Below are positions 1 to 64,000 of a stretch of DNA of 64,000 bases, piece after piece. A model generated the notes under the pieces. That model was not told the DNA's origin. It did no database searches and saw only the letters and a program-made list of their open reading frames with translations. The stretch is from Lutjanus erythropterus. Its lineage: Eukaryota; Chordata; Actinopteri; Lutjaniformes; Lutjanidae. Position 1 is the stretch's first letter. Every line of letters begins with the position of its first letter. Made by a program: the position numbers and the translations under genes. Location: NCBI GenBank assembly GCA_020091685.1, contig CM034613.1:17380932-17444931 (forward strand). Reading direction: 5' to 3'.

Positions 1-3000
1 ATTCTGTGTAGGAACAAAAACAACTCAAGTGGACCCTTCTGGCCTCTCGCCTGAAAAGTGATAAAACACAGCATCCATACAAAGTAACAGAACCTATTAA
101 ATCGTATTCTGTACGTGGGAAGTGTAAATTAGCTTGAATCTTCACTCAGAGCCAAAGCTGGCCTTATTATTCTTACAGCAGCAGAGTCATCCAAGCAGCC
201 AAACATTAAAGGGATAGTTTGTTTTTGGGCAACTGTGGTCTTCTTTCTTTTATGAGTTTGTTTCTGAGACAAACTCATTAATGTCTGGGAACCAGTGCCG
301 GCTTCCCGCAGAGGTACAACTTCTCCAACCCATGAATTTCTTCCTTCATATTGCAATTAAAAACTTTATACATACATTTTAACAATATCTTGTTTAGTTC
401 CTCCCAAATAAAACAAACGGAGGGATCCCTGAAGCAACACTGAAGGAGTGCTCTTATATCACTGTGACTGTCTTAAAAGCAGCACAACAAGCTACAAACA
501 CTGACATTTTGCCACTTTAAAGCAGAGATCAAACTGAAAAAGTATCTGCTGAATGAAAACCAAAAGTACAGGCACGCTATTTGTGGTTTTAGAGAGATCA
601 ACACTAAGTCCCAAGGTCATGAGAAGATATAAAGGGCTGGAAGGAAATCAGAGGATTTGTAACCTTTGTAATGAAGAAATTAGGTGCTTTTTTTGAAGAA
701 TGTCTTTCCTTTGTTTAAGTAACATTGTTGTACTGTAGCCCCGCCGTGCACCAGTGCTTTATTATATTGTGTTCTGTTTGTGCTCCATACCATGGTACCA
801 TGATCACGTTAATAAATTAAAAAATACAAACTTAACTTAGCATCACTTTGTCCAATATTTACACTTATTTTAGCCCGATTTTTATTCTCCACCACCTCCA
901 CTGGGAAATATCTGCTTTTAAGCTGGTAAATACTCTCACCAGTCTGTCTGCCGTTTGGTGCAGCGGGTGTGGTGTACAGTGAGCTTTTTACAGCCGTTTT
1001 TCATTCAGAAACAAGTGTGGTAAGTGTTTTAAACATGCGGTAAATGCTGAAAAGAGCCCTTAAACACGTCTCCTGTCCATCACTTTGGCTTGCTTGCTGA
1101 AAACCTATACACCTTGAGGATAAACAATCAAGCAGGACACCAACAAAAGGTCGGACAAATGCAGCTCACAGTTCTACAGCTGCTACAACCAGAAGTGAGA
1201 GGACCAACGCCACCGTTACACCACCTCTCCTCCCTGGTGTGTGGATAAACTGTGCTGAGAGATTACATGTCACAGGAATGCACGCCCTTCAACACGCAAA
1301 CATTCAGACACACCTTCGTGTTTACTTGCATTTCTCCTTATGTGTACATTAAGATGCAAGTGGCATTTGACCGTTTGCATATTATGCGAGATCCACTGCC
1401 GAAGATTTAATGGAGCTAAATAAATCACACATCACATTCTCAAGTGTCATGTTTCCAACGAGGTCATCATGTGTCCACAACGCTCTGATGTCTCCAGCGT
1501 TCCCTTCATGTCTGTGTCTGTCCTCTCCAGGTGTTGACACACACTCATCTCTACTTTAATGGCTTCATGTCTATTCGAAGATGTAAACTGTGGTGTACCT
1601 TATCACACGGACACACACACAGCTGTTCTAGCTGAGGTTTGGGATAACGCCTGCTTCTCAAAAACAACCTTTCTGGAGTGACTCATGGAGCCGAATTTTT
1701 AGGCGCAGCAGGGGGGATCCTGCACAGACTGGATAATTTCCCCCCAGCAGGTTTCTTGTTGTCATGAAGCAGCTGGGTTTTTTTAGTGTCCTACCATTTA
1801 CACCATAAGCTTGCCATTACTCATCTAGGTAAATCAAATTGGCAATAACAGCCCACGATTTCAGTTTTATTACTAATATTTGGATTTAATTGCACTCACA
1901 TTGCAAACAAGTATGTAAACACCCAAACACATTACACATCAACATTACACCAATGTGTGGTTGTTCAACGTCTTCCTCCGACACCACAGGCATGGATCTG
2001 CTGCTATAGTCTTTCCACAACATTTTGAAACCAGAGATTTGCTCCCACTCAGCCACATGAGAATTAATGAGGTCGGACACTAACTGTTGGGCAGTAAAGT
2101 CAGGCTCAGTCGGTGGTACACGGGGTCAAGTTCTTCCACGCCTAGTCTCGCATGGTCATGCCTAGCTCCACAGTTTTAGCGCCACGCCAGTGCTGGAGAA
2201 ATGCCTGGCTGAACCTTTTATCAATAGGGGGGGGAATGCTGTGGCTTGTTTGTATTTCTTTAAACCAATCGCAGCACATAGGCCAGGATGAGGGGACATG
2301 GGGGGCTCGGGGAGTTGCTTACATTCATATCAGCAGCGACTGGATCAGATAACTTGCCATTTTCAGCAGTTGCACTGCAATTACAGCACCACTCAAAAGT
2401 TTAGGCACACTTCTCAATTCAATGTTTTTCTTGATTCTTTTAGAAGAAGGTTCAGATTGTGCCAACAATGTGCAAAGCTGTCATCCAAGCAAAAGGAGGC
2501 TGTTTTGAAGAATCTAAAATATCAAAGCTTTGTACTCTTGCAGGTTGAAGGCCGCGTAGGAGAAGACCATGAGTCGACAACAAAAAGAAAAAGACTCGCA
2601 CACCGTCTCCTGCACTTAGGATGATGTTGTAATATCTTTGACTTCAAGTGCAGAAGACAGTGTGTGATGGTCTTTTTGCTGTAAGAATCACATTTTTTGC
2701 TCACTATAATTCCATGTCTCCAGTGTTAATCTGCAATGTGGAAAAATAATAATAATAATCAAGAAAAAACACTGAAGGAGAAGATGCCAACTGAAATAGT
2801 CTGCAAATGGCAGGCTTTTTCCAGCAGCCTACTGCCTATGAATTCGACTATTCCAGATCAAACTCTGCAAACAAGGACCTGGCTCTGTGCACAGGGGTAC
2901 TGTCATGTTGATCCACACACTGTTGCTGTAAAGTTGAAGGCACTGTCTTAAACAGTAATTCTATGCTCAGCTGCATAATATGGTACAAAAAAGTCCTAAA

Positions 3001-4701
3001 CATTATTTTGACAGATATCAATTACAATATGATTCATGATTAGTGGGAATGAACATTTTTGCATCACAATTTTCATTTTTACTAGAAAAAATTGTTAGAA
3101 TCATGATAATATGATATTTGTTGGGGTGTGAACCAAACAAACATGTTTTCTTACATCTGGAGAACAAGATTTGCAGGAAAGGGCATCTCTGCAGCACTGC
3201 AGTACTTCACTATAATGCTATTTTGTCACGCATTTTTACAGTTTTAGCAAAAAATTGCAGCTTTTATTATCTAGATATCACAGTTTCAATAATACTTCAA
3301 TTAACTGTGCAGCCCCATTCCACACCAGGGCACACTCACACAAACCTTGAAAGACTGTGGAGCAGATCCACTAATTACAAAAATAGACATTTTACATTTA
3401 AGCTAGGATACTTGTTGAGTTTTGTGGATTATGACTGAACGTGCAGCAACTGCGGATGGACACAATCCGACTCACCGCACTCTCTGTGTCTCTGAGTATA
3501 TGGAAGCATTTTGTCTTCTATGAAATTGAAAGCAAAAGAGACCTGGAGGAGAGCCACACTGTATGCAAGTTGTGTCCAACTAAAGTGAAATATTGTGGGA
3601 ACATAAAAAAAAAAAAACGTGAGAAACTATATGTCACGTTTCCACACACAGTTGGAGGAAAAACAGCCGGTTGTAGTTGCTGCCAACCAGAGAACAAAAG
3701 GACGAGTATACTACATTTTAGAAGCAACCACACCATGAGGAAGAATTAATGATGTCTAGAAATCAAAAAATTGGATGCATCAGGATGCAGCCTCTGATAG
3801 AAAATGACACAACACAAGAGACCAAGCCTAAACATCATCAAATACAGCATCACGATGTCTTGTCACAGCCACAGACGCACCAGGGTTACTTGAACCCATC
3901 TCATGAGGATGTCAGGCTAAAAAAGATAAGTCTAAAACACAAATGCAGTCTGGAGCATCAAGATTTCCCTTAATTGGAATCAGGGAAACCACGCAATGCA
4001 GCCCCTGACAGAAGATGACACAGAAGTATGTGGAAAGAGGCTGCGAAGCATGTATTTGATTCAGAGTCGCACATGATGTTATTACAGTGGGACAGTCAGT
4101 GTGCTGGGAAGGAGCCTGTGTTGAATGAGAGCTATAAATGAATCATCTTGAATCACAGCCGGTGATTATTTGGTCTGTTTGAGAAAGACATAAGCAAAAG
4201 ATGGCTCGGATGGATATTTAATGAGCTATCAGCTTCTAATGATGCAATCCAATTTTACTCAAGAGTCATTATTGTCTTGGGACGATGAAGTCTTTAATGT
4301 GACTGCAGAGTCTGTATTTTCTTAAAAGTTGTTTGATTTTCACTGCCTGATGGGCTCTTTTGCTCTTTCGCTCTTATTTTTTGCTTTAATCTTTCTTTCG
4401 TTTATTTTTATGATATATTTTGGTGTTGATTCTCCCTTTTTGTCAAACACTTGCTGTTATTTGTGATACTGGAGCTCTTCACAAAATTTGCTATATGTCC
4501 AATGCTCATTAGTCTCAGAAATGTTTTTATAGTTCCTTTAGTTCCTCTTGTGCTTCCTGAACACAAGTGTGCTCTACAAGAGCCATCTGCCAGACACAAA
4601 ACATCATTTTATTGAGCCACATAATAGCTAAATGGACACTTCACATACACTAAACGCATCCAAATGTAGCATAAAAACAACATACAGAATAATAAACTTA
4701 C
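1..4701. other. Part of DOK7 intron 4, no coding exon seen
   Basis: No segment resembling DOK7 exon 5 or later was found on either strand. A Tc1-like remnant lies at 2387-2790. The short open frames around 2150-3970 have no splice support or recognisable protein sequence. Confidence 0.6.
2387..2790. mobile_element. Tc1-like transposon remnant
   Basis: Carries the Tc1-like terminal phrase C-T-C-A-A-A-A-G-T-T-T-A-G-G-C-A-C-A-C and internal C-A-A-A-G-C-T-G-T-C-A-T-C. The transposase is gone. Shares a 20-base block at 2645-2664 with the remnant at 26546-26842. Confidence 0.5.
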
Positions 4702-4902
4702 AGTAACCACATCTTGTTCCTCCCTCGAACACAAATCCGTTGGGTACAGGCCCATATCTGCGCAGGTCTGGAAGGTTCCAGTGGCCGATAATAACAGGAG
4801 GGACGTCCCGGGCCAGAGCCAGCAGGTTGTTGCACAAATGAAGAGTTGCAGGTCCGCTCTCCAACTTGGTCCCTGGTAAGACTCCAACACTGAATCTGTG
4901 AA
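4702..4902 (-). CDS. DOK7: DOK7 exon 4, first part of PTB domain
   Basis: A 201-base exon from V-H-R-F-S-V-G-V-L-P-G-T to G-G-T-R-C-G-Y. The acceptor follows CCTTAG. A nearby CACAG seven bases further in was rejected because it breaks the frame. The donor is GTAAGT. It carries the three arginines (158, 159, 174) that contact the MuSK phosphotyrosine in human DOK7. Confidence 0.94.
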
Positions 4903-7900
4903 CTAAGGAAACAAAGAAACCAGCAGAACAATGAGCAAAGGCTTACAACAGAAACTTAAAAAGTCAGGCATAATCTCAATTCTCAGTTGGTTTTCAGACT
5001 TGCATTATTGCTGGATGTTCCTCACCTAAATTGCCCTTCTGGATGAGTAAATTTAGTCGAGAAACACCCATAGATCATGTCTGTCTCGCTAATGTATTGA
5101 CCTTCGCTGTAATAAGTTGTGCAGGAATGAAAATGCAGTTCAAATCATGCAAAAGCAACGGTCAATTTAGCATGAAAACTGCATGAGAAAGGGGTGACAA
5201 AAGATGATTTTTTGCTTTGATAGAAATTTGTCTGCACATGTGCATCATTTCCCAGATTAGAAAAAAAAAGTCACACATGGAGATGTGGAGAACAGCTGGC
5301 AGATCATTTCCATATATTGGCAGGAGGTAATATGAGCAAGACAGAACATTTTTGATGATGGACATTCTTCACAACCTCTTTGGGCAATATTACAGTTCAT
5401 TTATTGGTGCAGAACAAATGTCTATTAAAGATAACAGCTGACAATAAAGCTTTAACACAAAAAGCTCCAGAACAAACCTCCAACAAAGACTGACCGGATA
5501 AAGATTGTGACTGTGAATTTATTGTGTGAGTTTTTTTTTTGTTTGTTTTTGCTAAGTCTATGTTTTGATAAATTCTTGCAACATGATCACTGATATACTT
5601 CCATCAGTATAAAAAGAACATATGCATGCATGCCCATATATAATATATATATCATTAAATATATCAAGATAGACATTTCCACATGATCACAGTAAGCAAT
5701 GACGCATGGGACCATGCTACCAAAGTTGGCCCAGTTTAAAGGAAAAGTTCAAACTCTTACTCTTGCTAAGAGTTAGATAAGAAGATCAATACCTTGCTCA
5801 TGTCTGTATTAATGTTTGCAGCTGGATAGCTGCTACATCTGCACACACAGCTTTTGATGACGCTGGCTGTAAAAAGATATTTTGCCTTTGTTTTTTCCTC
5901 GCATAGGGAAAGGAGATGTTGCATCAGTTTCAGGAAAAAAAGAGGCAAAAGACTGATAAAGAGGAAGAAATTGAGCTCCTTTATGGCGTTTATTATTCTC
6001 TACAGATGCACACATAAAAATCAGGCTCACACACGTGATATGAGCACACATAAAAGCATCTTCGAGAGGGAACAATTCTGCTTTGTGTGCACAATTGTGA
6101 AACCTCATTCAATCTTATATACCCTCCATATGCATAAATAAGTTAGCGGAAGGCGTGATTGCTTGTTCGGATTCAGATCAATTTTATTATCCCACACAGG
6201 GAAATTCATTTGGTCCAGTGCTGCAGATAGAAGCCATAGAAACTGACATACACAACAAGATCATAATCATAATAAAACACACGTGATCACACCGAGACAA
6301 CTCCAAAAATGGTTTTCAGAATAGCTCAACTGGCATCCGTACAATGTCAACATGACTCCAGAAGTCACTGTGCCCAGCCAAGAAAAAGTCCAGCACATAA
6401 CACTACTATAAACTATAACTTGTTGTTTTCACTTTTCTTTTTCATGGAATCCAATTAAACAAATTGGATATAACATGTTCATCGGTGAGCTTTAGAGTTG
6501 ATGGTCGTCTGGTTACCTTTGGGCAGAACCAGGCCAGCTGTTTCTCATCATTTCCAGTCTTCATGCCAAGCTAGGCTAACTGACTGCTGGTGGTAGCTTC
6601 ATATAAACAACCAAAGTATTTCTCAAAATGTCAACATAACACTGGGGTGAGCAGTGTCATGTTGATAATGACATGTTTTTTAGTTTTAAGATTCATTCTA
6701 GGACGGCGCTGCACTGAGGAGCTGCACACTTTCACGATTAAGATTTAAGCAGCCTGGCAGTAAACAAACTGCCTCGATTTTGGTTGGAATCCATCAACAT
6801 GAAGAGTCCAGGTTGAAAATAGCTGCAGTCAGGCATACATGGGATAGAAAAAACAGCGTGCTTACACAATGATTACTTCATTCACAAATAAAAAGGAGAA
6901 ACAGCTGCACACAGAGGACGAAATCAGAGAGCTGAGCTCCGAACACAAGCCACTCAGATCTAAAGCCCAGTGCAATCAGTCAAAGCCTGTCATAAAACAT
7001 CTGTGTAATGAGTCTTTTTTTTCTTATTAATAAGAAACCAAAAGGGAAAACTGGATCCATAATCACCAAATGTGTATTTCTGCCTGCTAGTCTGAGGAGT
7101 TTTCCAGCAGCGCTTATACTTTCGCTGCACTGAGCAAACTTCTCCAGGTGAGATTGATGGGGGCGAAATGTCGGCCAGTGGCGTCATGTCATCACTCAGG
7201 TTAAGAGAGATTTATACGGTGTCACACACAACAACAACAAAAGCTCTGTGTACTGTGGCCGTCGGCCCACAGGCTGGCAGGTGACATTTCTGCTGGCTTG
7301 GACAAACTCCACTCTGTGGCATTAAACACTGGGCCACACACACACTTTTATCTAGCTCTCTCTCTAAACACACATGTAAGCCTGCATGGACACAGGTGCA
7401 TCCATACAAGCACGCACACACGTATATTTTCACACAGGGAACGACTGCAATGTAATTTGTCTTTAGCACCACGTCCTCTTCTACAATAATAACACTGTCA
7501 TTAGTAACAGGCCCCAGCTGAACAGTCCAGTGCTATTAATAGCTCATGTCTGTTTATCACTTGTATAAGTTATATAATAGATCCACACAGCAGACTGTAT
7601 ACACATCAAACTACTCTCTGCACTTGGCTATAAATTAACAATTATCTGATGTAAGAAATACACACACATGGAGACACGAACAAAGATTTATATCACAACA
7701 AGATTTCTCATCATGCCACCATTCCTGACGACAAGAAACTTGTAATTAACTTTAAAAAGTTAATGACCATCCCTGAAAATTAAAAGTTTGCATGATGTGA
7801 TCTGTTAAAAGATCTCTACCAGAGTTTTGTACATTTTGATTTGAAAATACTTTGATACTTTCTCCCCTGAGCCCAAAGATCAAAAAGTCTGTTATTTAAA

Positions 7901-10900
7901 AGTCTGCCACAAATCAATTAATGTCCATTCATTCCCTGAGTCAACGCCTACAAACATGCAGGTTGAAACACACAGACGGAGAAGCAATAATTTCCAATTT
8001 CGTTTGACATTTGAAGTTGCACAAAGAACAGTAAGTTGAGGCTTAGTTAGGAGCACATTATGACTCGTTTAACCTTTGAAACTCAAAGTTTAGGACTTGG
8101 GACTTGACTCTGAACTTGCATGTCTCGACTTTGGACTTCAGTGCAAAGACTTCTGATCTTTACCATCAGTGCTCATCAAGATACAAACTGATTTGTTTAA
8201 AATAAAGCAGATGAAACAAAAGCACATGACAGGATGATGATGACGTAGTTTTTAAGGGTCCAGTCTGTTGAATGTATCGTTGGTGTGTTTTATTCTATCA
8301 AAATCAAACAGAAGCGGAGAGTTCTTGTGCTTGAAACCCCTGTAGGCCTATTGATGTTTGGCTGGTCTGCATCTTCATTAAAACTTTTTTTATTACTTTT
8401 AATATAGCTCTTGATGTTTTAAATATAGATGAGAACACATTTTTAAATTTTACTTTTTAATCAGAGAAGCTTAAAATGCCAACAGCACTTTAGAAAATCA
8501 TTCACAAACTCAATAAAAACTACTTTAGCAACAAGCTGCACCTTGTTTAGTTGCATATCAGTACATGAATTCTTAACATATCAAGTTGCTATGTTGTTCT
8601 GGTTTTTCAAGTTTTAAAAATTCCTAATTATGCTTTTGTCTACCTCACCTTGGTTTAGAGGTTAATTATTCACGTCTTTGTTTCACGCCATGCATTGCAT
8701 GAATAAAATTAGCCGAGAAGCTGGTGAAGCTTTTCCAAAACCCTGAAGCGAGACTCTTTATCCTCCTGTGTCATGCCTTCGTTTCACTCACTGCAGGTCA
8801 AACACAGGACTAAATTCAAAATTCTGCTGATCACCTGTGAGACTTTCATAAATCAGACCCCTGGATGTATTCATGAACCTGCTGACCCCTTCCTCCCCAG
8901 GCCGGCCAGAGCTCACTGACTGTTCCCTAATCAAAAACCTAACCGTAGGGTGAAAGAGTTTTGCTGTTTTGGCCCACAGACTGCTGAATAATCTTCCTAA
9001 ACCCTACTGAAACCTGCCAGCATGATGGATGAACTAATCTGTTTGTTGAGGATTGCTCTGGCCACAGCATGATGAGGTCAAATAGGGTATTTTTTGTGTA
9101 AAATTTAAAGTAATTCACATTTCTTGAAAAGTTTTGATCGAAGAGAGTGAAGCGGATCCCCTCACCTTCTCCGAGGCTGTATCGCAGCCGGACGTCCCAC
9201 GCCTGCAGGGCCTCTTTGCTGTCGAAGCCCAGCAGAGCGGCCTGGCTCAGGCAGAGGATGGTGAGGGTGAACGCCACGCCTTCATAACACTGCCCCACTT
9301 CCAGACCGCAGATCTCCTCCAAGGTGACGCTGGCCCTCTCCTTGTTGCCCTGCGCTTTGTCCGACTTGTCTTTGTAAACCAGCAGCACGAGGCAGTCTGG
9401 AGGAGTCAGAGAGCCAGAATGAGACACAGCAAAAGCATAAAAACATCTATTTCTTATGTCTAATAGACTCTGTTCAATGTAAAGGGAAAAAAAAGCTGAG
9501 AAAACTCATAATTTTAAGGCAACTGTCTCCTCTCAATCTTACTCTTATGTTTTGAAATAAGTTTTGCCAACCTAGAAGCTTTTGTTAAGATAATTTACTT
9601 CTCTTTTTCAAAACCTGTCATTATTTGGATGAAATGGTTGCAACTAAAAATATCAACTTATTAACTATTATTCACTTTCATGAAATTAAATGACATTTGC
9701 TATCAAGTTTAAAAACTTAATTTATGCAATTTATCTTTGATATTTTACTTTTCTTCTTAAGAAAGATTAAGAATAAATTCTGTATGTCAAAAGTATTTAA
9801 ACTGAAGTTAAAATTACACTTTTGCATTAGTTCAGATATAACAGTTCCTTAAAAACAGCTGAACACTAGGGCTGCAAAACTTTGAGGATGATTTAAACAG
9901 CTGATTTATTGTTTAGTCTATAAACCAAGATTTCCCAAGGTGACATCTTTAAATTGCTTCTCATGTCCAAACAACAGTCTAAAACTGAAGTACACATCAT
10001 ATACTCTCATTAATGACAAAGAAAAGCAGCAAATCCTCACATTTAAGATGCTGGAACCAGCAAATATTTGACATTTGTGCTCGAAAAATGACTGAACCAA
10101 TTAATCGACTCCCAGAATACTTTGAAGCTAATTTTCTTTCAATTAACTAATCAATTAATCAACCTGTCGTTGCAGCTCTATTGGAAACAGAGTTAAAATC
10201 CATAATTAATTACACTGTCAAACACTAATTAGATGTATTCTGACACACAGTAGCTGTTGTAGTGTCCTCTAGTCTTTTGGCACCTTCAAACAATCAGTGT
10301 CAACTGACCAAACAAGACTCTGTGTGTGCGCGTGTGTGCGTGCGTGTGTGTACCTCTCTCCTTCACACACACACCTCTGAACCCACATAACTGAGGCATG
10401 AGCGCAGACAGCTGTGATAACACTGACATGGAAGATCTGAAGACGAACAGCACTCAACCTCAGTCTAACCTGTGGAGCATGTTAAGCTGCGCAGCACCAG
10501 ACGTGTTTCTGTTGTAACGCAATACAGCCACTTCATTGCTTTGAATCCTCGCATCTTAACCGTAAAATATAAAAAAAGGCCAGAGGTAATTGACAAATGC
10601 CAGGGTTTAGATAACCTTAAACTCCTGCTTAATAAATGTGACAGAATTACAAGCACAAATTCACTAAGAGCACATTCACGGTGCATCTAAAAATACAGCA
10701 GCATTCAGGCGATCAGTCTTTAGCACATGAACTCCAAGGATGGGAACAAATAAGGATCAATAACTTAAGAGTTTGTGGAATCATGTTCATAAATACTTTC
10801 AAAACCCATGGTTGTACATCAGCCTTTATAAACCCAAGAAAAAACTGAGTGCTTAAATTATATCAACAGACAGGTTACATAAAAATGAATGAATGAACAT

Positions 10901-12188
10901 CTGAATAGAGACCCAAAGCAGAAAACCTGTCTCTATCAGCATCTGCATGTATGTTGCCCTTTTATTTATATATATATATATATGAAATTTTACGCAAAAT
11001 TTTACAGTTTCACTGCTCAGATGTATTGCCAGATATATTGAAATCTTTTTTTTTTTTTACTAATACAATAACAGCATTGGCCCCAAAAATCCAGTACTGG
11101 TTAGCTGTTAAATTCAGTTACACATGAACACTTATTTAGATTACATGAATGAATGTTAACCCTTCTTTTACAGCCGAAATAACAGAAAAACATTGGCACT
11201 TAAATCTGCCCTTTTTAAAATGTACTCGTATCTTTTGCATTGAATTTGTACTGGGAGCTTCACAAAAACAGTTAATTTTTTACAGAGATTTAGTGAAACC
11301 ATGCTTCTTTTATCTACAAATAATTGTTTTTTTCTGCACAGAACATGGACAAAGTTTCTACAAGTTTTCTTAAATTTAACTTAAACTTAAACTTAAATTT
11401 AAGACTATTCAAGGCCTATTTCACAGCCATATTAGCAAAGAAGTATATGTACAGTTTTACATATGTTCAGCTTTAGTGGTTATTGTTTTCATAGTTTATT
11501 TTGTTTTGTAGTTGACTGAAGTTAATGCAATTTATTTTAAAAAGCCCTGTCAAAATCAAGACATTTTTGGGGCTAAAATTGAGATTTTGGTCATTTAAGT
11601 ACCTGCAGAAACACTGGCAGATTCGTCACAGGTTCACGAAGGCCGAAATACAACCGCAGTTTGTCTTCCTGAACTTAATTTCACTTCCTCTGAGTCATTC
11701 TGACCCTGATTTGACTCAGAGACAAGGCCCAGGTCCTGATATAACAACACAAACTGGGTCTCATCAGCTCTGACGGGACCGTGAAACTGAAAACACACGC
11801 CGGACACACAGAGCACACCGCACCTGATGCGTGCAACTCACTAGCTTCCTGTGCTCACTGTTGCGCAGCTAACATGCGCATTTATTTGTTTGCCCACTGC
11901 ACACATTAACACCTCTTCATATGTAGCAATAAATTAATGTAAAATGTATCAAACTGGTAAAAGTCGGTGTGTTTTTACCTGCTACAGGCGACGGCTTCCG
12001 GAGGACGAGCCACCTAGTTTTCCACTGTGGGAGGAAACAAAAGTAGAGAGAAACTTTTTTTAAGCACAGATGAAAGTGCGCAGGGATACTTGTTCTGTCA
12101 CATATCCGTCAGCATATTTAGTGAAGCTAAACACCTTTTTTCCATCTCTGAGTCTGGCATATCCCTCCACGACAACAGAATCCGTCAT
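4702..12188 (-). CDS. DOK7: DOK7, exons 1-4 (5' part of gene; rest lies left of window)
   Basis: Cytoplasmic adaptor that binds and activates the muscle kinase MuSK at the neuromuscular junction. Four exons join in frame: 12135-12188, 11979-12024, 9166-9396 and 4702-4902, giving 177 codons plus one base. These lengths (54, 46, 231, 201) equal those I recall for human DOK7. Residues 4-109 are the PH domain, with a conserved V-Y-K-D-K and E-I-C-G-L-E. Residues from about 105 begin the PTB domain, with C-N-N-L-L-A-L-A-R-D, L-R-R-Y and G-G-T-R-C-G-Y. Arg158, Arg159 and Arg174, the phosphotyrosine contacts in human DOK7, keep the same numbers. The rest of the PTB domain and the C-terminal tail are not in the window; I looked for human exon 5 left of 4702 and saw nothing. 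Identity is supported by protein match and by HGFAC and RGS12 next door. Confidence 0.95.
4903..9165. other. DOK7 intron 3
   Basis: A 4.3-kb intron without recognisable exons. It holds AT-rich simple sequence near 5640-5660 and a likely LINE 3' tail fragment at about 6175-6235. Confidence 0.7.
6175..6235. mobile_element. Possible LINE 3' tail fragment
   Basis: The sequence around T-T-A-T-C-C-C-A-C-A-C-A-G-G-G-A-A-A-T-T resembles the conserved 3' tail of common fish retroposons. Only this short stretch is recognisable. Confidence 0.3.
9166..9396 (-). CDS. DOK7: DOK7 exon 3, core of PH domain
   Basis: A 231-base exon beginning inside the codon for Asp of D-C-L-V-L-L-V-Y-K-D-K and ending R-L-R-Y-S-L-G-E. 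The acceptor is CTCCTCCAG and the donor GTGAGG. It encodes most of the PH domain, used for phosphoinositide binding and dimer formation. Confidence 0.95.
9397..11978. other. DOK7 intron 2
   Basis: A 2.6-kb intron. It contains one full copy of the dispersed 0.3-kb family at 9867-10180, a short TA run near 10969-10983, and otherwise unremarkable AT-rich sequence. Confidence 0.7.
9867..10180. repeat. Dispersed 0.3-kb family, copy 1
   Basis: Begins TAGGGCTGCAA and ends C-G-T-T-G-C-A-G-C-T-C-T-A, so the ends are inverted relative to each other. Shares C-A-C-A-T-T-T-A-A-G and T-T-A-A-T-C-G-A-C with the other copies. The family is familiar from percomorph genomes. Confidence 0.65.
11979..12024 (-). 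CDS. DOK7: DOK7 exon 2
   Basis: A 46-base exon encoding W-K-T-R-W-L-V-L-R-K-P-S-P-V-A and one base of the next codon. The acceptor follows TCCCACAG and the donor is GTAAAA. It is too short to be found as an ORF and was located by its PH-domain sequence. Intron 1 is only 110 bases. Confidence 0.93.
12135..12188 (-). CDS. DOK7: DOK7 exon 1 coding part
   Basis: Start codon at 12188-12186 on the minus strand. It encodes M-T-D-S-V-V-V-E-G-Y-A-R-L-R-D-G-K-K, the beginning of the PH domain, and is followed by a GTGTTT donor. The 18 codons equal the human first coding exon in length and resemble it in sequence, which decides this start. Confidence 0.9.
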
Positions 12189-12207
12189 CTTCAGTCATGG
12201 TTCCTGA

Positions 12208-12338
12208 CAGCTGCACAGTCGCTGCCTGAATGAAGGGTCACTTTCAAAATAGCTGCTGCTGCTCTCTGCTTCACTGAGGGGCGACAACTCGCCCCCAGCG
12301 AGGAGGAAGGCACATGGAAAATGGCCTGACCACCACTC

Positions 12339-12371
<33 letters not shown>

Positions 12372-12434
12372 GTGTGTGTCTGTGCACCAGCCAACCGACC
12401 ATGCTGCTGCCACCTGGACTGATTACACCACCTG
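12208..12434 (-). promoter_or_regulatory. E-box group upstream of DOK7 start codon
   Basis: CAGCTG lies at 12208-12213, and CACCTG at 12411-12416 and 12429-12434, that is 20 to 246 bases upstream of the DOK7 ATG. Myogenic bHLH factors bind CANNTG sites and DOK7 is a muscle gene. Use of these sites is inference; such hexamers also occur by chance. Confidence 0.35.
12341..12367. repeat. TCTG tetranucleotide microsatellite
   Basis: About seven units, 150-180 bases upstream of the DOK7 start codon, between two E-boxes. Confidence 0.9.
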
Positions 12435-13848
12435 CTGCTGCTGCAGACAAAACTACTGGAGACACAATAACATTATTCTCATGTCACATTTAATTTCTAG
12501 TAATGAATATTAATGAGATTTTTTTTTTTTGGACTGTTGTTGTTAAAGCCTGACCAATGGCCTGCTGAATTTCTGGGGCCTTTGCCAATACCAATATTAA
12601 TCATCAATCTTTTATTTCTTTATTTCTGCAATTACTTGAATTAAAAAAAGGCTGTTTTTCAAAATTATTGAGATAATTGTTCATGCAATGTGTCCAAAAA
12701 GTTCCCTGATATACTGATTTAACAACATGTTAAACATGTGTGGTTTCTGAATTAATGAGATCATATTTCTGTGTTAAAAATGGCTGTTTTTCTGAATTAG
12801 AGGTTTTTTTTTCTCAAGTGAATGCAAAACCTTTCAACAGCACCGAAACATTAACTTTCAGTTATATTTCTAATAATTACATTCAATCATTATATAAACA
12901 CAAGTAGAATCAGAAATATATAGAGAAATATATGTCTATATATTTTTTCTATATATTTTAGATTTAAATATATACAGTAACTTGAATTTAGAAAAAGGAT
13001 TGGATATACATAAAATGCTGCCTAAAAAAAATTTGCAATATCTTATGTATAAAAAAAAAGTTTTCATTAGTGCAAATTGGACAACATATACCAATATAAA
13101 ACAATGTAGCTGTGATAGGCTGATGCCAGGCACCGAATAACATCGGGTGACTCATATACCTGTCTGACTCTAGTTGTGATCAGAAAATGTTAATTATGTC
13201 ACAAAATGCACTTAAAACTTAAAAATAGTGGACATTATCCATCAAATGTGCAACTGTGTGTGTGTGAAATACATTCTGGTATTGTGGAAGTTCACACTGA
13301 AAAGCAAAGTTATAAAGATTTTTATTTGATTTAAAATAGTTGTAATACTGAAAGAAGTTGAATCAGCAGATAAAACTAAAGTGAATTAAGTGTTGAAAAA
13401 GTTGAACTATATGCAATGAATGAAGTTAGGGCAAAGCGTTTAAGTGAAGTTAAAGCCCTGAAATAGTAAGTTTTCTAAACTCCAAAGATATATTAAACAT
13501 AAGTTACATGTTCAACAAGTTTTTTTTAAGTCACAATTGTCTGCATACTTATGGAAACAGATTTCCACCAATGTGATGAAGTAAAAGATCCTTTATGTCA
13601 TTATAAGAAGATACTTTCTCAAAATAATGAGTCGGTATCTGGCCTTGCACCCTGTCATTATTTTGAGAACATTTCTTATCATTTTAAAGTACTAAATAAT
13701 TATTTTGAGAAAGTTTATCAGTACAAGGACAAAGATCTTTTCTTATGAGAAAAATAAAAAACAAATCTAAACTGTAAGAACTACTGACAACAGGATTGTG
13801 TTCAACTGTCCAAAACAGACACCCAAAGTTTTTTCAAGTCAGTAAAGG
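12435..13848. other. Intergenic DNA between HGFAC 3' end and DOK7 5' end
   Basis: About 1.4 kb of AT-rich sequence with no gene seen. HGFAC is transcribed toward DOK7, so HGFAC termination and the DOK7 promoter must both fit between 13849 and 12189. Confidence 0.6.
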
Positions 13849-13854
13849 TTTATT
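13849..13854 (-). terminator. Likely HGFAC polyadenylation signal
   Basis: AATAAA on the minus strand, 121 bases after the HGFAC stop codon. It is the first canonical signal downstream, implying a short 3' UTR. Confidence 0.6.
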
Positions 13855-13974
13855 CAGTCACAAAATGCTTCACAGTTAAAAAATATAACCTATAAACTTC
13901 CACAAGCAATACAAATAAAAAATAGATAGAATAAAATATAGTACAATATGTCACATATTAAAGCTGATGTCCAT

Positions 13975-30491
<16,517 letters not shown>

Positions 30492-30670
30492 GAAAGTTTG
30501 TTGGTGTGCGCAGAAGCTTGTCTCCAGAGCTCGGAAGAGGGTCTGTGCGCCTGTCACGTTATATCTGTTGGTTCCCGAGTCCTCAGCCTGCTTTTGGTCA
30601 TAGGAAACGTGGGAAACCCTGCAAGTATTATCCTGTCTCTCACAATTTCAAGCTGTATTGAGTAAACCCG

Positions 30671-30679
30671 TTGCGTCAT
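30671..30679 (-). promoter_or_regulatory. C/EBP-ATF type hybrid site upstream of HGFAC
   Basis: The minus strand reads ATGACGCAA about 180 bases upstream of the HGFAC ATG. This matches the C/EBP-CREB/ATF hybrid motif. HGFAC is mainly a liver gene, where C/EBP factors are abundant. Function is inferred only from motif and position. Confidence 0.3.
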
Positions 30680-32843
30680 TAGGCTTGTCTATCTCTGAGG
30701 CATCCTATATCCTACCCGGCTGCTGGTGTTCCCTCTGCACCTTTTTCTGCTGCAGACGCCCACGGTTTATCATTGCAAGTTGAGAGAGGACAGTCCAAAA
30801 CTTTCCAGAGGCAGAGACGGGGGTTTGGGGGGGGGTCTGTCAGGCCGGGAGATGGAGCTGCAAGATTCCTCATTTGCTGCCACGAGGATCCTGTAACATT
30901 AACCATTACTCCTGTGTGAAGTTACCTTTAGCATAGCTAGCATAATATCTCTTTCCCTTTGCATTTAAGCTGCAGTATCTTTTTGTTAAAACCTAGTTTT
31001 GTCAATAAAGACGTCTTATAGACGTATATAATGCCTACTTTTGACAGGACTTCTTTCATCAGAATAGCAAGTTAACGTTAAGTTAGCTAATGAAGCTAAC
31101 GCAAATCGAGCAAACTGTTTGCGATATTGTTTACTTGCGTGGCAAAGGTATACTCCGCTCTGATTGGCTTACCCCGATTTTCATACCCAATCACATTCCT
31201 CATGCTAACGAAGGCAACAAGCATGAGCCAATTGGAGGCAGAGTAGGGCGGGCCATGGCATCATTAAGGTTTAGCATATTAAGCTAGGTAAGAAATACTG
31301 TATAAACAGAAAACTTAGCTTATTCTGTCAGCAGGAGTGCTATACCAACCAAGTGATTATTAGAAAAGTAACATTATCATTACATTAAAGCATGTGTGAG
31401 GATTAAGCTCATATAAAAACAATTAAAATCTGAAATTAAATAATTTAATATTACTAGTGATAGCAACCATACCTACTTGTCAGAGGATATTATCCAAGCA
31501 AAAATAGCTATGTCACGCCAATAAATGTTATTTTGGATTTTTAAAAGTGCTCAGGCCAAAGATGCAGAACATGGTGATGCAACCTGGTGGACCCACTCCC
31601 TCTGTAGATATAAATAGCTCATACTAAATTCTTATTTTCAGATGATTATCCACTAATGAAAACATACTGCCATGCAGAGTTACAGCCCCTTTAAATTACA
31701 TTTTTAGTTCAGTTTGTACTCTAGTTAGAAGTGACTAAAACATTTATTACATCTGGATGAATTGTGCAGTGTTTTGTGGTTCACTGCTGCACAATGAAGC
31801 TGAATTAGTACAGGTGTGTCACCTCTGAAAAGTCCCATCATGCCAAAGTGGCTGCCATGGGAACTGGCAAAGAAGCAGATGGTGGAGTCTAAATAGGCAG
31901 TCTAGACATCAGAACATTCACAGGTGTGTGGTTGAGTTATGTCCCAAGTTTCTTAAGATAAGGGAGCCCACTTTGAGGGTGTGTCGAGGATCCGGAAGGA
32001 ATTACTGCTGTAATTAAGAATTCAATAATGACAGTACCTTTGAAATAAAGGGAAGTTTAAAAGTGAAGCCAACCAACCATTTATAGGTCTCAAGTGTTGT
32101 CAGCATTCCAGCAGTGACAAGCTCTGTCAAGACAAACTCCCCAGTCCCATAATCTAACCTCTAATTTTCACCAGCTGTAATAATCTCTCTCCAGATGCTG
32201 AGCTAAAAATAAGAGAGGAGGCTGGACAACGAAACAGCACTTACACAAAAGGGACAAGTCCCCAGGTGAAGGTAGCATGTCTCCAGGAAGAAATTTTTCA
32301 ACTAAGACAACTATATAGTTAATTATTGACATTTCTGACTAATTCAGCAAACACATTAACCGGCCAAGTAAGAGAATCCAGGGCTGTGAACATCTGACGT
32401 AAGACTCTGGGTTATAAACTACAACAGAGGAGCATTTCAAGTATGTTTTTACAAGGCGGTCTAGAGGTTAGGATTTCCCTTCTGTCAAAGATACAAGAAT
32501 TACTCATGTAGAATACACAAAAGAAAAGAGTGCCAGTTTTGTTGGAATTACAGCCATCAAAGCTTTTTAATCATTCAACATGTGGACAACCTCAAAACCA
32601 CAGAAGCAGGAAGTACAGGCAATAAAAGGTACCGTCATGAATTATCCGTAAAACACAGGAAAAAGATGTAAACAGAAAATAGTTAAATATCCAAGAAAAT
32701 TGTGATTTGCCTCCCTTTCGATCCTTAAAACAAAGTCCTGCCTCGCATATGGTCCAGCAAAAATGGGTACCACTTTCTAACAGGGCAAGTCGTTTGACAA
32801 AATATTCAAACTCAAGGTTCATTTACTATTTTTTTTTTTTTCA

Positions 32844-33240
32844 GAGCTTCTGACTGCATCTCACTGCCTTCCTCAGCTGAGGACTGGCAGAAAAAGCTGG
32901 AAACAATTTTATGTCAAACATTATATAGTCTGAATTAAATCATTAAATTACTTAGTATTGCTTCAGATAATTTTTTTACAGAGCTTTCTACTGCATCTCA
33001 TGGTTTTCTTCAGTCAAAGGCTACTGGTCAGTAGTAAGTGTTTTGCATTTTGTCAAAATATAGCGTTTGTAAGTTGTAATTTATAGCTTAAATAATGATT
33101 AATAAATCATTTTGTAATTTTTCTTATTATTAGTTAATAATGAGAAACATTTTCTTCTTCAAGAGCTTTCAGCAGTATCTCATGGTCTTCCACAGTGGAA
33201 GGCTAGTGGAAAAAAACTGGTAAGTGGACACTGGCTTCAG
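32844..33240. repeat. Three diverged copies of one unit
   Basis: Units start at 32844, 32981 and 33163. Each begins GAGCTT and contains G-C-A-T-C-T-C-A or its variant, T-C-C-T/A-C-A-G and G-G-C-T-A-G/C-T-G-G. Spacing is 137 and 182 bases, so this is an old, eroded tandem array. Confidence 0.55.
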
Positions 33241-33399
33241 ATCTTTTTGTCAAACTTTATAAAACATCTATAAATTGTAATATGGTAATCCCTTTCGTTA
33301 ACTTACTTTTTAGTAGGCTCTTTAATTAATTTTGATGGCTTGTTAGAAAGCAAGGAGTTATGATGAAACCATTATTTCACAACTTATAAACTGTTTATA

Positions 33400-33956
33400 A
33401 CGTATGCTTTATTTGAAGGGGTGTGCATAAGGTTGTCATTACACTGTCTTAACCATGTCATTATACCTGTCATGAACATGGAGTTTTTATGAATGTTTAA
33501 GACTGTCAAAGTCATTAAGTGTCATTCAGTCAATTATGGCCCAGAAATTATTCATGACACTGTTATAAAACTTAATAACATCTTTATGACAAGTCCAAAA
33601 TGTATCATGCTACTCGTGGTCAAGGAAAATATTCATGACACTCTTGTAAAGGTCTCATGATGGCCAAGGTCAAAAACAACAACATCTGATAGTGTAATGT
33701 AATGTTATGACAACTTGTCATAACAAATATATTATTGTCTTGGATAATGTCAGGCTGTCATAACAAAGACCTTAGTGGCTTGATTAAATTTAAGTTGTCA
33801 TAACAAAGACATCTGAAGCAATGTCAACATTGCTTTAAAAATGGTATAATTGACTGGATGACGTTTCATAAAGACTCCCTCGTGTTCGTGACAGGTGTCA
33901 TGACATGTCTAATGACAGTCTTATGCACACCCCTTCACATAAAGTGTTACATAGAC
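33400..33956. mobile_element. DNA element with long terminal inverted repeats
   Basis: The left end (from the tract ATTTGAAGGGGTGTGCATAA) and the reverse complement of the right end share an imperfect inverted repeat of about 80 bases. The interior has repeated G-T-C-A-T-A-A-C-A and C-A-T-G-A-C-A motifs. There is no coding capacity, so it is non-autonomous. It lies 335 bases downstream of the RGS12 stop. Confidence 0.75.
33408..33413 (-). terminator. Possible RGS12 polyadenylation signal inside a repeat
   Basis: AATAAA on the minus strand, 878 bases after the RGS12 stop codon, in the far terminal repeat of the element at 33400-33956. I saw no canonical signal between the stop codon and this repeat. 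Confidence 0.35.
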
Positions 33957-34290
33957 AATAGAATATGCTTAATTAGAAACTGGTACCCAAAAGGCTTTTT
34001 TCCGTGGTTGTCCTCAGTCTAACATGGCTCATAATAGAATTGCTTTGCACTTCATAATTAAACTATACCATAACAAAAACATATCACTGTCCCAAAATTA
34101 CAACCAATACTAAAAATCAACAAGAATACGCCAGAATCCATAACAAATATACAATATCTATCACCATAATATCGATTTGTTTGGAGTGTAAATTGACAGC
34201 TTTGTACATGCAGCCCATCATTTGACTAATTCCCTTTCAAAAGACAGTGCCTCAGGCTTTAAAAGTGCAGCAGTGGCGGGGGGGTTCCCT

Positions 34291-34580
34291 TTAGACAACT
34301 GTGGCCTTGTAAAGGTCTGTAGTCGTGCAGTCCTTGCCCTCTGGAGGGTTGCGGCCGTTCTGGGGCATCTGGGCGTTCCTCATCTTGCTCTGGCACTGCC
34401 GCAGCTCAGCGACGTAGCCCTGGAAGCTCAGGCTGAGCTCAGAGTCCTCGCCCTGCGATGTTTCGAGCGTTCCCTCCTCTAGATGCACTCCCTCCACATC
34501 CATCACCTCCTGAACCGGCTGTGCAGCGTCAGCTCTATCCGTGGGTGATTTGGTGTCGGAGCTCGGGTCTGTTCTTCCCT
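34291..34580 (-). CDS. RGS12: RGS12 last exon, long C-terminal tail
   Basis: Enters in phase 1 at [10 protein letters not shown], passes an acidic stretch and [13 protein letters not shown], and ends L-Y-K-A-T-V-V then TAA. The acceptor follows CTCACGCACAG. The final A-T-V-V corresponds to the A-T-F-V end I recall for the long human form, a class I PDZ ligand. Confidence 0.88.
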
Positions 34581-37500
34581 CTGTGCGTGAGAGAAAAGAA
34601 AGACATGGAAGATTAAAGATGAACTGATGGATTGTGGAAAGGTCAAGATGTCTATTTGAACATGAGGGTGGTTGAGAAAAATGGCAAACAGGCAAACACT
34701 TTAAAGCCAAAGTCATTAATTTTCCACTTGGGGGCAGCAGAAAAAAAAAGAAAAGACAACACTGACATATTATCACCTTATAACCAAACAACAGTCTCAC
34801 TCACAGCTCCTCAAATAGCTTGGTCAGTGGCCCTATGCTTCAATCTATCTAGCATCAGTTTTGCATGTGCAGGGCTCTACAGTCAAATTAGCAATAACAA
34901 ATATGCAATGTCGAGGTGGACTTTCAAAATAAAAGGTGCAAAAGTTAGGTTTAGGAAAAGATCATAACTTAGGTTAAAATAAGTAACTCTGTTAAGTAAA
35001 TTTATGTAGGCCTAAGCTACATAACATAACTTACTTAAATTCAGATATGTGACTTATGTGACTCACATTACGTTACATTATGTTATATTACATTATTTAC
35101 TACATCACATAACAAACAGATATCAATATTGACTTTTGTTTCCACATGGGAACCAAACCCTGTTGTTTGTGTGAAAGTGTTACGTAACTTAAAGGAAATC
35201 AACATTAACTATTAGTTTCACACAGCACATAAACCTCTGTCTCCTGGGTGTGTTTATTTGACCCATCCATCCACCACTCCTCCTCCACACATGGATTTTC
35301 TCACTCTTTACACTACACCGCCTGACTTCGACAGCGCATCAAAACACTTTTTCATTTGGACTTGTGTTTGTGTCCACCTGACAAATCTAAATGCATTCTG
35401 TTTTGGTATCCACCAATTCCTGAGGAAAATATCTTTCTTTATCTGTCTTTTTAGCTGTTAGATTCTCCATCAAGTTCACCAGTTAGTTACTAACTGCATC
35501 CGGTTGCTGCTAAAATTATAAAAAAGCAGAATTGGATTATCATTTTCTTTGGGTTTTGTCACTGCTATTTTACAAATGATTGTCAAAAATCCATTTTTAA
35601 ATCACAGTGACTAACCAGACAAAAACTCAATCATACTTTTGCTTAATCTCTGTGCATCTTTGACTCATTTGGAGTTGCAGACTGAACATTGATGTCAGAT
35701 TACACTGCATCATGGCCAGATGCTTTGCGTGGCTTTGAGAGATTTCAGTGGAACAAAGAAAGAACTGGAAACTTTGTCATCCATCGCATGGGTGCACATA
35801 AACCTAATATGTTTGTGTAATCTCACAATGGTATAGTTGTGTAATCTGGACAGCTGCTGTCAAGACAAACTTCATGACATAACTGCTTCAGCTCAAACTT
35901 GCTTAACTCGCTTGCCAAAATCGTGGGAGAGAACTGAATGAAATTGGATCAGGATGAAATACATGAATTAATTGGCTTGTTGTCACATGTGGTGTATTTC
36001 AACATTACCGCTTGAACTTTATTTCAAATGATTCAGTGCTGCATTAGCTCATGAAATGGTCCAGGACGCAAATTAATAAACTTTTAAATCACGTTTGGCG
36101 TGTACTAAAGGGGCAGAAAATCAAAGTTTCCGGGTTGCCGGTTGCAGTTCCGATGGCCGATAAACTCTCCACTTCTCATGTGAACCCTGTGGCCCCGCAG
36201 ACTCTAAACACAGAGGCCACAGTGAGTCAAACACAGCACTTCAACACATAGGCTCTCCTAACTCCGCTGACTGTGATTCACTGCTGTTCGGTTCAGATGT
36301 AAACACAGCCTGTGAGATCCAACAGCTGACCTTACACAGACCCCTCGAGCAACACGACAGCGGTACAACTTCAACCGCCAAGGTGAACACGAAAACACTT
36401 CAAGCACTCCTCAGGAACCGTCAAGATCTTGTCTGAAGTTCAAGGACAAGATGCTGACTTCAGTTTGGCAATAAAGGTATGACATTGAGTCAATTTAAAT
36501 TATAATTGATGCTACATGAACACAGATCTCAGTCACAGGGTTTTCCGCAGGATGTGATGTATTGAAGCTGGTATGCAGAGCGGCAAGATGACGCAGTTTG
36601 ATGAATGTGAATGTGATTAATTAGAACAATTTGTACTTTTTAAAGCCAGGAATGTATTCATCTATCCATTTAGGAAAATTCCTAATGCTATTTTCCTGTG
36701 AAATACTAATTAATTTTACCTCCTCTGGCTTAAAAATGTATTAAAAGAAGCAATATGTGAAGGTTTGTCTCCAGAGCTCATAACTCATAAAAATATTCAC
36801 CCTTCAACAAGAAGTTGCAAGTCACAAAGTGGGGCTGCTGCTTCTTTTCATTATTGATTATTCTTGATCAATCGTTCAGTCCATAAAATAGAGAATAGAA
36901 GTAGAACTTGAAATTTACCAGAAAGTTAGTAGAACCTAAGGCAATATCTTCACTTGTCTTATCTTGTCTTGTCCAACCAACCGTCCAAAACCAAGGGATG
37001 TTCATTTGTGCTTAGAAAATGACTTGATCGGTTATCAAACGATAAGTCAACATGTTTTGGAGCCTTCAGAGCACAAGCATAAAGGATTTTTTTTTTTATC
37101 TTGCAATTTTGCACACAGTATCAGGTCGAAATGTTGGGAATCAAATCGATATGTCAAGAATAAAGCTGAACTTTCAGTGTTAGATCCAGGCATTTTATTT
37201 GCATTTTGAGAATAAAGTCAAAATGTCAAGAAACTTGCCTTTCAACACGAGTATTTCAACTTTATTCTTGACATTTTGACATTAATGCAACATTTTAAAA
37301 AATCTTCTTCCTCTTATTATTTCTTACTATGCTTGGCACCAACACTGAACGTTCTATTTTATTCTCAAAATGAAAATGAGGAGAGAAAATCTTTCCTCTA
37401 GTCTTTCCAGTTTATAATACTCCACTGGTCTATGCCCACTTTTTAGTTTAGTGAGTGGGTCAGCCTATCCCAGCATGCACTGGCCAAAGAGCGGGGAAAC

Positions 37501-40500
37501 ACCCTTGACAGGTTGCCAATGTGTCACAGGGAAACCCAAGATGTTGAGAGTCCTTCTGCTAATGAGCCACCAGCTTTTGTGCAAAAACCCTTAGAATTTT
37601 CTTAAATAAACGGTTTAACATCTTGACAAGATAATTTTGAAGAAATCAGATCATGAACAAATCTAACCTTTATATTTCCAAACTGAAGAGCAGAGGGGAG
37701 ACACTCTTTTCACACCTGAGCAGCACTCCATGCAGACTGTTTACTGTCTATTGATCATTGTTTCTGTACCTCTCGCCTTACTAGCAAGTCATCATCTGCC
37801 CACACAACTTTTTTTTCAAATGTTTGCAGTGTTAACACATCCGTGCCTCCTGCGGTGAGTCTCTTCCACAGCCGTGTCTGCAGCCGGGAGCCGAGACGGA
37901 CCAGTCAGGCTGGAGCGGACCCAGCTACAGTCCTCACCGAGGCCGACTGCCAAAGATCCCCGTCCAGTCCTCCTCCGACCGCCAGATGGATGATAAGGCT
38001 GGCCCGGGTCAACGGCTGCCAGCTCTGAGAGCTGCCAGGAGTTGTGGAAGAAAGAGAAACAGGCCTGAAGGCAAACTGAGCCATGTGGTCCCTCAGGTGT
38101 AACTGCTGAGTCATTACACAGCACTTTCAGCAGATAACCCACCATCATTTACTCCCAGGAATCTTTTAATCTTCTCCACATGGGTCTTAACTTTCCCTCT
38201 GAATTTAAACCCCAGACACTGACCTGACTGCAGAGAGGAAAAGCAACACAATCTCAACCTGCTGAATAATCATTTCTACAATTTCTGGCTTATTTTTCAG
38301 TCCTCTTTATAAAGATGCACTGAACTAAAAGCTGCATTCATTTAGTTCATATCAGTCATATGAGCAGAGTTACACTGTGTGATGTCGCCCCCTAGTGGAC
38401 GTCCTAATCCTGACCGACCAAGCCTGCCAGAGGTGATTACAGCCATGATTAAGAAATGATTGTGGTTAACACAGCAGCAGTTCTCCTCTGGATACAGACC
38501 AGAACCCCTCTGGTTTTGCTTTTAACGGTCTAATCAGGGGCTTATTTACTGCTGATTTGCCAAGTAAATGCAGTAAACTACCCGTGCAGGGCCAGAAATA
38601 CTCTTGGTACTAATCGACTGTGCCTGAGAGCCACTGCTTTAGATGGTAAATCTTATACTGATGTCAGGGCGTATTGGTTTTTAGTGCAAGTTAAATTCTA
38701 TCCTCAATAAAAACTGTGGCGCATGCATTAACTTCACTGTGTCCTATAAACATGTATAGTTTGGAGACTTTGCAAACAAGTCCTCAAATAGTTTTATTTA
38801 TTTTATTCCCATCACTTCATGTGTAGAAGAGTATGCTGCTAGACTTTATCCTCCTCCTTACTGCAGTACTTTATTATTTATGGCAGTGGCGTCTAAGTTT
38901 AGAATCAAACTGAATTGAGCAACATGTTGATCCACCTCAGCAGCAATTATATCTATTCTTTTGGAACAGCAGAGGGCGTCAGTTTAACAGTAATACACAG
39001 TACAACTGGAGGAGGATGTCTGCAAAGACTGGAATCAAGCAGACCGACACTATAAAAGATAATTACTGCTGAAACATCAGTACTTTGTTTGGACTGATGA
39101 GCTCTGACTTATTCTGTGGGTGTGTCTTTAAAACTGAGTTGCACCAACAAGGACCTCTTCAAGGACCAAATCATTTAACTTTAACTTTATGTTGTTTTTA
39201 AACTGCTTAACATTAAGAAAGATCCAATTTAAACCCTTCTTTAAATCCCTACTCTAAACCTAGATTAAAATTAATTCTTTTGCACCAAAACTTTAAACTC
39301 CCATTTAAAAGGTGGTCAAGTATTAATTTTAAACTTACACTTCAGGAGGTTTAACTTTAAAAATGGCTGCCTTTTTGAGATAGATTGAGCAAAATAATTC
39401 TCTGCTGAACCACCTTGAGGAGGCTAACGAGGCTAAACAACTTTTTAGCTAGCTAGCGAACACTAAACATCATTGTACTTTGTAGCTAGCAAACAAAATC
39501 ATAGGATTTTTTGTTAGCTAGCAAACAACATTTTTTATTTAGTTTTTAGCTAGCAAACAAGATAACTTTTTTATTAGCTTGCAAGACAGCTTTTTAAACA
39601 ACAGGGTTGTTTTTTTGTTTTTTTGCTAGCTCACACACAATACAATGTTTTGCTAAGGAACACAGAGCAAACTTAGTCCAAACAGCTCTCAGATTTATTT
39701 TTTATTTACTTATGTTGCTTAGCGGTGAACAAACATCTCCATGTTGATTAAACTATTTTATTTCCATTCACATCAGTAAACTTAGATTTACTAAACTAGG
39801 ATTAATTTTGAATTGTGTAGCAGAGCTCTGCTTAATTTTAAATCTGGATTTGCTCATTTTAAACTTTTGCTGTACTCTGAATAGAACTCATGTTAGATTG
39901 AATTAGTCTTTGTTTGTGAGACCATTATTAAGTCAGAACGTGTGACTTTCCACCCAAATTCAAATGTACCAACTTCATAAAGTCTCCAAAAAGTGGTAAA
40001 GCGGAGGCGTTCTTGCAGATGCCTCACAGATTCAGCCGTTCCCAGGTGGCAAACGGTGTCAAAAAATATGGGTATAACGAATCATAGCTACATTTCTATT
40101 TTAGCTAGTGGGAGAAAGAGAGAGGCAGAGAGAGAGATGGATGCAAACCAGTAGTGACAGTTTCTATCTGTAGCTCAGTCAACTCGTGGATAAGGTTACC
40201 ATGGCGCCCGGTGGTGGGAAGAATCAGGCTGATGCACTTAGCAACCAGAAAAGAGGAGCGGGAGCCTGTGGAGGAGCTGAAAGGCTTCGATTCCTCCTCA
40301 TCATCTTGTGTACATATCACCTTACATTAAAGCCCGGCTATTACTACGAGGCAGCGAGGTCGGGGTGAACATGTTTGCGCCCGTTCCATAAAGTGCTTTG
40401 AAGTGCATGATACACATCAGCTTTGTTGTTGGAAAACATGTTGAGCATGATTATCTTCTCTTTCTGCAGAGTTCAGAGGGTTTCAGGGAAGGTTTCTTGG

Positions 40501-43500
40501 GATTTTCTTTGAAGCCAAGAATCAAAATGTGTTGTTTCTAATTGGATATCTGAACACAGAGAGCTTTTGGTCTCAGTTTATACATTTCTGACAACTCTGA
40601 AAGTGTCAAAGCCACTGTAGAAAACACCATCACCATCATGAATCAATTCACCACTTGATTGTTTACCTTAAAGGGATAGTTCGGATTATTTAAAGTGGGG
40701 CTTATTGATAGTCAGTGTATTATCTACAGTAGACATGTTTTAAGTTTGGAGAAGCAGAGGGGAGTACCAGCATGGAAGCCTGTGGACAGCAACAAAAGGT
40801 ATTTCATACACTTAAAAATGTCCACCTAAAAAAAAGGCAGTATCAGTTTGTGTGTACACTGTATTTAGAATATTTTCACTGCTTTACCTTGCCATCGGAC
40901 AGCCGTTTCCAATGAGAAACCACCATTATACAATCCAAATATCACCCTTTCCAAACCAACCAAACTCCATAGGTGAAAGAAGTCATTTCACCTTGCAGGA
41001 AAAAGTAGTTGCTGGTCTACCGCTGCCTTTATCAGTTAGTTTTTATGTGTTATTGTGTGAGTTCTGAGCTAACCTTTTAAAACAGAGAAGTTACACAATA
41101 GCACAATTAAATTAACCGACTGGGGCAGTTGTAGATCAGCAACTCCGGTGCTCTGAGGTAGAATTGCTGATTTCACCTATGGAGTTTGGTGCGTTTGGAG
41201 AGAGCGATATTAGGGTTATGTAACTGCAGTTTCCCATCGAAGCAGGTCGTCGGATGGCAAAGTAAAGCAGTGAAAATACAGTGCACACATGAACTGATAC
41301 AATTTTTTTTAGGTGGATCTTTTTTTTAAGTAGCTAAGAGACCTGGTGCTCCTCTCTGCTTCTCCAAACTGGGGATCTACCATCTACTGTAGGTAATACA
41401 CAGACTATCAACGCATAATCTCACTTCAAATAATCCAAACTATCCCTTTAAAATCACAGAAACATACACACTGGAGGAGAGGGAATAAGGACAAGGACGG
41501 GAACCAGAAAATGAAATCAATCTGCAGGAGGTGATGATGATCTTAAATTCCACACACAACGAACTAAGCTTTGAAAACACACAAGTTTAACAGAAGGCAA
41601 GACTCAAAAGCGCCACAACGCCACGCCGAAGCTGCACACAACAGAGCGGTGACCCCCCACCAAAGAAACAACACACCGAGCAGGTAGACCAAGCAACGTT
41701 TAACAAGAACAACACACAGCGAGCAGCAGCAGCGACACCCTGACACGAGCGCACACACAGAAAAAAGTACACAAAGGAGTGGGAGCAGCTGATGAGAGGA
41801 GGAAGCCACAAGACAAAATGAGACAGCGCTAAGGGAGAACAGGAGAAGAAGAAGAAGGCATGCGGAGGCGGAGGAGGAGGAGGAGGAGGAGAGGTGGTGG
41901 TGGTGGAGGAGGGGGAGAGAAAACTGAGCTCACATAACGTGTAAAAAGACAGACGAGAGTGATTTCCAATTCTAACATTTATTAGATCGACTCAATCACA
42001 GGTACAGAGTTTATTGGCAGTGATTATCTACAACAGGCATCTAGAGAGGGGGGGTGAATGACCCAGATAAAGAATGACAGGCAATTCAACAATGTCACCA
42101 GCAGCTAAGGAGCACTTGTCCTCCAATGACTAATTATTTTTCTACTATTGCTCATATTGCTACAGCACAGAGCTGACACCGTTTAATGACTCACCGGATT
42201 TAGAGAGTTGCGTAAGAAAAAAAAAAAACAACAAAAAAGGAGCTTTTTGACATTGACACTGTTGAATTGCTCTCAGCTAAAGGTGGTGGGATGGAGAGGG
42301 GTACAGCATTTGTTTTGTAATGACTGTTTAGCATTCACAGATCCGCTGACACTCCAAAACAATTTCACGGGTCTGGTGTGCTACGATGTTTTCTAATTGT
42401 ACATAATGAGCCCGTAATGCCAGGAAACACAGCTGCTAATCTCATCACTTTCAATCGTTCACTTGTTCTGAATTATAATCTTCAGCACAACATTCACTCA
42501 CTACAGTACTGTCATTATGCATATAATATTAAAGGGTAACTCAAATATTTTTTTTTAACCTGGATTCCCGTGTTTTTGTGTCTAAATCACAAATGGGGGC
42601 AACAGTTTTTTAAATTGGTCCAAGCGTCAGAAGCACAACATCAAAGTACTTCCACTGAAAGAGGCTGTTTTTGTCTCTGAAAGGTTCAGATCGTTATTTT
42701 AAGTCTAATTACATTTTGGAAAGAATCCCTACAAAGGTGGACCTTTTATTAAAGAGTAAGATCCGTCATTACGTCAGCAAGGCAAGTTATTTTATCATCA
42801 TTATTTTCATTCAAACGTGACAGAAACAAAATAAAACTTAGCAAAAATGTTTTGGCTTTGTCTAAAAAAAACCTTAATTTACAGCATTAGATGTGAAAAT
42901 ATTAGATGATGAACAAGCGGGAGGTCAGACATCAGAGAAACAGTGAGTAGAACCAGAGTTTTTTCACATCTGCCTCGGTGCATAACGGTTTCATTTCGAC
43001 TGTTGATTGTTGGAGCAGTGGAAAGACGAGCCAAAACGTTTTTGGTGAGTTTTATTTTGCTTCTGTCTCTTGTGAATGAAGATAACGATGTTAAAATTAC
43101 AGTTTTGCAAATGAAGACTGGTTAGTTTGGCGAGAGCAATAAAACAGCTGTTTCTGGTTAAACAAAACATATCTTACTCTTAAAAATCTGTGTAAAGCAA
43201 CAATAAATGTGCTGAGTTTGTCACACCACTCAACCAAATCTGAATGATTGTAGTATATAAAATTAGGTCTCAGCCATTAAAAAATGAGACAGTTTCAGCA
43301 ACTGTTCTTACATATACAATGTGTTTAGAGGAAAAAGAGATTTCACTTTACATAGACTTTTAAAAAAATCTCTGTAGAGATCCTTTCCATAATATTGTCA
43401 GACACTTACTATAATAATCTGAGCCTGTCAGTGGCAAAAACATGCACTTTTAATGAATGTACTTTGACGTGCAGTTACCCAGAGGGATCCTCCTGCTGGT

Positions 43501-46500
43501 TGCAACGTTCACCCTCAGTACTGGACCCATTCCAAACATTGTTGCCCCCATCAGTCACTTAGACACCAAAATAGGAAAACAGGGTCCAGATTTAAAAACA
43601 AAGTTTACCCTTTAATATACATAAGCTTTAAAATCAATTACATCACCATTCTCATGCACCATAAACTACAAAATAAACTAAATATTTCACTGGAATAAAC
43701 CATTCCCAGTCATATAACCCGGCAATTTGTGGCAGCGTGGGAAGTGACATCCATCCAAGTAAACGTTACTCACTGAACAAAATATACACATCACTATTTA
43801 CATTTACATGCTTTTCTAAGTTGAATAAAACAAATCAGTTTAAATGATTGGCAAACTGAGGAAGAGTCAATATCAATTTGTCATTAAAGTGCATCAGAGT
43901 CAGTGTTGAGGGAGTTTGATCATGAAGGTGGTCGGGTTCAGAGCGCACACATGCACATACGACACACACGCAAACACACGAGCACTGGTGCGTTACACTG
44001 TAGAAATACCTGAGCTGGACTTTCCCTCTCCACCCGCGTCTTGAGACTTGGAGCAGGGTGGCGGTGGGGTGAAGTTGGCTTCAGGCAGGCTGCTCTCGAA
44101 GGACGGCATGGAGGGCGGCGATGGAGGCAGCAGGGTGCTGTTGGGGCTGTTGATGTCGCCCTCCCCCACCAGGGTCAGGTCGGTGTGGACGTCCTCCTCC
44201 ACGGTGCGGAGGCTCGGCCGGATGTCTGAGGACCGGGAGATTGGGGACAGGTGGGTGCCGAAAGTGGGATGGCGGGGAGGGGGCAACAGGCACCGCCTGG
44301 TCCCGGAGTGTCCATTGGCACTGGAGCTGAGGGAGGAGTCCAGACTCTCCGAGCGAAGGCTGGAGGTGAGGGCGCCCCGTGGGGAGATGCCGTTCTCCCG
44401 GGTCTGTTTCAGGGAGTCAGGGGTGGAGCAGGCCAGGTCGGGTGGAGTCAGGCGCAGGAAGTCAGGCAGCACCAGGTCGTCTTTGTTCAGGAGTCCACGC
44501 TGGTCGTTAGCTCGGGTGCTCTGCGCCCGGCTCAGCAGCTCAAAGAATTCTGCAAAACAGATCAAACAAGGTCCCTCACTTAAAAGCACAATATGTCATT
44601 TCTACTGCTACGGGTCTCTCACATACAAACAATAACAAAGATGTAGTTTAATGACATTATTTCCCAGCTTTGTTAAATACTCAGTTCTGATTGGCCAACT
44701 CCTGCATTCTAAGACCAGACTGGTCTTGTTGTTATAAGACAGTTTAATGCAGAAATGTTACATATTACAGCTTTAACCCTCCAAACAGGTGAGCACCTGG
44801 AAGAAAAGGATTAGTTGGATTTAACATGCAGCGTAGCAGCCTCACACCTGACAGAGAATATAACCCTCCAGAGGTGCCAAAGATGGAAAGTTAGTCCTGA
44901 GGCAAAGCGAAGCTAGGAAATCCACCAACAAGTCAAAAAAAGAGAGAGAGAAAGAGAGAGAGAGAAGGAAAAGGGGGATTTACCTTCAGCTTCATCTATA
45001 TTAATCTTTTTCTGTTTTCTCTTTTCCCCTGGGAGTGCTGAGTCTGGTCCACTTGCTCTCACAGAAAAGTCCTTTGGTGTTGACCTCTCATCTCCCTGCA
45101 GATGCAACAATAACAATGCACTCTGTTAGGAGATGGAGGGATGGGGGAGGAGGAGGAGGAGAAGCAGGAGGAGGAGGGTGGGGGTCGTATGGGGGGGAGG
45201 CCAAGCACGAGCTGCCAAGCACCCGACTGAGCAGAGTGTCCAGATCATGTAAAGATGAGCCCGGTCCATCTGGTGGCTCTGTGTCTTTACTGACCTTGCT
45301 AGCATCTAGACCGAGTGCTATCTGCCTACATATGGTGCAGTAACTCGAGCATGGAGGAACATGAGCGAGTGAGTCAGCGACAGGCAGTGTTAGGGCAGAG
45401 AATACCAAAAAAAAAAAAAAAAAAATCAGAAAATACACCGATTTAAAGCTCATCAAAGCTGGTAAGTGTTAATAAAGATTAATACGGGCCACTATTAAAT
45501 TACACCAAATGTTGCAGAAGCAGCGCAGCAATAGGAAAGGACAAAACACCACATCTGGACAGTTAGGCAACGTGATGTGTGAGATAAAGATGTCACGAAT
45601 ACTTACTGTAGCAGAGAAGCTCCTGGTTGGAGGGTGGCCTTTTAAGGAGGAAGACTTTGATTTGTCTGAGGGGAAAGAGAGAGACGTGTGTGAACAAATC
45701 ATCAGGTTGACAAACTGATGAGGAGACTGTGAGACGGAGAGGAGAGGTGAGGACACTTAAGACATGAGAGATGTGCTGCAAAACTTGAATATATTAATCA
45801 ATGGAATAAGTGATGTGGAAGTGATTTACAATTGACAGATGCATTTCTGGAAACTGGTGGAAGGAAGATTCTAGTGGGGAAAAAAAAACTTCTCCAATCC
45901 AAATAAAATGTAAAATAAAATAACTGACAGTTTGGAATATTTAGGATGGTTTCCACCAACAAAGATTCATTCTGAAATCTGATTGAACCTGTTTTTAAAC
46001 CTCAGTTTAGTTTTTAATCTAAACCTAGATTAAATTCAGTTCTGTTGCACCAAACTTTTAAAGTCCAATTTCAATCTTATGCTGAAGAAGGTTTATCAAC
46101 CTTTTTGAGATGGATTGAACAAAATAATGAATCATGAAGAAACTTAAGGGGAAAAACTCAAACCAACTGAGGTTCATGATGCGTCTCTTCTGTCTTTCAC
46201 TCCAGTTAATCCATTAAAACAGTCTGCGTGTCGTCTGTTTTTTAATCATCTATTATTCGCTCATATTGCTCCTTTAATTGGCCAACAGGTTTTTTCTCAA
46301 AGGAGAAGTTAGACCTTCTCTTATGAGTCATCATCATAAACAGACAAACTAGACATATATTAATAATATTCTTTGTTACTGTTTAAGGTAGCTAGAAAAA
46401 ATGTAACGCGCTGTTAAGGGATACAGCACTTTAATTTATGATTATTATTCTTCTAATTTATTGTTATTCGGGTAAGGAAGCATCTCCATATTGACTTATC

Positions 46501-49500
46501 TTTTGGTTTACATCAATTAACTTAGATTTACTAAAGTGAGACTAGTTTTTAATTGTGCAACAGAGCTCTGCTTAAATTTAAATCTGAATTTAGTCAATTT
46601 AACCCCAGTTTTTTAGACTCAGTCTTAGATTAAATTAATCTTCGTTGGTGCAAACCAGTCTTAATGTTATATATTATGTTACAGTGTGTTAGATGGTGTT
46701 ACCTTTGACTGAAGCCGGGTCCGCTCGCTCTAACACGACCCGCAGACCGTCCAAACTCGATATGGGGGCGCCCAGGTCCAGCGGCTCAGTTTCTCCACTC
46801 TAAAACACAATTTCACATTCGTTAGCATCTTCACCTGTTGTTCAGAAGTTGAATATGTTACAATTCTTCCTTAGTATATGGCTCATATTTGAGTTCAACA
46901 GCCTTTGCTTAATTCATAAACCATCTTTCAGCTCTGGTCTACTGTATATTACAGTTATAATGCCTGGACTGGCCACAGGACTAAAATAAATCATCTGGCA
47001 GAGGTTTAGGGGAGGAGTAAAGAGTCGGAATATTTGAGGGGTGTCGTCATTCTTAATTATAGCCCTGGTGCTCCATCTTCCGAGGCCGGGCTGAGTCACA
47101 GCGCTAACCACCGTGTAGAGATGGAAAAGGATGCGGTCGCTTCCCTCCCCTAACCATGATACTCCACCCTGTGGCACTGTCACACACTGCACAGGCTGCT
47201 CTCAGGACACACAGGAGATTCAAAAACATTAAGGAAGGCACTGTGGCCACCGGGCACGACTTACTATTTTGGCCACGAGATCGCTGAGGTGGAGGCCATA
47301 TTTGGCCACCACGGGACGCAGGACCTCGGTGACAGGTTTGGTAGGTTTGGCTTTCAACCCCACGGAGCGGTTAATAGGTACCAGGTCCAACCTAGGAGCA
47401 AATTACACAAGTGAGTAGTCAGCATGGACAGAAAAGTGTAGACAGAAAATGTGATATTCAGATGAAAAATTCACATGATAATCGATACCTGAACAAGGTC
47501 CGCTTCTCCAGCCTCAAGTCTCGAGAGCTCAGGGTCATGCAGTCTTGGTCCAACACCAAAGGCTGTGAGGACAAAAGCATGAAATCACACATTAGCAACA
47601 CATAAAGGGAAGATCCTTTATTCTCCCTAAGTGGGGCTGCACTGAATGTCATTTGATTTACATTTGATGCTTTTATTGAGGTTTTCGAATGAAGCTTACA
47701 TAAAATATGACGTCGCTGTACTAAAAAAAAAAAATCCATTAACAAAATCCTCAAATTGAATAAAGTGATTCATTGGATCAAATGAGTCAGTCGTTTTTTA
47801 TTAAAGCAACTTTCTTTTAATGAAAATCACTCATCAGTTTAATCAGAATAAATGTAATTTTTAGTGCTGTTAGCATTCCTCCCTCTGTGTGCATCAAGCT
47901 GGAGAACAAACAGTTTTTTGACCACAGTGAAAATTTTTGTTTTTTAAAAGGCTAAATGTCAAACTTTTGAACTGGTGCTGAATATCTTGTTAGATAAAAA
48001 CATGCTGTGAATTTTGGAACTGATTACATCTTTTTCTTTACAACACTCTGGAGTTGTGGGTAAGGTTATTAGAGTTAACTAAAACTATGACATTTCAGTT
48101 AATCTTCTCACAAAACTAACTGAAATAAAATAAAAAATATAAAGAAGTCACAAGCAATTCTATGTAGCCAAAGTAATCCACTAATTGTTTCAGTCACTTT
48201 TCAAGCAAAAATGTCATTAGCTGGTTCGAGCTCCAGAGTCTTTGAGTTTTGTACTATTTGTTGGACAAAAGAGGCAATCTGAAGACATGACTGAGAAACG
48301 ATGAGGAGAATTTTTTGGCAGATAGGCAGATGAATTGATAATGAAAATAATTGTTAGTTGCAGCTCTATATATTAGTGTAGACTAATCTTTATGCAACTG
48401 TGCAGAAATACTGGGTTAAACCAGAATGAGTAGACATGCAAGAAACATGCGAACAGAAAAGCTGCTGCATTCGAATGTTGATTCAGAATTTGAAGGCCAA
48501 TGTTATGAACAAAGCAACTACAAGCTGTAGCATCTTTATACAGTACAACAATGACTCCTCACAGAATAAAGCCTGTTAAAATGCAAAGTGTAGTCGCGCT
48601 GTGTTTACCAAGGTTTGATTTATAATAAACACAGGCTTGAGTCAATTCATTCAAGAGGTGCTTGCAGCAGTGTTCTGCATCCTGACGTATTAGCAGCAGA
48701 TGTTCTGAGCATTTGTCAGTAATTTGTTTGGCGCTAGCGTCTGCCTCTCCCTCACCTTCTCCCCTCCCACCAGGAAGAGGTCAACGGCAGCGATGTTGAT
48801 GCTGATGTTCTGACAGAGGTCTTGCAGGACTTCCCGTATGGAGGCACCGGGCCGGAGAGTGATGGAAGAGCAGGAGCCATCGGGAAGCATGACGCTGCAG
48901 TGTTTGGGGGAGCGTTCCCACACTCCAACTGAGTGCCGATTATCGGCCTGTGGATGCGAAAAAGATTCAAAGCTTAATTTAACAAGAGCGACTGAATTAT
49001 GGCTCCAAGCGTCACGGATACATAGGGTCAGTTCATTTGCTATCCGTAATCGAAAAATGAGTGGGCTGACAAGTAAGAAATAAAAAAATAAACAACTCCA
49101 GCCTATTATGATGGCTTCACCAGACACTGGGCTCTGTGTTGCCATGGTGATCTGTCCAGAGGAATCTTACCTCAATCTTGCCAGCAGAGCAGGAAGTGGC
49201 CATCTCCAGACTGGTACCGGACGACAAGGAGCCCTGGGACTCCCTCCGCCCATTACTGCCCCAGTAGTCTACACAGAAGCAGCACAGAGGAAGATGAATT
49301 CAGGCAGATAAGAGACGTTTCACATCAAATGACACTCGCAATATCCAACACAGAGGCAGCATTGAGCTATAACGTGACTAATAGCAATGTCTTTGATTTA
49401 TGATTGTAGTTTGGCGCCACAAAATCTTGGCAAGCGAAAAGGTGTTTGTCATCAAACAAGATAATTTGTGAATAAACAGGCGGTGTTTTGTTACATTAAA

Positions 49501-52500
49501 GTGCAGCTACATTCAGTGTGAGACATTTATGTTAAAACAACAGTGTGAAATGCACACCAGGTTCAGTTTAGTATCACATTATCTGTAACTATCTCACTCA
49601 TACTTGTATTATCACCTCTGCTAGTGTATTATTGTATATATACTATTTATATATATATGTTTTTTATTCTTCTTAAAAGTTTTTTATAATGTTCAGTTAA
49701 GAATTTCTCTTTATCTTGGTCTTATACACAAAGAATCCTTTCAAGTTAGTTAAACAGATGCAGCAAACTTATAACATTAGCTAACGTTACATCACAGTCT
49801 AGTTTATATCTATAGCTTAAATACTTTAATGTGTAATAAAATCAACAATAAATAAATAACTCCTGAGAGGAAGATGTCCTCTTTATTATGAATGACTTCT
49901 GTCTAATCTAAAGTAATTCTTGACAGTTTTCTTGGATTTCTTTGTGTAATTAGTGATGTGTTTTTTGGCCCGAACAGACGAGTTGTAATTTTGAATGGAG
50001 GCGATAACAGGTATAACGAGCACCAGTACAAGCAAACAAACGGTATCCATGGAAACGTTAAATCTTCACAGCTGTAAAATCTCTTTCGATGCTGTAAGTG
50101 CAGCATTCAGGGTTTTCCTCAACTAAGGAAGACTTCTGAGGGATTCTGTACCCGAGTAGATTTCCAGGCAAGAAGAAAATAAGCCGTAAGTGTCACACAT
50201 AAAGAGGAAACTAACAGCGTTTTGTGCAAGTGGCCCCTGGCTCTTTGTGAATGATACTTGAGTGAGTTGCAACAAGTATGTTTTTGCCAGTGTGTGTAAT
50301 ACTTTGATCACTGTGGGGCAGCTGTGTTTCTACATGCCTCCCCCGCGTGTAGCTCATGGAGCTCTGGAGCTGGCAGCGATTTGGTGTCTTGTTCAAGGAC
50401 ACATCAGCACTTTGGAAGTTTGTGTGTTGCAAAAGCTTTAAACAGTCGGTATAACAGAAGGAGGCGGGTCTGTTTATCAATTACTCACCGAGGTTAATGT
50501 CTCCTATGTCCTTCTTCTTCGGGCCCTTTCCAAAGCTCCTGTTGCGGGACCATGAGAAAAAGATGCCGCGTTTCTTGTCGGCGCTCTCGTCCCTGCTGTC
50601 TTCATTCAGCGACCTCCCTGACCTCTGCTTTCTGCCGTCCTGTTGGGCGGGACAGACACAACAATTAACAAACAAGGTCAAGAATGTCACACTTCCACGA
50701 AAAAAGTCAATTTTTTGCATTCATAAAGCAACAGCTGCACCTTTTTCGGAGTGGAAAGTGTTGAGCGGTCAGAGCTGGCGCTGTGTTTGGAAGGTGCGGG
50801 ACTGCAGGGAATCTGGTAGGGGTCCGGCAAGGGTCGGCCATCCACCTCAGCGCGCATACACTCTTGGTAAAGAGAGGACTTGAGGAATCGTGAATAACTG
50901 TCGAACTTCATCAGGTTGAAGATCTGTAGACGTGGAGGGAAATGACAGAGGAGATGAAGGGGTTAGTGAAAGTGATGGAGAGGACAGCGAGTCACGTCGG
51001 GTCAAAAATGAGGGAGTGAGGAGGAGAAAATGAAACACAGACAGAAGAAACTACCAGTGTTAACATATGGTTACAGCTTATGTTATGACAGGTGTCTTAA
51101 CAGTTAACATTTTATCATGGGCAGGCTGAAAATATACAGATCTCTGACTGCATGTCTATGTGTCTGTGTGTACAGTATGTGCTAGATTCTCTGTGGGTGT
51201 ATGCCAGTTTGTGTTTATCTCTCTGGTAAAGGCTCAGAGCCCTTTCGTAAACAAACCCAGATGGCCACTAAAAAAACCCAATATGCTTGTGCAAAGTGAC
51301 TAAAGGCTAGATGAGAGCAAACCCCCCGACTGCACACAGAATCCCTCCTGCTTACAATGCTGTCAGGAAAAACGTCTTGATCTTCAGCGCTGAAACAGCT
51401 GAATAATTTAAATTAGTGGAAGTCTAAATTGAGGTCACCGCTGCTGCTGCTGTGTTGCTCGTACCTGTAGCTGCTGCGTCTTGAACATGTCGGGCCGCGG
51501 GGACGTGAGGACGTCATCAGCCAGCTGGGCCTGGCTGTCGATGTTCACCGGCATGGTGGCCTTGCTGGACAGGAAGCTGTTGTAGATCTCTCCGGCTTTC
51601 TGAGACAGCTGCAGGAGAAGAGGTTTGATAATCCAAAATATCAAGAACAACTATAGAAAATCACATCACTAATTGTCTTCTTATCTACTCTCAACAGCCT
51701 TCAAACTGTAATTTAAGGCTTCATGTACATACTGTAATATGAAGCATCTAAAAAGTGTTAGTGCTATTTAAGATTTAAAATAATATCATTTAAATTTCTA
51801 TACACTTTCCTGATTTTGAGGTTTAATCTGGCATGATAATGCTCAGATGCTGCACAAAACAAACGTTATTAAATCAGTATATGTGTTTTTAGTGTTGAGA
51901 TTTCCCCCAGAGGGAAACAAAAAGCTTAAGCTTCACTAGCTGAAACTTACAAAGACTGGACAAACCGCACATAAAAATTGTTTTTCACCAACTTGCAAAG
52001 ACTTTTTAGTCTTTGACAGTCAGGAAGGGTCATAAACCTCTGAACAACTGGTGTTCTGACAGTAGACAACCACACAAATCCTGTTTATGTGCAGCGCAAT
52101 TTGCAAAGAAAAAAAGGAGAAAAAATGTATATAAAGGTCAAGTCTTATGAAATTGTGCGCTCAGAATGCTATTGCATGTGCACAAGATACAGTTCATTCC
52201 CACCTTTTGATTAATTTGTGCATTCAAGGTACAATATGTTCCCACCTTTTGATTATTTTGTGTGCACGAGATATAATTAATTCCTACCTTTTAATTATTG
52301 TGTGCAGGAGATGCAATTCGTTCCCACCTTCTAATTATTCTGTTTGCATGAACTACCATTCGTTCACACCTTTTGATTATTTTGTTTGCATGAGATACAA
52401 TTCGTTCACACATTTTGATTCATTTGTGAATCAAAAGGTGGGAACAAATTGTATCTTGTCTGCACGCAGTAGCATTCTGAGGGTTCGATGTAGCAAAATG

Positions 52501-55500
52501 TGGCCTTGATATATATATTTTCTTCTATGGCCACTCTGGGGCTCCGCAGATAAGACGAAAAAAAAAAGTACAGAGTTTGGTTGAGATCCTTAATGAAGAG
52601 GTGTGTAGGAATGTATATCCTACAGATGGAATCAGGTGAGTGAAAACTGAATCTGAAGACTTAAGATTATAACCTTCTTCTTCTTCAGAAATCTTTACAT
52701 ACTTCCACACATTGTACGATTTTATTTCATTTATTTACTTATTTCCTCCCCTTTAAGCAAATATCTGCCAAATCAGTGAATCACAGTAGAAGAAACCACC
52801 AAACAAAAGCTGTGACTGTATCTTTAGCTTCATACTGTGGCCTTACCTGCTTTTTATCAGTTGCAGGGACATGACTGAAGTATTCACAGGCCTGCCAGAA
52901 CAAGATATTCTCCTCACTGAATTCTTTCTTGAGAAATTCCTGTGGAGACAGACAGAGCAAGAGTTTCTATATCATCTCAAACCGGTGATCATTTTATCCT
53001 CTTTCTGGTGCCGTTGTTGTTGTTGAGACCAGTAGTGAGGAAAAGAAATTATTGGGTGTAATGTTGTGAACAAGATTGGTGTAAGTGTAGGCGCAGGATA
53101 GTGTAGGCGAGAGCAGCTCTGATCAGCGTGGAGGGAAGGTGAGGAGCGAGGTGGTTCTGGGACGCCAGAACTTAATGTTTGAGCCTTCTGAAGGTGTTGT
53201 GGGCTAAATACAAACACACATCTTTTATGTGGGAGGGATGGTAACATAAATGAGACGCCTGGACTCACAAAGGTTGGACATTAAAAACTACGGGCCATAC
53301 TACAGAACTTAAACTGTTTCTTAATGATTACGGTCAGTCAATGTTCCTATCCTAACTTAAGACGGGAAAAGTGTATTACACAAGCATCCTAACTTGCCCA
53401 GATCTTAAAAAAGGTCGCCTAATTTAAGGATAACCACTAAGCCATCGTAAATTTCACTTTTACACCAGCTAGCGCTAGATAAGTTATGCCTGCTAATTTA
53501 TTGCTTTTACACAGTGGAATAAATTAGATCCTAACCCTCATTGTCTTGGTTACCAAACAGTTAGGTTAGAAAGTTTCTGTAATTTGGGCCCTGTTTCTGA
53601 ACTTGAACTTATTCCAAATTGATGCAAACCTGGGATTTGTTAAGAAATGTGCTGACAAAAAGCATGAACAAAAAATGTGACTGAAGGCAATTCAATGCAT
53701 GAAGGAAGGTGGTCTAACATGACAAAGCATTTACTTCAGCATTGTATGAGAACAAAGCGTTTTTGATCCCCCCAACTGCAATCATAATGGACAATCAACT
53801 AATTACAAGCACCAAGCTCAGGAATGCACAAGTGTAAAAACTGTAGAGAATATTTTTTTAATGGTTTTTCTTCCGACATCATTTTGTTTTCCTTTCCTGC
53901 ATGAATCAAAACAAGGGTTCGATAAGAAACAAAATCAATAAGCAGAATCAATAAAAGCCAAACAGCACACATCCCTCACTGCTCACCCACTTAGTTTTAC
54001 TCTTAAAAACTTAAATCTGAACCACCAAGAGACTTCACGTTTACTTAACTTCATTTTTCGTGAAGTCTGGCAGGATTCAATCAATTTGGGAAACTTTTCT
54101 TACCGAGAAGTAGCGCACACCCACTGGATCCTGGAGGAGACGCTCGAAGCAGGCGGCCCAGCTGGCCACGCGCTGCTCCGGGACGCTTCGATGGCTGCCT
54201 GCTCCTGGAAGACTGCCATTACTGTTCAGGCTGCTCTGGCTGCAGCATCCCTGCAACTGGACTCCGCTATAGTCTGCAACACGGAAGAGAGAAACACAAA
54301 GGTTAGAGCAGGGCTCCGATGTTGAAGGGTAATTCCAGCCAGAGGGAACGTTAGAGCCACTCTTCTGTGTGCCCTCTCAAACCTTAAAATATTCTTGTGG
54401 ATTTTAACATTTTTGAGTTTTTCCTTCCTTTTGACATATCTGAGAAGTCAAACTAAGTGCTGTAATTTAATTCATGAGGGAGAACAGAGGTTTTTTAAGG
54501 AATTTTCTAAAAAACCTCAAAGAAACCATTAACAAAACATTTTTTTGTATTAGTACACATCTTCAAAAGGACCTCACAAAAAACTGGCATGTCTATGGTT
54601 TTTGGTGAAACAAGAGAGCAAGCAAAACAGTAAATAGCACATTTCAAAAGGGAAAGTTTGGATTTGGTGATGTGGGGCTTTATGAGGTTGTTATTGATAG
54701 TCAGTGTTTCAGCTACAGTAGATGGAGGTCGAAGAGGTCGAAGCAGAATATTGTAACCCCCTTCACGCTGCCATCAGACAGCCTTTTCTGACAGAAACCA
54801 CTGTTATATAAGCCAACTATCACTTTCTCCAAACCAACCAAACTCCAAAGGGAAAATCAATACTTTTACCTCACAGAGCACAGAAGATGTTGGTTTACCA
54901 CTGCTTTCATCTGTTACTTTGTTTGTGTAATTATGTGTCTTTGGTGTTTTTTTTAAAAGGTTAGTTTGGATTCACCAAAGTCACACAATAACACAAACTC
55001 CTATGGAGTTTGGTGGGTTTGGAGAGAGTGATATTTGGCTTAGGGTTGGGCGATTGGACGAACATATCGGCGATGGGCTGAATCCATCACTGATTGCTTT
55101 TTTTGGCCGATTTTTAGGGCAATGTTTGTCATTTTATTTTACTAATGTAATAGTCTGCAGAGTGACAGCCTCTGCTCTGCACCGCGCTCTCATCCACTGG
55201 CGCAGTACACACCCACTCAGCCGACCATGAGTGCTCTGAGCTGGGTGACAAGTGAGAGGAAAACAGCCTGCAGAGTGAGACTCTTTACACTCTTTTCATG
55301 CGGTGAATTAAGGATTTTTTTAAAACCAAAACAGAGTTTGTGATTGTTGGAAGAGTGGACAGAATAACAAAGACGGTTTTGGTGAGTTTTACATGTTTTT
55401 CTGTCTTGTTTTCCGAGGAGTTAATGAGCCAATTAAGCTCGTCTTCGTTTGGTGAAAGAGAGAAACTTGAATTCAGAAGGTGTATGCCAATCGCCGATGG

Positions 55501-58199
55501 AAAATTTTAACACGTCGCCCAACTCTAATTTGGCTCATACAACCGCAGTTTCTCATAAGAAAGGGCTGTCTGATGATAAAGTAAAGAGGTAAAGAGTTTC
55601 CGTGTTGGTACTCCTTTCTGCTTCTCTGAACTGAGGTTATGCCGACCACCAGCTACTGTAGCTAATACAATATCTGTCTACAAGTACCTAATATAACCCC
55701 ATTTAAAATAATCCGAATTATCCCTTTAACATAAGAACAGCATTGATTTGAAGTTGTAGTGCTGATTTAACTAATATCAACTAGCACACCTAAAACTTTC
55801 AACATAAGCTTCAACAGTTTCTTTAAGAGTAGACATTGGTTTAAAGAAATTGCAGGAAAAGGGAAAGACAGATATTGTGTCAACTATTTAATAAAAGTCT
55901 TTATCCTGTTGGAATTAAGAGGGAAGAACTTGACATCTAGACACAACGCGGAGCCAAAAGGTGCCCTAATAAAGCACCAAAGATAATTAAAAACAGAGAA
56001 AACAGAGCAGACTATAAGGTAAATGTCAAGGGATTTGAAAAGTACAGCTAGTGGCTGTTTACTGCACCCTTTGTTACACCTCTCTCCTGTGAATGTTACA
56101 CAATAAGAGAATGTCAAAGTTCAAAACATGTTATGAGGGAAGAGCGGAGCACAGAGCTAAGAGGTCTGATGGCACCCGGGAAAAAAAACCCAGCAGAAGT
56201 CACTCAGTCGTTGGGAGAGAAGCAAAGAAGGGGGGCGGCAAGAAGAGAAGAGGGCGCAGAATAAAAGAAGAAAGCAAAAGAGGAGACACGGCTGATTAAA
56301 GGGGCACAAAGAGGGAGAGCGGGTGAGGATCCAGGAACCGGAGAGGGGGCCTCGGCCTGCACGGTTACCTGCTATCATGGCAGCAGATGGCCACTTAAGA
56401 GCTGTGGGCCAACCAGGCAGGAAGCGCACAGTAAAAACAAAAAAAACAAAAGGGTCACAGTGGGATTTGTTACGGATTCATAGATGTTGTCATTCTAAGG
56501 AGAGTCAACTGGTTGGCATGGGCAACTGGTATTAAAGGGCTAGTTCAAAAGGTCCACCTAAAAAAAGTGGCTAAATTGTTATATTAAATGTTTTTTTCTT
56601 CTGACTCAGTCCACAGAAAAACATTCCCTAGCTTCCATGCTGGTAGCAGGACTGCAACTAATGATTATTTTCTTTGTTGATTAATCTGTCATTTATTTTT
56701 TGAAGAATCTATTAGTGGCTCGGTCTAAAAAAATGACAGAAAATTGTGAAAAATGTTGCTCAGTGCTTCCCAAAGATGATGTCCTCAAATGTCTTGTGTT
56801 ACCTACAACCCAAAGACATTCAGTTTACTGTTATGAAGGAGTTTTAAAACATTTAATTTAATTTTTATATTTTTCTGATTCTTACTTGTAGCATGTCTAT
56901 GAGCATCTACTGCAGTTAATACACTAACTGATCGACCCCACATTAAATAATCTTATCCCTTCAGCAGAGTGTATCTTTGCTACTGGAAACAGAAATGTTT
57001 GCTAAGCCAGGTACAGAACAGCATATCCTCACCATGACAATACGCCTGCATAGGAATTAGGGTGGATTTACAAATAGGTGTAGTTCAGCTGTGAGCATTG
57101 TGAAATAAAAGCACTGTAAATAGTACATGACTTCACTGACAGCCTTACAGTGAGGTATTTGAGACTCTGACTACAGTGGCCTTTGCATGACCTTTGAAAA
57201 TCTACAGTATATGCTAGTTTCTTAGCAATTAGTGCAGTTGAATCAGTAGATGTGTCAGAGGCTTTATGTTACGGATGACATTCTGTGAAATTTTCTTTTG
57301 TACTATAAGTCCAAATGACCGCTTTCTCCTGTGTCACTGAAACTTTGCTGACAAGCCACTTGTTTGGACTTGGTTTAATGTATTAGGACCGAGGCTTTGG
57401 CCTCCGTGTTTGCCATATTGTGTGCAGCTCGCTTAATGAGATGGCTTTAGAAAGCAAACAGGCAAGCATGTCTGATCCACATCCACAAGTGAAAGGAGCG
57501 AAGCTGCACTCCCCCACCGCAGCCTCGGTCAGCCTGTTAGCAAACGTTATTAAAACTGCTATGAAAGGGGAAGACCAGACAGCACGCACACTATAACCCC
57601 GACTGTAACCCAAAACACGCTCGACAAACATCCTTTGTTAATGAGGCATGCTGCCTACAGTGAATACATCATCCTCGCTTAAGTCTTTTTATTAGAGCGT
57701 TTTATTGAGCAGCTACAAAGTTCTGTGTTTGGGTGTAGAGCAGAAAATTGGGAGTAAAAATTGCAGGCTGGACAGAGTTGACAAGATCAAAATGTTTCAT
57801 TCATTTCATGTTAGTAGAAAGAGATCATTAAGAAAAAGCACTAAAATCGGGTTAATCAAATTCACTTTAAGAGCTTTTTCTACACTTAATATAAAATTAT
57901 CATGTTTAGATTTTTAGAAAATAGTGTTTTTTTTAAGTAGAAATAAATGAATAGTACTCACCACCATCTGAGGAAGCAGCAGACTGAAAGAGAACAAAGA
58001 GAGACATGAGTGAGAGGCTGCCCTCATGACCTCCTGTGCTGAGACAAGAGACTGACGATAGCAGTGTCTCTTCAGGCATCCCACCAGTCACTCTGAGGTG
58101 TGTGTATGTGTGTCTTTGTGGTTTGTGCTGGAAATGGGGCTGGATCCTGGGTCCTTTACACAACACCATTAATTTGTAAGTGGGTGGACCCCTGGCCTT

Positions 58200-58238
<39 letters not shown>

Positions 58239-61200
58239 TCACAGCTGTTCACACCTCCACAGCAGGACCCACCCCTCATTTTATATGATCCTCACAGCCC
58301 CTGAATGTGTGCATTCCTGCTAACTGCAGTCACAAAGATCAGAGCTCATCAAGGCAGCGCTGCTTGAGAGGCCATCACTGGCCGTAATGCTCCTCTTTTC
58401 ACTTGCTAATTTGAGGACCGAGTAGGTTTATGTGTGTGTAGATGTCCCTGAATAAAAGGCAAACAGTGCAAGCACCCCCCGGAGGGCGTGGAAATTTCAC
58501 AGTAACAACTTTCCATAATTGGTTGTAATTATAACCAAGGGATAATGCTAAATAAAACAGCACATGTGACTGATCTTATGATCAACAAATATTTGCTTGG
58601 CAATACTTCAGTTTTAAATTACTGCCTCAGCATCGGGCTTCTGTAAAACCAGTTAGCATAATTTTGGTTAAGCTAATAAAAAGAGATTTAAAGCCCAAAT
58701 TGTGAGGCTGTTGTCGCAAATATATTTAAATGCAGGGGAGGATATGAGAGGCGCATCTTCGGGCTTGGTCCAAGAACACTCGAAAAATCGGTGCGTTGGA
58801 GGATTCATCTGAAAAGGGGAGACTATTTCCAGGAGAGTGTTTTCTGAGCCGCCACTTCAAAGTGTGAATATTCAAGGCTGATAATACGTCGACACAAGGC
58901 TCTTACTGCCAGGCTGCTGCCTTGGTGTGAGCAGTACATACAGTTTGTGCTTTTGTGGAATTGCATAATATTAGACTGCAGATCTGCAATATTACAGAAC
59001 AATGAAAATTTAAGGGACAGTTCGGAATATTTGGTGTGGAGTTGTATGAGATGTACCACCAGAGAGCAGAGAGGGGTCACCAGCACAGAAGCTAAGTGAT
59101 GTACTGCCTTGGACAGGGTCAGCAACAAAACACCAAAGTCACACAATAATATGAACAAAGTAACAAATTGAGGCAACTGTAGATCGGCAACCCCTGTGTT
59201 ATGTGAGGTAAAATTACTGATTTCGCCAAAGGGTATTTGGATATTTGGTTTTAGGTGGCATATACACTATATTAAGAATATTTTCATGGCTTTACTTTGC
59301 ATCAGACAAAAGCCAAATATCGCTCTCTCCAAAAACCAGCAAGTCTCCATAGACAAAATCAGTAATTCTGCCTCACAGAACACACAGGTTGCTGGTCTAC
59401 CCCTGGCATCAATGTGTTAGTTTGTTTGAGTTATTGTGTGATGACGAGCAACTCCCATGTTCTGCAAGATAAAATCGCTGATTTTGCCTATGGAGTTTGG
59501 AGAGAGAGAGAGCAATATTTGGCTTATTTAACAGCAGTTTCCTGCCAGAAAAAACTGTCTGATGGCAAGGTAAAGCGGTGAAGACATTCTAAATACAGCA
59601 TAGACTTAGACTGATACTGATTTTTTTAGGTGGACTTTTATTAGGTGGCTGAAATAAGTTTCACTGCTTAGTTTCTGCACTGGTGCCCCTCTGCTTCATC
59701 AAACTGGGGGCGTGCCGTCCGCCATCTACTGTAGCAGTCGCACTAATCCAAACCATCCCTTTAACAAAAAAAATGTTGCAGCCAGATGAAGCTATTTTTG
59801 AACGTGAAACATAAATCAGACAGTTTAACGCATCCTGTCTTATTTTAATCATAGTATCATTATTAATTGGCCGTGAGTTCTGATTTAATTAACAGTCTTC
59901 AGCTTGATCAATCAGACGTAGAACAAGCCCAGACATATCGTGGACCAGCCCATTCTTTGTAGTTTTTGTTGGTGCTACTGGTCGTCTGAGGGCAGGGGAT
60001 GTAACCGCGGTCATGTGCTGCTGACGTGACGCTTCGTTCCATTTTGGGAGTGACCACATGTAAAAGCTCAATCAGACACAGACCGCCGAACCACTAATTG
60101 TCTGTCACAGTCTCTTTACAACTCTGCTGCTGCTGCTGAGTCCAGGCCCGTGTAGTCAACACCCAAAAGCCAGCCCCTCTGTGGTGGTTAGCATGTGTAC
60201 AGTAATCATGGGTGGGTAAAAGACGAAGACCAACATGAAGCCGAAACAGAAGAGAGAGAAAAGAGAGAGAACACCCACTCCATCTGTCTGTCCTTTTGGG
60301 TCTAAAAGCAGCAAAACCTCAAGACTTAAATATATACAGTGTTGTGACTGTGGTTCACTTTAAAGCACAAGACAGACATCACACAATGTGACGTCAATGT
60401 GGGTTTTAGACAAACAAAAGATCTCCAGGCTGAAACTCTAAAAACGGTGAATTGGTGTTTTCACAACTATCCATACTTTTGGAGTCAACAGAACTTTTAA
60501 AATGTACATAATGGGGAAGTTTTAATTCTGAGGTGACACATATGATCGACATCCACTTCTTGTGAAGGGTGCAACTCACAGACATCTGATGAGAGTGGGA
60601 GTAATGCAATAAATACTGATGAATACCCTCTTGACACACACAGTAGATGTATTATCTCATCTTTTCAACCATGTTCGTGTCAAGGAGGATAATGTTGATG
60701 ACAAATTTATGTCATAGGTTTCCTCAGAAGGCTGAAACGTCTAAGTGAAGTGGCAGTGTTGAGAAACTGTGTGTGACACATAATTTACTTCTACTTGTGT
60801 TCCCAAATAATACTGAAAAGGAAGGGTTGGTTATTAACTACTTAACTCTATACGGCTTTATTTTATTCTGTGTGTGTTCATTGTATTTCATACCTGCTGA
60901 CTGAGCTGCAATAATAAGTTGATTAGTCAATCAAAAGAAAATGAGCTCACAGCTATTTTGATAATCAATGAGTCGTTTCAGTCTTTTTTTTTAAGCAAAA
61001 ATATTAAATATATGCTTCTTTTCTTTGTCACTTATGATGGTAAATGAAGAGTCTTCTGGTTTTGGATTGTTGGTTTGACAAAATAAGCTATCTGAAGACG
61101 TCACTTTGGGCTCAGGAAAATTGACATTTTATAGACTAAATAATTAATCTATTAATCATGAAAATAATCTGCAGATTAACTGAGAATTAAAGTAATTGTT

Positions 61201-62967
61201 ATTTGCAGCCCTATTTTCATTGTCGATTGATTTGGGTTTTTTTTTTCAAATAATAGTTTGCTCTATAAAATGACAGAAAATTGTGAAAAATACTCACCTC
61301 AAGTTCCCTGAGCCCAAGATTACCTGTTCATGTAAAAGCTGACAGGAACCATATTATAGAAACTTGCTGACTTGTAGATCCTGTCTCAACTGATTTAGGA
61401 AAATAGTAATTACAGATGAATAGTTCCTAAATTAATATTCCTAAGAGAGGAAAAACATATTACACAAGCAACCTAACTTCCTGAAATCTTAAATAAACTC
61501 TTCTAAATTTAGGATGAAAGTTAAGTTGTCCTATCAGTCATGCTTACACCTGTAGTAGCAGCTAACTTACTAACTAGCTAACATTAGCTCAGGGTAGCGT
61601 TCGCAGTAGAAATAGCTCGATACGTCGGAGACAGTGTTGGTCATTGTTTTTCCTCCATTCTTTGCATGTTTAAATGCATGTTTCACTTACAAAGTTTTTA
61701 AGCCATGGAGGATGAGAAAAGTGGTGCTGGTTGCCAGGCAACAGATATAAAAGTTTATAAGTGATGTTGGATTGAGTACTTGGGATTTCCAAACTTGAGA
61801 TAAGATAGGATGAAGTAAGATAAAAAGGGATTCTTAAAGTTAGTTAGGATTTGCTCCAGTAACACAAAATTGCCAGACTCTTCATATCTTAATTTAAGAC
61901 TTAAGACAGGAAGTTTCTGTAGCACAGCTCCAGAATGGCAAATATAAACAAGGTTGTGTGTGTATGTTTGTATGTATGAGGCTGCAGGGGTTAGACCACA
62001 CACCACTGTGTTTCACAACTCGTTACTGCTTCCTTGCCCTCAGCTTCACTACAATGAGGCTGAAGTGGTGACCCAGGCACACTGTCACCTCTTGTCCACA
62101 CACTCCCTTCCTCTCTTGACACCTCTGGTGATGAGCCAGTCCACCATGGGTGGCTCTACAGCACTACGGGCTCCTCTTTGATCCTTTTAATGTAACGGCT
62201 GAATTACAGCGTTCTCATTTCCCAGCTGGAATCCCTCTGAAAGCTGTGTCCATGTGAGGTTTGTTATCAAACCAAATGGACAAAAATCACAATTCAAGTC
62301 ACAGCGAGTACCCTGGCTCTGAGCGCAGAGCAGGATTTGGCTCTCCAGTTGGAAAACGCTCCTCCGGCTTTGCTGTGGTACAGCCCCCACGCCGTACAGT
62401 CTGGCATCCCGAGACACCACATGCTGAAGGAACGTAGATGAGCACACCACGACAAGATTTATGTGTGTGATCTGAAGTGAGCCACCACGACAAAAACACG
62501 CTTTTCATCAAAATCAGTTGAAGGATAAACTGTATTCACACAAACTTTAATGTCACCCATTAACACCTCTCACAGAGTGTTTCACATCCTCTAAAAGAGA
62601 CTTCTTTTATCTTTTGGGCTTGTTTAGACGTGTTCCTTCCTTCAGAAACTGGGTTGAAATGTACTTTCTTCAACACTTTTCAGATAAAAAAAAAAAGCCT
62701 TTTCTAAACTTTTTACACAAGTCAAGGCTGATTCTAGCACCCCGCAAACAAACAAACCACGAGTCCCTGCCGCTTCAAACAGCTGTTCTGAATGGGAAAG
62801 CGACAAAGAAGGGGAGATTAATGAGAAAAACAGCTGAGCGAACAAAAGGAGTCTCCCCGGCTTCACGCAGAGGAGGAAGAAGAGGAGGCACGCTCGGCAA
62901 ACCACAGTTTACTTACAGTGTTGAAGTTCCAGGTCCGCTTGAAGGAAAGTCTCTTTTTGAGACTCAT
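34291..62967 (-). CDS. RGS12: RGS12, regulator of G-protein signalling 12 (short N-terminal form, long C-terminal form)
   Basis: Multidomain brake on Gi/o signalling and scaffold for Ras-family proteins. Sixteen exons join in frame into 800 codons. Order: basic 17-residue start, microexon, RGS domain about 57-180, linker with S-G-R-S-L-N-E-D and R-R-E-S-Q-G-S-L, two Ras-binding domains about 305-450, GoLoco motif about 519-545, then a Ser/Pro-rich tail. The RGS domain speeds GTP hydrolysis by Galpha; the GoLoco D-Q-R (Arg542) blocks GDP release from Galpha-i. The PDZ and PTB domains of the long mammalian form are absent and, if present in this gene, lie right of the window. RGS14 shares the RGS-RBD-RBD-GoLoco layout, but [12 protein letters not shown] and the HGFAC-DOK7 context identify RGS12. 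Human also has forms near 800 residues, as far as I recall. Confidence 0.94.
37938..38024 (-). other. Candidate RGS12 cassette exon in the last intron
   Basis: An 87-base GC-rich segment in an AT-rich intron. A pyrimidine tract and CTCTCAG precede it and GTGAGG follows. It enters and leaves in phase 1, the phase of both neighbours, so it could be included or skipped without a frame change. It would encode [10 protein letters not shown] then 19 more codons. I found no human counterpart. Confidence 0.3.
39230..39910. repeat. Repeat family copy A with TAGCTAGC-rich interior
   Basis: Contains T-C-T-A-A-A-C-C-T-A-G-A-T-T-A-A-A near the left and C-A-G-A-G-C-T-C-T-G-C-T-T-A-A near the right. Both recur in the same order at 45985-46660. 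Between them, 39440-39640 holds an irregular tandem array of T-T-A-G-C-T-A-G-C-A-A-A-C-A-A. Confidence 0.55.
40668..41452. mobile_element. Foldback element, two near-complete inverted arms
   Basis: The left arm starts TTAAAGGGATAGTTCGG and the right arm ends with its reverse complement. The two arms of roughly 370 bases match through most of their length, for example AAACTCCATAGGTGAAA on the left and its complement on the right. No open frame. The 785-base unit could form a long hairpin RNA when RGS12 is transcribed. Confidence 0.8.
43993..44549 (-). CDS. RGS12: RGS12 alternative 3' exon form: read-through to a short tail
   Basis: If the donor at 44009-44004 is not used, the frame continues G-I-S-T-V and stops at 43995-43993. 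The protein is then 709 residues instead of 800. The last residues fit a class I PDZ ligand. A possible ATTAAA polyadenylation signal lies at 43616-43611. Whether this form is made cannot be told from sequence. Confidence 0.55.
44010..44549 (-). CDS. RGS12: RGS12 exon, GoLoco motif and Ser/Pro tail
   Basis: A 540-base exon. It begins [11 protein letters not shown], then N-D-Q-R-G-L-L with the GoLoco Arg542 and L-V-L-P-D-F-L-R-L. Further on it has [15 protein letters not shown], also found in human RGS12. The acceptor follows CTGTTTTGCAG. The exon can be spliced at CAG/GTATTT or read through. Confidence 0.94.
44940..44966. repeat. GA-rich run beside RGS12 exon
   Basis: On the transcribed strand this is a TCTC-rich stretch starting 18 bases after the donor of the exon at 44984-45095. 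Such tracts next to donors can bind PTB- or TIA-type splicing factors; this is inference. Confidence 0.6.
44984..45095 (-). CDS. RGS12: RGS12 exon, lead into GoLoco motif
   Basis: Encodes [11 protein letters not shown] then [13 protein letters not shown]. The last residues match the human lead into GoLoco. The acceptor follows GCATCTGCAG and the donor is GTAAAT. Confidence 0.92.
45407..45425. repeat. Poly(A) run
   Basis: Nineteen A residues on the plus strand, in the short intron between two RGS12 linker exons; a T run in the transcript. Confidence 0.9.
45607..45665 (-). CDS. RGS12: RGS12 exon, basic linker
   Basis: A 59-base exon encoding K-S-K-S-S-S-L-K-G then R-S-F-S-A-T. The acceptor follows TTTCCCCTCAG and the donor is GTAAGT. 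It is poorly conserved, but phase and splice sites are good and human has a similar S-A-T at the junction. Confidence 0.85.
45985..46660. repeat. Repeat family copy B
   Basis: Shares both flanking segments and T-T-T-T-T-G-A-G-A-T-G-G-A-T-T-G-A with copy A at 39230-39910. The TAGCTAGC array is absent here, so that array arose in copy A. Confidence 0.5.
46703..46799 (-). CDS. RGS12: RGS12 exon, end of second Ras-binding domain
   Basis: Encodes [18 protein letters not shown] and V-V-L-E. The acceptor follows TGTGTTTTAG and the donor is GTAACA. Confidence 0.94.
47265..47391 (-). CDS. RGS12: RGS12 exon, second Ras-binding domain
   Basis: Encodes [12 protein letters not shown], then [14 protein letters not shown] and L-S-D-L-V-A-K-I. 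This segment is almost identical to human RGS12 and separates it from RGS14. The donor is GTAAGT. Confidence 0.96.
47489..47562 (-). CDS. RGS12: RGS12 exon, end of first Ras-binding domain
   Basis: Encodes [11 protein letters not shown] and [11 protein letters not shown]. It ends inside an Arg codon, with GTATCG as donor. Confidence 0.94.
48166..48368. repeat. Dispersed family relic in RGS12 intron
   Basis: A diverged copy ending G-T-T-A-G-T-T-G-C-A-G-C-T-C-T-A, in the intron between the RBD exons. Confidence 0.5.
48756..48947 (-). CDS. RGS12: RGS12 exon, first Ras-binding domain
   Basis: Encodes [12 protein letters not shown], then [10 protein letters not shown] and D-L-F-L-V-G-G-E-K, a ubiquitin-like RBD. 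The acceptor follows GCATCCACAG and the donor is GTGAGG; 64 codons in phase 0. Confidence 0.95.
49171..49268 (-). CDS. RGS12: RGS12 exon, linker with R-R-E-S-Q-G-S motif
   Basis: Encodes [16 protein letters not shown], conserved in RGS12 and RGS14. The acceptor follows CTGTGTAG and the donor is GTAAGA. Confidence 0.93.
50489..50639 (-). CDS. RGS12: RGS12 exon, linker
   Basis: Encodes S-G-R-S-L-N-E-D, then [11 protein letters not shown] and a basic stretch, a likely membrane- or nucleus-directing segment. The acceptor follows CGCCCAACAG and the donor is GTGAGT. Confidence 0.93.
50741..50923 (-). CDS. RGS12: RGS12 exon, end of RGS domain
   Basis: Encodes [16 protein letters not shown] and L-Y-Q-E-C-M, then a Ser/Pro linker ending S-T-P-K-K. 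The acceptor follows CGTCTACAG. The donor is the weak GTGCAG, set by the match to human and by phase. Confidence 0.93.
51465..51608 (-). CDS. RGS12: RGS12 exon, RGS domain
   Basis: Encodes [14 protein letters not shown], then [10 protein letters not shown] and [10 protein letters not shown]. The acceptor follows CTCCTGCAG and the donor is GTACGA; 48 codons in phase 0. Confidence 0.96.
52160..52482. mobile_element. Inverted-repeat element filled with a 40-45 base tandem repeat
   Basis: The outer 54 bases on the left match the reverse complement of the right end, with C-T-C-A-G-A-A-T-G-C-T-A at the tips. Inside are about six diverged units built on G-A-T-A-C-A-A-T-T-C-G-T-T-C-C-C-A-C-C and T-T-T-T-G-A-T-T-A. 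The open frame across it (52147-52509) follows from the repeat and is not a gene. Confidence 0.75.
52847..52939 (-). CDS. RGS12: RGS12 exon, RGS domain
   Basis: Encodes [19 protein letters not shown], the most conserved RGS segment, which contacts the Galpha switch regions. The acceptor follows TCTCCACAG and the donor is GTAAGG; 31 codons in phase 0. Confidence 0.96.
53291..53592. mobile_element. Small inverted-repeat element in RGS12 intron
   Basis: The left end is C-G-G-G-C-C-A-T-A-C-T-A-C-A-G-A-A and the right end reads T-T-T-C-T-G-T-A-A-T-T-T-G-G-G-C-C-C, roughly complementary. The interior contains T-A-T-T-A-C-A-C-A-A-G-C-A, shared with 61345-61932. Confidence 0.55.
54104..54273 (-). 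CDS. RGS12: RGS12 exon, start of RGS domain
   Basis: Encodes a Ser/Gly-rich lead, then [16 protein letters not shown] and G-V-R-Y-F-S. The acceptor follows GTGTTGCAG and the donor is GTAAGA. Confidence 0.94.
54645..55729. mobile_element. Foldback element of the same family, interrupted by a nested element
   Basis: Its ends resemble those of the element at 40668-41452 (A-A-A-G-G-G-A-A-A-G-T-T on the left, T-A-T-C-C-C-T-T-T-A-A on the right), with matching inner arms around A-C-C-A-A-C-C-A-A-A-C-T-C-C. The right arm is split by the insertion at 55041-55527. Confidence 0.75.
55041..55527. mobile_element. Nested hAT-type non-autonomous element with 8-bp target duplication
   Basis: 487 bases with ends TAGGGTTGGGCGA and the complement of TAGAGTTGGGCGA. 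It is flanked by identical ATTTGGCT at 55033-55040 and 55528-55535. An 8-base duplication is the hallmark of hAT transposition. It carries no transposase. Confidence 0.85.
56532..56961. mobile_element. Foldback-family relic with nested dispersed repeat
   Basis: The left end is TTAAAGGGCTAGTTC and the right end A-A-T-A-A-T-C-T-T-A-T-C-C-C-T-T. Between them lies a copy of the 0.3-kb dispersed family (about 56648-56860), so most of the original interior is gone or replaced. Confidence 0.55.
57962..57983 (-). CDS. RGS12: RGS12 22-base microexon
   Basis: Encodes S-A-A-S-S-D-G and one base. The acceptor follows TCTCTTTCAG and the donor is GTGAGT. It enters in phase 0 and leaves in phase 1, which is what the flanking exons need. 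Confidence 0.75.
58205..58233. repeat. CA microsatellite
   Basis: Fourteen uninterrupted CA dinucleotides in the first intron of the short RGS12 form. Confidence 0.95.
59009..59764. mobile_element. Foldback element, third full copy
   Basis: Begins ATTTAAGGGACAGTTCGG and ends C-C-A-T-C-C-C-T-T-T-A-A. Inverted inner arms carry the same A-A-C-T-C-C-A-T-A-G and T-T-T-G-C-C-T-A-T-G-G-A-G-T-T-T segments as 40668-41452. More diverged. Confidence 0.7.
60905..61213. repeat. Dispersed family copy in RGS12 intron
   Basis: Starts G-C-T-G-C-A-A-T-A-A-T-A-A-G-T-T-G-A-T and ends A-T-T-T-G-C-A-G-C-C-C-T-A. A partial second copy follows to about 61300, including A-C-A-G-A-A-A-A-T-T-G-T-G. Confidence 0.55.
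61345..61932. mobile_element. Related inverted-repeat element
   Basis: Ends resemble 53291-53592 (T-A-T-A-G-A-A-A-C-T-T-G on the left; G-A-A-G-T-T-T-C-T-G-T-A-G on the right). Internal A-T-T-A-C-A-C-A-A-G-C-A is shared. The minus-strand frame at 61755-62006 comes from this repeat. Confidence 0.5.
62917..62967 (-). CDS. RGS12: RGS12 short-form first coding exon
   Basis: Encodes [17 protein letters not shown], a basic 17-residue start, then a GTAAGT donor in phase 0. An in-frame TAG sits three codons upstream and the sequence before it lacks a pyrimidine tract. It therefore looks like a first exon rather than an internal one. The ATG has A at -3. Confidence 0.75.
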
Positions 62968-63010
62968 TGTTCCCTAAAGTCTGCTCCACCAGCAGCACAC
63001 AGACAGATTA

Positions 63011-63042
63011 TGTGTGTGTGTGTATGTGTGTGTGTGTGTGTG
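63011..63042. repeat. TG microsatellite with one interruption
   Basis: Located just upstream of the RGS12 short-form start codon, between it and the RFX X-box. Confidence 0.95.
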
Positions 63043-63221
63043 GACGCATACCTGAACATTCCCCACCCAAAAACTTTGCAAACCATGTCTGTACAAGTCG
63101 GAGAGAGGGAGGGAGAAGAGAGGCAGAAATTTGACAAGGTACTGGACAGAAAGTGAGAAGAGAAGGAGGAGGAGGAGGGGGGGTGAGGAGGAGGAAAGAA
63201 AGATTTCCTTACTCCGCAGCT

Positions 63222-63235
63222 GTTGCCATGGCAAC
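63222..63235 (-). promoter_or_regulatory. Perfect palindromic RFX X-box upstream of short RGS12 exon
   Basis: GTTGCCATGGCAAC, which fits the RFX consensus GTNRCC-N(0-3)-RGYAAC on both strands. It lies 255 bases upstream of the RGS12 short-form ATG. RFX factors drive ciliary and neuronal genes. Position supports a promoter role; binding is inferred. Confidence 0.5.
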
Positions 63236-64000
63236 CCGCCCTACAATACATACAGCCTCTGCCACAGTGGCATGAAGGAATCAGCTGAATTACCACCACC
63301 CCACCCCCTTGCAAAAAAACACACGCTCGCCATGTCAAAAAAAAACCCACACTGGCCTCTCTTTTGTTTCCAGTCGGGGCACTCGCTCTTTACTTGAAAG
63401 AAAAAGAAGAAATACCCAGTCAGTTCAAAATTGAAACCAGATGAATTTTTGCTTAATCAAAATAAAAGTTCTGCAAGCCCACGACTTGAACTCTGAGCTT
63501 CATTATCCGCTGTCACAGAGCGCCATTCTTACGCCCCCAACGGTAATAATTCTACCGAGTGGTGTTTTCTGCGAGCAATTTAGCTCATGTACCAGAAAAA
63601 GAAAATTGGTTTTTATTCTGGCATTGCTCCTCGTCTCCGCAGCAGCGACTGTGCCTCCACACTTCTGGCAAATCTCTACAATCAGCGCCCGTTTTTGGAG
63701 CGACTATTATTCTTAAAGCATGGGTGGCTCTTTCCGAGGTTTTCCCGTGGCAAAGAAATGAGCTAGCGTTCTTTGGACTTAATTTTGCCGTAAATAATGG
63801 ATGAGATACCGTGTTTATTAACAGCCTGGTTTTCATGCTAGATTTCTCCTGTTTAATTAGATTTCAACATGGTCTATCACTTTGGAAATTGGATGTTTGT
63901 CATGTGTGCATGGTGGCTGTGCTGATGATGGTTCAGAGGGGGGCAATCACAGATGACATCCCAGCCCCCTCAGGAGGGAAGTGTGTGTTTGTTCATGTAT

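Follow-up and report, generated by a model that had tools for sequence, protein, structure and literature searches.

The GoLoco exon of a minus-strand gene in this window (the whole stretch of 64,000 nucleotides that was analysed) contains an internal splice donor. The question that it raises is whether splicing at this donor, or reading through it, provides one protein with two alternative C-termini that both end in a PDZ-ligand-like motif, and whether the second of these is anything but a chance event in front of the nearest stop codon.

The gene is rgs12, whose product turns off Gi signalling and scaffolds Ras-MAPK. Its identity is based on Pfam matches to GoLoco and RGS12_usC in the GoLoco exon (RGS12_usC at 49.9 bits against a cut-off of 28, E 5.3e-13, for the exon translation) and to RGS, RGS12_us1 and RBD upstream of it (RGS12_us1 at 45.5 bits against a cut-off of 30, in the open frame 50687-50962). 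The domains follow one another as RGS, RBD and GoLoco, all on the minus strand, as in RGS12:

44488..44549, minus strand: GoLoco motif (Pfam PF02188, E 3.8e-8)
48756..48902, minus strand: Raf-like Ras-binding domain exon of rgs12 (Pfam RBD, E 1.1e-15)
50687..52966 (span), minus strand: three open frames with RGS-domain pieces (Pfam RGS)
C23:17463698-17465773, minus strand, outside the window: N-terminal PDZ domain of rgs12 (open frame; Pfam PDZ, 55 bits)

The RGS pieces score 29.7 bits (52781-52966), 24.3 bits (51435-51650) and 20.5 bits (50687-50962), the last falling under the Pfam RGS cut-off of 23.9 bits. An open frame at 47229-47402, picked by eye as a second tandem RBD, has no RBD match in Pfam, only a ubiquitin-like one at E 0.077, under that model's cut-off. 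The PDZ frame has RGS12 (2KV8) as its top PDB match, in an alignment that covers the PDZ domain of the window's gene only; the PDZ exons of both RGS12 genes of this genome (the second is described below) contain G-Y-G-F, and in both the class I position is occupied by His. Of 21 matches in a genome-wide GoLoco scan, the analysis covers the two RGS12 sites. Rfam, at gathering scores, has zero matches within the window.

The two endings are laid out as follows:

44010..44549, minus strand: GoLoco exon of rgs12, 540 bases, common to both forms (Pfam, sequence); read-through coding continues to 43992
44004..44012, minus strand: splice donor CAG/GTATTT, first intron base 44009 (sequence)
43995..44009, minus strand: read-through codons which, with exon base 44010, yield G-I-S-T-V (translation)
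43992..43994, minus strand: TAA stop of the read-through form (sequence)
43611..43616, minus strand: ATTAAA, which might serve for polyadenylation of a read-through transcript (such hexamers no denser than chance in the intron)
34581..44009, minus strand: intron that would be excised in the long form, 9,429 bases (sequence)
34291..34580, minus strand: coding portion of the distal terminal exon, stop included, specifying a 96-residue tail with the end K-A-T-V-V (sequence)

The original prediction had placed the donor CAG/GTATTT of the GoLoco exon at 44009, with a reading frame and a PDZ-ligand-like motif for each outcome, and sequence and translation bear this out for the donor, both frames and both motifs. 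(Its "91 residues of tail" is the net difference between a long tail of 96 residues and a short one of 5.) The read-through frame ends S-S-S-G-I-S-T-V, followed by TAA, with S at position -2 and V at position 0. Thus I-S-T-V, like A-T-V-V, fits the class I C-terminal pattern [S/T]-x-hydrophobic. The acceptor of the distal exon reads ...CTCACGCACAG/AGGG. The donor agrees with consensus except at +4 and +5. In a donor matrix it scores 2.1 bits vs 8.9 for CAG/GTAAGT, which places it within the best 3.3% of 4003 minus-strand GTs; five of six other donors of the gene, placed by eye, score above it in the same matrix. Polyadenylation near 43611, also predicted, agrees with the ATTAAA that starts at 43616, 376 bases beyond the stop (149 and 170 bases in the paralogue). 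The intron holds 22 AATAAA or ATTAAA hexamers, so that one within ~380 bases is expected by chance, and ATTAAA was dropped as support for the read-through form on account of this frequency.

The same genome contains a second RGS12 gene; the two rgs12 copies, like the gene content, point to a fish. Its GoLoco exon, at C3:34494306-34494833, is 53% identical to that of the window over residues 1-144. Reading through adds five codons, ending G-T-S-P-V at a TGA stop; an in-phase distal exon, beyond an 8,349-base intron, ends K-A-T-F-V. T-S-P-V and A-T-F-V both fit the class I pattern. The distal exons of the two genes are related (E 5e-5 over 38 residues, in a single pairwise comparison), and the paralogue's donor, CAG/GTACTT, is similarly weak (1.9 bits, same matrix). 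A common exon with either an early end or a distal exon ending (A/S)-T-x-(L/V) is thus found in both genes, in each of which splice sites and phase predict that the GoLoco exon is joined to the distal one. Conservation of the last residues, which the original prediction had proposed for comparison among fish, was examined on this paralogue: the five-codon tail, the G-x-S-x-V pattern and the distal A-T-F-V end recur, and the letters I-S-T-V themselves are not retained. (The evidence for conservation comes from this single paralogue, a single Pfam profile and the known human ends. When viral contigs and contigs of prokaryote genomes were scanned for relatives of the GoLoco exon protein, 11 and 149 pattern matches came up, respectively, with zero relatives among them, as expected of such collections.)

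The conserved stretch behind the donors amounts to seventeen bases, which is little sequence; 12 of these 17, comprising the intronic part of the tail and the stop, are identical between window and paralogue without gaps. From intron base +7 onward identity is 7/11 (p ~0.012 under 27% identity), and beyond the stop it is 56/200, also ungapped. Similarity of the two genes drops to background right at the stop codon, and a word-7 blastn comparison of the two introns returns three intron scraps only (E 0.16 or worse) together with one exon match.

Human RGS12 has isoforms of 1,447 and 1,376 residues. The long form ends in A-T-F-V, a docking site for PDZ domains; five codons past the last shared residue the short form stops, with the end G-T-S-R-F. 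Alternative 3' ends of human RGS12 were reportedly described by Snow et al. in 1998 (J Biol Chem 273:17749), in an abstract that is said to name only the other, non-short form as carrying the docking site. The fish genes resemble the human one in their long ends (A-T-V-V and A-T-F-V) and in the five-codon length of the short tail. They differ from it in having V at position 0 of the short end in both copies, where the human end has F, and in a segment common to the fish distal tails that is not known from human RGS12.

Pfam RGS12_usC speaks to the place of the short end. When 13 five-residue ends are placed on a human RGS12 body, G-T-S-R-F scores best of the 13, at 197.5 bits (190.7 for the tail-less body, 191.7 for D-E-W-K-E), and the model therefore stops at the point where the short human form does. 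The fish ends G-I-S-T-V (195.0 bits) and G-T-S-P-V (194.3 bits) score about the same as the spliced-in G-S-G-T-H (194.3 bits), and the reported match ends at position 145 of 146, so that the profile backs the place of the end and not the PDZ motif.

One read-through end of this kind is in itself unremarkable, and weak evidence, because [ST]-x-[VIL] turns up at 4-5% of read-through ends taken arbitrarily. (When reading is continued past the AGGT sites of the window in each of the three phases, any read of fewer than 3 residues being left uncounted, 22 of 517 ends on the plus strand and 25 of 518 on the minus strand fit [ST]-x-[VIL], and 5 and 12, respectively, fit [ST]-x-V. Among all stops that have four open codons before them, [ST]-x-[VIL] accounts for 4.2% of 2697 and for 2.9% of 2735.) The read-through might, on such figures, never be used and its PDZ-like ends be fortuitous, but this is very improbable: the motif exceeds chance because the paralogue, a long-diverged gene copy, repeats the pattern with an identical codon count, and the Pfam family model stops at the matching place. 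That both donors are weak alike and are immediately followed by the conserved block would also suit an RNA element governing donor use, with the common peptide as its by-product. Yet the 17 bases contain 5 differences, one of them a silent change of the Ser codon (TCT/TCC) and another an exchange of stop for stop (TAA/TGA); with the loss of similarity just past the stop, this is the pattern expected for coding constraint, and an RNA element is accordingly an improbable explanation.

The short isoform might also be real and conserved and its last five residues not serve PDZ binding at all, an early end being, for example, a means of shedding the distal tail and its ligand. The five-codon length shared by both fish genes and by human RGS12 is consistent with this, as are the human T-S-R-F, which is a poorer PDZ ligand, and the indifference of RGS12_usC to a final V. 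On the other hand, a stop codon alone would drop the tail, and the two genes have nevertheless retained S at -2 and V at 0 across the silent Ser change, and the chance of the motif under neutrality is low: in simulations with the donor fixed, five-residue tails ending [ST]-x-[VILF] arise in 0.31-0.33%, and those ending [ST]-x-V in 0.07-0.08%. A short end without PDZ function is judged rather unlikely.

The reading that is favoured, with moderate confidence, is that the GoLoco exon of rgs12, with its weak internal donor, works as a composite terminal exon that has two selected ends, both putative PDZ ligands. Splicing of the donor would append the long tail and end the protein at K-A-T-V-V; skipping it, with cleavage of the transcript within the intron, would end it five codons on, at G-I-S-T-V. 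Both ends would be coding sequence held by selection from before the split of the two gene copies, and most likely serve as C-terminal PDZ ligands. The RGS12 PDZ domain prefers (A/S)-T-x-(L/V), according to PMC11546610. The long-form ends A-T-V-V and A-T-F-V satisfy this preference; the read-through ends I-S-T-V and T-S-P-V, with S and not T at -2, fail it. The distal A-T-x-V would thus suit the PDZ domain of RGS12 itself, the proximal x-S-x-V would suit class I domains generally, and donor choice, in exchanging one putative ligand for the other, would alter the PDZ docking partner of RGS12. A tentative extension, less probable than not, is that such a splice-controlled switch predates the split of the fish copies and is perhaps of bony-vertebrate age, the long form docking on itself or pairing through its ligand for the RGS12 PDZ domain and the short form, with its conserved end G-x-S-x-hydrophobic, turning to other PDZ scaffolds; the weak donor would then determine which of the two happens.

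Alternative 3' ends of RGS12 are already known from humans; the apparent novelty lies in a short end that is likewise conserved and PDZ-ligand-like. The consulted portions of PMC6691989, PMC11546610, PMC10987488, PMC7459111 and PMC12733212 do not present the short RGS12 end as a PDZ ligand, and no paper with RGS12 alongside ATFV, GTSRF, TSRF or HHATFV was found, in a literature coverage that most subscription papers fall outside of; isoforms, splicing, docking and zebrafish, searched for in PMC12017852, were not found there. In humans, non-human primates and sheep, the RGS12 paralogue RGS14, likewise a GoLoco protein, carries D-S-A-L at its C-terminus as a class I PDZ ligand and binds PDZ2 of NHERF1 in cells (PMC10987488). 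In contrast with the donor choice within one gene that is proposed here, whether RGS14 has the ligand depends on a stop codon that differs from species to species. SynGAP (PMC9064290) is comparable in that splicing selects among its C-terminal motifs, although the gene and the splice pattern are different.

If both ends are used, one splice choice would set the docking of RGS12, and short RGS12 would be more than a mere truncated form. This reading offers a simple, testable reason for RGS12 keeping two 3' ends.

The minus-strand gene in the window is rgs12. Two Pfam models match its GoLoco exon: the GoLoco motif itself (E 3.8e-8) and RGS12_usC, the C-terminal region specific to RGS12 (E 5.3e-13). 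Open frames upstream score as RGS, RGS12_us1 (Pfam's model of another RGS12-specific region) and Raf-like RBD; the Pfam scan gave no RBD match in the frame taken by eye as the gene's second RBD.

44549-44010, minus strand: GoLoco exon, common to both forms
34580-34291, minus strand: distal exon of the long form
43994-43992, minus strand: TAA stop of the short form
C23:17463698-17465773, outside the window: PDZ exon of this rgs12; best match, the solved RGS12 PDZ domain 2KV8

The GoLoco exon is closed by the donor CAG/GTATTT, with 44009 as first intron base. When spliced, the frame crosses a 9,429-base intron, resumes at 34580 and continues for 96 residues to K-A-T-V-V, the stop ending at 34291; unspliced, it adds five codons, ending G-I-S-T-V. 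The original prediction of a donor at 44009 and two PDZ-ligand-like C-termini is correct in its coordinates and both motifs, re-derived here from the sequence.

The donor at 44009 is weak but plausible: on a donor matrix it measures 2.1 bits vs 8.9 for a perfect donor, is weaker than five of the six other donors placed by eye in this gene, and falls among the top 3.3% of its strand's 4003 GTs. A PDZ-like motif on read-through, taken alone, is not beyond chance. Of the frames that read through AGGT sites of the window, taken in all three phases and leaving out those shorter than 3 residues, 22/517 and 25/518 on the two strands finish with [ST]-x-[VIL], and simulated [ST]-x-[VILF] ends (own intron composition, real donor) amount to 3.2-4.8%. 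The ATTAAA downstream of the short-form stop was discounted as evidence, since hexamers of the AATAAA/ATTAAA type occur 22 times in the intron, about once every 430 bases.

Both ends recur in a paralogue. (This is a fair test of the motif, though with a single relative and few bases, because the motif had been named before the paralogue was examined.) Searched against its own genome (937.6 Mb), the GoLoco-exon protein matches, at E 0.001 or better, the window and one other place, C3:34494306-34494833, with 53% identity over residues 1-144. That exon again reads through a CAG/GT donor for five codons, to ...S-S-G-T-S-P-V; an intron of 8,349 bases is followed by a good in-phase acceptor (TCTTCCTCAG/GTAAAG) and a second exon ending ...K-A-T-F-V. 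Relatedness of the two genes' distal exons extends across 38 residues, 13 of them identical (E 5e-5 as a single comparison), and shows again at their ends. A stretch common to both distal tails lies at window 34372-34443 and C3:34485534-34485605, both minus strand (C3 letters SELDRKWEGVALELRCRGSRMRSA); we know of no such stretch in the human tail. A separate scan of the genome for GoLoco motifs revealed an unusually dense cluster, eight matches in 3 kb on one strand (C19:11889447-11892399).

The short-tail bases, GTATTTCTACAGTGTAA in the window and GTACTTCCCCCGTGTGA in the paralogue, are identical at 12 of 17 positions. From intron base +7 on, 7 of 11 are identical (p about 0.012 if background identity is 27%), and the differences include one silent change in the Ser codon and one stop exchange, TAA/TGA. 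Past the stop, ungapped identity is 12/43, 22/100 and 56/200 over lengthening stretches, and word-7 blastn of the window's intron plus 200 exon bases against the paralogue exon end and 20 kb below it (one strand) yields one solid match, within the exon, and three scraps (E 0.16 to 0.57). The two introns have therefore diverged beyond visible similarity, yet tail length, S at -2 and V at 0 are retained. A neutral simulation kept each donor's bases constant and sampled the remaining sequence from the intron's dinucleotides, 200,000 times per donor. Tails of five residues carrying [ST]-x-[VILF] made up 0.31% of draws for one donor and 0.33% for the other; for [ST]-x-V the shares were 0.07% and 0.08%.

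Human RGS12 occurs as a 1,447-residue long form, whose last residues are A-T-F-V, and a 1,376-residue short form that stops at G-T-S-R-F, five codons beyond the common part. Against RGS12_usC, the human region with G-T-S-R-F scores 197.5 bits (profile positions 1-145 of 146) and the long form 193.2. When only the last five residues of the region were altered, G-T-S-R-F was the top-scoring of 13 five-residue ends (no tail, 190.7; D-E-W-K-E, 191.7; A-T-S-T-V, 193.9; G-S-G-T-H and G-T-S-P-V, 194.3; G-I-S-T-V, 195.0; G-T-S-T-V, 195.5; A-T-S-R-F, 195.8; G-T-S-R-D, 196.1; G-T-A-R-F, 196.3; G-A-S-R-F and G-T-S-A-F, 196.4; G-T-S-R-V, 196.6). The profile also ends at the same place as the human short form; together these support both this human short-form sequence and the antiquity of the short end. 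By itself, the profile does not favor a PDZ motif, because the fish tails score much like spliced-in residues, with gaps of a few bits at most.

A further exon lies downstream of each rgs12 locus.

8939-9505 of the window, minus strand: DOK7-like exon; counterpart near C3:34479771, beside the second rgs12, 57% identical (32/56)

The name DOK7 for these exons is tentative; the Pfam scan gave no match for the DOK7-like exon. Both loci keep rgs12 together with a dok7-like gene. With related GoLoco, distal and DOK7-like exons at both, the C3 and C23 loci resemble remnants of an ancient segmental duplication, a pattern that would fit the genome duplication of teleosts as its probable date. Downstream of rgs12 (window 15902-24807, minus strand) there are also exons of trypsin-like and fibronectin type I kind, probably hgfac, which adjoins RGS12 in human; upstream is a Myb/SANT-like exon (C23:17472592-17473101, minus strand), probably msantd1, RGS12's neighbor in human.

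Alternative RGS12 ends are already known: a 1998 paper reportedly described alternative 3' ends in human, one with a PDZ docking site. In our literature search no paper treated the short end of RGS12 as a ligand for PDZ domains, and what looks new is sequence evidence, from two fish genes, for the short end as a probable conserved PDZ-ligand-type coding sequence. For RGS14, PMC10987488 describes how a stop-codon difference gives the primate and sheep proteins the class I ligand D-S-A-L.

The sequence shows the anatomy, the motifs and their recurrence in the paralogue; we infer selection on the tail, production of both transcripts, binding and switching. Most likely, intronic cleavage and splicing at the weak donor would be in competition. 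In both fish genes the codon after Gly bars the consensus A at intron base +4, as presumably does the human Thr codon, ACN; because of this exclusion, tail coding and donor weakness probably go together. Spliced rgs12 would gain the long tail and an A-T-x-V end matching the preference of RGS12's own PDZ domain, (A/S)-T-x-(L/V), reported in PMC11546610. G-Y-G-F and the class I-marking His are present in the PDZ domains of both fish genes (the alignment to 2KV8 covers the window's gene). Unspliced rgs12 would instead carry the conserved x-S-x-V end, of class I pattern, which, since it misfits that preference, may favor PDZ proteins other than RGS12's own domain.
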